Source: Adineta ricciae (taxonomy: Eukaryota > Rotifera > Eurotatoria > Adinetida > Adinetidae). Taken from it: 64,000 nt of DNA. A model generated the notes under the pieces. That model was not told the DNA's origin. It made no database searches and worked only from the letters and a program-made list of their open reading frames with translations. Position numbers and translations under genes: made by a program. Shown one piece after another: positions 1-64,000 of this stretch; position 1 is the first letter of the stretch, and each line of letters opens with the position of its first letter. Where the stretch lies: positions 124,001-188,000 of the forward strand of contig CAJNOJ010000081.1 in assembly GCA_905250025.1 (NCBI GenBank). Reading direction: 5' to 3'.

Positions 1-62
1 GATCGAATCGAAAAGTAAAACGAACTATACTAATAACTTGAAAACAAATTTTCTGTTCGTAG

Positions 63-1343
63 TGTGATCTATTCCGATCGAAATTCGGCACCATTCGCAG
101 CTGAATGGGATACACAGTTCAAAGGTTTATATTTGTCTTTACCATTCAGATGTTTTTCGTCAGATGGTCGTTACCTTCTCCTTCGGTCCAAGTCAAGTTC
201 GCGTATAGTTGTACTTATTTATGATTTCCTTGAACACAAGATTCACTCACTTGATTCACCATTGGGTGCAAATACTTCAGTATTGGGCTTGGCCGTATTT
301 GATCATTTTGTCACAGTCAACATTGTCGATTGTTGTACACCTTATCGATTGTATGTATTCGATTTACAAGCACTAGATCGGAATATCAATGGATGGTATT
401 CAATCGCTGAACATCAATTTCAAAGCGAAGTAAAACATCGAATTCAATGGAAACTCGATCGGTTTTTTCCTGATAATGAAACTCTTCCAGTTGAATCAAT
501 CTATGTTCATACACAGGATAGTGAATCAAAACAACCATTAATGGTATGGATACACGGTGGACCGAATGCGTCGATATCTCGTAAGTGAATTCATTCATAA
601 ATATCATCTTCGAGGAATACATTTCTCTAGTAAATTATGTTACTGATGTAATCACGTATGCTTCGTTGGGTTTCGATATTCTTTTGATAAATTATCGTGG
701 TTCCACGGGATATGGTCAAGGTAGATAGACAAACTGTAGTATTGAATCTTAAACTAAGATGATACGTTTAGATTCAATCAATAAATTGTTAGGTAATATA
801 TCGAAAACCGATGTTAAAGACTGTTATGAAGCCATTCAGCGTTGTCTTGAATATACTGATCGCACTCGGTCAGTTATACTCTATGGTGCATCACACGCTG
901 GAATAATCATTGGCCGTCTAATTGGAGAATATCCAAATGAATATTCAATGGCTGTTTTGATTAATCCAGTTACGGATTTATTACATTTTTCCATGACATC
1001 CGACATACCTGATTGGGCTCTGGCGCAATCAGTCAACAAACCGTTCAATTTTGAAACAGGCCGTCGCTATTATACAGATCCTGTATTGATGAAGTATCTT
1101 ATTGAACGATCACCGATTAGTCTTATCGAACATATAAAGGTTCCTGTTTTACTCCAACTGGGTAAAAACGATCGACGAGTACCATTCACTATGGGCCTTC
1201 GATATTATGAATGTCTGAAAGCAACGACTATTCCGACGAAATTATATATTTATGACAGTGATCATGCGATAGGAGAAGTTGCAAATGACAGTGATATTTT
1301 TGTTAATACGGTTCTTTTCATTCATGAACATTTACATCGATGA
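63..1343 (+). CDS. APEH: Acylaminoacyl peptidase (prolyl oligopeptidase family S9), 5' partial
   Basis: C-terminal 392 residues of an acylamino-acid-releasing enzyme, which removes N-acetylated residues from peptides in the cytosol. The model is join(63..580,631..720,772..1343); a splice acceptor TAG ends at 62, so the N-terminal exons lie outside the window. Seen: the end of the beta-propeller, then the alpha/beta hydrolase domain with the oxyanion segment WIHGGPN, INYRGSTGYGQD, the nucleophile elbow GASHAG, the family motif INPVTD..TSDIPDWA, the acid in GKNDRRVP and the catalytic histidine in YDSDHAIG. The elbow is usually GGSHGG in APEH, so the two flanking Gly-to-Ala changes are a deviation, but Ser, Asp and His are all present. 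Introns are 50 and 51 bp. The family assignment is secure; activity is inferred. Confidence 0.88.
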
Positions 1344-1717
1344 TGTTTTCTTTTTCTTTTTTGTTCAACTGGCGAAATAAAACGAGAATGATATGCTTTT
1401 GTACTGACTTTGCTGCGCAATTAATGTCCTAAATATGGTTATGATTATCCTACGAAGTTGTCAAGATATACCCCAAAATATATATTAAAATAATGGAAAA
1501 TGTAAAAAAAAGTCAGACGCGTAGTCTTAAAATATTATCCGATTGTGCAGAACCACCTATTTCTTCGGGTACTGAACTTTTGAGCATGGATGGAAGATTC
1601 AACGTTTGAGGGTATCTTATGATATTTTATGACATTTCCATTAGTATATAATGTGCTCAGCAATCACACAGACGCCTTCGAAATATTCGTAGCAGTCAAC
1701 AAGAATATCAACTTACA
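1344..1717. other. Intergenic region between APEH and a GPCR
   Basis: AT-rich spacer without a supported gene. It holds the APEH 3' end (AATAAA-like string near 1375) and, close to its right end, the candidate core promoter of the receptor gene. Confidence 0.5.
1645..1652 (+). promoter_or_regulatory. Candidate TATA box of the 1718 GPCR gene
   Basis: TATATAAT lies 66 bp upstream of the ATG at 1718 in an otherwise non-coding stretch. Spacing fits a core promoter with a short leader. Motif only; AT-rich background makes chance occurrence possible. Confidence 0.4.
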
Positions 1718-2689
1718 ATGGATGATTTACTATTTCTTCAAGTGACCATTGAGCTAGTTCGGATCATCGTCCCGATTATCATTGTTTTTGGAACGTTAGG
1801 TAGTATCGTTAACATACTGATTCTAACAAGACAACGTTTACGTGGTTATGCATGTTCAATATATTTTGCTGCATTATCAACAAATAATTTATTTTACACA
1901 ACCGTTTTGCTCGTCTATAATTACTTACTAGGTGGCTATGCAATTGATCTAGCTCTATATTCAAACTTCTTTTGCAAGTTAATTAGTTATTTACTGAACT
2001 TTTCTCCCGTAGTCTCTGCTTATTTTATTGTCTTGGCATCGATTGATCGCTATTGTGCAAGTTCATTGGATGCTCGAAGACGGCGATTTAGTCAAGTTGG
2101 TGTAGCTAAAATATCTGTTGCAGCTGTCACGATCTTTTATGCACTATTCAACATCGGAGCAATAATCTCGTTCGATTTACGAGACGATGGAGCAGGTTGC
2201 ACCATTCGTTCGGATAGTCTATTCAATCAAGTGTTTCTCATTGGTCTGGTGACCTTTTATTCCGTCATTGCACCATGTCTTCTGGTCATTTTTGGTGTAT
2301 TGACAGTATACAATACTAGTCGACTTGGTCAAGCACGTATTGGTGTTTCTCGTCAACGTCGTACGGAAAAGGAATTAGCTCGAATGTTAATCGTTCAAGT
2401 TTTAACACACATCGTATTTACCGGACCATTCTGTGCCATGCTCGTGATATTAGTGCTCCCGGTTGATTTCCGATCTACATTACAATTCTATGTGTTGTTT
2501 GTTTTCACGAAGATCCCATTTTACTTCTCATATATAACTCCATTTTTCTTATATATCCTGTCGGCGAGAATCTATCGGGAAGAGATGATGCAATTGTTTA
2601 AGAAATTGAATCCAATGCGAAGACACAATCTCGTACATCACATTAATCTAACAGTACAAGTTCAATCAACAGCACCACTGAAGGAATGA
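1718..2689 (+). CDS. Rhodopsin-like G protein-coupled receptor (single exon)
   Basis: 323-residue seven-helix receptor of class A, likely for a neuropeptide or other small ligand at the cell surface. Seen: an acidic extracellular N-terminus, TM1 with GSIVNILIL (the conserved N of helix 1), TM3 ending in IDRYCASS (a DRY motif), a basic third loop (RQRRTEKELARML), and TM7 with ITPFFLYILSARIYREEM in place of NPxxY. Conserved cysteines occur before TM3 (FFCKL) and in the second extracellular loop (AGCTI). There is no intron. This style of compact peptide-receptor-like GPCR is typical of large rotifer families; the ligand cannot be inferred. An AATAAA signal lies shortly after the stop near 2736. 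Confidence 0.85.
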   Translation: MDDLLFLQVTIELVRIIVPIIIVFGTLGSIVNILILTRQRLRGYACSIYFAALSTNNLFYTTVLLVYNYLLGGYAIDLALYSNFFCKLISYLLNFSPVVSAYFIVLASIDRYCASSLDARRRRFSQVGVAKISVAAVTIFYALFNIGAIISFDLRDDGAGCTIRSDSLFNQVFLIGLVTFYSVIAPCLLVIFGVLTVYNTSRLGQARIGVSRQRRTEKELARMLIVQVLTHIVFTGPFCAMLVILVLPVDFRSTLQFYVLFVFTKIPFYFSYITPFFLYILSARIYREEMMQLFKKLNPMRRHNLVHHINLTVQVQSTAPLKE

Positions 2690-3189
2690 ATAACTACCAT
2701 TTGAATGCTTTTCGATGTTGTTTTCCTTAGGATGAAATAAACACGATTTCTCTATTAGAGAGTGAATCTTTATCTATTTTCATCTTTCAATAACAAACCA
2801 ATCTAGTTCAACTATTGTAAATCACTAAAGAACACAGCATTTTATGTTGGAAAAATAATGTTTTCCTTTCAAGTAACGGATATTAATCATAATAACTCAC
2901 ATTTGTCGATAATATCAATGTAAACCACTCATGCCGGGAAATTGTGACTTTTCTGTGCATGTCAACATTGTAAATAATATATATATCGACGGCGTCGTTT
3001 CATTGATTATGACACGTTGGTGTTTACCTGTTTTCTATGATAGTGAAAAATGACGTGATGTTATGGTTCTCTTCCTTCACTCGGTGTGATAGTGTGCTTT
3101 TTACACAGAAATAAATTAGACATGTATTATAACGCGTATTGGAATCAACAGGCGAGTGAGTTCGAGAAAATTTGTCCTTTCATTTCGAA
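2690..3189. other. Intergenic region before the kinase gene
   Basis: GPCR polyadenylation region followed by AT-rich sequence with a TATATATAT run near 2978. No gene is supported. Confidence 0.5.
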
Positions 3190-4263
3190 ATGTACACGTT
3201 CTTTAAAGACTACTTGTATCAAATAGCTCGAATACCTGTTCATGAACGATGGCTACTCAATCGACTATTTCGAATCAGGGGAATATTTCATACTTTAAAT
3301 GATCGACGAGGTGGTGGATCGTTTGGCTCTGTTTGGGCAGCGACAAGAGCAGATGGTAATCTATTTTCTTCATTTTTTTTTGTCATGTGTTCTACATTTA
3401 ATCTAAAGGTCGTCGTGTAGCCGTGAAAGTCTTCAATTTGAATCAAACAAGAAATTTGCAAGGCCTGTTAGCATTAGCCAAGTCATTTCAAGACGAAATT
3501 CGAATGTCATATAAGATGCGATTTTCGACCAGTCACGTGGTGACTGTTTACGGGTTTGATTTAGATTTACGAAGGCGAGTCGGTTTGGTATCAATGGAAT
3601 TAGGTGATGACAGTTTAGAAGAACGTGTAAGAACTCTTCATATGATGTATTATTCACCTAATGGAAGAGGAATGATTGACGGTGAATTTATCGCGCCCGT
3701 TGATCGAAAGAATATTTGGTTTCAAATCGTGAATATTGCTTTGGAACTGGTCCGACATAAAGTTGTTCGTATATCTTAACTAAATACGAGAAAAGTGTGC
3801 TAAACCTTAGTTCATATATATTCAGGTTCATCGTGACATCAAACCAGCGAATTTAGTATTTTTTGGTCCGATTTTGAAAATTGTTGATCTAGGCATTGCA
3901 CAAAAAGAATTTGCAGCGTAAGTACTACGAACTAAGGTGGAATTCTCTTCTATTCATATATTCAGATATAATTCACGGCGAGTCGGTGGTACTCCATTCT
4001 ACAGCGGACCTGAATGTATTTTTGGCCAGTTTCCAGTCACACCAAAAGCTGACGTTTGGTCAATTGGTGCTGTACTATACTTTTTAACATATGGTGTTCC
4101 ACCTGCATATTGGAATTCAACACCACCGCCCGGTGTTTCGCTTAGTCGTTCACTGCCTGTTCAGGAAGTACTTTACCACACTCTTCAGCAGAATCCGAAT
4201 GCTCGACCATGGCAATATCAACTCGCTCAACATCCACTAACTGCTAATCCTGAAGTATTCTGA
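3190..4263 (+). CDS. Protein kinase, TTK/MPS1-like
   Basis: Model join(3190..3355,3409..3764,3826..3917,3966..4263), about 303 residues, essentially a bare kinase domain. Seen in order: glycine loop GGGSFGSVWAA, lysine in VAVKVF, catalytic loop HRDIKPAN, metal site DLG instead of DFG, then VGGTPFYSGPE where most kinases have APE, and DVWSIGAVLYFLTYGVPP. The activation and P+1 region and the LYFLTYG segment resemble the spindle-checkpoint kinase TTK/MPS1. The N-terminal TPR region of true TTK is absent, so this could be a truncated paralogue. All frames join in phase. The second intron uses donor GTTCGT at 3765. The start was taken as the first ATG after an in-frame stop; an extra upstream exon cannot be excluded. 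Confidence 0.75.
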
Positions 4264-4575
4264 ATATCTATCGTTTGTATATCATTAAATTCGCACGCAA
4301 AATCGTTCTTCCGATATTTTATTGTAATTATTCATTTCATACTGTTTATTATATGTCTATAATAATAATTATACAAGAATTCTTTGCAAAAGAAGAACGA
4401 CAAAACAAAATATTTCGATTAATCTTTCATTTATTGAGAAAAACTTCGACTAGAGTGCATTCGATGAGAAGAGGTTAAAAAAAAGTGTGAACAACTACGA
4501 ATAAGATAAGAAAGGACAATGATATCAACACGTTGCATTCAGCAAGATCGAAAAGTCTGAACAAGTACGGTTGAT
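4264..4575. other. Convergent 3' region between kinase and myosin
   Basis: Short AT-rich stretch that holds the 3' ends of the two converging genes. No conserved coding signal is visible. Confidence 0.5.
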
Positions 4576-7500
4576 TTAACGTTGACGAACTGAACTAGCG
4601 CGAAGTGTTGATGTTGCTCGAATTGATGTTGATGTTTCTTGAATGTCGTGCTAAAATTAATCGGAGAGATTAGATTTATGTATCTACGGAAAGATTGAAC
4701 TTACACTTGATGCTCGGCCAACGCTGACAGATGATCGATTCTTTGTACGCAATTTTGTAAGTTGACTTTCAGCTAAATCAGCACGTTCAGCTGATTCTTC
4801 TGCAAGAAAGAAAAACAAAAGAAAATTATTGTTTAGCTTCGATAATTATCAACGTACCAAGTTCTTGTTGAACTTTACGAAATTTAGCCAAGTTGAGTGC
4901 AGCAATTTCCTCTAGAAAATCACATAATTCAGAACCATGCTCGTATGAGATCGTTTCTGCGAGTCTTACCGGCTTCTTCGACTTGACGTTTGTAGACTTT
5001 GAGTTTGGCTTGTAATTTTTCTGAGAGATCTTGTAAGCGTTGTTGATTCTTACGATCTTCTTCAGTTTGAAAGGCTAATTCTTTCAAGCGGCGATCATTT
5101 TTACGTAATTCTTTGAGTGTTTCTTGGTGACGATGTTGCTCTAATTCGTTTTCGCTTTCTAATTCATGAATCTAAATAAAATACCATGAAACTTCTGTTT
5201 TTCATCATCATCTATTCTTCTTACGCGTTGTTCAAGTTTAGCAATGACACGTTTGCCACCTTTAAGTGAACTGCCTTCAGCTTCATCCAAACGTGTTTGA
5301 AGATCTTTAACTTGTTGTTCGAGACCTTTACGTAATCGTTCGACTTGTAAAGCATGATCTTGTTCTTGACGTAATTCTTCAACGAGACGTGATGCGTCAG
5401 CAGTGGCTTTCTTGCTGCGTTCTTCACTGTTCTTGAGTTCACTGACAGCTTCATCCAAATCAGCTTGCATAGCTGCAATGGTTGATTCAAGTTGTCGTTT
5501 CTGTGATGATAAGTTAGCGTTTTGAGTGCTAACATCACTGATACGATCAGCTGCATCGTGAAGTTCATTTTCAGCTGCTTTACGAGCACGTTCAGCTTGT
5601 TCCAAAGCTGTACGTAATTCTTCTAATTCGCCGGTGATGACATTGGCACGACGTTCAGCTGCCATGGCAACTTCACGTGCTTCGTCACGTTGTCGTTGTT
5701 CTTCTTCAACTTGAACTTGTAATTCAGTGATGTTTTGTTGAATACGTTTCAATGATTTTTGTAAATCAGCATTGGTACGATTAGCATGGTCGAGTGCAAC
5801 TTCGAGTTCATTGATGTCGGATTCAAGTTTCTTTTTCTAAACAATCCACGGATGAATGAAATCATGAACGAAAGAGAGAACGTACCTGTTTGAGTGTTTC
5901 AGCTTTTGATCGTGCTTCAGCTTCCAAACTGGCTTGCATCGATTCAAGAGCACGTTGGTGATTGCGGCGAGTGTTTTCGAATTCTTCTTCTTTCTCGTGA
6001 ATTCGTCGATCGATTTCTTGACGAACAGTGCTCAATTCCATTTGTGCACGGAGAACTTTCGCTTCTTCTTGTTCAAGTGCAGCTTCGGCATCTTCCAAAG
6101 CAGTTTGTAATTCTTCTTTTTCTAATTCAGCACGTTTGCGAGCCTTTTCTAATTCGTGAACGCTCTTGCCACCTTCGCCTAATTGATCAATAAGATCCTA
6201 GAAACGGAACAGCAATATTTCGTTATGTTTCGAACGAGTTCTTCAATACAGACTTTGATTTCATCGGCTAAGTTCTTGTTTTCCTTGCGGAGAGCATCGA
6301 TTTGTTCGTGTGATTCTTCGTATTGTTGTTTGAGTTTGAACAATTCTGTTGAAAAGTTTCGTGCTTCCTTTTGGGAGGCTTCAAGTTCGACAGTGATGTC
6401 TTCGCATTTTTGACGCCATTCATTGATCAATTTATCAAATTGTTTCTGTTTTTTGTCCATAGCCGAAGCATCTAGCAATACAAAATGTATTCGAAGAGGT
6501 CAAACGACACTACAAATGTACTCACTGGCATTGGCACGTTCGACATCAACCATGAGATCTTCGACTTCGCCTTGTAAACGAGCTTTGACTTTTTCCAAAG
6601 CATTGCATTTGTTCAATGCAGCTTCGACTTGTTCTTCAGCTTCGGTCAATTTAGCAGCTAATTTACGTTTGGCTTCTTCAAGTTCTTCGCCACGAGACAT
6701 ACCTGAAATCAATTGAGGATATTATGTCAGTTTATCTGCGAGAAGAAAAGGTAATAAAAGCAGTACCTTCAGATTCATAACGAGATCGCCATTGTTGGAT
6801 TTCAGCTTGAAGTTTCGAAACTTGTTTTTGAAGTTCACTTCTTGCTTCTTGTTCTTCGTCGAGTTGTTCACGAGCTTGGTCGAGATCAGCTGTCAAGTTA
6901 CGGATTTGTGATGCTAAAAAGCAGACGATGAGAATCGATTAGAGTCAGTTGTGAGATAGACGTTGAAATACTTACTAACTGAACCTTTGCCGCGTAATTC
7001 GTCATCAATGGTTCGTTTAGTTTCATCAAGTTGTTGTTGAAGAGAAGTCTTTTGTTTACTCAATGCAGCAATTTGATGTTCGAAATCTTCGATTTGACGA
7101 GTTAAATCTGAATTTTCACTGGTTAACTTCGTCTTGCTATGAGTTAAATCAGTGACTTGTCGAACTTGTTCTTCAAGTTTGATTTGAAGATCATTCAATT
7201 GTTGTTCGAGTTGTTTGGAAAGTTTTTCAGCAGCTGCTTTGCCTTTTTGAGCATGATCAACTTGTGTGCGTAAGTTGTCTAATTCCGATTTCACACCTTG
7301 CTTGTCTTTTTCGAGTTTGTTCTTCAATTTTTGTAATTGATCAATTTGTTCACCCATTTCTACAGCAAAACAATCACTGTAAAGACAAACATAATCATCG
7401 GATTGACTTACCAGTAACAGCATCTTGGTGTTTCTTACGGAGTTGAGCAGCTGTGGCTTCATGTTGAAGATTAGCTTCTTCCAAATCACGTCGAAGTTTT

Positions 7501-10500
7501 TGTAATTCACCTTCGCGCTTCTTGTTCATTTCAACTTGTGAAGCTGTGGCACCACCAGCATCTTCCAAACGATCACCCATTTCATCAATTTCGCGTGCTA
7601 GATCAGCGCGTTGTTTCTCGACTTTGGTTCGTGATTGTCGTTCGTTTTGAACTTCTTCTTCTAATTCTTCAATACGTGCTTGTAAGTCTTTGATCTTCTT
7701 TCCAAGACTTGTGGCTTGTCCTTGTTCGTCTTCAAGTCGTCCACCCATTTGTTGAATTTCTTGATCTTTGCGTTTAAGATTCTCTTCTAATTCGCGTTTA
7801 ACTCGTTCTAAGTCTTCGAGACTGCTTTGTGCACCCTTCAAGTCTGTTTCTAATTTGCGTTTAGATTTGTCTAAGTCAGCACGAGCTTTCTTTTCACGTT
7901 CTAAACTATCTTCTAATTCATCTAAGGTTTGCTCGAGCTTGGTCTTCAATTTGTTCAAATGATTGACTTTGTCTTCTTCAGCTTGCAATTGTTCAGTTGT
8001 CTTGGAGTTTTGTTCTTCGAGACGTTTTCGTTCACGCGTAGCTTTGGCAATGGTTTCATCTTGGCGAGCAATTTCATCTTGTAAGGTATGAATTTGATTA
8101 TCNACTTACTAACTGAACCTTTGCCGCGTAATTCGTCATCAATGGTTCGTTTAGTTTCATCAAGTTGTTGTTGAAGAGAAGTCTTTTGTTTACTCAATGC
8201 AGCAATTTGATGTTCGAAATCTTCAATTTGACGAGTTAAATCTGAATTTTCACTGGTTAACTTCGTCTTGCTGTGTGTTAAATCAGTGACTTGTCGAACT
8301 TGTTCTTCAAGTTTGATTTGAAGATCGTTCAATTGCTGTTCGAGTTGTTTGGAAAGTTTCTCAGCAGCTGTTTTGCCTTTTTGAGCATGATCAACTTGCG
8401 TGCGTAAATTGTCTAATTCCGATTTCACACCTTGCTTGTCTTTTTCGAGTTTGTTCTTCAATTTTTGTAATTGATCAATTTGTTCACCCATTTCTAAGAA
8501 AAACAGTCACTGTCGAGATGAACACAATCATCGGATTGACTTACCAGTGACAGCATCTTGATGTTTCTTACGGAGTTGAGCAGCTGTGGCTTCGTGTTGA
8601 AGATTAGCTTCTTCCAAATCACGTCGCAGTTTTTGTAATTCACCTTCGCGCTTCTTGTTCATTTCAACTTGTGAAGCTGTAGCACCACCAGCATCTTCTA
8701 ATCGATCACCCATTTCATCGATTTCACGTGCTAGATCAGCGCGTTGTTTCTCGACTTTGGTTCGTGATTGTCGTTCGTTTTGAACTTCTTCTTCTAATTC
8801 TTCAATACGTGCTTGTAAGTCTTTGATCTTCTTTCCGAGACTTGTGGCTTGTCCTTGTTCGTCTTCAAGTCGTCCACCCATTTGTTGAATTTCTTGATCT
8901 TTGCGTTTAAGATTCTCTTCTAATTCGCGTTTAGCTCGTTCTAAGTCTTCGAGACTGCTTTGTGCACCCTTCAAGTCAGTTTCTAATTTGCGTTTAGATT
9001 TGTCTAAGTCAGCGCGAGCTTTCTTTTCACGTTCTAAACTATCTTCTAATTCATCTAAGGTTTGCTCGAGCTTGGTCTTCAATTTGTTCAAATGATTGAC
9101 TTTGTCTTCTTCAGCTTGCAATTGTTCAGTTGTCTTGGAGTTTTGTTCTTCGAGACGTTTTCGTTCACGCGTAGCTTTGGCAATGGTTTCGTCTTGGCGA
9201 GCAATTTCATCTTGTAAGGTATGAATTTGATTATCACGAGTTTTACATTCATTCTCCGACTTTTGTAAGCTTAAACGCATGTCATCGATGTCTTTCTTCA
9301 AACCATCGATGTCGTGTTCAAGCTTCTTCTTTTTGCTGTTTAATTCTTGGGCGGTTTCTTCTTCTTGACTGAAACGATCTTCTAAATCTTTGATTTGTTG
9401 TTCGAGATCAGCTTTTTGTGTCACTATCGAATAGAAAAATGCGAAGAGTTATTCGATGACGAGCGAATGCGCTAGAGAAATCGCTTACCTAAGCGTGTGT
9501 AACGTTCTTGAGCTTCGGATGAGCCAGATCGTTCAGATTCAAGTTGTTGGTAGATATCATTTTTCTCTGAAAAACAGTGTGTGAATCCAGTATGGAAAGT
9601 TTTCTTTGTGCAATACCTTTAACTAATTTCGAGTTGGCATCTTCCATTTCTTTACGTAGTTTTTCTTCCTTTTCAAGAGCTTCTTTCAATGCTTTGAAGT
9701 CTTCTTCAAGTTTCTTCATCTCCTCTTCTTGACGAGCAACCGACAACAATGGTTTAACTTTAGTATAAAGTTTCCACCATGGCCAGTTACGTAACGATAA
9801 GTATTTGCGAAGATTGCGTTGCACGACGGCTAAGGCCAAGCGTTGTTCCAATTTCTTCTTGTATTCTTTCTTCATGATATAACCACGGATTTGACCTTGT
9901 AAAGTGGCAATGATCTTCGATAAAGCTTGATCACGCATATCTTCTAATTGACCCAAAGTACCAGCTTTGAAGAAGACCTTTGTAATACCACATCGGTACA
10001 ATTCTTCGTTCAAAGCAATGTCTTTGAGAATATCCTCGGAAGCTTTCTTGGCATCAACAAAGCCCTTTGGAATAGCATTAGGTGCAAGAATTGAGTAACG
10101 TTGTTTGAATTCTGCATAGATCATACGATTAGGAAAGCCTTTACGACAAATACGAATGCCTTCTAATACACCGTTACATGTCAATTGATGCATAACCAAA
10201 TGAGCATCAAGAATACCACCAGTCTTGATTTCGTTCGGGATGATACAACGAACAAAATGAGGATGTGTTTGTTTCAAAGTGTTCATCAATTTGTTCAATT
10301 GTTCCTTAAAAAGTTTCAGGCAAAATAAATTTGCTTTTCTACTTCAATCAAATGGAAACTCACCCGATGGGTAGCTGAAATGGTTTGCATACTACCACCA
10401 CCTTTCTTTTTGCCACCACCACCTTTACCACCACCTTCTTCTTCAAGAACATCGGCGAAGAGATGACATAACATAACGTTCTTCGATTTAGCGAAGAGTC

Positions 10501-13500
10501 CAGCTCTGTCAAGAAACCAATTAATCTGTTATTATGATTCTACCTCATTATTCAATGGAATACTTACACAGTGTTGTTGATGGGATCTTTGTTCTTTTCG
10601 AGCCAGCCCGTAGCAGTGTATGAGACAGTACCAGCATAGTGATGAATATCAAAATGCGCTTCAGCTTTGCCTTTACCTGGCTTGGGCTTGCCGAATTGTG
10701 GGTGTTTACCCAAGTGTTGACCGTAGAGTTTTTCAACAAACGTCTTGTCTGTGGCTTTTGGAACGATACATTCTTCTTCGAGAATCGACAGGATACCCAT
10801 CGGCTAGAACGACAACGCTGAAATCATACGATGAAAGAAACGATCGTTTACCTTCTCAATTAAATCAAGACAGGCTTGTAAATCCATACCAAAATCAACG
10901 AACACCCAATTGATACCTTCTTTCTTGTATTCTTCTTGTTCCAAGACGAACATGTGATGATTGAAGAATTGTTGGAGACGTTCGTTTGTATAATTAATAC
11001 ACAATTGTTCGAATCCATTGTACTATAAATGCGATAAATGTCAATAAACACGTCGATGTCAAAGTGGACAACTTACCTCGAAAATTTCGAAACCAGCAAT
11101 ATCAAGGACAGCAATAAAATATTGTCGTTTCGATTTGACATCGAGTGTTACGTTGACACGTTCGACTAACCAGATGAACATGCGAGAGTAGATCTAAGTC
11201 ATCAAAATATGGTCTATTTTCAAAATTGAAAATCTTCAAATTCGCTTACAGCTTTCGATAAAGCACCAATTGAGTTGATAACTTGATCTTTGTTTTGACC
11301 TTTGTTGACATATTCGTTACCGACCTAGATGATCAATAATTTTATGTAGACAAACAGATGCCAGAAGACGAACCTTGATACGGGGTTTGAGTAAACCTTT
11401 CAAGAGATCAGCTGCTTCAACACCAAGTAAATGAGCAACTTTTTCAACCTCTTCTGTTCCGTCGGCCTCGGCTTGTTCTTCACGAGGTCGTTGTTTCCAT
11501 TGAGAATTACCCCAATGCATGATGGCTGATGTGCATCTGTATAAGTTTTTCTTTTCCTCCTACAATGAAACGGCACGTTATAAAAGTTACTCATAAGAAT
11601 GATCAGCACAAACCGCAGTAAAACCAAGAACGTCCATAGCTTCGTCGGTTAATTTCATTTCTTCGGTATCATCAACACCGTCAATTGTAAGCATACCTTG
11701 AGCGACATAGAAGTATTTCGATGGGTCCGGTTCGAGTAGGCAGTCCTCTATCAAATCAGAGAGGCTATTAGATTAAGAATCGGAAATGTTAACAACAAAT
11801 GTACTTTGCATTTCAGGAAAAGCTGCTGAACACATTTGATAGAAAATGTGATAGTTACGTTCAGCTAGAAGAAATATTTGTCAATGATCAGTAGATCATC
11901 AAAGAAAGTGAATTCTACCTGGTTGCTAAAAAAATCGAAAAAAAAAGTCAAATGAATTGCAAAGTTCGATTCAATGAAACAAACCTGAAAGATGACACGA
12001 GATTTTTCGAGTAAATATACTTCAATATCGGCACCAGCAATTTTACCGGTTGGACCAAAATGAATACGAATAAATTTACCCTAGAGAAAGAGATGAACTG
12101 AACACTGTGATCAAAGATTGAATTCACAATTATTTACGAATCGAGAAGAGTTGTTGTTACGTGTGGTCTTAGCATTACCGTAGGCTTCCAAGACGGGATC
12201 TACGCAAGACATTAATGGTTATTTGAAAACTTTCTTTCCAGCTATCTTATACGTACTAGCAGCGACGATTTGATCTTCGAGGGTTTGTTGTTTCTATTTG
12301 AGAAGACAAAAGTATGAGCAAAAAACGTGAAGACATGCATCATGATTGAGAATACTTACACCTGCAGTTTCTTCTTCCTTCTTCTTCTCAGTTGCTGCAG
12401 CGACCAAGGCGAAATATTGAATGACCTTCTTGGTGTTTTCTGTTTTTCCAGCACCTGATTCACCAGTAATCAACATTGATTGATTTTCACGATCTATAGC
12501 CAATGACAGATCATCATCAATCAATCAATAACATCCATTTTTCATTATTTGAATTCATCCAGTCCCTCGTATTCATATTCATAACAATCAGACAGATAAT
12601 TTCTTCTCGCTAGTTTACTTTCCATCTGGCTTATGTTCTCGTCTCCCTCTGGATGTTAAGACGGTAGCGTTAATTGCTTTGTTCTCTTCTCGTACAGACA
12701 ACTAACTTTCCGAAGATAGTATTTGGAAGAAAAACTGAATAGAATGACAGGCTCGCTAATAGTTTCGAGGTATGTCGCAATCAGCAAGACGTCTCAATTG
12801 AAAATGATACTTACCGCGAAGCATATTCGAGTAGGCATTGTCAGCAATAGCGTACAAATGTGGTGCGACTTCTGTACGTTTTTTACCACGATACATCATA
12901 ACTACCTTCATTGTATAGATAGGAAGACGTTTGAATGGATTGATGACAACACAAAAAAGTCCCGAATATGTCTAAAAATTGACTCTCGGAGATGAAAATA
13001 CGCGTTTCCGGTCAAAGATACATACGTAGATCAGCCAACGTGCGTAACGTTCACGTAAGTTGGAGAAAACCGAAGCATCATTCAAATAGGTTAAATCAGC
13101 CATATCATCGTAACATGAAAATTTAGGTGGATTCATTTGTTGAATGAGATCAGTTTTCACTGTTACTTTCTAGACGAATCGAAACACGAAAACTCAGACG
13201 AAAACATGTGTAGGTCAACGTTTACCTCGCCTTTTGGTGTTTGTACGATAGTTTGGTCGCCTTTAACTTCAAGGATTTCACCAGCACTGTAAACTTCCTT
13301 GGGATCCGGAATCCAACAAGCTTTTTTGGCATCAAATGCTTGAGAACGAAGTTTCAATTTCTCTTCTGTTGGTAAAACCAAATATCTCAGAGACTCTTTC
13401 AGCTCCGGATCATTTGGATCGTAGGCCATCCTTAAAACGCAAATGACAATGCATCGTCTCGAAAGAAAATCTTTCGTGATTTTCAACATACGATTCAGCC

Positions 13501-13505
13501 GACAT
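4576..13505 (-). CDS. Mhc: Muscle myosin heavy chain (class II), interrupted by an assembly-type duplication
   Basis: Motor protein of thick filaments. Exons (plus-strand coordinates, gene order): 13492..13505, 13226..13431, 13026..13169, 12815..12971, 12360..12493, 12257..12293, 12139..12199, 11985..12080, 11919..11925, 11805..11864, 11614..11747, 11374..11559, 11250..11324, 11077..11193, 10852..11022, 10568..10803, 10364..10505, 9617..10304, 9489..9566, 8545..9423, 8110..8493 (or its copy 6976..7359), 6767..6913, 6526..6702, 6254..6471, 5886..6197, 5225..5836, 4970..5171, 4858..4911, 4705..4799, 4576..4650. These sum to 5898 nt, 1965 residues, the usual length. Seen: the SH3-like N-terminus, P-loop [21 protein letters not shown] (switch I region), glycine/lysine-rich loop 2, the relay and converter regions, an IQ-like neck, then a coiled-coil rod. 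The exon 7412..8102 is a truncated second copy next to the N at 8103. Confidence 0.93.
6971..8102. repeat. Copy 1 of the duplicated myosin rod segment
   Basis: Direct repeat of 8105..9235. It contains a complete 384-nt rod exon, an intron, and the 3' 691 nt of the next-upstream rod exon, where it stops abruptly against the N. Exons differ from copy 2 by scattered substitutions, most of them silent; the intron differs more and by a small length change. It is best read as a second haplotype of the same gene left in the assembly. Confidence 0.85.
8103..8103. other. Single N (scaffold gap or join)
   Basis: The only ambiguous base seen in the window. It sits exactly at the junction of the two rod copies: a splice donor of one copy meets the middle of an exon of the other, with no acceptor in between, so it marks an unresolved join. 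Confidence 0.9.
8105..9235. repeat. Copy 2 of the duplicated myosin rod segment
   Basis: Direct repeat of 6971..8102. This copy is continuous with the full upstream exon 8545..9423, so together with the exons downstream of copy 1 it restores one continuous rod. Confidence 0.85.
11919..11925 (-). other. 7-nt microexon of the myosin gene
   Basis: Sequence CAACCAG is bordered by TTTAG upstream and GTAGAA downstream. It is needed to join the preceding exon, ending in VIFQ, to the next, beginning in [10 protein letters not shown], in frame; it adds Q, P and the first base of the Ala codon. Confidence 0.75.
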
Positions 13506-13657
13506 GTTTGCTTTTTTTTGTTAAATATTACTTAACAAAAAAACAGATAGATAATTTTCAGCAACGAAAATCTCTTCTTGTCGTCGTCTACACCGATGTT
13601 CGAATGCTCGCGTCGATATGTCTCTGCGAAACAGAGTTCTCGCTGATTGACTCGCAC

Positions 13658-13665
13658 TTATATAC
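13658..13665 (-). promoter_or_regulatory. TATA box of the myosin heavy chain gene
   Basis: Minus-strand GTATATAAG lies about 155 bp upstream of the myosin ATG, followed by a GC-richer leader. Good match to TATAWAAG and sensible distance, so a likely core promoter. Confidence 0.6.
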
Positions 13666-14211
13666 GATCTCGATTTGGAACGAGAGAAATGTAGAGAGGG
13701 AGAGAGAGAGAATTACCAAAAAGGAATTTTCTCTCGATTATTCGAATTGTTATTTTTTCCTTCATGCTATTTCTATTAACTCGCTTGGACAGATATTATC
13801 CGCAAGCATCGCACTCTGATTTTGCAATTTGTTTATCGCATTATGTGACCAGATGGCTGGGCAAGCAGGCAAAGAGAAACACAGAGAGAGAGAGAGAGAA
13901 CGATGAAGAAAAACAATTGTGTATTTTTCACTTCAGTAACCTATAAAGCGATATTACTTTGTTCGCTTGGATTAACCGTGCTATTAGTAAAAGACCATAT
14001 GTATTGATTATCTCGTTGCGGAGAACTAATGCTATTTCAATTTGCAACCTTTTGGGCTGAATGAAAAAGGAAATGATCTTATCATCTCGCTAAGGGATAT
14101 GCAAAAAAAGACAAAGTTAAGTTTCCGTAGATGATAGATAAATATGAGTCTAATTGGATAATGCCTTGATGGAAATGCATAAATACGAAATAAATTACCA
14201 AAATAGCCTCG

Positions 14212-14280
14212 ACTTTTCTCATCCAGTCACAAATTCCCAAATATGGATATTGTTGGCGACAGCGTTCGTCCAACACCATG
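14212..14280 (-). other. Possible orphan coding exon
   Basis: On the minus strand a stretch between an AG acceptor (CTCATAG) and a GTAATT donor encodes about 23 residues containing DERCRQQYPYLGICDWM, which looks protein-like. No partner exons were found in the surrounding 2 kb and the family is not recognised. It could be part of an undetected gene, a remnant, or chance. Confidence 0.2.
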
Positions 14281-16276
14281 CTATGAGATAATCAATCGAG
14301 CAACTGTTCTCTCATATCGCAGACTTCGAAAGTCATCTTGACTCTGCTGTAGGTACAACAACGTCCATCCAGTTCGAGAGAGAGAGAGAGATAATCAAAT
14401 ATCCGTACTCTTAACTTCTTGAAAAAGAACAGATATTCAACAAAAGATGTTCCACAGATTGAGACAATGATTGATCTTGAAAACTAACTAGGCAGATGAA
14501 AAATGTCCGAGCAGATTAGTCTAATCATATACATAATAAGGTAACGAGAGAGGAAAACCCGAGAAGACGATAATTAATTAACAACAACCATATTCGACAG
14601 CAGCAATAAAAAATGACAAATAGAAAAAGTCATCATCAATCATCGAAGATTTCGCGTGGGTTGCTAATTTTCATGCCAATAATCCATCGGTTAGGATGAC
14701 ATCGAACCTAATTCTTATTTGATAACCAATTTTCTCCATCGCTTCTAATCGGATATTGATGATTTTATCTGATAAAGTCTGACAGTTCGTTTGACCATGA
14801 TTGAATAACGTCATATACATAGATAATCATCCATTCGGTCGTGTATTTACGAAGCAAAGTATCGAAAATTGGTCAATCCAAGATGTTCCTAATGAACATT
14901 TAATTAGTCAAACGAGACATATACACAGAAGAACAGCAAAAGATAATTAATCGATAACAAAGAGATATGTGATGTCGTCGTCTTCTTTTCTTTCTCTTCA
15001 TACAAACACCATTTTTCACACATACACATCAAGCAGCATTGTATGATAACATAATCGATGATAAAATCTGCGCGAGAGGATCTACTTTCCTTGAATACAT
15101 TCTTATACTATCTGCATGAGTATTTCAACAATTTACTTTTCCATCTGCTCATTTCTTGGCGGATAATAGGAAAAAACATTTTTCTTGTTCCAGAAATGCC
15201 ATTACGCAGTAACTATATATGTGTATATTCCAAAGACTAATATCAGAAGAAGAGCGTTCACTAAGTGCCTGATATTCTTTTGCGAGAACGATAATTACAC
15301 CATTCGTGTCTATTGTAAACAATAAGGACACTCTTCCATACATCGATTCGTAGATTTATGTTTTGTGTATATGAAAATATTATCTCTTGAAAGCTTTTCA
15401 GGCTAATCGAGTATCGGTTTAGTTCGACTCGACAAACTTTTAGATGGCTTCTGCAAGCAAAACCATTAGCAATTATCGTTCTATGCCACTTCTCTTGTCG
15501 CCGATTGATGTCTACATGTTTTGAATATCTTGAAGTAGTTAGTAGACATACACAGCGAGTCCATGATTCTTGATATTCAACAAGCAGTGAACTTGCTTGT
15601 TTTCTTTTGACAGCTGTTAGCAATAATTTACTTTACGTTCGTCAGAGAAGGGGAAGGCATAAGGAATACCCTGGTCGCATACGTGTTCATCATTTATGCT
15701 ATCTTTGAGTAATGACCAAGTCGATTTCATATACTGGGGAGATAAATTATCGTGTTTTGCTCTGTGAAGGAGAAAGAAATAGTAGCAAGACAAAGAATCA
15801 TCGACGTTTCGGTTACTAACACACTAGTATATTCGCGGAATAGGATGAAAAACTGTTACATAGTAAAGATGAAGATTTGCTTTTCTTATCGGAATAGTTT
15901 TATGAAGTCTATTAAGCTAGGGATAAACATGGTATGCACAAAGTTTTCATCTGATAAGTCATGGAAAAGACTAGAGACAAATCAATTTGGTAGATTTGTC
16001 GACGATATACAACTGAACAAATGAGTCGGTATTTAGCCTAAGTAATGAAATAACTCCGAAAGTTAGAATTAAAGATGATAAATGCTAGGATACTGAAACA
16101 AATGACGATGAAGAAAATGACACAACACACGAGATAAGAAAATGTAAGTATTATAAAAAAATTGAAGCAAAGCGAAGAGAACAGAACGCATTACACAACA
16201 TAAAGTAAGTAGAGAAGAGACACATGACGAAGACTATCAAGAAAGTGATTGAATCTCTGTTTTGCAGAAGTCCATT

Positions 16277-16840
16277 ATGAGTACGAACAATAATACTTCG
16301 TCGACGTCACCTACGAGAAAATCTCAGAGGAACGTTTGGGATCCGAAAAAAGAATCTGAAAAGCAAAATTTTCGTGTACAAGAGAAACCACCGCTTTCTC
16401 TTCGTCAATTTCTTCGTTCGACTGTTACTGTTAATCCTGGTGGTCAACAATGGAAGCCATCTGGTGTATATAATCCACCTGTCGTTCATGATGATTCAAC
16501 ACTTCAAAAGACGCCAGACGAACCGCCGAAAGTTGTGAAAAAAGATTCGAAGGATAAAAAACCTGTTTGGTATCCACCTGGTACTGTTAAGCGACAAGAA
16601 GTCAAAGCATCGAATGAAGAGAACAAGTCCGAGAAAAAGGAAAATGAAAAACCCGAGGAAAAGCCAAGATCTAGATCGAAAGACAAATCAATTCGTCCAT
16701 GGCGTCCATCTGGTCATCCTGAATACGATCCAGTATTGTACTTTGATCCACCAAGTTTAAGATGGTCAGCAAAACAAATCAAAAGCACAATGCCTGAATT
16801 TCAATCAACATCGAAGAAATCATCGACAAATCAAAAGTGA
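16277..16840 (+). CDS. Uncharacterised disordered protein with W-x-P-x-G repeats
   Basis: 187 residues from the ATG at 16277; a TTTTGCAG acceptor just upstream suggests a spliced 5' leader. The protein is highly charged and rich in Lys, Glu, Ser and Pro with no membrane segment. Three spaced motifs recur: QWKPSGVYNPP, VWYPPGTVK and PWRPSGHPEYDP. A conserved-looking C-terminus (YDPVLYFDPPSLRWS) follows. The family is not recognised. The motif pattern suggests short linear binding motifs in an otherwise unstructured linker or adaptor; this is inference. Confidence 0.7.
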   Translation: MSTNNNTSSTSPTRKSQRNVWDPKKESEKQNFRVQEKPPLSLRQFLRSTVTVNPGGQQWKPSGVYNPPVVHDDSTLQKTPDEPPKVVKKDSKDKKPVWYPPGTVKRQEVKASNEENKSEKKENEKPEEKPRSRSKDKSIRPWRPSGHPEYDPVLYFDPPSLRWSAKQIKSTMPEFQSTSKKSSTNQK

Positions 16841-16853
16841 TCCTAGCACATAT

Positions 16854-16871
16854 TGTCTGTCTGTCTGTCTG
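16854..16871. repeat. (TGTC)n microsatellite
   Basis: Four to five perfect TGTC units just after the stop of the W-x-P-x-G gene, inside its 3' untranslated region. Confidence 0.8.
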
Positions 16872-16940
16872 ATTAACATGTATTTTTGTTTTCTTTCAAA
16901 TAAAAATTTCAATACGTGCGAAAGTACGAAATATCAAATT

Positions 16941-18027
16941 TTATAAAGTACGAAATGTCAGATTGAGGCGAGGAGTTTTCACATGTTTCTCCTTGGGTAC
17001 CGAATGTTTCCAGTATTGCTGTGTTGCACCTGACATCACAATCAACGATCCGTTTGTCAATGAGAACTCATACTGAGAAAACAAATGAGAGAAGAATAAT
17101 CGATTTCTTAATATCAACTCACATCTTTCTTCTCTGGATTCGTTAACTGCTTTCGTTTTCGAGTGAGGTTTTTACCAAAACAACGAAGATGTCGAACCAG
17201 AAACCTGGATAGTATTGTGCGCGTGACAAAAAAAATGCAAACAAAGCATACTCATACTTGCGTGTAGCACCCAATGTTATGGAAGCAATTATATCTTTTG
17301 CTTCATTATCAGCATGAAAATTAATATAATCATTTCCATCCCTGTACAGATTAACTAAGCAATAATCGAATTTGACATCTATGCATAACGAAATATTCGT
17401 TTTTCAGATATTTTAGAGCATGTATCTAGAATTACTCAATTGTTTTTCAAGTTGAGCTTTTAACATTTGCATAGGCGATGTCCAAACATGTTGCTTTTGC
17501 TTCTGAAACAGTTCTTTGACGACAATTCCCTCATCGGCGAACCACGATTGAAGGCGAGGCTATAGTTGAAGTCAAAGCACGTACAGAAAAGATTTCTCCT
17601 CTATTTACTAAATGAATTGGCTTCCCATACATAGTGATCTGAGTGTGTTCGAAATTCAATTCTAAGAACAATGAATGTAAACATAAGTACAATTGCTGTC
17701 TTTTCTCATTATACAAACCTTTCATCAAGTGATCAAACAAGCTATTAGTTTCTTCTTTATTTATGAAATCTGGACACCATTGCAGTGTAGACTCAGAATC
17801 AATCTGTATTTCTTGTAAGATCGGTGTTAATTGAAATTGAAGCCTGTGCGTTAATATACGAATCAATTCGTACGTCTCTACAATCCCTTCGCTTACCATT
17901 TACTGTCCCGAACAAGTTCCATCTTAACTTGATTTGAGTCTTCTGGATTTTCTTCTGTACTTGATTCAGATATTGTTCTCTTTCTTTTGTTTGTCAATGT
18001 GCTGGTATTCATGTCGTTTCCTAACAT
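16941..18027 (-). CDS. AlkB-family Fe(II)/2-oxoglutarate dioxygenase, ALKBH2/3-like
   Basis: Oxidative demethylase expected to repair 1-methyladenine and 3-methylcytosine in DNA or RNA. Model complement(join(16941..17072,17123..17204,17258..17378,17436..17559,17609..17661,17719..17843,17897..18027)), 768 nt, 255 residues. Seen: an N-terminal basic nuclear-type stretch NKRKR, the entry segment CPDFINKEETNSLFDHLM, PRLQSWFADEG (substrate-lid region), NLYRDGNDYINFHADNE with the metal ligands H-x-D, SITLGATRKF, GSLIVMSGATQQYWKHSVPK with the distal His ligand, and PRLNLTFR with the 2-oxoglutarate-binding Arg. All key residues are intact. Start: first in-frame ATG after a stop (18027), with 18012 as alternative. 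ALKBH3 fits slightly better than ALKBH2 by the overall layout; the choice is uncertain. Confidence 0.88.
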
Positions 18028-18362
18028 ATCATCTATTCTATCCGATAGATTGTCCACTACTCTGTGTTAAATGATGCTTTTATGACAAATTATGCGGAGC
18101 GTCTAAATACAACACCAGAAGTGAAAGATCGTTCTTTAATAACTGACGAAAAACTCGGTGATGTTTCCTTTATATATCACTAAAAAATATTTCTTCTAAT
18201 GCATGCAATTACATGACTCATTTAATGTGCAAAATCAAAAAATGGTCACACGCTATTTGGTATTGACAGGAGAGAAACACGACAGAGAACCCTCGTTGCA
18301 TTACTGTCATTTGATTTGACGTAATTACTTTTTCATTATCTATATATATAAAGAAGAAAGTT

Positions 18363-18390
18363 TGTCTGTCTGTCTGTCTGTCTGTCTGTT
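18363..18390. repeat. (GTCT)n microsatellite inside the Helitron
   Basis: Six to seven tandem GTCT units directly after the Helitron 5' end, a usual place for such runs in these elements. Confidence 0.85.
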
Positions 18391-18569
18391 CGCTATGCAT
18401 TCAGTCCCTGTAGCAGCTATCGGCGTGGAACTTTCCACAATGCTTCCTGAGACCCAGAGGAAGGTCGACATCTACTTTTCCCCGAGAACAAAGGAGCCAG
18501 CCGTTTGCTGCAGGCAATATATGAAACGGACCAATAGGATTGCGAGATTTCCCAAATTGAGGAAATTAA

Positions 18570-18885
18570 TAGCGAAGGCGGCCGAAGGCCGTCTGAGCGC
18601 TCATAGACAACAATCCACGTGTTCTACGTGCGCATGGGAGTCCTATACATGCTACAAGCAACCTGCGAAGCTGACCAATAGGATTGCGAGATGTGAAAAA
18701 TTGCAGCGGGTCGGTAGCGAAGGCGGCCGAAGGCCGTCTGAGCGCACATAGACATCAATCCACGTGTTCTGCCTGTGCATGCTACAAGCAACCTTGGACG
18801 CTAACCAATTGGATTGCGAGATGTGAAAAATTGCAGCGGGTCGGTAGCGAAGACCGTCTGAGTGCTCAAAGACAACAATCCACGT
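18570..18885. repeat. Three imperfect tandem repeats inside the Helitron
   Basis: Units of about 110-150 bp each contain a GCGAAGGCGGCCGAAGGCC-type core, a CAATCCACGTG box, GCTACAAGCAACC and a GATTGCGAGATGTGAAAAA string. The third unit has lost part of the GC-rich core. The GC content is clearly higher than in the surroundings. Confidence 0.75.
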
Positions 18886-19074
18886 GATCTCTACGCCTAT
18901 AATAGTTCGGTGAATGCTACAGATAATCTGCGAAACTCACCAATAGCGTTACAGGATCTCAAAAAATGAAGATAAATGTCGAGGGTGGGCGAATTCGAAG
19001 GATATAAGGTATGAAGTGACGTGATAGTGAGAAAGAGGTCGATGAATGAATAGCTGGAGTGTAGAATGAATATT

Positions 19075-19100
<26 letters not shown>
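19075..19100. repeat. (GA)n microsatellite
   Basis: About twelve GA units within the 3' half of the Helitron. Confidence 0.8.
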
Positions 19101-19106
<6 letters not shown>

Positions 19107-19320
19107 TGAATAAGTTCTGAGGCAGAAATCAGCTTCGGTAACTCTTTTGCATAAAGAGCTATAATTGAAGTTGTCGTTTTGTGCGATGCACGGCGGGAAA
19201 AATTAGGACCGCCAGCATACAATCTTGGAGTCTATTGATTTTTCTATTTGCTGCAGCTTTTCAACACGTCAGGCATTCGACATAGATATTTCTTATTTTG
19301 CAGCGGGTACGCCCGCTAGT

Positions 19321-20787
19321 TCAATATATTAAAAGACTCTCAAATGTTTTACTCCGATATGTAGTTATACAGTAATATTACCAGACTGTGCTACCGATTT
19401 AATATCTGTTCACAATTGAAATGTTCAAGTGCAGCGAAGGTGTAGCTTACACCGCTGTTTAATAGATAATTTTATTAATAATATCATGATCAACACTTTA
19501 CTTACACAACATACGCTAGTTCACATAATCCATAGAGAAAGGAAATCAGATACGGCTATTCGATGCAAATCTACATATCTTCACTCATCATTTTTTATCG
19601 AGGTTTATATTATTTGAGGTTATATATACGAAGTTTTACACCAGATTTGCCGTTATGAGAGCAGTCGTTTGATCGTACAGACTTTCGATTTCCGCAACAG
19701 TCCAGCCCAGGTCAGCTTCTTTTCTACTTCATTTGCATGTGAATGCATTTGAGAGACAATTGACCCGGTAACAATCGTTGGTATGCCATTCGCTTTCCTC
19801 TTGAATACAACGCTAAAACGTGTATGAGCCCTTTTGGGAAGAAGCTTCGCTCCATTTATGACGATCTTTTGCCGAAAGTGTTTCAGCTAATTTCTTCAAT
19901 CGCGCAGGTATATGATGCGTCTCCGAATCTCGTTTCAGTCTTGCATTCGATGATTCTGAGCACCTCTCTTAAATGCAAACAAGAAATTACTTAGATTCTT
20001 CCATCACATGATTTTCTTTTCTACTCATTTACCAAGCATTGTATGCAATACTTAGTTTGACTTTCACAGTCAAATACATATATTGTGCGATTTGTATTGC
20101 ATAACGAATGCAAGCCATCTCACTTTCCAAGAAAGACAAAAGGTCATTGGGCTTGTGTTAATTAATATATATATATTATTAGGTCTGTTAGTGCGCCATT
20201 GCTATCAATTGAATCGAATGGATTATGATAACCATCACTGGGTCTACTGGTCTCTATACTTTTTCGTTTGTGTCACTTTAACACAGAATAGACGATAAAT
20301 TCTACATACTGACAAAGTCTTCTCCTTACAAAATCCTTGATAAGAAACTTCATTAAGACATATAGTAAGACGCATCATAACATCCGTCATATCTCTATAC
20401 TCATTCTTTATCTTTCACTTTAGTGTGAACTTTGATAGTATCTCCATTTAGGTTTTTTGTTATAAATAAGTCTTAACTATTTTTCAGAACATCATCTTAC
20501 CCTGTTCCAATAAAGATACTATACGAATTGCTGAAATCTTCTTGCATATGCAGAAAAAGTAAAGTGAGACTTGAAGGCACTTTTATCAATAGAAAAGATA
20601 AGTTATTTTCAGTTGATTGGAAATTTCTTTCTATAGCAAGTTATCAAGAACAAAAAGATTATAGAAGTATTCTAAAATCGCTCTTGCAAGATAGACTTGA
20701 TTTATCGAGCTGATTGATCATTTCAAAGCACCTATTACTATTCTGTATGATAAAAGTTACAACAGTGTTTAACAAAAAGCATAGTGT
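19321..20787. other. Intergenic region between the Helitron and the NCS1 permease
   Basis: AT-rich sequence with no intact gene. A possible gene remnant lies at 19640..19990 on the minus strand. Short plus-strand open frames at 20083..20298 and 20528..20713 have no recognisable domain. Confidence 0.4.
19640..19990 (-). pseudogene. Possible degenerate gene fragment
   Basis: Minus-strand translation shows a protein-like stretch (IPARLKKLAETLSAKDRHKW) that breaks at a stop and continues in another frame as FSVVFKRKANGIPTIVTGSI. One frameshift would join the two. No start, splice sites or family were recognised, so this is a weak remnant call. Confidence 0.2.
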
Positions 20788-22488
20788 TCAAAAATATAAA
20801 ATATCGTCGATCATATCCTTCTCTACTACCGTTTGATTGTTGGTTAGTTCATTTTTCTTAACTATGACACAATCAGAAGTCATGTCATGATCGATGCTTT
20901 TGTTGTGCTCTGCCTTTCCGCATGCAGGCACGGGACACAGTTTACATAATCCATAATATACAAAAAAGGAGAGTACGAAACCTAAATAAAAGTTTAAATG
21001 ATACATATTATGCACTGCATTCGATACACGTGCTCCAATAGCACCAGCAAATCCACCCATATTGATCAAAATTCCGACGAAATAAGCTACATATGCTCGC
21101 CAATTTACACCTAATGTGAAATAATATGCACCATCTTTCGATCCTGAATACAAGTCTTCGATAGCTAAATAACCCTTTCGGACGACATAATAGTCCGCAA
21201 TAATAACGCCGACCACCGATGACAAAAATGTAGAATACGCAGATAGATAAGTGGTGAATGTTGAAGAGTTCGACAAGAGTTTCCATGGGCAGATAGCTAA
21301 ACCAACTAATGCACAAATGTAACCAGAACGTCGAATATTAAGGAATTTAGGTAAAAGTGCAGTGAGATCAGATCCTGCTGAGACGGAATTAGCGGCAATG
21401 TTGACGCCAAGTTGTGCTAATGCAAATGCAAATGCAATGAAGAAAACTCCGGTTCGTGTACCAGCAGACGAATTAGTATCAAGAAATTTACTAAGAAGAT
21501 CCAGTGGATTCCATAGAGCTTCACCAAAGATAACTTTGGATGATGAGCCAACAATAATGCCAACGAAACAAGTAATACCAAAACCAAGCGAAATAGTCAG
21601 TAGTTGCGGCCAAAGGACATCTGATGGTCGTGTTGCAAAACGAGTATAATCGGGATTATTCACCATGAGCGTTACGAAATTCGATATACAACTCATAATT
21701 CCACCCATCCATGCCCAGAAATGTGGACTTCCTGTTGGAGAAAAAAAAGAGTTACAGGTGGCACACATAAGAATACAGTCTCATGAAGATTTACCGTGAA
21801 GTATGCCCGGCTGATGAACAACTGGACCAAGACCTTTTGCTTTCACTAGCGTCCAAACAAAGAAGATCAACGCTGCTATGGGAACAACAATAGATTTGAC
21901 CGTGAATAGTATTCGTATCTTCTGAACAGGAAACCAAATAGCAATCAACGACAACGACCAAAAGATGATGAACCCAATAAAATCTTTCGTATTCGTTCCG
22001 GATGAGATCGAAAAAGTATTTGGCAATGCTTCATATGATGGATATATCGATCGTATCATCAGCACAATACATTGTCCACCTAGCCATGCCTGAACACCGT
22101 ACCAAACACAAGCCATAAAACTTCGATTGAGAACAGGCCAAAGTGAACCGAACAAACCGAACGATGATCGACTAACTACTGGAAACGAAATATGATACGT
22201 TGCACCGATATGACCAGATAAACAAACGAAAATGGCCGTAATTGAATAACCAATCCACGTACACAGCCATGCTTCCCACCACGAAAGACCAGTCATGACT
22301 ATACTTGAAATAATCATCCACGTGTTTATGTTGATGGAATCTGCAAGCCAGAATGCAACGAAATTCCATGGTCCCCAAAGACGTCTTTCTTGTTCGACCG
22401 GTTTGAGATCTTCATTTTTAAGAAGAGCTTCGCGTCCGGAGAGGTGCTGAACCAAATGATCTGCATATAACCAAGCAGGAAATTTCAT
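20788..22488 (-). CDS. NCS1-family nucleobase/allantoin permease
   Basis: Plasma-membrane symporter for purine or pyrimidine nucleobases, allantoin or related compounds. Model complement(join(20788..21731,21795..22488)), 1638 nt, 545 residues, a normal length for the family. Seen: N-terminal [48 protein letters not shown] in TM1-2, [38 protein letters not shown], and [20 protein letters not shown], all hallmarks of Fur/Dal-type NCS1 transporters. About twelve hydrophobic segments are present. The single 63-bp intron (GTAAAT..CAG) argues against bacterial contamination. NCS1 proteins are known mainly from fungi, plants and bacteria, and the N-terminal signature is closest to the fungal allantoin/uracil type by eye, so horizontal acquisition is likely. 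Substrate unknown. Confidence 0.92.
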
Positions 22489-24643
22489 GGCTACTCAACG
22501 AGTTAAGAATATGAGCTTTTTCTATCTGGAAGAAAGAGAAATGTTTTGGTGGTTAGTGACCATGTATATCAATTGAGACATAGTTCATCATACCATCAAT
22601 AGACGATATGATATCCAATTACATCATTCAATTTTTTCCGTAAACGAACAAAGCACCATGCTTTATCACCTTGTTCTTCTCAGCATGTTCAAAAGCGAAT
22701 AGAGAAACATACAAACGATGACGAGTCGTCCTGTTAGATCTCTTCGTCGTACAACATCGTAATGCCGCCATGATTATTCATATGCGCCAACAGAACAAAA
22801 TACTAACTAAAATCTATAACCTTTCATATGAAAGTTACACTTGACTCTTAATGTGCTTATGTTTGTATGTCATGGCTTAGATAACAAAATGCGAATGAAT
22901 TCTTGATCTTTTGAATGCCCAACGCTCGTTCTACTAACGGAAATTATTTGTAGATTAACGAGGCTGACGAGCTGGACATCGTTTTAAATTTGAAGAATTA
23001 GACATGTTTTTAAAGGACAAAATTGAACGAATTTATTCATATTCATTGTACTGCAACAGTAAACGTTTCTTTGTAAATACATTAACAAAATACTTATATT
23101 TCGAACGTAAACACGATGTTTACCGTGAAAAGAACGAAAAAGTGCGAATGACGTGATTGATAAGCAAACCGATACGCCATTCGAAATAATTATGATTTAC
23201 TGACGAAATATATACCTTATAAAACGATACAGTCGATTATTTCGAATCAAACTCACAGATAAATCCCATATCGGATTATTTAGGAATTCAAGCGAGGAAA
23301 CATTTCAAAGCTGAATATGAAAGAATATCTATTCTCTACATTTAAATACGAAAATATAATCTGAATCTTCAACAGAAACCATCGCGGTTCACACTTCTAT
23401 GATTACTTCAGTCAATACAGTTTCATTTGTGATTGTTTTTGTGCATGATTTGCATCGAATGATGTATACTTTAATGAGTAATTTCTCATTCCGAAAGTAA
23501 TACAAGGTTTACATTTATGTTTCGTTTAACATTAAGCAAATGAGAAGCGAAAATAATTATCAAAAGAATCAGAGCAAAATAACTTTTGACACAGTTCGAA
23601 AACATTGATATTCACTCGATCTTATCAAGCTGATACATATGCATTTGAATATTACCACCATCGTGCTCTAAAATAAAAGTTTAGCTAATAGAATGTATCC
23701 ATTCCTTTGTCTTTATGTTTTCTTATGGACGGATAATTGATTATCTTGTGTTATCACTTGCAAAATTATAATAACTGTTAGCGTTTAGTGAAGGCATTTT
23801 GTCTGAGTAAAATTCAGTTTCACCTAGATTTATCATGAATAAAATGTCATAGCGAACGTTATCGTACATATACCTACTTATATAAAAACGCTAAAAGTGC
23901 ATATCCGTGCATGTTTACGTACTTTTTTTTGTTTTTACGCGAAGCAAATGTGTTGATGCCTGATCAAGGTAAAGTGAACTGGTCGACTGAATAATCATTG
24001 TTTTGGCATATCTGTCTGCTATTTTCTAATTACGCATGACTTCAATGAAAGAACTCGTTTTTGTTACTTTTGATCGGGTACAGGATGGATTTTCGAAGTT
24101 TTTCTTATTAATTATACCAGGTTTAGTCATAGTTTGGTCATCATTATTTCTCTTTTTTACTTACGCAGATAAAATTAGGATACGCATGAATGCTCATCAG
24201 CGTATGAGGCGCATAAATATGTTTTATCAGTCGTGTACGATTCGCTCTTGCTCTTCGTGTTTACGCTCCTTTTTTTAAAGTTCTATCTATTTGTCTCATG
24301 ACGCATTCTATTTTGATCGTCAACACACAGCACTTCAGGTAATTTTTCTTCGATGCTTATGAAGATAGTACATAATGATGAAAATTATTCACTAGTTTGA
24401 CTTTTGTAATTATATATGTCACTGTTGGCTAACCTTCTTCTATATAAGCTGACCTAATTTTCGCTACGAGACTATTAAATCTTTTTCGCACGATAAGTAT
24501 TCATCACGTCTCGATAGGGATACCATTTTATGTAAATCGAACACTAAGTTAGAGTGTTGAGACTATTCTCTTGAATGTTCTAATTGTTTGAAACATCTTA
24601 TTTCAGATTCTACAGCAATTACTAGTAACACCTAAAATAAACC
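22489..24643. other. 2.1-kb intergenic region
   Basis: AT-rich, no gene supported. It lies between the divergently transcribed permease and first ADP-ribosyltransferase genes, so it contains both promoters. No repeat family was recognised. Confidence 0.5.
24441..24448 (+). promoter_or_regulatory. Candidate TATA box of ART/FG-GAP gene A
   Basis: TATATAAG lies about 200 bp before the ATG at 24644. A TTTCAG acceptor at about 24606 could shorten the leader by splicing. Good consensus, position plausible. Confidence 0.45.
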
Positions 24644-27600
24644 ATGGAGTATGATAATCCAAAGAAACACTCTATTATGAAAAATGCTCGCGTACAGACG
24701 AAACAAACAGCTATTCCATTAAATCATGAACTAAGGCGATATGAACGACCACCACCTAGCAGAAATGTTCGTATACAGACTGAATTAACATCGATTGGCA
24801 CCGACGATGAAACGATGCACTATCGTCGAAATCCGAAAAAGATGCCAGTTCAGATCGTCTACGATCCATCGTATGTACCGGGTGTAGCGTATCCAAACTT
24901 CAACGATAAAGACACACTTGTTCAAAACGATGCAAACGATACCACAGGTGATAAGCTCGACAGAGATCTACGATCGGAAAAAGACGATACGACAACACCA
25001 CCAAGTCAAACAGTCGCAGCCGAACCAACCGATCTTCCAACAGAACCCATTCTCGAGTATGCCGACGAACCACTCCTACCACTAGCTGAAGCATGTGCTC
25101 CTCTCGACACCATTCTACACAATCTTTCCTATTACGTCCAGCTAGCTTTGGAAGAAACACCTCAAGAACCGCCCGATCATCTCACCATCGACGAAAGTGC
25201 TGCTATTCGCTTGTACACCATCGAATGGGATCGACCACATCGAAGTCTCTATTCCATGCTCAACTACACTCTCAAAAATGAGAACAGAGAAAAACTCCGA
25301 CCATACTTCAGGTACATGAAACTCTTCATCACCGCTCTTGTCAAACTACCCTGTGTGCCACCACTCACTGTTTGGCGAGGTGTCACAAAAGATTTGAGTC
25401 AAGAGTTTCCACCTGGCACTCCTGTCACCTGGTGGGCCTTCTCATCCTGTACAACCGAACTGACTGTTCTCGAAAATAACATGTATCTCGGCAACAGTGG
25501 AAGTCGAACACTGTTCTCCGTCGAAGTCATCAATGGTCGAACAGTTCGTGCACATTCACATTTCGTCACCGAAGACGAACTTCTTCTTCTACCTGGCACA
25601 CACATGATAGTTCAGTCACTGTTCAGTCCAGCACCTCAACTACACATCATTCACTTGAAACAAGTCATTCCTGACGAACCTCTTCTCAAGCCACCATACG
25701 AAGGTAACTTTTTCTTCTTTTCCTGACTGATCCTTCTTCGTTATCGTTGTTTGTGTATGTCTAGGTGCACTGATATTTCCGAAAGTGAAGTGAGTGGGAC
25801 ATGATGAAAGAGTGAGAGTGTTGATGAATGAGTTGATTTTAGAAAGTCTTGGTACAAACAGAAGCGATTTGTGATTCCAGTATGTTTGCTGTTAGCTTTG
25901 GCTATCACAGGTGCTGTGATTGGTGGTGTTTTAGGAGCCAAAGCTAAACAGGACGCGAATAATAGTGGAGGTAAGGGTATCAATTGTGTACAGATATGAA
26001 TAGGCTAAGTTAGAAGAAATTGGATGATGATAAGCACGCATTTCTCTCTTTTAGTACAACGATGTACGACACCTTATCTTAGCCAAGCTAGCAAATATGC
26101 TACGGGTCGGAATCCGGTGGCGGCAACCTTAGGGGACTTTAATAATGATTCAAATTTAGATATTGCAGTCATCAATCAACAAGATAATGATGTAGTTGTA
26201 TTGTTGGGTGATGGTCAAGGAAACTTTCAATTTCAAGACACAATTTATGCTGGATCTCAACCAAATTACGGGATATTTTACGACTTCAACGACGATCAAA
26301 AGGATGATCTCGTATGGAGTAATCCACAATCAAATACTGTTAGTTTGATGATTAGTAATGGCGATGGAACATTTCAGCAGGCAATAGATTATTCTGTTGG
26401 TGAAGTTCCATCTTTTATTGTAGTGGATGATTTCAACGATGATAACACACCAGATCTAGCTGTGACTAATAAAGGTTCTAACACCGTTAGTGTGCTAATC
26501 GGTTATGGATTTGGAGTGTTTCAGAGTGGAGACGATGTCGACGTTAGCTCAGCACCCAAGGGCATTGCCTCAGGTGATTTCAATAACGACAGTTTTGTAG
26601 ATTTAGTGGTGATTAATTCAGGAAACGGATATGTTAGCGTTCTACTCGGTTTTGGAAATGGATCTTTCAATGACCAGTCGCTACTTCCGCTCTATTTGGG
26701 TATATCGACCGTGGTAGTGGATGATTTTAATAACGATACAAAGCTCGATCTAGCAGTCTTGAATGGTAAGCATATCAAAGAAGAACGAAGGGTGTGTTCA
26801 AAAGACTATTCTATAGAAATTCTCCTAGATCCTCTAAATTTCAGTTCCATTTTCATTTCTGAATATGCTAAACTTGCCACAGAAGTCAAACACAATATTC
26901 ACCCAAATAACTCATAGACCATATCAGTTCTTCGGATGAATTTGTGTAGTATTCTCTTGACCTTCGTTTCTAAGTTGGAGATTTGGAACGAAAATGGTAT
27001 GTTGAAATGTAGCGGTGAAATTGAGGCAACATTGTGAATTATGTGCGGGCTATTTCGGAGTTAAAAGGATTTTTAGTCGAGTTTATGTGAAACTAGAAAA
27101 ATTTCTTTAAGTAAAGTCCCTTGAACACTGTCAGGGAAAAGCGCTCGACTTAAATAATCTGCTGCTTTTTTCCACAGATTTTGGTCTCGTGAGCATTCTA
27201 TTCGGATACGGCAATGCAAACTTTAGCGCACCAACGAATTATTATATCGGCAACGCACCTACTGCAATTATAGATGGCTATTTCAATAATGACAGTTATA
27301 TTGACCTCGCAATGACAAATTCTGGCGATGATACCGTCAGCGTACTGTTGGGTGAAGCTGGCGGCACTTTTCAAACAGCAACAGTGTACAATGTAAGCGG
27401 CAGTCCTTATGCTTTAGTATCCCAGGATTTTAACAGTGATGGATTCTATGATTTGGCTGTTGCCAATTACGGAGATGCTAGCATTAGTATCTTAATGAAC
27501 TCTCAAAATGGAACTTTCCAGACACAGGTTATTTATAGCGTCGGCGCGCTTCCAATTAGTATTGACGCAGGTCTATGCAATCGGGATAACTACATTGATA

Positions 27601-29579
27601 TAATTATTTTCAACTACGGTGATAGTACTATCAGTCTGATTTTTGGCACCGGCAATGGAACATTTCCTTCATATCCAAAATATCCAGTTGGATCCCGTCC
27701 CAGCTACATCATATCTGCTGATTTCAACAACGATACCATATTAGATATGGCTGTCACAAATCAAGGCAGTCAGCAAGTGGGTATTTTAATGGGTCTTGGC
27801 AACGGGATATTTCCCGGATTTTCCACTTATCCAACAGATAATTCTCCTAGAGCTATTCTCTCAGGTCACTTCAACAATGACACACGTTTAGATGTAGCTG
27901 TGATTACTTCGGACAATCTCGATATATTCATAGGAACAAAAAATGGTGCGTTGGGGCAGAGAACATCCTATCCACTTCCTACAAAACCTATTGCCATGGT
28001 ATCTGGTGACTTCACTGGTGATAATCTTACAGATATAGCAACAGTATCTCGTACAGATAGCTCCATTACCATAGTTCTTCATACTGCCACCAGTTCATTC
28101 AACGAGACTATACCTGTTAGTATTCCTAGTCCCGCTTGTGGCATCACCACAAACTATTTCAACAGCGACAATCTACTAGATCTCGCAGTCACCAGCTGCG
28201 ACAACAGTACTATATACGTTCTTCTTGCCAGTGCACTTGGCACATTTTCATCGCCGATTTCATATTCTGTTAGTAGTAGGCCGACCTCGATTATATCTAC
28301 TTATATTGACAATGACAAAGTCTTTGACTTAGTTGTTGCCAACAGTGCCAACAATACCGTTAGTCTACTCCTCGGAAATTCTGACGGAACTTTTCAAGAT
28401 CAGAAAACTTATGCAGTTGGGACGACGCCAAACTTCATTGCATCGAACGATTTCAATAACGACAGTTTTCAAGATATAGTCGTTGTCAACACGGGAAGCA
28501 ATTCTGTTAGCGTCTTGTTGAATGATAAAAGTGGATCGTTCAAAACTCAAACAAAATATTCAGTTGGCGCTTTTCCATCATGTGTGACGACTGGTGACTT
28601 CAACTTTGATAAAATAGTCGATTTAATTGTAACAAACTCTGGAGACAATTCATTCGCACTTTTAATTGGTTCCGGAGATGGAACTTTTGCGATACATTCA
28701 GAATATGGTACTGGTAATATACCTGTATTTGTTATAACCAATGATTTTAACAACGATTCACTGTCTGACCTAGCAGTTATTGCTAGTAAAAGTAATACTT
28801 TTAACTTATTTACTGGAGACAAAAAGATTATCTTTCAAGCACAGCGTGTGTACCCAACTGGCAGTCAACCGGCTTTTGTTCTAGCAAACGATTTCAATAA
28901 TGATAAGATCCTCGATCTTGCTGTAGCTAACTCAGCTAGTGTCACTGTAACTATCTTACTGGGCAAAGGAAACGGTTACTTTACTTACGGACAAGATTTA
29001 AAAACTGGAACCTCGACAAGTTGTTTAGCAGCAAATGACTTTAATCAGGATAAAAAAGTAGATCTTGTTGTGATTAATTATAGCGCAAATAGTATTGGAG
29101 TGTGGTTAGGGTCAGGCAATGGGACATTTACATTGAAACAAACCTACAAAGTTGGTTCATATCCCGTATTTATTACAACGAATGATTTCAACCGTGACAA
29201 CTTCGTTGATCTAGCTGTAACCAATAAGAATCAAGATAATTTCTATGTCTTTTTTGGAAAGGGTGATGGGACTTTCCGTTTATCTACTACAAATTTCACA
29301 GTTGGCACCAGTCCATTGTCGATCATATCGTATGATTTTAATAATGATACGTATGCCGATTTAGCAGTAACCAACTTTGTTAGCAATGATATAAACATCT
29401 TTCTTGGTAATGGCGATGAAACATTTGAAGGTATCTCAGAAATTTCAACTGGCAACGATCCTACTTCAGTCGTAGCTGGTGATCTCAATCATGATACCAG
29501 ACTGGATTTAGTTTCGTTGAACACACTTGACGGAGCACTATCTATTTTTATCAATTCGTGTAAAAAAGTAAACAAATAG
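24644..29579 (+). CDS. ADP-ribosyltransferase - membrane helix - FG-GAP/VCBS repeat protein, copy A
   Basis: Model join(24644..25703,25765..25789,25843..25970,26055..26765,27178..29579), 4326 nt, 1441 residues. Residues 1-115 are polar; an arginine-type mono-ADP-ribosyltransferase domain follows with R245 in VWRGV, SS at 267-268 (FSSCT) and E310-D311-E312 in FVTEDELLLLPGT, the R-S-ExE signature of NAD-arginine transferases. A basic stretch (SWYKQKR) precedes one membrane helix at about 370-393 (IPVCLLLALAITGAVIGGVL). The remaining ~1040 residues are FG-GAP/VCBS repeats with calcium-loop motifs such as DFNNDSNLD and VLLGxGxGTF. There is no signal peptide; the basic side predicts the ART end inside and the repeats outside. 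A 25-nt exon is required to keep frame. The fourth intron, 412 bp, has no counterpart in copy B. Confidence 0.88.
25009..25960 (+). repeat. Inverted repeat arm 1 (ART/membrane-helix tract)
   Basis: About 950 bp, spanning exon and intron sequence of gene A, that matches the complement of 37310..38258 nearly base for base. The near identity in introns marks recent sequence exchange, not selection on protein. Confidence 0.85.
26766..27177 (+). other. Copy-specific 412-bp intron in gene A
   Basis: GTAAGC..CACAG intron inserted within the FG-GAP array between LAVLN and DFGLVSILFG. At the matching place copy B reads through without interruption. It is much longer than the other introns of the gene (53-84 bp). 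Confidence 0.75.
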
Positions 29580-29924
29580 GCATCTTTCTGACTATATCAG
29601 ACTATTGTTGCCATATTGCATGGCAGTCAAACAATGTAGATATTTTCGGATTCTGCTTGTTTTATTCAGTCTTTTTTTCTTGTGTTGATAAAGTCTGTAC
29701 AACAAATATTTTCTATTCCATGACACATAGACAAATGTACTCGAACAATTTTCATATTCTGCAAGATCATTTTTCAAAGATAACAGCGTGTTTACTCTCT
29801 AAAGTGCGATGTATTTATTCAACTATAAGATTCATTGACATAATCGACGGTTGACGATATCATTCCGACGAACAGGATGATCGTGATGAGCAATTTCGTA
29901 TTCAATAACAAGTTATTCAACTAA
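29580..29924. other. Convergent spacer, gene A / TIR gene
   Basis: 3' regions of two converging genes. No conserved coding is visible. Confidence 0.5.
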
Positions 29925-32460
29925 TTACAAAATATTACATAATGTAATCGAAAGAAAAGTAGATGGGGTAGGTTTAACCAGTTTAGAAATGAAAGGAACA
30001 TAAAATTTGATTTCATCAAGGAAAGATATGTAATCAGTAACAGATAGAAATATGCGATATCTTTCATTTAATTCAAATTTCAACGATTGATACATGGATT
30101 CTCGATTCAGAAGGCACATTTCGTACAAATGTAAAAGACGATGACCGTCCATATATGTACATAAATGAAGGATACTATGTTCGAGTTTGATCTGTTGAAA
30201 AAATGATTTGACATGTTCATGAGTCCATTGAGTAATACAAGTTGGTAGATCACTAGGAAAACAAAAACATGAAACACACGAAATCTCAATTTCGAGAAAC
30301 TTACATGATCGAATGAGTAACACTATGCGAGGATTCGGAGAATTGATTGGATATTTCCAACTGCTGACGATGCGATTGTTCATTGATTTCGCTTTTCAAT
30401 CTGCCATATGCTGATTGAAACGGCGTGCGAACAAAATCCACGTATATCTTACCACTGACGATAATACCCAGCCACCCATCAGGTTTATAATTCGATTCGA
30501 CGAGAATTGGAATCAGCTGACATCCTCGTTCGAACGCATAATGAGCTTCCGATTGACAGTAGACACTTTGTTTATAAGAATTTGACATACAAATCAAAAC
30601 ACATTCCGAATTTTCGATAGCATCCGCCATGCCCATCATGGTCGATCCTCGCAGACAATCTCGATCGAACCAAACACGAAAGCCATCTAGTGTTAGTTGC
30701 TCATGAATTCGATGGCATATATGTTGATCTCTATGAGAATAACTGATCATAATGTCATACTTATATGAATTGAATTTGTTTGTATTCGTAAATGCTTCTT
30801 CTTCTTTTTCCAATTTCCAAAGAAGTCCTTCAGCCGCTCGTTGTAAACTCGATTGGTTATTGTTAGCGAGCGAACGAATCTGATCGATGAACTGATCATT
30901 ATATTTCAGCACTAGACACGCGTTGTTATCGAACGAAAGTGCAACAAGAATTTCTAAAGCAATCTGTCGCACTTTGATCGGATCGAATCGATCATCTCGA
31001 ACGCATTGAATTAATAATGATAAAGCATTCTGTTTGATAAATTCGATTTTCACTTGATCGTGCTGAACAAAATCTGAACTAACATCGAGATATTCTCGCT
31101 GAATAGTAACTAAATCAGACTTACTTTTCAAGCTTTCCAATAAACTAGAAAAACGTTCGGTTTTGTGCGGATCATCGATTGATTTGACTAAAAACTCCAC
31201 GTGGACATGTACGAGTTGTTCTGGATTGGTCATTGTTTTAATGTCGGTCTCATCCATGAGCTTTCCTAGACAACGATAAGCATTCAACTGGATCTCGTCG
31301 TTATTCACATCGGTGAGTTTCAAGAGCATGGCGATTAAATTCGGAATTGTTTTCATGAAGTTCAAAACATTTCGATGTAAACTCAAATTGTAGATGTTTT
31401 GAATGATAATCGAAGCGCTGAATTTCGTATTTAATTCATCCGACGAATAGGCTAATGTCGATGCTAGAACCGTTGACCAATAGGAGACAAGTTGACTGTA
31501 TTGATGGAAAAATTCATTACTGAACAGATTGATATGATCTGATTCAATCGGACGGACGAGAAAATAGCTGATATGACGAAGCACAGTTGCGAATTTTGAA
31601 GAACAATGCCGATAAGAATCCGGATGGCAGTTGATCAGCCATTGAGTGAATTCAGTCAATAAAGTTCGATGAACTTTAAGAAGATGCTTCGTTTCCCGAT
31701 AGCCAGAGTACCATTGTAAATACCATGGCATTGTGCTCAAAAGTAAGGCTTGTTCATCGTCAAGTTTCTGAACGAAATTCGATTCTAAACTTCGAATCGT
31801 TTGAACAGCACGTGACGAGCATAAACATTGACCAACCGAAAAGAATATTGGAAGAATTAAAGCATATTCTTTCTTATTCAATGGATTATCGTGAAAATGT
31901 TTGAAAATCACCAAAAGAAAACCAACCGAACGGAGTAGTGAGGAGTTTGTGGTTAAATAATGGCTATGCATAGCGACGTCTTTCAGACAATGTGTAAGTT
32001 CATCGATTAAGACTTTTTGTAGGAAGAGATGTTTGAAGGCAGCGATGTTCGTATCGTCAATATGCGAAGATAAATGTACAAATAGCGTTGATGTGTCCAG
32101 TAATAGATTTTCTGTTTGAGAATCAGAAGTTTCTCTCCGATGTAAAGGATCAATGATTCCATTGTTACGTATTAAGATAAGTAATTCATGTTGAATCAGT
32201 TCATGATCAGCTAATTTCTTATTTCGATAAGGTACACTTGCTAATGAACGAATAATTCGGTCGATAAACATATTTTTCATGTTGACATTGTTGATTTGCT
32301 CTAATACCGAATGACATACGGTAAAAGACATTTTCAATTGTTCGATACTTATGTTCGAGCCATAGTCTTTGATTAATGTACATTGCTCATCGATTTTAAA
32401 ATTCGACATGGTTCGGCGAATGAATCTGAAATAAACATCAGTCATATTCTTTCCGTTCAT
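29925..32460 (-). CDS. Armadillo-like - TIR - SAM protein
   Basis: Model complement(join(29925..30252,30305..32460)), 2484 nt, 827 residues. About 550 N-terminal residues form leucine-rich alpha-helical repeats of armadillo/HEAT type. A TIR domain follows at about 565-700: YDIMISYSHRDQHICHRIHE, FRVWFDRDCLRG, SECVLICMSNSYKQSVYCQSE and LIPILVES. Glu near position 638, in YCxxE, matches the WCxxE catalytic glutamate of SARM1-type NADases. After a 52-bp intron comes a SAM-like domain (WTHEHVKSFFQQIKLEHSI ... YMDGHRLLHLYEM). SARM1 is ARM-SAM-SAM-TIR; here the order is ARM-TIR-SAM with one SAM. A role in NAD cleavage or in signalling scaffolds is inferred. The gene sits between the two inverted ART genes and is divergent from the EEP gene. 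Confidence 0.85.
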
Positions 32461-32919
32461 AATTTCATTTGTCTTTGCTCAACAAAAATGGTTGAAATGA
32501 ATGTGACTTCTATGAATCATTTATTTATTTATCTCAGTCAGAAATGATTCTCTAACAATGGACAATGATCGAGCTTCGTACAGAGATGCTGTTCTCTTAT
32601 GCAGTTACGTCATCAAGGCGATTTCTCACTGGATAATTCTATTGTCTGTGTAGGAGTATAGATACAAATATATCTTTATCGTTGTCTTTATCAATGCTTA
32701 TGACACATCAGATATTTCGATATCTTAAAGTAAATCTTTGACGTCGTTTATTATCATTTTTAATTTTTCCGATGAAAGCAAAAATATGACTCATATGGTT
32801 TCACAGTGATGATGAAACAACGCTTATACAGGGAATACAAGTCGTTTTCGCTTATGATTATATTCGTATCTACAACAAGGAGTTTCATTAAATTGTGTCT
32901 CAAATAGTCTACTGTATTT
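32461..32919. other. Shared 459-bp divergent promoter region
   Basis: Lies between the start codons of the TIR gene and the EEP gene, so both promoters must be within it or close by. AT-rich; no clear motif. Confidence 0.5.
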
Positions 32920-33870
32920 ATGGCAGCTTCTTCGAGTTCTAACGTTAACAATGAAGAAAACATATTTCAACAACAAGGTTTTGTCGTAGTTAGCTGGAAT
33001 GTCTTGCATTTGATTCATGAAATCAATCACACATATGACTTAAGTCCGGTAATCAATCGATATTCCATCAAAGAAAATTGGTCGAATGAACAGCAACGAC
33101 TGAATGATATTATCAAAACGTTGAGCGATATATTGGTCAAGTATTCATCGATAGAATGTTTTATTTGTTTACAAGAAGTACCTGGTGATTTATTACCGAT
33201 GTTAGATACAATGATTCATGCACATGTCGGCTCTGTTTTAATTAATAAGCCAATGATTCATGTGCGTAGTTATCCTCGGGTACCAGCGACGAGACAAAGA
33301 CCTAGACAACCATTGTATACTAACCCAAATGAAAATCTCGTCACAATTCATTATAATCCTTATGTGGCTGATGCGAATATAGCAGTAGATAACAGAATGG
33401 GCGCGACATCTACTCTGCTGAATGACCGAGCTGATTGGACACAATGTCCCTGTGATCCCGGCAAAGGAGCACTTACGATAGTAACCTCGTCAGGCCTAAC
33501 TGTCGTCAATATACATGTTCCATTCAAGGAACAGCACGCTATTTCACTGCTGAATAGTCTGCATTGGCCTCGTCAAGATACTCCTTTCGTACTTGTGGGT
33601 GATATCAATCGCCAAGCGCCTGCATTCATGCGTCTGATTCAAACAGCTACTAATGGAAAGCCATCTGCTGGTCTTCTGTGTTCCATAGCACCTGACAAAC
33701 CTACGAGAGTAGGTTTAGAACAAGATGGCACACTTAAGAAGTACTGCATCGATCATTATCTCGTCTCTGCGTCATTAAGAAACTCAACTACGGCGCCCGC
33801 ACTTGTTTACGACAATATTGGTGATATTTCCGATCATTTTCCAATCATACTTCAATTCAACAGCATGTGA
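32920..33870 (+). CDS. Endonuclease/exonuclease/phosphatase (EEP) family protein
   Basis: 316 residues, one exon. Seen: VVVSWNVLHL at the N-terminus (Asn of the first motif), FICLQEVPGDLLPML with the metal-binding Glu, a central beta sandwich, LTVVNIHVPFKEQHA (catalytic His region), FVLVGDINRQ (GDxN), IDHYLVSA and ISDHFPIIL (terminal Asp-His pair). All catalytic positions of the DNase I-like fold are in place. Members cleave DNA, RNA, phosphoinositides or nucleotides; the substrate cannot be told from sequence. There is no signal peptide or membrane segment, so it is probably cytosolic or nuclear. The start used is the ATG right after the divergent promoter region. Confidence 0.85.
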   Translation: MAASSSSNVNNEENIFQQQGFVVVSWNVLHLIHEINHTYDLSPVINRYSIKENWSNEQQRLNDIIKTLSDILVKYSSIECFICLQEVPGDLLPMLDTMIHAHVGSVLINKPMIHVRSYPRVPATRQRPRQPLYTNPNENLVTIHYNPYVADANIAVDNRMGATSTLLNDRADWTQCPCDPGKGALTIVTSSGLTVVNIHVPFKEQHAISLLNSLHWPRQDTPFVLVGDINRQAPAFMRLIQTATNGKPSAGLLCSIAPDKPTRVGLEQDGTLKKYCIDHYLVSASLRNSTTAPALVYDNIGDISDHFPIILQFNSM

Positions 33871-34059
33871 TCTTGCTGAAATAACATTTCATGACACAAT
33901 AGTTCACATACGAAACATATGAGAAAAGTCTGTTTTTATTCATATAACAACTTTGACGCGTTTTCGCGTCAGAGAAGAAAAAGAACAAGAATAAATACAA
34001 AAAAGTATATTGATACAAACTGTGTACAGATCTCGTGTTTGATGTAGTCAGATTTTTAT

Positions 34060-37000
34060 CTATCCTGTCGGACCAATCGCCATTGAACTTGCAGCTTGAC
34101 ATGTATTCGGGAATACAGACACTGTCGAATCAAGTGTGTTAACTGCAACTAGATCTAACAGCTTATCACTATTCAAATCATTTGCTAGGACTAGGCTAGG
34201 ATCACTGCCAGTTGTAAGACTCATACCGTTCTCGAAACTTCCACTACCATTGCCCAGAAAGACGTTAATATTGTTATCAACGTAATTCGTTACCGCTAAA
34301 TCAATATATGTGTCGTTATTCAAGTCATACGATATGATCGATGTCGGACTACTACCAACCGTGTAATTAGTAGAAGACAAACGGAATGTTCCATTACCAT
34401 ATCCAAGCAGAATGTTGAAATTACTTTGATTCTGATTGATCACAGCCAAATCAAAGAAAGTATCGCTGTTGAAATCATTCGTTGTAACAAATACGGGATA
34501 TGAACCAACTTTGTAGGTTTGGCTCAACGTAAACGTTCCATTTCCGGATCCTAACCACACGCTGACGCTATTGCCGTTTCGATTCACAACAGCGAGATCT
34601 ACATATGTGTCCCGGTTGAAGTCGTTCGCTGCTAACGCAATCGGCTGATTTCCCAATATTGAGGTTATCGACGAAGCAAAATAACCATCTCCTTTGCCCA
34701 GTAAGATAGTAACAGTAACACCAGCTGAGTTAGCTACAGCAAGATCGAGGATCTTATCATTATTGAAATCGTTTGCTAGAACAAAAGCCGGCTGACTGCC
34801 AGTTGAGTACAGACGTTGTGCTTGAAAGATGAATTTGGCATCTCCAGCAAATATAACAAGAGCACTGCTAGATTGAGCCACAATTGCTAAATCAAGTAAT
34901 GAATCGTTGTTAAAATCATTCGATATGACAGAAGTAGGCTGATAGCCGGCAAGGTACTTTGAATGTACCACAAAAGTTCCATCTCCGGAACCAATTAAAA
35001 GTGCGAATGAATTGTCTCCAGAGTTTGTTACAATTAAATCGACTATTTTATCAAAGTTGAAGTCACCAGTCGTCACACATGATGGAGAAGTGCCAACTGA
35101 ATATTTTGTTTGAGTTTTGAACGATCCACTTTTATCATTCAACAAGACGCTAACAGAATTGCTTCCCGTGTTGACAACGACTATATCTTGAAAACTGTCG
35201 TTATTGAAATCGTTCGATGCAATGAAGTTTGGCGTCGTCCCAACTGCATACGTTTTCTGATCTTGAAAAGTTCCGTCAGAATTTCCGAGGAGTAGACTAA
35301 CGGTATTGTTGGCACTGTTGGCAACAACTAAGTCAAAGACTTTGTCATTGTCAATATAAGTAGATATAATCGAGGTCGACCTACTACTAACAGAATATGA
35401 AATCGGCGATGAAAATGTGCCAAGTGCACTGGCAAGAAGAACGTATATAGTACTGTTGTCGCAGCTGGTGACTGCGAGATCTAGTAGATTGTCGCTGTTG
35501 AAATAGTTTGTGGTGATGGCACATGCGGCAGTTGGAATGCTATATGAGACCAAAGCGTTGAATGGATTATTATCACTACTGACAGCGATGGTGATGAAAC
35601 TTTTAGTGGACGACACTGTTGCTATATCTGTAAGATTATCACCAGTGAAGTCACCAGATACCATGGCGTCAGGAGTTGTAGCGAACGTATAGGATCCTCT
35701 TTGTCCAAACACAGCGTTCCCGTTTCCTTGAAACATGACAACAGTTCCGGCTGAAGTAAGTACAACTAGATCTAAAAATGGATCTCTGCCGAAATAACCT
35801 GATATAACTGATATAGGAGGGCTGTCTGTTGGATAGCCGACGAATTTAGGAAACATTCCAGAGCCAAGACCAAGTAAAATGCTCATACTATCGGCGCCAA
35901 AGTTTGCCACCGCCATATCTAATATAGAATCATTGTTGAAGTCATTCGATATGATGTAACTAGGTTGTAATCCGACTGGATATTTTGGATATGAAGGAAA
36001 TGTTCCATTAACACTGCCAACAAGAAGACTAAGGCTGTCATCGCCGTAGTTGAGAACAACAATATCAATGTAACTGTCGCTATCGCACATACCTGCGACA
36101 ACGCTAACTGGGAGTGTGCCAACATTATAAGTAATTTGCGGTTGAAATGTTCCATTTCGATAATTTATCAAGATGCTAATACTGTTCTCTCTGTAGTTAG
36201 TAACAACTATGTCTGGATATTTATCATTGTTAAAATCAGCAGATGCCAGGGCGCTTGGACTAGTACCGACACGATACGTTGCTTGACTTTTGAATGTTCC
36301 ATTAGCACTGCCAAGAAGCACAGTGATAGTGTTGTCAAAGAAGTTAGTCACTGCAATATCCATACAACTATCGTCATCAAAATCTTCATATATCATCGAA
36401 TAGGGCGTATTAGAGACAGCATAACTGTTTGCTATGACAAAAGATCCATTTCCATAGCCATATAGTATACGAATACTTTTATTGTCACTATCGGTCACAA
36501 CTAAATCCAGATTTGTATCATTGTTAACACTATAGGCCACCAGATTTCTTAGACCACTAGTGATCTGAACTTGCAGTTGTGAATTGAATGTTCCGTTCCC
36601 TAGGCTAATGAAAATACTGACGAAAGAATCAGCGGTATTCGCCACTGCTATATCCACCATACCATCATTGTTAAAATCGCCCGTGGCGATGGCACTGGGT
36701 AGGGTTCCACAAGTGTATTTCACCTGGGTACGAAAAACACCATATCCAGACCCCAGTAGCACGCTGATCGATTGCTCTCCTTGATTTGCCACTACCAAAT
36801 CTGGTATATTATCGAAATTGAAATCAGCTATCTCGATGAAAACTGGAGTTTGACCAACCGAATAAGATTTCTCGGATTGAAAGGTTCCATCGCCTTTGCT
36901 AAGTTGAACATTGACAGTATTATCTGCTTGGCTAGTCATTATTAGATCGTTCTTTTTATCCTTATTCAAGTCATACATAACCACATAAGTCGGATCGCTG

Positions 37001-38574
37001 CTTGTAAAGATAGTGGACTGAGCTTGAAAACTTCCCGATCTACTGCCGAACAGTATAACTACATTATCATCTTGTTGGTTCACAATTGCAATATCCAAAT
37101 TTGTATCATTATCGAAGTCACCTGTTGCGGCAGCGACTGGATTACGGCCGGTGGCATATAAGCTGGCACCTTGTGCATAAACTAGTTTACATGATTGAAC
37201 TAAAATAAAAAGCGATATTTAACCAAATCGCATACTGATGGACTTCTCTCTAACTCAACTTGTTTATGTCTTTTTACATTACAAATACATACACATAGGA
37301 CCTATTATCGTTGAAGCTGCTGTTGATCGCGTTCCTAAAACACCACCAATCACAGCACCTGTGATAGCCAAAGTCAACAGCAAACATACTGGAATCACAA
37401 ATCGCTTCTGTTTGTACCAAGACTTTCTAAAATCAACTCATTCATCAACACTCTCACTCTTTCATCATGTCCCACTCACTTCACTTTCGGAAATATCAGT
37501 GCACCTAGACATACACAAACAACGATAACGAAGAAGGATCAGTCAGGAAAAGAAGAAAAAGTTACCTTCGTATGGTGGCTTGAGAAGAGGTTCGTCAGGA
37601 ATGACTTGTTTCAAGTGAATGATGTGTAGTTGAGGTGCTGGACTGAACAGTGACTGAACTATCATGTGTGTGCCAGGTAGAAGAAGAAGTTCGTCTTCGG
37701 TGACGAAATGTGAATGTGCACGAACTGTTCGACCATTGATGACTTCGACGGAGAACAGTGTTCGACTTCCACTGTTGCCGAGATACATGTTATTTTCGAG
37801 AACAGTCAGTTCGGTTGTACAGGATGAGAAGGCCCACCAGGTGACAGGAGTGCCAGGTGGAAACTCTTGACTCAAATCTTTTGTGACACCTCGCCAAACA
37901 GTGAGTGGTGGCACACAGGGTAGTTTGACAAGAGCGGTGATGAAGAGTTTCATGTACCTGAAGTATGGTCGGAGTTTTTCTCTGTTCTCATTTTTGAGAG
38001 TGTAGTTGAGCATGGAATAGAGACTTCGATGTGGTCGATCCCATTCGATAGTGTACAAGCGAATAGCAGCACTTTCGTCGATGGTGAGATGATCGGGCGG
38101 TTCTTGAGGTGTTTCTTCCAAAGCTAGCTGAACGTAATAGGAAAGATTGTGTAGTATGGTGTCGAGAGGAGCACATGCTTCAGCTAGTGGTAGGAGTGGT
38201 TCGTCGGCATACTCGAGAATGGGTTCTGTTGGAAGATCGGTTGGTTCGGCTGCGACTGTATGATTTAGTTGTGTTACTGGGGTAGTTTCTACCATGCGCT
38301 GATTGCCACGTGCTGATTCGATACCAGTATTATATGCGTCGTGCAATAATTCCATTGCTATAATTTCTTCATTTTGAATAAGAGTTTCTCTTTCGTGTGT
38401 GTTCTTATGTACTACGTTTGTGTTGTACGATAGATCAGTCAAGATCTGAACAGGTGTCCTGTCAGGATTTCGACGATAATGCATAGCTTCATCATTGTGT
38501 CCGATTGATGTTAACTCGGTTTGTATACGAGCATTTCTCATTTTAGTTTTTTTATGTCGTGGCCTAGAATCCAT
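34060..38574 (-). CDS. ADP-ribosyltransferase - membrane helix - FG-GAP/VCBS repeat protein, copy B
   Basis: Inverted paralogue of gene A. Model complement(join(34060..37199,37293..37426,37480..37504,37566..38574)), 4308 nt, 1435 residues. The R-S-ExE transferase domain is the same as in copy A: about 235 residues from TVAAEPTDLPTEP to the end of the first exon are identical, with only a few silent changes. The 25-nt exon and its two introns are also nearly unchanged. The N-terminal ~110 residues, the segment after the membrane helix and most FG-GAP repeats have diverged; one repeat block (about 34974-35513) is again almost identical. The donor at the end of the membrane exon is ambiguous (GTCCTA or GTATGT, both in phase). 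It converges with the EEP gene 190 bp away. Confidence 0.88.
37310..38258 (-). repeat. Inverted repeat arm 2 (ART/membrane-helix tract)
   Basis: Complementary partner of 25009..25960 in gene B. The match ends sharply: upstream codons differ, and after GGVLG the coding sequence switches from AKAKQ in A to TRSTA in B. Confidence 0.85.
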
Positions 38575-40651
38575 CTTTTTTGACTGATTACTGTCCAGCA
38601 ACCCACGAGTATGACGGTTTAATTGATATAAATGTACACAAGCCCTTTACTGTCTAAATTAATTATACAGGTCAGTGGTAGATGACTTCGTTCAATTACC
38701 GTCAGAGTTATCTAACCAATGAAACGATAGATCAGTTAAATGCAAGTTAAATTATATAATACTACTTACTTGACGTACACTTTCATATATATATGCATCA
38801 AGGCATAGTGATTATTGAAGTATGACTTTTTCATGTTGTTTTTCTTTTAAAGTACAATTAATCAAGTTGGAGGCGAGAAATTAGTTGCATATTTTTCTTT
38901 TCTCATTTCACGATGAGCTGCGTGTCTAATTAGCACGCAAGGCAATGATGGCCATTTTGTAATTTACAAGCGAGGAAGCGAGCCAGCATGATTTATGGCA
39001 GTGACAAAAGTGACTCAAAGTTCTGCTTCGGTTGTGTTTCGTGTTTGATATATGTTCGTTAAATTTTTATAATAGAAAAATTATCAATAAAATCAATAAA
39101 AAAAACTGTGAAGTTCATTATATAAAAAGGAGGTTTTCCTTCCTCTATGGACGCTTTTCCACGAGAACAGTTTTCATTTCAACGATAAAGACCCGCTTTG
39201 GCCAAACATTAATATGAATCTTGTATCTAGATTCTTTGCTAAATTACGCACCCGTCATATTTGTACGGGATCGTGTGCACAATGAACTGCTACTTCAATT
39301 CAATACGCGTATCAATTTGGTCACGAATTAGAAATATAGGGCACTATTATTCCTGACGAAATTACGTCAACATGATGTGTAGAGCATATGCGTGTCAAAT
39401 ATTCACGATGGATTTCTATGAGCATCATATACCAAACCAAAAAAAGAAGAATTAGACATACAAAATTGAGAATACTTGATCAATTCAGACAAGAAATAAT
39501 TCTTGCTACAAACAAAACTAAGTTGATTTCATTAAATCAGGGAGAATACTGCTCAACTTTATCACTATCTAATCAAATCGATGATAGAAACTCGGAGAAT
39601 CGGATGCTTTGCAAGTATTTTCTAATAGAATTTAATTCTTTCATCGCGTCTGGTAATTTATGAGGAATGATGATAATCATGAAACACCATTTCTCTGATT
39701 AGCAAATGACTTCTTTTTGCAGAAGTTATATATGCTGCACATAAAATAATATCGCGAGTGTATTTTGATTTCAACCGTCTTTTTTCACTGTATGACGGAT
39801 TCCTCTCGATCGTTAGAAAAGTTTGCTATGGCTATTAAAATAAAAAACAGCAGTATTCTCATAGAAAGATTATTTGAGAAGGTGATCTCAATAATTTGTC
39901 GAGTGCAGCAGATAACGAAATTCGACGTTCCTACGTTCTTTGGTAGTGCGATGATGTCAGCAGTTATTTCTTGTTACTTGAATCCTCAACAGCTACTCCC
40001 AACCTTTTGTTATTCATGTCAAATTTCGCTTGAACGATCATGTCTTTAACTGACAACACGACAGATTAACAAACATATCATCAACTTTGGCATTGCTTCC
40101 AAATAATACATCAAACGCTTTTTTATGCTCCTACATTTCTCATATTGCATCTAATTGTTGTCTTCCAACACCAACAAAAAAACCTCCACGCCCATTCTTT
40201 GTTTCATGAATCATCTATATGCAATGCTCTTCGCGAATACTCAGCTTTAGCACTGTTGAAATCGATACTATCTAGTTTATCGATTGTACTTTTCACCCCA
40301 TTTCAACGTATTTGCCAATGGAGATAGTTGCAATGTTGAGTACCTTTGCCATTTATCGATTATTAGATCTTGAAAAAGAGAAATGAACTTCAATCGTTTT
40401 GATCCGTATATCGAAACAATAGGTCGTCAATAAAATCTCCTCAACGACTATCGCGTATATTTATGTGCACTTGACTAAATCAAAGCGATTTTTTCTTTCT
40501 ATTCTGTCTTGGGGTTATATAATAAAGTTTCTAACCAATCACATTATTTTTTGTCATTCATGCATATTCTTTCCAATACATGCTTCATCGGTCTTGTTTT
40601 GACTGTGGCAACGAGGACAAATTCTATTTGAAATGTATTGATATTTCAGAT
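38575..40651. other. 2.1-kb intergenic region
   Basis: AT-rich region between the divergent ART gene B and GPD2. It carries TTATATAAT near 38751, a possible promoter element of gene B. No gene, repeat or RNA was recognised. Confidence 0.45.
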
Positions 40652-43516
40652 ATGCCTCGTGGCTTTAGCCGGCGAATAATTCAGCATGGTCTTGTTTTGA
40701 CAACATCCGCACTCGGTACGGGTTATCTTGGCCAGTATCTGCTCAAGGTTACGCGGAAATCGTCAATCATAGCTTAACTGAACGTTCTAGTTATATCTTT
40801 TAGAAAAATAAACTGAATGCCTCGGAACCTGCTCTACACAAACCAAGTGTATGGCATGATGATTTTCCAACGCGTGAAGCTCAAATCGAACGAATGTCAA
40901 CCGAACCAGAGTATGATATTGTGGTTATTGGCGGTGGAGCAACCGGTTGTGGAGTAGCTGTCGATGCAGCTAGTCGAGGTATGTTCCTTCGTGATGGTTG
41001 ATTCATCGGTAAAGACATATTCATGCTCATCAGGTTTGAAAGTTGCATTGGTAGAAAAATATGACTTCAGTAGCGGAACATCATCCCGGTCAACGAAACT
41101 CATCCATGGTGGTGTGAGATATTTGCAAAAAGCGATCTTGCAATTTGATCGCGAACAAGTAACAAAGAGAGAGTTAGATACTGCTAATCATCCGACTGTT
41201 TTCCTTCGAATTTAGTATTCTATGGTGAAAGAAGCGTTGTATGAACGTGGTAATCTTTTGAAAATAGCTCCACATTTATCCTATCCATTACCCATAATGT
41301 TGCCTGTTTATAAGTAAGTCTGTGAAAGTCGTTGATCTGTATCGAATGTTGATTTAGATGGTATCTTCTACCTTACTATTATGCTGGTATCAAAGCGTAC
41401 GATTTCGTATCCGGTCGGCAGTTACTTCGATGGTCGTATTTGATCTCGAAAAGAAAAGCTTTAGAATTGTTTCCTATGCTAAAAAAAGAGAAATTAGTCG
41501 GTGCGATCGTTTACTATGATGGACAACATAATGATGCACGAATGAACATAGCATTAGCGTTCACAGCTGCAAGAATGGGTGCAAATGTAGCGAATTATTG
41601 TGAAGTCACAGAATTAGTACATGACAACATTCGAGTAGAAAATGCGCAAGGACAGCCGGAAATGAAAAAGGTCATTCGTGGTGTCAAATGCTTCGATCGA
41701 TATCAAAGTAGAGAAATTGAATCGAAGTTCGACTTCATTTTCAATTGGTTTCTCTTAGACAAAGCTTTCACCATTCGAACTAAATGTGTTGTCAATGCTA
41801 CTGGGCCTTACACCGATGCCATTCGTCAGCTAGACGATCCATCGCTACCAAAAATCTGTCAACCATCTGCAGGTGTTCATGTCGTCTTCCCTGATTACTA
41901 TAGTCCAACAAATATGGGTCTTCTTGACCCGAATACATCAGACGGACGTGTAATCTTCTTCTTACCTTGGCAAAAACACACCATCGCTGGTATGTAAACT
42001 GCTTGAAGAGAAATGACGAGTTCTCGATTTCCAATAGGTACAACGGATACACCTTGTGATGTGACTGATGATCCGTCACCATCGAGCGATGACGTGGACT
42101 TCATCTTAGGCGAAGTGAAAAACTATCTTTCATCCGATGTGCAGGTCCGTCGAGGCGATGTTCTGTCAGCATGGGCCGGTATTCGACCGTTGGTTTTGAA
42201 TCCGAACAAAAAAGATACTCAATCTATTGCACGAAATCATATCGTTCATGTCAGCGATTCAGGTCTTGTGACCATCGGAGGTAATGAGGAATTTTTTAAT
42301 TTTTTTTCTCTGCCATTAATTATATAATTATCTCAGATAAGTAGAGTAAATACTTTATGTGTCCTAGTCATCATCTTGTAAGAGAGAAGATTAAATAGGA
42401 ATTTAATTACTTTAGGAGGAAAATGGACTACTTATCGGCAAATGGCTGAAGAGACTGTCGATCGTTGTATTACATCTTCGAACTTGAACGCGAAAAACGA
42501 ATGTAAAACTAAAGGTTTAGTTCTTCACGGCGGTGAAAAATGGACACCGACTTCCTATATTCGTCTTGTTCAAGATTACGGTCTCGACACTGAGGTGAAC
42601 GGAATTCAATTCCAATTCGATGTATCTATCAAAAGCAATTCTTCTCCTAGGTCGCCATTCATCTTTCTCATACCTATGGTGACCAAGCCAGCAAAGTCGC
42701 TGATATGTCTTCATTAACTGGAAAACGTTGGCCAGTTATTGGTAAACGTCTTCATCGAGAATTCCCGTACATTGAAGCTGAGATAAGCTATGCGATTAAG
42801 GAATACGCTCGTACGGCTGTTGATGTTCTTGCTCGACGTACTCGTCTGTCATTTTTAAATGCCATAGCTGCCGAAGAAGCTCTTCCGCAGATAGTTCAAA
42901 TCATGGCGAAAGAGCTGCACTGGAATGAACAAAAACAAAAAGTTTGTATCGAGTCGACGCGAGCAAAAAATATGTTTTCGTTCCTGCTAATTTGTTTTGA
43001 TAATTTAGGAAGAAATAGATCGTGCGAAAATATTTTTGTTGCGTGAAATGGGTCTTAATTTAAAACGTGATATGCGTCGAAATGTGCCGATTAATTTAAC
43101 ACGTGAAGAAATGAGTTATTATATGAAATATTTTCGTCAAATAGATGTCGGAAATAAAGGATTTTGCTCACTTACTGATTTAAAACGATATTTGCAAGTA
43201 AAAATATCAAGACATGGCATGAAAGCACCGTTTCTGTTTTGCTTCGTGTTTTAGTTATCGAACAGTGAAATAACCGAAGAAGAATTTCGAATCTTAATGC
43301 GCGAAATCGATCAAAATCAAAATGGAATCATAGAAACCGAAGAATATCTCCAAGTAAAGCATCTCACCTTGAACTTTTCTAATCAACAACAATCTGATTT
43401 AGCTAATGAGTGCAATTAAATCCGGTACCATATCGGCCAGTCACTTTGCCAAGGCAACCCGCATTGAAACAATCAAAAGGAACCCATCGCCCGAACGGAG
43501 TGGAGGTGGGATTTAA
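40652..43516 (+). CDS. GPD2: Mitochondrial FAD-dependent glycerol-3-phosphate dehydrogenase
   Basis: Inner-membrane enzyme that oxidises glycerol 3-phosphate to dihydroxyacetone phosphate and feeds electrons to ubiquinone. Model join(40652..40747,40804..40978,41034..41158,41216..41313,41358..41989,42038..42280,42416..42594,42651..42941,43009..43197,43255..43353,43403..43516), 2241 nt, 746 residues (human about 727). Seen: a basic N-terminal targeting stretch, the FAD motif VVIGGGATGCGVAVDAASRG, FSSGTSSRSTKLIHGGVRYL, YYDGQHNDARMN, LLDPNTSDGRVIFFLPW, GGGKWTTYR, and two C-terminal EF-hands, the second canonical (DQNQNGIIETEE), giving calcium control. There is an extra ~10-residue insert before TIRTKCVVNATG. 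Start: ATG 40652, just after a TTTCAG; an in-frame ATG at 40580 is an alternative. Confidence 0.95.
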
Positions 43517-44385
43517 GCACAGATCGATTCCTTTCGTTATTTCCTCCCTAGCTGAACAACGCAATTGAGAAACACCTACATATAAACCCACTCATCCAAC
43601 TTTACTCCATCGATCAAAAAACTGTCGAGATAGAAGAAAAACATTCTATATAAATATTCAATATACTCATTTATACACAGTTTTCCAGATGTCAGGAGGC
43701 TGTCAAGGTTTTTGGAAATTTTGCAAGACACTGACGATATACTTGTTGGCTTATTTTCTTTTTATCTGCCTGGAATAATCTTTCAATAGCAATGTCTTTT
43801 GAGTTTTTTTTTCCTCCGATCTGTTCTACTATATTTTCTTTTCCATTAAAATGATATGTTCTTTACTTAGAGAAAGATACTTGTACGTAAGAAGGCATCA
43901 TTAAGAAAAAGATAAAAGTAGGTTGTGCTCTTGCTCTTTGCCTAGATACGTGTCATAGCCAGAGAAATTTTGAGAACATCAATGAATGTAGAGATGTATT
44001 TGCTTGTCTTTCTATTCCCGATATGATTTAAGTACTTGTTGAAGAGATGAGACCACGTGCGAAGAACAGATGAATGACATATTAGACTCTATCTCTGAAG
44101 TAGTAACGGCAGCAGCTTGTTCCAGTGTTTCATGTTGTCTATCATCACTAAGATATAACAAGGCAAGCAAATTAAGCGTTACTCAAGGAGAGGAAAAAGA
44201 AGAAACGAAGCAAAAAAAAAACTGCAAACCGGGTCGACGAGAAAAGAACGAGAGGAAAAAAAGGGTTAAAGTGAGAGAGAATCTGGCCATAATAGGGTAC
44301 GTTGAAAGAACGAAAGCAATAGTCGTCGACGTCGCTTTAGCATCAATAACAAGCGTTTCTCGTTTTTCTTTTTTCGAAAAAAAAA

Positions 44386-44397
44386 TATATATAAAAG
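44386..44397 (+). promoter_or_regulatory. Candidate TATA box of MEF2
   Basis: TATATATAAAAG, a strong TATA match, lies upstream of a CT/CA-rich leader and the presumed 5' leader donor at 44734. Confidence 0.5.
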
Positions 44398-44493
44398 TCG
44401 CGACCGACTGGTCTCTGTTGTGCTGCCACGACTGCGTCATCGTCTTTTTGTTTCAAAGCGAGAGGAAGAAGAAGAAGAAAATCTCAGGACAAA

Positions 44494-44535
44494 CGCGCGC
44501 GCGCGCACACACACACACACACTATATACACACAC
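44494..44535. repeat. (GC)n(CA)n simple repeat
   Basis: A GCGCGCGCGC run passing into a CACACACA run within the presumed MEF2 leader. Confidence 0.8.
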
Positions 44536-45321
44536 GTACACAAGCTCGTCATCATCATCCTGTGCTAGTTTAGACAAATAAACAACGTACCGTTTGTTTG
44601 TCATCATTTCTTCTCTCTCTGTCTCTCCGTTTTTTCTCTCTCCCTGCTTCTCTCTCTTTCTTTCTTTCTAACATTATTACCATCAATTGAGGTAAAAAAA
44701 CAACAAAAGCAAAATAACCTACACACTCTTTCAAGTAAGTCACACATTTATTTATATGTATTTATATCTAATAAAAGGTTGGTAGGTTTTATTTTTGTGT
44801 ATGACGAGGAGTGAAGAAAAAAAACGCTAAAGTCGACGAACACTTGATGGAAAAATATTTATTTTTATCGATTGACGATAATTTAATAAATATTCAAGAT
44901 GATTTTCGATGTATTCGATCAAGCATCGAATAATTGAAATCTATTTTATTTGCAGAAAGCTCACAAATGCTAAGGATGAAAGGAACCATGCTCGACTGAC
45001 GTTCATAAAATAACTAGATCTGTTTGATGTATTTAGGCTGTGTACAAAAAAGGAAAAAGAGAACGACTATGCGCACGAATAGATTCTTTTTCACCGCGGT
45101 CTAATTAAAAGCAACCGATTACGCATTAAACAATGAAATAAAACAAATTTCGAGAAAATGAACCTTGGTGTATATATAGCAAGACGTTTTCAGCTCTCGC
45201 TAAGGACACTTTCTAGTCGCTTTAATGAAGTTTGTTACGAGAAAATCAAAGGATGAAATTCTATGGACTGACCTTTTTTCTTTTGTCGAGTTTCTTTTAC
45301 TCATTTTTTTGACATTCTAGA

Positions 45322-46748
45322 ATGGGAAGAAAAAAGATTCAAATATCGAAAATCACCGACGAACGCAACCGTCAGGTGACGTTTACCAAACGGAAATTTG
45401 GTTTGATGAAGAAAGCCTACGAATTAAGTGTCCTATGTGATTGTGAAATCGCGCTCATCATATTCAATTCGTCCAATAAACTATTTCAGTACGCATCAAC
45501 CGATATGGACAAAATCTTGCTCAAATATACCGAATACAATGAACCACATGAAAGTCGAACAAATAATGAAATCGTGCAGATTCTTAACAAGAAAGAATCG
45601 AAACATCTCGATCAAAACGATAGTGATAACGACATGGAAGATGAAAGTGCTAATGAAATGGACAGTAATCATCCGATTCCATCTCATCACCACCACGAAC
45701 CTAACATCAACGATTCAAGAAAACGTTCGAACCAAGTAAGATAAACAAAAACATATTTTTTCTTACATGTCCTATAACAAAATATCAACTATTTAGTCTC
45801 ATCAAACTAGCAATTACCCTCCGTCTCTACCGATGGTAAACGGTGCAGGACAACCGTCTGGTCAGCCAAACTTTTTAGCTGGTAAGAATGAGCATATGCG
45901 ATAATCCCACACGTTCAGATTGAAATTTAGTCCATGGAACCACTGGTGTCGATGCGTCATCATCACCCTCGCCTCAATCAACGTATTCACCGCAAAGTTC
46001 GCCAAGTGAATCACGTACCAGTCCATCGACAAAACAGCAATCGACGTCAAATTTAAATAGCAAATTTTCCATGAACACAAACAGTGCACCGCCAATGTCC
46101 TTAGGTCCATCTCACCATAACGATTTGTCCAGCGGAGGAGCAGCAAGTCGACTTAATGGTAACTTTTGCTTGTAGATTTTTTCATTTGAGCTCTGCGAAC
46201 AACTTCTTTAGCAGATTTTGCATTGAATCCGACTGGCGGTGGTAACACAGGCGTTGAAAGTAACAATTTTCTTCCATGGCATACATCGTCTCATTCATCC
46301 TTAGCTGCTGCACTTCACATGAACACATTACCATTAAGGTAAGCCATGCTCATTTTCAAACATTGACAAACTTTCTCAGCAAATGACTTCATTTCTTCTT
46401 CTTTAATCCAGCATGATGAATTATGATATGCAACAAGCACTATGTGGTCCACCGCCATCGTCAAGTAGTACAAATAATACAAATCGCGGTAGTCCACATT
46501 TGTATTACTCACAACCACACCATCTTCATCATCAGCAACAGCAGCAGCAGCAGCAACATCGTCTGAAGAACGAACCGTTTTCTCCTCCGATTTCCATGAA
46601 TTCGAATTCCAGTTCAACTCATTCGATGTCAAAAACGTCAATTCCTCCACAGCAACGATCGGTTGATTACCTTAATTCATCACCTAATCCCGAACCATCG
46701 TTGAAACATCCTCGATTCGATCCACAAGTCTGGCCCAATCCAAGTTGA
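45322..46748 (+). CDS. Mef2: MEF2 MADS-box transcription factor
   Basis: Nuclear regulator of muscle and neural genes that binds CTA(A/T)4TAG sites as a dimer. Model join(45322..45735,45797..45881,45931..46158,46215..46338,46412..46748), 1188 nt, 395 residues. Residues 1-57 form the MADS box ([40 protein letters not shown]), followed by the MEF2 domain ([25 protein letters not shown]). The remainder is Ser/Pro/Asn-rich activation sequence with a His/Gln tract ([11 protein letters not shown]) and a LKNEPFSPP motif that resembles a sumoylation/phosphorylation switch (KxE..SP). All five exons join in phase with 49-73-bp introns. With the myosin gene this is a muscle marker, though they are 30 kb apart. 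Confidence 0.96.
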
Positions 46749-47692
46749 ACAAATACCATCCTCCAATTTTCTTTCTTTTTCCATCATCGTTGCTCAAAAA
46801 AACACACACTTATTGAAGTTCATATTCATCTATTCGTTTTAACATACCACACTCAACTTGAGAACTACTTTTTTCTTTTACTTTTTGCTCATCAAACTGC
46901 GAATGATTACATATGGTATCATTCTGTCTCACTTGTATTGTATTTAACAAAAAAAACCCAGAAACGTGTGAATACCAGTGTACGTATTTGTATGTCTAAC
47001 TGTTGTTGTTTTCTTCTTCTTCTTCAAAATTCTATCTTTATTTTTGGTGTTTTTCAGAATAATGATGATGTTGTTTTTCCTTTTATTGCCTTTGTATATG
47101 TAGAGAAGAAAAGAGAAATTCGCGAAACAAACACGACCCAATTTGAACAGTGATCAGTCGCTTTCTACAACCTATAGGTGATCTTTTTCGTGTGTTTACT
47201 GTATTCCTTGTTAATGTATGTCTGTTCAATGACACTCAGCCCATGTGAACAAATAAACAATAATGTTAACTCAGATGCTTAACGTTCTTGTGAACTCCTG
47301 GGAAAAACAAACGTTGACATAACCATATCAAATTCAGTATGTGCGAGAGAACAGCGATAGCACATAAAATATTTTAGCGACATAATGATAAATATAGATT
47401 TTGATTAGAACCTAATCTGTTCGTGTTTCTTTCAATATCTCGAAGCCGTATGTGAAGGTTTGAGTTTACTCTGTCAAGAACTTTCTAACCACTCATTTCC
47501 ATTCAGTCATTATTGATTACATCGATTTGGTCTTCCGATGAGTACTTTTCCTTTCCAACACTTGAGCATGTAACAAGTGAAAAAAAAAGGAAAAGTTTCT
47601 CTTCTTACTGTAATTCTTCAGAACAAGACTGTTATTGAATTGACTTTCTAGACGCTATCGACATGTACGTTCAGAAAAGCGTTCTTTTATTT
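46749..47692. other. Convergent spacer between MEF2 and a small membrane protein gene
   Basis: Probably the long MEF2 3' untranslated region; AATAAACAATAA near 47251 is a likely polyadenylation signal. No gene is supported. Confidence 0.5.
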
Positions 47693-48272
47693 TCATACAA
47701 CAGAAATAGCAAGCACTGACATATCATGGTCTTTGTCTTTCTCTGTATAACTAATCGTTGTACTGACGGTTGTTTTAGTGACTTGTTGTGTATGAGCTAT
47801 ACGTTGGATTGTGTCTAAGTAATAATCCGTATGAGATAGATGTAGACGTCGTAGTTTCTGCCGGTATCGCATCGCACATGCATGTGCGCGTTCTTCGACA
47901 ATGGCTTGGAGCTCATCGTTCTTTGTGGTCATGTATGTTTCGTGATCAGCGAAATATGCACTGAATATTCGTTTCAAACGTTCCACATCCGATAATTCTT
48001 CTAAATAGACAATGTTTGAATTTTAGGGAAAGAAAGAGATCGCTGTACGAACGATAGAGTTTGTTCTTATTTGGAACGTCCCAAAGAGTTTTCAAGAAAT
48101 AAGCGGGTAGTTCGTGCCGCTGCTTTTGTGTTTCTTTCAATTGCTGACCAAATATACAAATGATGCTCAATCCATAAAAGCCAATGTAAGTCACAATAAA
48201 CAGAACAGCACCTTTATTTCCAAATTGAATATCATTGATGAGATTTCCGTCGTCAAACGATGTCACATTCAT
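47693..48272 (-). CDS. Small single-pass membrane protein, unrecognised
   Basis: Model complement(join(47693..48000,48053..48272)), 528 nt, 175 residues. An acidic N-terminus precedes one hydrophobic helix (GAVLFIVTYIGFYGLSIICIFG), then a charged helical tail (QQLKETQKQRHELP ... ERAHACAMRYRQKLRRLHLS) and a Thr/Ser-rich end. The 52-bp intron has donor GTTCGT and the join restores KNKLYQELSDVERLK. No family was recognised; the topology resembles single-TM adaptor or small accessory subunits, but nothing specific can be said. Confidence 0.65.
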
Positions 48273-48753
48273 TGGTTATGACTGGCACCAGATTTTCTCA
48301 CTCGTTGATTGTTATCGAAATGAAATAATGAATCCAAACGTCATATGGCTTCTTTCTTTTCTTTTCTATTTCATTGAATACGAAGGATAAATTCTAATGT
48401 TTGTATCCAAGCAAACAAATCTCAGAGAATCTATTGAACATTCTACGTTTATTCTTAAATCAAATGTGGAAACTTGGTTTTCATTTCCGAGCGGAAGAAT
48501 ATGAAATTACTTCTATTACTAAATCTAAGCGATATCAATAGATGTATTTGACGGCATACTTGCACTGAGACAAATATTTCGAACATTGAACTCAGACATC
48601 CTACGTTATAATTAACGTGATGTAGAACAGTTCACACTTCCGTGTACTTTTTTTGTTAGCGAGTGTCAAAGATCGAAGCTTCGACCTTGCCACCAAGCAT
48701 CTGTGCGTCTCGAGAATGTAACAACACGAAAGAAAACGAATTGTTTCTGTTTT
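48273..48753. other. Intergenic region
   Basis: AT-rich sequence between two minus-strand genes. Nothing recognised. Confidence 0.5.
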
Positions 48754-50666
48754 TTAAAGTAAGACATTGTTATTTGCTGTCGCAATGTTTCTATCCGCAA
48801 TTAGAGACGATTCGTTATCGCCGACTGAATTTTGTGATGCTTGAGCGCGAAATTTCCGATGTATCTTTGGGTGAAATATCGGTATTTGAAATGTTGTCGG
48901 TTCAATCAGAGATTTCTGCTGTCCACTAGACAACATCGAATCAGATCGATCGATGTGAATCGATGTATAACATTTGAGTTTGAACAGAATGTTCGATGGA
49001 CATAATAGTAGAATGTATAAGAATGGCTTGAAACATATACCCAACAGAATCAACTGAGCCAACATACGACTGTTGATGATATCACTTTGATTAAACACGA
49101 TAATCGATTCGAAGAGAACTTCCATAGACCGGTAGATATAAAATGGAAGTGCCGTCAATGTCAGACAGAGAAATATGTATAATACATCAAGCGAGAGTTG
49201 TTGTTCGCGAAGAAATATCGGTGTGATTGATCGAGCAATTAAACAGCAAGTTAAACGAATGTGTAGGAAGATTTCCAAGAGAAACCCTAAACAAACACGA
49301 TACGTGTAAATAACCTGGTGTTTACGGATACTTGAAGAGAAAAACGTTTTGTCATACTGTCTCGCTTCCTTTGATTTAGAATGCTAACACAAAAACTTAA
49401 TAACTACAAGCTATTGCAATGAGAGGGCAAGTTGCTGCAGGCAAGCTTTCCAGATAGGTGAACAAATTTGGATAAGATGGGGGGTAAACAGTGGATGAGA
49501 ACAGACAAAACTTCTGTCGATGACGCGAAACTTGTTGAAATAGCAAAGCAGAAGGACAGGAAATCGCACTCGTCTAATGATAAAAAAAGAGAATGTAGCT
49601 ATCATCACTGAATTTACGCGAGAATTCTCACGCGAGGATCTACTTAAACATTTTCAGTCTGCTTATCTGACAAAACAATCGGTATGTGTGCACTCGGTCT
49701 GACTTCTCCAATCATCAAACCTAAAAAATGATCATGGAAATCCTTCTCCGAAATCTCCTTTCACGATGATAAATCATGTATGAATAATGCATTTAGAGTG
49801 CTAAAGAACGCCGAATGTCAACGAAACAAAAATGCATTCTTACCAAGAAAATGTAATACACATAAAAGAATAAAATCTGCTTGGATTAAATGCAGCAGAC
49901 GAGTCGTCAGACTGAGATCATTGTTGGTTTGCAAATTACAAATCAATTTCTGTTTGGATGCATAAATTTCATTAAGATAAAAGTTCTCTCGCTGAGTATC
50001 AGCATCTTCGTGCATCGGACTCGTCTGATTCTGTTCCTTAATGAATGGTACCGACTTTATATAACTTGGTGCATACGTTTCTCCCCATAACCACAACCCG
50101 TCGACTGACCATGCAATGGCAATCAGAAACGGAATTAACGTGCATAGATCAGAGCAAAATAGTTGATTAAATGTCGTTGTATTGAAATATTTCGTTGGAA
50201 ACTTCTTTGCTAATATGTAATGGTAACGGAAGAGAATGAAAATAGTCAAAAGGGGAGAAAAATGAAGTGTAAATTTCCAAAGTAAGGAGTGAAATGAACA
50301 TGAATGATAATTAGCGACTAATGATTGCGAATAGTATTTGCCGTCGATACAACTGAGAAGTGCTAATAAGCAGAGTAGGAAATCATTGCTGGTAAGAAAA
50401 ATCAGAAATTTGTATTTTTCATGAGACAGAACATGACTTGATTTGCTTTGTTCGTGACGATTGCCGAGATATGTTCGACGTTGATTTTTCAAGATAATCC
50501 AGCAAAGGTAAAACATCGAGAGAAAATTCGAACATATACCAAAGATACTCAGCACTAATGTTGTCGTTGAATGAAAGAGCGGCGAATGCGCGATGGTCCT
50601 CTCTCGATAATGTGTTTCATTAATCGATTGTTTTGACAGAAAGAAATAATTATCATGTAGCAACAT
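48754..50666 (-). CDS. Divergent seven-helix receptor (GPCR-like)
   Basis: Model complement(join(48754..49286,49844..50666)), 1356 nt, 451 residues. Exon 1 encodes an N-terminal tail with the glycosylation site NET, then about five hydrophobic helices (STTTLVLSIFGICSNFLSMF, FLIFLTSNDFLLCLLALLS, LHFSPLLTIFILFRYHYI, and others). Exon 2 encodes the last helices and a long polar tail. TM3 ends in FRYHY where class A receptors have DRY, so the G-protein contact is altered. The 557-bp intron is long for this genome and falls at the TM5/loop 3 border. Start: the ATG before LLHDNYFFLSKQ. Class A affinity is tentative. Confidence 0.65.
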
Positions 50667-52902
50667 AGTTCAAATTTGAAGATGAGTTCCTGGAATAGTC
50701 TATCTAGAACACGACATGCCGAACAATGAAAAGAAGGCAGAGAAAGAGAGAGAGAACTTCATTTCCTCTTTTCAACTTACATATTTCTTATGAATATTCG
50801 ACAAATCAAATCAAAGTATTGTTAACGCGTCTTATTAACGTTAGAATGAATGAAAAAAGTAAATAGCTAACGGCAAGAAAAGTTCTTTGTTTTGATCGAG
50901 AGAAAACTTCCTCTCCTTCTCGCTTTGATCTCAGTGTGAACACAAGCAGAAAAAAAAGTCGTTTGAACAGAGACCGTTGCGACGAAAGTTACAGAGCCGT
51001 GCAGACACTTCGTTCCGTCAAGTGAACGAAAGAACTTCGAGTGCATTGTTCTGATTTGCCCCTAAGAGGAAAAGGACGACAAACATATCTAGGGCATTTC
51101 CGTTGCCATTGCTGGCCTCAAAAATTGAATTCATCTTTCAACACGTGTTCTCGACACGTTGAAAGAAGATACTTTTTTACGTTTCTTATACAATATGTTT
51201 AAAAGAAGAGAAAAACTGGCAAGTACTGCAGTAGTAGAAGAAGCTATGTTGTGTTTGATGAAATTTAATCATTCAGAAAAAGTTGTTTTGCCCTTATAAA
51301 CGACTGTCTGCAGCTAATGCAAATAGGACGCTTTCTGTACTTACACACCTCTGAAGGAAAGGAATTTTATTTATATCCGTTTTTAACATTTGTTAAGTGT
51401 TTTAATGAGAGAGAGAGAGAGATATGAACAGACTATTGTGTTGAGCTAATAAACATTTTCTCTACGCGCTCTGAATTAGACTTTTTTTCTCTAGAAAGAA
51501 ACTTGTTGTTTTAGTCTAACAATTACATTCTTCTTATCTTTTTCACTTCAATGCTTTCAATCCTCTGATTAATACAAAAAGGAGGTTTTATCTAAGATTT
51601 GTGAAAAATTCTCTCGGCTTAGTTGTAATAGGAAAAGGTTTTCTTCTAGTGATTACCAATTACATTGTTTTCATACTGACTGACTGAGTATCGGGGGGCA
51701 ATGTTCCGAAGAAATGAGCAGTTTTCTCATTTGCAACAGAAAGAGAGAACGCATTTGAATATTTGAACTTACATAGAATAATTAAACGATGAAGGCTCGA
51801 CTTGATGTATTATGATTTTATTATAAATCATCGTTTATTAAAAACGGACTGATTAATGAGAAAAAAGTTTATATCTCGTACTTAAACGACGTTGTGTAAA
51901 TATTAATCATGTTCGTCGAGTGTTTTTTTTTGGACAGTTCAATTATATGGACTGAAAAACGACACGATCTATCATTGTGGCATCGAAAAAAGAAACCAGG
52001 TCTCGAACGAGAGTGAATAGTGAACTTGAACTGCTCGATGTTATGTTGGGAAAGGAATATGTCGATGATAGGATTAAACGACGAAAAGAAGCTAACCGTT
52101 TCATTCTGGATGCTGAATATAAGAAGAAAAGAGAATCATGACAGATTAATTCTACTCGAAAAATCTCTCTTCGACGTCATTTCCATGCCGTGAAAATCTG
52201 TAGTTCCTAAATAATTACTAGACCATCATTTTACATCTCACTAGCAAAATTTCACTTCGAGAAGATAGACATATAATCAAACAAATGCACAACTCTACTA
52301 AATCATCTTCGACAACACGACGTTCATATCCCAACTCAAACTCCGAATGCGCCTGCGATTGCACGAGCATCGTTGCATTGCATTTCAATATTGCAATCAA
52401 CTAATGCAAATCGATCACACTTGTGAAACTTAATCAAACAGAAACGACGGTAATTTCTACCGAGTCAGTTCAGTTCATTGATGTAGTTTCTTCTAAATTT
52501 TCATGTCCGATTTCAAATGCAAAGATCACACTCACCCAACCGCATGAAATAGTTTGTTCATAATCACTGAAAAGTCAGCACGCTCGATTTTCTCGCAACA
52601 CAGAACTGATTAACAGAGAAAAGAGATCTGACAAACAGAGAAAAAGTCCTTCTTTGCCGTTATTATTATGTATGACTTATGAAAGCTGAATAGGTAATAG
52701 GAACTAGAAAAACCATTCTCGACATTCCCCTTGGATTCACTTGCATTGTATTCAGCATAATCAATCGATTTCCAACATCATTGTGTTTGAAAATATAGAT
52801 GTCACCATGTAAGGCATCAACGAAATATCGAATGACTCATTGAAAAATATATTTCATCTGACTTACTTTCTGATACAAAACGTGATGAATGAAAAATAAA
52901 AC
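50667..52902. other. 2.2-kb intergenic region
   Basis: AT-rich with short GA runs (about 50739 and 51409). It contains only the weak reading frame at 51956..52141 described separately. It probably holds promoters of the divergent receptor and Rab genes. Confidence 0.5.
51956..52141 (+). other. Weak protein-like reading frame
   Basis: A 61-codon stop-to-stop frame whose second half (MLGKEYVDDRIKRRKEANRF) looks protein-like and helical; the first ATG is at 52043. There is no upstream exon, no family match from memory, and no promoter. It may be a remnant or chance. Confidence 0.2.
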
Positions 52903-53732
52903 ATGGCCAAGTCTCCTGAGGTGTTTAATTTCAAAATTCTCGTTATTGGAGAGTCAAGTGTCGGGAAAGTTTGTAGAATTTTAGGCAAAATTTTCCTTTG
53001 AAAGAGGTTTTCGTTTTTAGAGTAGCTTAATGACGCGCTTTGTTGATGAAACATTTCAAGCTACATTTATTCCGACAATTGGTGTTGATTTTAAAGTACG
53101 AACGATCATGATCGATAACTATCAATGCAAAGTTCAAATTTGGTTCGTTCTCGAGAGGATTTCGTGATGAAATGTCGACTTTCGCGTAACGTTCTAGGGA
53201 TACAGCTGGCCAAGAACGGTTTCGTGTAATTACAACAACGGTAAACCTTTCTTGTACAAAAAAGTCTATTTGAAAGAATAAATTTTGTTTTTTTTTTAAG
53301 TACTATCGAGATGCAGCTGGTGTGATAGTTGTCTATGACGTTACCAATCACGAAACATTCTCACGTGTTTGTCGTTGGCTTGATGAAATCAAGAAATATT
53401 GTGATGATAACATCATCAAAGTACTTGTTGGGAATAAAGCCGATGTCATTTCAGTGGAGGATAGTCCTGTGCAAAAAGTTGTCTCCACCGAACAAGCGCA
53501 ACAGTATGCTCAGGAGATGAATATTCCATTTTTTGAAACTTCGGCAAAGGACAACAAGAATGTTGATATTCTTTTCCATACAATAGCACGTTTAGCATTA
53601 GATCAACGTTTGCAAGCTCGACAGAAATCTCAATTATTACAACGACAAGATCTGACTAATGGAATAGGATCATCTCAAGGAATTCGTCTGAAAGGATCGA
53701 AGAAGAAAACGAGTGCGAATTGCTGTAAATAG
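52903..53732 (+). CDS. Rab GTPase, Rab35-like (first of a tandem pair)
   Basis: Small GTPase of membrane traffic, likely endosomal recycling if Rab35-like. Model join(52903..52968,53021..53142,53198..53240,53301..53732), 663 nt, 220 residues. Seen: G1 GESSVGKSS, switch I PTIGVDFKVRT, G3 WDTAGQERF, GVIVVYDVTN, G4 GNKAD, G5 ETSAKDNKNV, and a C-terminal CC (SANCCK) for double geranylgeranylation. Switch regions and VYDVTN match the Rab35/Rab1 group. The donors of introns 1 and 2 are GTTTGT and GTTCGT. A tandem paralogue follows 140 bp downstream. Confidence 0.92.
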
Positions 53733-53873
53733 CTGCTTTTCATTTATTTGACACCGCTCGCGTTTTCTTTTCGACAAAAAAATCTCCGTCTCTCTATTTT
53801 AACACAATATCTATTTACGAAAATATACAGCTAAATTTTAATAAACAACCCTATTTTCTTTTTCTATATATAC

Positions 53874-54815
53874 ATGACAACACATCTTCCGCTTGTTCAA
53901 ACATTCAAAGTCCTCGTCGTCGGAGAATCAAGTGTGGGCAAGAGTTCGTTAATGAATCGATTTGTTCACGGAGTATTCAACACAGAACACACAGCGACAA
54001 TTGGTGTCGATTTTAAAATAGCTATTGTTAATATTGGAGAATATAAATGTCGATTACAAATCTGGTTTGTCGGCTCTCTTTCTGATTCACACAAAACATT
54101 TGATTAACATCTCATGAGGATCAATCGCTTAGTTGACAGATAGGAACTGAGTTTCGAACTGCTTTACTGGAGAATAAACGCAGGACTAGGATGGAGGAAG
54201 AAAAGCTAGCCAATTCATACGACCGCTACTCATGCTAAAGTTCAATTGACGATAGTTGTTCTTTTAGGGATACTGCTGGACAAGAACGGTTCCGTTCGAT
54301 CACAAGTAAAGGAATCTATTCAAGCGATAATTTTTAGTACTTCTTGTTCTATTTCTTCAAGGTAGTTATTACCGAGGCGGTGATGGAGTAATTATTGTTT
54401 ATGATGTATGATAAGATTTTCTTTGACGTTCATTAGTCGTTTTCAACGGAAATCTTTTCAGGTGACAAATAGCGCGAGTTTCGATTATGTAAAAAGTCAG
54501 ATTTCTGACATGGAACACTACTGTGATGAGGCAATACCGAAGATTCTCGTCGGAAATAAAAACGACATCACCAACGAAACAAACAAAGTTGTTTCTACAC
54601 GCGAAGCATCAACATATGCTCAGGAAAATCAATTCATCTTCTTCGAAATATCCGTCAAAGACAATAAGAATGTAAATGAAGTATTCAACGCCATATCACG
54701 CCTGATACTTGAGCGGCGACTTCAACAATCTGAATGTTTACAAACGATGTCGAATAATACACGTATTGAATCAACAAAGAATGCGATCCCGAAGAGAAAA
54801 TGTTGTCGGTATTAA
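53874..54815 (+). CDS. Rab GTPase, Rab35-like (second of a tandem pair, divergent)
   Basis: Model join(53874..54064,54268..54305,54362..54405,54462..54815), 627 nt, 208 residues. Seen: G1 GESSVGKSS, TIGVDFKIA, WDTAGQERF, GVIIVYDVTN, G4 GNKND, and the C-terminal CC in KRKCCRY. The G5 motif reads EISVKDNKN where the paralogue and most Rabs have ETSAK. The first intron of the upstream gene is absent here, while an extra intron splits YDVTN, so the copies are not recent. Intron 1 (203 bp) uses donor GTTTGT. Function is likely related, but the effector region has drifted (FKIAIVNIG). Confidence 0.88.
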
Positions 54816-55160
54816 GATATTTTCTTTAATTTGAATGAAAAAACAACAAGTAGCTGATGAGTGCAATGCAAATTTGTTTTGTTTTTCTACCTGATGATTT
54901 CTATTTTTGAATAAATGAATAATTTTTTATCTTTTCCAAAAAATGCCTCTTTTTCTCAACAGGGTGGTAATGATGAAACTTCTATTTAAAAATAATGAAC
55001 GTCATTCTTAGGAATAGACTTAAGTATTCCTCGTTCTGTCATGATATCTTTTCATAGAACAGCGCGTGATACACTCTAATGAAGAGACATTTTCCGTCAC
55101 ATTAACCGTTGTCGACTTTGATCATTCATTTGCTCTGAGAAGATTCTCTTAAAGACAAAG
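54816..55160. other. Intergenic region
   Basis: Rab 3' end (AATAAA near 54911) followed by the receptor promoter region. No gene. Confidence 0.5.
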
Positions 55161-56090
55161 ATGAGTTGTATACCGATGGTATGGTCTCCGAGTACATCTG
55201 ACGAACTAAGTTCAACCTTTATCGTTTGTATTGTTGCTACCGTGGTTCACACTCTGTTCTGGATTGCAATTTTTGGCTTTCCTTCGTTAAAACAGAGAAC
55301 TATGCTTTGGCTGTATGATTATCTGCTTTGTGATCTGCTTTTACTTATACGATTTTTCCTACTTTATGGTATGCGTCGAGAACAACTATGTGTGAATCCA
55401 ACATTCCGAACAGTTCTATGCTATTACGAAGCATCGTCCAAATTCTATATGAACACTGTTCAAGCTTATCTTCTACTTGCATTAACTACTTCTCGGTATT
55501 TCCAAATCGTCTACAATCGAAATGTTTACATAGAAAATGTTCGCTCGATTATTATCAGTCATTTTCTGATTTTTGTCCTTCCGGCTGTTAATGTTGCCGT
55601 ACAATTTTTGGCAGGTTGGACCCTCCTATGGCGTCGAACAGGTTCCTCTTGCGACATTCAATATGTATCAGTATTTGTACAAATATTCAATCTGCTCACA
55701 ATCTATATCATTCCTATCACAACCAATCTTCTTCTTCTAACCCTCTGTATTCGCCATGCAAGCTCGACTCGAGGTATACAGAGCGAACAAATCATTATTC
55801 TTCGCCGGAAGCACCAACGAACACTTCTGTACCCAACAGTCGCATTCTATTCGATCTGGTTAGCTTTGTGGAGTCCGTATGTTTTAGCATTTCAATTCAT
55901 AAACATTAATAGTGATTCGGGAACTTATACGTCATTGATGAATTATGTGGAGATCGCTGTAGATCCGATACTGATCGCGATACTTGACGTTCGCTTTTTG
56001 AAAGCATGGCAAACAGCCTGGCAAAGAATTCGAGGCCGACGGCAAGTCATTGTTGCACCTGTGGCACAGAAAATAAAAACGGTCATGTAG
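55161..56090 (+). CDS. Rhodopsin-like G protein-coupled receptor (single exon, divergent)
   Basis: 309 residues, seven hydrophobic helices: TFIVCIVATVVHTLFWIAIF, LYDYLLCDLLLLIRFFLLYG, VQAYLLLALTTSRYFQIVYN and so on. Helix 3 ends in SRYFQIV in place of DRY, and helix 7 reads VEIAVDPILIAILDVRFLKAW, with DPILIAILD at the NPxxY position. Cysteines before TM3 (VLCYYEAS) and in loop 2 (GSSCDIQ) can form the usual disulfide. Similar to the compact one-exon receptors common in rotifers; ligand unknown. Confidence 0.8.
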   Translation: MSCIPMVWSPSTSDELSSTFIVCIVATVVHTLFWIAIFGFPSLKQRTMLWLYDYLLCDLLLLIRFFLLYGMRREQLCVNPTFRTVLCYYEASSKFYMNTVQAYLLLALTTSRYFQIVYNRNVYIENVRSIIISHFLIFVLPAVNVAVQFLAGWTLLWRRTGSSCDIQYVSVFVQIFNLLTIYIIPITTNLLLLTLCIRHASSTRGIQSEQIIILRRKHQRTLLYPTVAFYSIWLALWSPYVLAFQFININSDSGTYTSLMNYVEIAVDPILIAILDVRFLKAWQTAWQRIRGRRQVIVAPVAQKIKTVM

Positions 56091-56258
56091 AATAGACATT
56101 GTGTGTGTAAACAAGCGACATCTATCAATGTAATTTTTCATTGTTTTCTCGGAAAGAAAAAGAAAAGAGATTGCTCAATGCAGCATTTCATTTCACTTTT
56201 TATTCAATTCAATCGTTCTCGTAGATAACCTGTTCTTACCGGTTCACATTCGGCAATC

Positions 56259-58270
56259 ATGTCACTTATTTGTTCATGTAGGTTATCAAACTAACTTCCT
56301 TGTACTTTTCCCTAATCAATTTCGATTGTTTAAGTATCAAATGAAGTTCCTGAACAACCCGTTCTTTCACCTGTATCAGGTTGTATTTATGAAAAACGCT
56401 TAATTATCAAATATCTTCGTGAATCTCCCACGGATCCAATTACTGGACAGCCACTAACTGAAGAACAATTGATTGATGTTAAAGGTATACTCGTCAAATA
56501 TTATGCACATCATAATCTGTCGAATTTTATTCTAGTCACACCATTAGGTAAACCAAAACCACCCTCGGCAACGAGTATCCCAGCTATTCTAAAGATGTTG
56601 CAAGATGAATGGGATGCTTGCATGTTGCATAGTTTTACACTTCGTCAACAGTTACAAACAGCACGGCAAGGTCAGAATTTAAGAACATATTTCTCAAAAC
56701 TAAGACTCCTAATCTTTATTGGTATAGAATTATCACATGTTATGTATCAGCACGATGCTGCTTGTCGAGTTATTGCTCGCTTAAACAAAGAAGTAACTGC
56801 TGCTCGAGAAGCTTTAGCAACATTGAAACCACAGGCTGGTATTGCCCAATCATACACAGCCGAACAACCTATTCATCATGGAACAACTGCAACTAGTGCC
56901 GATAACTCTCACGCATCGGTAACATCAGCCGAAGGAATGACTGATGAAATCATTCAAAAAGTAAGATCTGAAATGCTCGTCTGTTGTTCTATCTCATCGA
57001 TTTCTTTCTATTAGTTACAAGATAAAGCATCGGTTCTTACACAACTACGTAAGCAACGTGGTAAACGCGTACCAGAAGGTCTTGCAACGGTTGACGATAT
57101 GCGAAACTTTCGTTGCTCTGCAACCCATACTGTTCGTCTACCTTCATGCCTAATTAGCTCATAAGAAACTCTTTTGTTATAGGCATTGCATAGTGCAAGT
57201 ACTCCAGGTATTTTAGCACTCGATATTTCTCCAAAGAATCCGAGTATTATCCTAACTGGTGGAAATGATCGTCAAGCGGTGGTATTCAACAAGGATAGTG
57301 AACAAGTCGTAGCTACACTGAAAGGTCATCAGAAGAAAGTAACACACGTCATTCATCATTTCGAAGAAGTAAATCGATTTGAAATCTAAACCATCGGTGA
57401 ACTATCCCTTTTCGTAGGATATTGCCATTACGGGTAGTGCCGATTCGAGTATTCGTGTTTGGCATATTCCATCGGCTCAATGCTTGAAAGTTCTCAAAGC
57501 TCACGAAAGTCCAATAACAGGTCTTTCACTTCATCCAACAGGTGACTATGTTTTATCGAGCGCAAGTGATACTCATTGGGCTTTGTCTGATCTACGCACG
57601 GGCAAACTAATTACGAAAATACAGGATTCAACAGCACAACGAGGTATGAAGACGAGTTCTTTTAGTGTTTCATATTAAAAAGATTGTCTAGGATTAACGT
57701 GTGCACAATTTCATCCTGATGGAATTATCTTTGGTGTTGGCACACAAGAGAGTGTGATCAAAATTTGGGATTTGAAAGAATGTAATAATGTCGCAGACTT
57801 TCCTGGTCATGCCGGAAGTATCAGTGCCATCGCATTTTCTGAAAATGGTAAGTTTTTCTAATCGAAAAACGCGAATGAAAAGAGAGTTTTTTCTTTGTAG
57901 GTTACTATTTGGCAACTGCAGCGGAAGACGCTTCAATTAAACTGTGGGATTTGCGTAAATTGAGAAATTTCAAAACGATTACACTCGACGATAGGTACGA
58001 AGTACGTGATCTCGTTTTTGATCAAAGCGGAATGTATCTTGGTGTTGCTGGTACCGATGTTCGGTAAGGACGAAGATTTTCCCATCTCCGAATTCACTTC
58101 TATTTGATATTCATAGAGTCTATCAATCAAAACAATGGGATTTAGTTAAATTATTCAATGATCATACGGCATTAGCAACTGGCGTTCGCTTCGGCACGGA
58201 TGCGAATTTCCTCGCCAGTGCCAGCATGGATCGGTCGCTGAAATTCTACCAACAATTATCTCAAGAATAA
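56259..58270 (+). CDS. PRPF19: PRP19 pre-mRNA processing factor, U-box/WD40 ubiquitin ligase
   Basis: Core of the nineteen complex of the spliceosome and an E3 ligase. Model join(56259..56277,56335..56484,56536..56670,56728..56960,57015..57131,57183..57368,57418..57643,57692..57847,57901..58063,58117..58270), 1539 nt, 512 residues (human 504). Seen: the N-terminal U-box ([20 protein letters not shown]), the conserved [20 protein letters not shown], coiled-coil tetramerisation region [40 protein letters not shown], and seven WD40 blades from [13 protein letters not shown] to [10 protein letters not shown]. The first exon encodes only six residues. The donor after exon 5 is GTTCGT. Conservation is high, so a functional single-copy gene is likely. 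Confidence 0.96.
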
Positions 58271-59168
58271 TTGTTTCTCACGTACAAGAGAAAAAAACAA
58301 CAAGATGATCCAGAAGAATTCATTTTCCTTGTTCTCTGTGTTTTCTGTTTATTGTTGTGTTAGTTTTCTGTACTCATTCGTATCGCAAAAAAACGACGAG
58401 ACGATCGACATAAGTTTCTGAATGATGAAATAAACGGTTAAAGTTTACAAATCGAAGTTGAGGAAGACTACTGATGACAAGCTGTCAACATCTCTTAGCT
58501 CTGACATTCTTCACATGTCTGGATGACAATAAGTAGTAGCATTTATTGATTCTGTATCATTTAGTTCTCAAGCCTTGTCAATGACTGTATGTTTTTACTC
58601 GGATTAGATTTGTCAGCCTATTGCATAAACGAATAATATGTTGACGTATGTATTCTCGAGTGAATTTTTACGTTCAGTTCACGGATGTGTTTACTGAAAA
58701 GGAAATTATTCGATAATAGCTCGTTTCTTCTTGGCCAAGATTGAAATTAGACTCATTATGAAAAAGAGACCTGTTTTTGCATTGTTTTTATTCGATTATT
58801 TTATGTAATGATTTTTTCACGCAGAGAGAGAGAAAGAGTAGAAAAAGAAATTACTATGATAATTAGCTATTGTCGTAATGCTTAAACAATAAACTGGCCT
58901 CTATTTCTATAAGATTCTCTCGAGATATAGAATCTAGTGAAGAATGTAGTGATGATTTAAGAGAATTCCTTAAGGATAAAAACAAAACGACGGTTTTCTT
59001 TTCTTATATATATTTTTTTCTATTTGTCTCCTACGCTTTCGCTCTCAATATTTTTCTAGACGGATTCCGAACGAACTGTTACGTGTGTATATGCGTGTGT
59101 GTAAGGTTTTCTTTTTCTTTTTTTCCGATACCACATTCTCATTTATATCGACATCTAATTCACATGAA
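58271..59168. other. Intergenic region
   Basis: PRP19 3' end (ATGAAATAAACG near 58425) and upstream region of the CD225 gene, with a TATATATA run near 59005. No further gene. Confidence 0.5.
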
Positions 59169-59635
59169 ATGTTTGTCTCTCGAGCAATAACAACAAGTCA
59201 TGCAGGTCACCGTTGTGCATCATCCGCGAAGTTCATTAACACACGACGAGCAACACAAGGTAAGACATTTAGACGATCTGTACACGGACTCGGAAATCGT
59301 TTTCTATTAGATCAACCGCAAATACCAGACGTGGAAGATGAACCACATCCGAAGCGAAGTTTCGCTTGTGCTTTTGTATCTTCGTTGTTCTGTCCGATCC
59401 TAGGTGAGACTTGATGAAACCATGGGAATTTTTTTCTACTTATTACTTTGCAGGTATCTTTGCGTTGTTTTATTCAATCCGCGCGTTACGAGCCTATAGT
59501 CAAGGTTATTATGCTGAAGCAGCAGCGTACAATAAACAAGCTACGCGATGGTCGTTAATAACATTTATTGTTGGTTTAACAATCGGTTCCATAATTGGAT
59601 TTATTTTCTTTGTGAAAACTGTTTTATTTCTCTAA
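59169..59635 (+). CDS. CD225/dispanin family membrane protein
   Basis: Model join(59169..59403,59454..59635), 417 nt, 138 residues. A basic N-terminal region is followed by a CD225 domain: PHPKRSFACAFVSSLFCPIL, GIFALFYSIRALRAYSQGYY, AEAAAYNKQATRWSLITFIV and a last hydrophobic helix. The first helix, with two cysteines that may be palmitoylated, and the A-YS-GYY-A loop are the hallmarks of dispanins, which include the IFITM and PRRT2/TMEM233 groups. Members sit in endosomal or plasma membranes and affect membrane fusion. The exact role here is unknown. The ATG chosen is the first giving a compact protein; upstream in-frame codons exist. Confidence 0.82.
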
Positions 59636-60091
59636 ACATTTGAATTACATTTGTGACAATCTTTGGTAACAATCAATGCGGCTCGATCTTATGAAAAAAA
59701 AGCCAAGCCAAAGCAAAAATTTGACGAGCAAATCTTTTTCATACAAAAACAGTTAATTCGATTTCATTTTGTTATTTATATCTTTGATATCACTATGTGT
59801 ACAAATGTGTTTAATAAATCGTACTATTTTTGTCGAGAAAAATTTCCATACCAATGAGATTATGGCCATGTAATCAAATGACAAATGCGTATTGAATTTC
59901 ATCTCTATCAATCTTCATTTCGACAACAACAAGCCTAATAAATGTCAGCGAATTGAAGTAGTTGAAATCGATTTGAATTCGTTGTTTTTTTTTACTCGTC
60001 ATGCTCATTGAGAATAACATTTACGTAAAGTTTCGTATAAAATTTGCGATCTTGAGAAAGATTAAACATTCATAAATCCAATGAGAGAAAA
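59636..60091. other. Intergenic region
   Basis: AT-rich; AATAAATCG near 59811 may polyadenylate the CD225 transcript. No gene recognised. Confidence 0.5.
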
Positions 60092-60918
60092 ATGTTCTCA
60101 TTCATATTCTTACTCTTGATCGTAGATGTTCATTCGCAACTCTCGTGGTACTCAGGTTCACCAACCTATTCATCGTGGAATAATGGAGTACAACCAAGTA
60201 GACAGGCGTTGAGTCTCAAGCGCGGATCTCGATGTTCGTTTGTGTTTTTTTAGACCATGCTTCTGTTCGAGGATATCTTCTGAGCGAGGATGCAGCTGTT
60301 TTACCATATGGATCACAAATAATCGTTTCGATCAAAGATATCTCTCTTCAGGATGTAGCAGCAGTTGGTCCACTGAATTCGTTTGTTTTGTATGGGTCCT
60401 ATCGATTTCCTATTGCTTTTCAAATCCCATATTCAATTGCACAAATTCAACAAGATCCAAGCGGCTATCGACAATACGCTCTTCAAGCGCGCATTGAACG
60501 AAACGGGCAACTGCTCTACATTAATGACCAACAAATTCCAGTTCAATTGATTCCTATCCCTAATCCAATCAATATCATGATGAAAAAGGTCGGCGGATCA
60601 ATTTATCCTGGTAAAGATGCACGAATATTTCATTCTTCTGTATTATTCTATGACCTAGGAGGTACAGTCAATCCAACAGCATTGCCACCAGTGAGCGGTA
60701 TTTACGTTTGCCAATTACGACCAGATCCAGGTCTTTGCTACGGAAGTTTCGAAAGATACTATTTCAATACACAGCTACGAGCGTGTCAGACGTTTAACTA
60801 TGGTGGTTGTGGTGGCAATCAAAATCGATTCTTATCTCGTGACGAATGCGAGCGCGCATGTTTCACCTATCGTCGACGATTGATGCATAGCAATGCTAAA
60901 CAAGCACCTATTGGTTAA
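60092..60918 (+). CDS. Secreted YbaY/YscW-like domain fused to a Kunitz domain
   Basis: Model join(60092..60197,60254..60918), 771 nt, 256 residues. Signal peptide MFSFIFLLLIVDVHS, a short Ser/Tyr/Trp-rich linker, then a beta-rich domain at about 38-155 (VRGYLLSEDAAVLPYGSQII, IVSIKDISLQDVAAVG, PIAFQIPYSIAQIQQDPSGY, YALQARIERNGQLLYIND) resembling the YbaY/YscW lipoprotein domain of bacteria. The last third is a complete Kunitz domain with spacing C-x8-C-x15-C-x7-C-x12-C-x3-C and the YNYGGC-like FNYGGCGGN; the residue after the second Cys is Tyr, which predicts chymotrypsin-like targets. The 56-bp intron (GTAGAC..TTTTAG) was chosen over a 20-nt alternative. Likely secreted; role unknown. Confidence 0.82.
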
Positions 60919-61064
60919 TGAATCGACTATTTTCCCCCTATTTATGAGCGAAGTTTTCTTAATGAATAAAATTCAATACGATGCAATAACTCAGGTCGTT
61001 TTAGGATTGGATAACGAAACGTTGATGAGATGACTCATCAGTTATTGATATTCATACGCATGCA

Positions 61065-61928
61065 ATGACATCGGAGTTTGTATCTGTCCTTGGAGTTCGT
61101 GTTCATTATAATCTTGCTGTTCCAACAAATGAGAATCGCTCGGAAGAATCAGGTACTGTCCTGCTGATTCACGGTTTTCTCTCGAGTACATTCACATGGC
61201 AGAAATGTTTACAACCATTAGCCGATCAAACAGGGTATCGAGTGTTAGCGTATGATCGTCTAGGCTTTGGTTTTACCGAACGAATTCTCGACGGTGAACG
61301 TTACACTCGCAAACAAGAAGAAGTACTTGCGTTAGAGTTATTATCCCAATTGAATATTTCGCGTAATGTTCATCTTGTGTCAAATTCATCTGGTGCTGTT
61401 ATTGCATTTGATATGGCTCTAAGTCGATCCGATCTAATTCAATCAATTATCTACATAGCTCCTTACGGTCTCGCTAGTGTTTCACACGCGGCTGGACCGA
61501 TAAGTCGATATCTGATTGGCACAAAACCAGTTCAAGCTCTAATGAAATTTGGTTTAACACATTTTCTTCCATTCAAGAATGCTTATTATAATACTGATCT
61601 GGCCAAAGACGAAACTATTCGTGAAGGTTATCTAAAACCAATTCGTGACGATCCGCTTTTTCTTCAGGGTCTCGCTCTTTTTACTCAACATCACGATCAA
61701 TCAGCTTCCGAAATCAAATGGACTGAAGTAGATAGGAAACAAAAGGTTTTGATTATTGTTGGCGAACAAGATAAAATAGTATCAAAAGAAAATACACAAG
61801 AATTCTATCGTATGTTGAAACAATATCAACATACGGAATATGTCAATATTACTCATTGTGGTCATTTACCACAAGAAGAACGACCAGATGAATTGATCGA
61901 AATCATTTGCCAATTTTTGAAGTCTTAA
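61065..61928 (+). CDS. Alpha/beta hydrolase
   Basis: 287 residues, one exon. Seen: HGFLSSTFTWQKCL (oxyanion HGF), YDRLGFGFTER, nucleophile elbow VSNSSGAVIAFD in place of GxSxG, acid GEQDKIVSKEN, and histidine ITHCGHLPQEERPDE. The triad is complete. The elbow with Ser instead of the first Gly is tolerated in the family. Closest in layout to MEST/epoxide-hydrolase-like and BphD-type esterases; substrate unknown. No signal peptide. The stop codon overlaps that of the converging gene on the other strand. Confidence 0.85.
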   Translation: MTSEFVSVLGVRVHYNLAVPTNENRSEESGTVLLIHGFLSSTFTWQKCLQPLADQTGYRVLAYDRLGFGFTERILDGERYTRKQEEVLALELLSQLNISRNVHLVSNSSGAVIAFDMALSRSDLIQSIIYIAPYGLASVSHAAGPISRYLIGTKPVQALMKFGLTHFLPFKNAYYNTDLAKDETIREGYLKPIRDDPLFLQGLALFTQHHDQSASEIKWTEVDRKQKVLIIVGEQDKIVSKENTQEFYRMLKQYQHTEYVNITHCGHLPQEERPDELIEIICQFLKS

Positions 61929-63264
61929 TCGATACCTTGTGCCAAGAGAACTGTTTCTTTCTCTAATGGCTTGTAAAATGCATCGTATAAATGTGAATAA
62001 ATAACTAAGAAAACAAAGAGTCTTTTGCCATGAAACAATCCATTCAAATATGTACTTAGATCTCCGTGATTTAATTCGATCGCGTCGATAGTTCTGCATA
62101 GACTCTCGCACGGATATTTCGGTCGAAGTTCAATTAGACCCGCGCCTTGTATCTGTGCTATCCAGACCCAACTTTCCCCTAGAGGAATCTAAATGAAATT
62201 ACAATAGAACGACAAAATCGAGATATTTCTTTGTTTAATCTACCTTTTGTAGTCGCTCTGATTCTTTATGTAAACCGAATGAGACAAAAAACCAGTTCCC
62301 CATGAGCGTTTGGCCAACAGACGCAGGCAGAAAATATGGTTTTGAATAATATGACCGAAGAACTTTCAATGTTTCACGTTTGCAATTATTCCTAAAGTTT
62401 CCATCGATAGAAGAAAAAAATGCTGTTTTTTTGCATTTCGATTTACCACTGAGCCATAAATGGACGGCGAGTGTTTGACAGATAATCGTTGAAAAGTTTA
62501 TCAGCACCACCAGGTTGATTGTACAGACGGATATTTGCTTCGAAACGGCAAAGATCATGTTCCGAAAGGATCGGATCTTCGATGTAGAGCTAAAAATTAA
62601 GCCATAGGAGATCGAATTCGATGAATCAATACGAACTTTGAATAGTTTCTTGAGATTTAACTTTCTCGTCGCTGTCCACGATTGTGTGGCATCGTCGACA
62701 ATAACAGGTCGATGATTTAGATAGACAGTTTTCGTGAAATTAAAAAATGTCACATTTGACTCGCGCAAAACTCCAGTAGTGTTGATGCATTTCTGAAATC
62801 ATCAAACAAATCATCTTTCTACCCATTCAATCCGACTTACATCACATTCAGATAATTCCAGAGAGTTATTAAAAAACGGATTGTTCACAAAACATGCACT
62901 TGTGTAAATCGTTGTCCAATCCCATATCGGCAAAATCTATGGAAAGTATTCGTTTACTAATCAACGAATATGATCAAATGATTGTTCTTACTTTGATTAA
63001 GAGCAATCGAATAAATGATAATAATACGAAATAGATTTCATAGATAAACTCTTCCGACGAGCAAAACCACGCAATGGCAAGGCATACGCAAAGAAGGAGA
63101 CAGATTCGTACCCATCTGTATTTGAAAATCGCTTTTTTCTCTTTCAGTTCGTTGAAAATTTTTCTTGAAAACGAAATATTCTTTTCTTTTTTAATCAAAT
63201 CAATTAGTTCTCCAATTTGTTCGTTAATGCTATCCAGAACATCCGCCTGTGTATCCTCCGTCAT
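61925..63264 (-). CDS. Unrecognised membrane protein with a large luminal/extracellular domain
   Basis: Model complement(join(61925..62188,62244..62391,62447..62589,62637..62792,62841..62936,62992..63264)), 1080 nt, 359 residues, all six exons in phase. An acidic/lysine-rich cytosolic-type N-terminus precedes hydrophobic helices (VRICLLLCVCLAIAWFC, YFVLLSFIRLLLI). The rest is soluble, with glycosylation sites (NNS, NTT, NVT, NFT), scattered cysteines (EC, KC, NC, PCESLC) and conserved-looking stretches: PFFNNSLELSEC, LSEHDLCRFEANIRLYN, GAGLIELRPKYPCESLC and HGDLSTYLNGLFHGKR. No family was recognised. Type II topology with the C-terminal domain outside is inferred. One donor is GTTCGT (62636). 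Confidence 0.7.
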
Positions 63265-63414
63265 AGGTAACTAAAATAAACACATCGATTAGCTTTCACA
63301 CGAAAAAGAACACACGTTGGAACTTTTATTGACTATTTTTCTTTTCTCAATGTATATATGTTTTAGAAAAACGAACATATAATAACAAGAAAGACTGGTC
63401 TCTGATCGACTTGA

Positions 63415-63963
63415 TCATATGTCCATGGAAAATTGGTCATCACCATCTGAAAGAAAGTTTGTTTGATTAGAAAGCAACTAAATGACGCTTCCTTCTCGGT
63501 ACCTTTTTTCGTCAATGGTGACTTTTGTTGCTCGGAAGTTTCGTCTTGATTCGTACTATTTGAACCTGAACTATCACCTTTGGATGGATCAGGAATTAAT
63601 GTAACTAAACATAAGGATTATTTCGAGACTTGTTGCGAAGCAAAATGTTGAAATATCCTATGCTCATCATACATTCGGCGGATTAGTCAAAGAACAAACC
63701 TTCGGGAATGTAGGGCAGTTTCGATGGTGGCGAACGCGTCAGTGGTGAATCACGACGAGAAAGAAGAAACGTTCGGTCGTAATAAATACGGGTTCCTGGA
63801 ATGAAAGAAATTCTTTTTCTGCCTTAGAAATTCTTTTCTTTGACGAACCGCCTGGTGTTGTCGAATAGATGCTTCCACCTGGTGTTTCACCATAATGAAG
63901 AGGCATATCTTTGGGATCATTTATAACAAGACGACGGATAGGAATACCTTCACTGTTACTCAT
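63415..63963 (-). CDS. eIF4E-binding protein (4E-BP)
   Basis: Translation repressor that binds the cap-binding factor eIF4E when not phosphorylated by mTOR. Model complement(join(63415..63446,63503..63604,63700..63795,63849..63963)), 345 nt, 114 residues (human 4E-BPs 100-120). Seen: [20 protein letters not shown], which contains the YxxxxLphi eIF4E-binding motif YDRTFLL right after the Thr-Pro site TTPGG; further proline-directed sites (DSPLTRSPP); the LPYIPE segment; and a C-terminal TOS motif, FSMDI. Every regulatory element is kept. The first intron uses donor GTTCGT (63848), and only this donor restores [12 protein letters not shown]; the second uses GTTTGT. Confidence 0.95.
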
Positions 63964-64000
63964 ATTTTGTACTTCTTATTGATTATTTCTAAAATAGAAT

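Follow-up and report, generated by a model that had tools for sequence, protein, structure and literature searches.

Two inverted genes that enclose a TIR gene in the rotifer Adineta ricciae raise the question of whether the pair encodes receptors with an ADP-ribosyltransferase (ART) in the cytosol and whether the enclosed genes belong to the same system. We analyzed the window, the whole stretch of 64,000 nucleotides on contig CAJNOJ010000081.1, together with related loci elsewhere in the genome. The preliminary description had proposed that two genes in opposite orientation each combine an R-S-ExE ART, one membrane helix and about twenty FG-GAP repeats, and this was borne out by the spliced frames, the Pfam matches and a blade profile that counted 21 repeats in each gene.

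Architecture of the proposed receptor pair

The models of the two genes comprise the following features:

24644..29579, + strand: gene 1, ART–transmembrane–FG-GAP receptor of 1441 aa; spliced open frame of five exons with GT-AG introns
24644-25703, 25765-25789, 25843-25970, 26055-26765 and 27178-29579, + strand: exons of gene 1, all joined at GT-AG
24644..25006, + strand: N-terminal tail of gene 1, predicted to be cytosolic; contains two KNxRxQT-like motifs
25007..25703, + strand: ART domain of gene 1; R245, S268, E310 and E312 correspond to the R-S-ExE residues
25843..25970, + strand: transmembrane exon of gene 1; helix at about residues 371-389, preceded by the basic flank KVKKSWYKQKR
26055..29579, + strand: FG-GAP ectodomain of gene 1, with 21 blades that are each about 49 aa long; broken by the intron 26766-27177
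34060..38574, - strand: gene 2, ART–transmembrane–FG-GAP receptor of 1435 aa; spliced open frame of four exons, with Pfam matches
38574-37566, 37504-37480, 37426-37293 and 37199-34060, - strand: exons of gene 2
37293..37426, - strand: transmembrane exon of gene 2; helix at about residues 354-372
34060..37199, - strand: ectodomain of gene 2; 21 FG-GAP blades

As modeled from the genomic sequence, both genes begin with a tail, which is followed by an R-S-ExE ART, a single transmembrane helix and then the 21 FG-GAP blades. Neither spliced frame contains internal stops, and the GT-AG joins lead to a single frame in each gene; position 37302 offers a second in-frame donor for the third exon of gene 2.

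The curated cut-off of the Pfam family PF01129 is 22.3 bits. The full gene 1 protein falls below it with 20.0 bits, while exon 1 of gene 2 alone exceeds it with 25.7 bits, placing the domain in the family; the two ART domains are identical (dN 0). Two related ARTs elsewhere in the genome pass the cut-off with 42.5 and 41.8 bits. A profile of nine ARTs from the family had rat ART2.2 as its best match in the Protein Data Bank (PDB; E 0.0093), with the WRG, FSS and E-D/E-E motifs aligning with the ART2.2 residues. In the alignment of these nine sequences (A1), the arginine, the serine and both glutamates are invariant in all nine, as are two cysteines. The agreement supports the proposed R-S-ExE enzyme in both genes, and the domain is predicted to have arginine-type ADP-ribosyltransferase activity. 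A recent bacterial origin of the ART was not supported: a search of prokaryote genomes with A1 produced 58 pattern matches and 0 confirmed relatives, such pattern searches missing distant relatives. In the tails, [TVI]QT motifs occur 24 times among 26 sequences compared with 2.6 in shuffles, and the KNxRxQT motif may be LC8-like.

The FG-GAP part was recognized with high significance, FG-GAP_3 matching 17 stretches in gene 1 (E 1.8e-95) and 18 in gene 2 (E 5.9e-96). FG-GAP_3 and FG-GAP scored above the Pfam cut-offs, with 314 and 141.5 bits in gene 1 and 315.5 and 114 bits in gene 2. We counted blades with a purpose-built profile and found 14, 21 or 28 of them in each of the seven ectodomain frames that are complete and end regularly, the numbers that two to four seven-bladed propellers would give; C675 is a misfit whose frame ends at 27 blades, and the frame of C488 ends at 32 with a stop. 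The 21-blade ectodomain of the window genes is probably three seven-bladed propellers. No match at E 0.001 emerged when a 14-blade ectodomain was compared with PDB sequences. Structure predictions were of low confidence for both the ART alone (AlphaFold, pLDDT 35.0) and the ectodomain (two window rows, pLDDT 34.7), so that neither the ART fold nor the propellers have model support. The FG-GAP part matches ten bacterial loci at 25–40% identity, which decides neither for vertical nor for horizontal origin.

Predicted membrane topology

Each protein contains a single strong hydrophobic segment, with KD19 values of 2.57 and 2.44 and all other peaks at or below 1.73, and a hydrophobicity scan found no hydrophobic N-terminus in either. 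A signal peptide or an additional helix that would reverse the topology was thus found in neither. Among the 26 segments with both flanks available, the N-side flank was more basic than the C-side flank in every case, indicating that the N-terminus is inside. The domain order, the lack of a hydrophobic N-terminus and the positive-inside signal together place the ART inside and the repeats outside, and the topology proposed earlier stands as a prediction: a type II single-pass protein, well supported by these features. N-glycosylation sequons were not enriched in the ectodomains over shuffled sequence (22 versus 18.7 and 20 versus 19.3).

A family sharing the ART–transmembrane unit

A genome-wide search with the transmembrane exon gave 37 matches, 33 of which have an ART exon within 700 bp upstream on the same strand. 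The ART exon and the transmembrane exon are, by this search, a recurring unit at 33 loci, defining a family of about 33 genes. We fetched 30 ART loci and read their translations by eye: FG-GAP repeats come next in 25 of them, cysteine-rich repeats in one (L013) and laminin G in one (L037), the last identified by Pfam. As these different modules follow the same ART–transmembrane unit, the outer part is exchangeable; the ART of L013 is nested (98/95) in a clade of 26 ART rows in which the other ectodomains seen are FG-GAP. Among the four transmembrane exons with no ART match, we found no alternative inner effector: L063 and L064 lie in broken frames, L065 is preceded by the end of an ART exon running into an assembly gap, and the 1.8 kb fetched upstream of L062 contains no ART exon. 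The same genome also encodes FG-GAP proteins that lack an ART and have a short tail and one hydrophobic segment (C70/L042 and C488/L058).

Two related single genes, with checked splices, join ART and TIR, one in each order (TIR-ART and ART-TIR), and by eye their N-termini contain no hydrophobic stretch. These fusions place a related ART in the cytosol, beside a signaling domain. The cysteine-rich and laminin-G modules in the equivalent outer position and the relatives joining TIR and ART are in agreement with an ART on the inside.

Unequal evolution of the two halves

The mean identity was 72% for the ART and 39% for the ectodomain, and the ART was the more similar half in 252 of 253 pairs. 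Across 17 chosen pairs, dN/dS ranged from 0.05 to 0.25 in the ART, mostly around 0.1, and from 0.10 to 0.58 in the ectodomain, mostly 0.2–0.6; by these ratios, the ART is under strong purifying selection. The ectodomain ratio never exceeded one and positive selection is therefore unsupported. The contrast is not universal: in three of the 17 pairs (L018/L019, L022/L023 and L027/L028) dS was higher in the ART, which is thus not always the more uniform half, and for L018/L022 the two ratios were alike (0.23 and 0.25).

For the pair in the window, dS was 0.018 in the ART and 1.9 in the ectodomain, and two tracts of high similarity were located:

24994..25936, + strand: homogenized tract, arm 1; 9 mismatches in 943 nt, 0 in 114 nt of intron
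37333..38275, - strand: homogenized tract, arm 2, counterpart of 24994..25936
28118..28986, + strand: second homogenized tract, arm 1, located in the FG-GAP part; 92% overall, with no more than 2 mismatches per 100 nt in 28218-28617
34674..35542, - strand: second homogenized tract, arm 2, counterpart of 28118..28986

The block from the ART to the helix, introns included, has been homogenized, and gene conversion is the simplest explanation.

The genes enclosed by the pair

Two genes lie between the receptors:

29925..32460, - strand: TIR gene; two exons, 32460-30305 and 30252-29925, with the splice assigned by eye; the TIR domain is at about residues 570-687
32920..33870, + strand: EEP-like (nuclease-like) gene, single exon, single copy; Exo_endo_phos_2 E 0.011, below cut-off

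The former had been described as an ARM-TIR-SAM protein with its catalytic glutamate retained. The TIR assignment holds (TIR_2, 83.4 bits), while SAM is weak (SAM_PNT E 0.089, below the Pfam cut-off) and Pfam gave no match for ARM. The glutamate does align with those of TLR15 and the CRISPR-associated TIR Cat1; its presence in TLR15, a signaling TIR, means that it does not demonstrate NADase activity. The gene resembles SARM1-like ARM/SAM/TIR NADases in its TIR domain and conserved glutamate position, and it differs from them in that only TIR passes the Pfam cut-off. The domain order of SARM1 is also different. The label of EEP nuclease/phosphatase was not sustained, the match being below the cut-off.

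We likewise found little reason to retain the proposed three-gene NAD signaling or defense cluster. Among the 33 ART–transmembrane genes, only the two in the window have a TIR match within 50 kb on the contig, some contigs being shorter than that, and a comparison by eye found no contig shared between the TIR gene's paralogues and the other ART–transmembrane genes. The nuclease-like gene has no second match in the genome. The TIR gene appears to be a chance neighbor of the receptors and is probably not part of a system with them.

Discussion

We consider it somewhat probable that the window genes belong to an expanded family of type II single-pass receptor ADP-ribosyltransferases, with FG-GAP repeats outside and an R-S-ExE ART in the cytosol. 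For the activity, ligand, gating and role of these receptors, we infer the following. A large 21-blade ectodomain, probably of three seven-bladed propellers, would be exposed outside, one helix would span the membrane, and an arginine-type ART would sit in the cytosol behind a flexible tail. Ligand binding or clustering outside could gather or expose the ART domains, which would then mono-ADP-ribosylate cytosolic proteins. The role may be one of recognition, for example in defense, self/non-self discrimination or environmental sensing. Purifying selection, joined in some copies by gene conversion, would maintain the ART–transmembrane half, and the outer half would diversify or be replaced.

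The strongest competitor, with a minor yet appreciable chance, has the proteins as membrane-anchored adhesion or matrix proteins at the surface or on internal membranes, the ART being a constitutive enzyme or scaffold with no ligand gating. The FG-GAP proteins that lack an ART suggest that the ectodomain can function without the enzyme, and the receptor ligand is only postulated, but the strong purifying selection on the ART and its retained signature residues argue for an active enzyme tied to the ectodomain. An ART facing outside or the ER lumen like the vertebrate ecto-ARTs, with the FG-GAP part cytosolic, is unlikely. Its closest solved relative is indeed an ecto-enzyme, two cysteines are invariant and the sequon counts fail to mark the FG-GAP side; the uniformly basic N-side flanks, the missing hydrophobic N-terminus, the C-terminal position of cysteine-rich and laminin-G modules in sister genes and the TIR fusions all speak against it. 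Quite unlikely is a single functional locus in which the TIR protein and the two receptors act together: ART-TIR fusions in both orders indicate that the domains can cooperate and the TIR glutamate is kept, but that residue is shared with TLR15, 31 of the 33 ART–transmembrane genes have no TIR match nearby (contig ends limiting some), the nuclease-like gene is alone of its kind and the frames outside the pair resemble, by eye, unrelated genes. Finally, each copy could be an ART gene and a separate FG-GAP gene wrongly joined, the models being predictions from the genomic sequence and the microexon between the ART and transmembrane exons having only 25 nt; with one frame resulting from the joins in both copies and the ART–transmembrane order recurring at 33 places, this is very improbable.

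Read as cytosolic-ART receptors, the proteins share parts with several known systems. Vertebrate ARTC ecto-ADP-ribosyltransferases (rat ART2.2, PDB 1gxy; PF01129) have the same R-S-ExE domain but are GPI-anchored or secreted with the enzyme outside, whereas the rotifer enzyme is predicted inside, tethered to an ectodomain; the ARTC arrangement of signal peptide and extracellular ART was not found, the N-terminus lacking a hydrophobic stretch and the positive-inside rule placing the ART inside. FG-GAP repeats are shared with integrin alpha chains and bacterial FG-GAP/VCBS proteins (PF13517, PF01839). An integrin alpha chain carries a single seven-bladed propeller and lacks an enzyme, whereas the rotifer proteins have 14–28 blades mounted on a type II anchor and the ART across the helix. 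Toll-like receptors and receptor kinases, also expanded families, similarly combine an outer recognition part, one helix and an inner signaling part; the analogy is one of working principle only, as the membrane orientation is reversed here and an NAD-using transferase takes the inner position. We know of no described receptor with an ADP-ribosyltransferase as its inner part, and the titles and opening lines of abstracts in the literature searched mention none. The ART–transmembrane–FG-GAP genes look like an undescribed kind of cell-surface receptor.

More tentatively, receptor ADP-ribosyltransferases might form a distinct class of animal cell-surface receptors. The roughly 33 genes would make up a modular family, in part gene-converted, whose interchangeable ectodomains, be they propellers in seven-blade sets, cysteine-rich repeats or laminin-G, would drive an arginine-ADP-ribosyltransferase in the cytosol; TIR-ART fusions would connect it to an NAD-based recognition system. 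The family makes the cytosolic targets of ADP-ribosylation upon stimulation and the ligands of the propellers testable. If the topology and activity hold, the receptors would give animal cells a new route from binding outside to protein modification and would be a candidate recognition system for a lineage with poorly known immune receptors.

Two oppositely oriented ART-TM-FG-GAP genes

The genome searched comprised 130.46 Mb in 1033 contigs, with the window lying at 124001-188000 on contig C81. Two genes of opposite orientation there enclose a TIR gene and an EEP-like gene:

24644-29579, + strand: gene 1, ART-TM-FG-GAP, five exons, 1441 aa
38574-34060, - strand: gene 2, ART-TM-FG-GAP, four exons, 1435 aa

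Every intron in the pair reads as GT-AG and both frames are stop-free. The two share one order: an N-terminal tail of 105-121 aa, then an ADP-ribosyltransferase (ART) domain of ~230 aa, followed by a microexon of 25 nt, the transmembrane (TM) exon and finally an FG-GAP ectodomain of ~1040 aa. Pfam recognized FG-GAP_3 in gene 1 (E 1.8e-95) and gene 2 (E 5.9e-96), while PF01129 ART scored 25.7 bits in gene 2 exon 1 and 20.0 bits in the full-length gene 1 protein, the latter below the cut-off of 22.3. Searched against the PDB, a nine-sequence ART profile had rat ART2.2 as its top match (E 0.0093) and Vis as its second (E 0.089); the remaining three matches up to E 1 resemble chance. By alignment and profile, Arg245, Ser268, Glu310 and Glu312 of gene 1 align with the R-S-ExE signature, ExE being a mark of arginine specificity. 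The preliminary description had proposed a receptor pair with internal ART and external repeats, and on the receptors it was right, with the topology a predicted one; ART, one helix and FG-GAP lie in spliced, stop-free frames, and the ART-TM order recurs genome-wide. A 412-nt intron in the gene 1 ectodomain (26766-27177), missing from gene 2 and the paralogue on C415, is likely an intron gain.

A genome-wide family with exchangeable outer modules

With the ART domain as query, 153 matches passed E 1e-5; the analysis used the 150 that were listed. A composed TM query found 37 places, 33 of them with a same-strand ART exon within 700 bp upstream; all 33 fall among the 38 best ART matches, and family counts are lower bounds (at least 33). 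Of 30 ART loci whose translations were inspected by eye, 25 continue into FG-GAP repeats and one (L013, on C142) into cysteine-rich repeats with no Pfam match, and laminin-G domains follow in another (L037, on C211; 65.5 bits for Laminin_G_3); in L029, L032 and L038 the ectodomain was not visible within the stretch examined. The L013 ART is nested in a clade of 26 ART rows (support 98/95) whose other members bear FG-GAP repeats, except L029 (ectodomain not seen); by this nesting, an outer module was exchanged. FG-GAP proteins lacking ART are also present; their tail is short and they carry one hydrophobic segment:

G000:C70:270800-275400: L042, 28 blades (FG-GAP repeats)
G000:C488:15300-20600: L058, frame hits stop at blade 32

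Adjoining the L037 gene, a second ART start is followed by an undetermined base and laminin-G sequence (L041, G000:C211:31000-35200), perhaps a second ART-laminin-G gene. Downstream of the cysteine-rich receptor gene, a long Kelch-like repeat frame was seen by eye (L040, G000:C142:90900-97000, at 3828-6101). Two loci (L063, G000:C332:91500-94300, adjoined by a TPR-like repeat frame; L064, G000:C278:10300-13000) are broken remnants that retain TM and FG-GAP stretches and suggest turnover of the family.

Topology

Each protein of the window pair has a single strong hydrophobic segment, and a hydropathy scan found no hydrophobic N-terminus in either. The 30 loci provided 27 typed TM segments, and in all 26 having both flanks the one on the N side was the more basic (L029 lacks the C-side one). 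The cysteine-rich and laminin-G modules of L013 and L037 sit C-terminal of the helix, and ART is fused to TIR in two genes with verified splices, whose products are possible candidates for NAD-based signalling proteins:

G000:C251:94900-97700: L043, TIR + ART, 447 aa; TIR_2 76.9 bits, ART 42.5 bits
G000:C38:14500-17700: L044, TIR + ART, 487 aa; TIR_2 57.7 bits, ART 41.8 bits

The domain order is reversed between the two, and both domains exceed the Pfam cut-offs. The C-terminal modules and the fusions are consistent with a cytosolic ART; sequon counts in genes 1 and 2 were uninformative on the side of the ectodomain.

Contrasting evolution of the inner and outer halves

Across 253 pairs from 23 FG-GAP-bearing loci (L020 and L025 left out by the filter), mean identity was 72% in the ART versus 39% in the first part of the ectodomain, the ART being the more similar in 252. 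For 17 chosen pairs, dN/dS was 0.05-0.25 in the ART, with no replacement change in the window pair, and 0.10-0.58 in the ectodomain, where one dS was saturated; it never exceeded 1 in either part, and ART dS was above ectodomain dS in three pairs. Ectodomain evolution is thus relaxed or diversifying under constraint, positive selection not being proven.

In the window pair, ART dS was 0.018 versus 1.9 in the ectodomain; two further pairs, on C482 and C448, show the same contrast, with 0.06 and 1.08 (L018/L022) and 0.11 and 1.01 (L019/L023). Of the 943 sites in the window block 24994-25936, 9 are mismatched, none of them among the 114 intron sites; the 100-nt flanks of the block have 64 and 60 mismatches in an ungapped comparison. 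The simplest reading of these patterns is homogenization of the inner half by gene conversion. The copies on C482 and on C448, which carries three ART-TM genes, thus repeat the window's pattern of near-identical ARTs with strongly diverged ectodomains.

Ectodomain repeats and tail motif

Blades were counted in 11 FG-GAP genes at permissive thresholds, using a profile made from a single paralogue (C157). The seven complete frames contain 21 (genes 1 and 2, C415, C904), 14 (C157, C206) or 28 blades (C70), the multiples of seven that tandem seven-bladed propellers predict, although these counts are not independent because the genes are related. C189 (34) and C223 (27) are cut off by the end of the stretch examined; in C488, repeats continue in the same frame beyond the stop after blade 32; and C675, ending at 27 with an unrecognized tail, does not fit. 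Structure prediction for the ectodomain gave no usable model (pLDDT of 34.7), so the seven-bladed propeller fold is one that we infer.

A KNxRxQT motif is repeated in the gene 1 tail (window 24644-25006) and in paralogue tails. Its [TVI]QT form occurs 24 times, spread over 16 of the 26 tails, whereas shuffling predicts 2.6; as the tails are related, the excess points to conservation rather than independent gain. The motif resembles the LC8 hub motif, and putative LC8 binding would dimerize the tails.

Genomic neighbourhood

The TIR gene of the window is sound (83.4 bits, Pfam). Its diverged paralogues, compared by eye, never share a contig with another ART-TM gene. Measured against 140 TIR matches, with several contigs shorter than the full 50 kb, only the window's two among the 33 ART-TM genes have a TIR match within 50 kb. 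Among the 117 other ART matches, five lie at most 10 kb from a TIR match, and the fusion genes L043 and L044 account for two of the five. The EEP-like gene gives no second match in the genome at E 1e-5. The proposal that the neighbours form a three-gene NAD cluster is on these grounds probably wrong; the physical grouping is best read as chance, though ART and TIR combine elsewhere in the genome. At 5159-10343 (-), in an apparent myosin heavy chain gene, repeated stretches (6914-8105 versus 7955-9448) adjoin undetermined bases and look like duplicated exons or an assembly artefact.

Relation to earlier work

Within the open-access bdelloid, rotifer and Adineta literature on ADP-ribosyltransferase or FG-GAP, as far as it was accessible, we found no description of the ART-TM-FG-GAP architecture, and an earlier one is possible. 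A term search of the main texts of PMC11258130 and PMC5916493 found none of ADP-ribos, FG-GAP and TIR. In the parts available, PMC10809525 reports ADP-ribosylation as enriched in genes over-expressed on desiccation and PMC12220480 in genes under-expressed in flight, neither part naming the family, and PMC3846280 lists FG-GAP among expanded A. vaga families, suggesting defence or extracellular signalling. The ART-TM receptor genes are real, recurrent and under selection, and their function is one that we infer.
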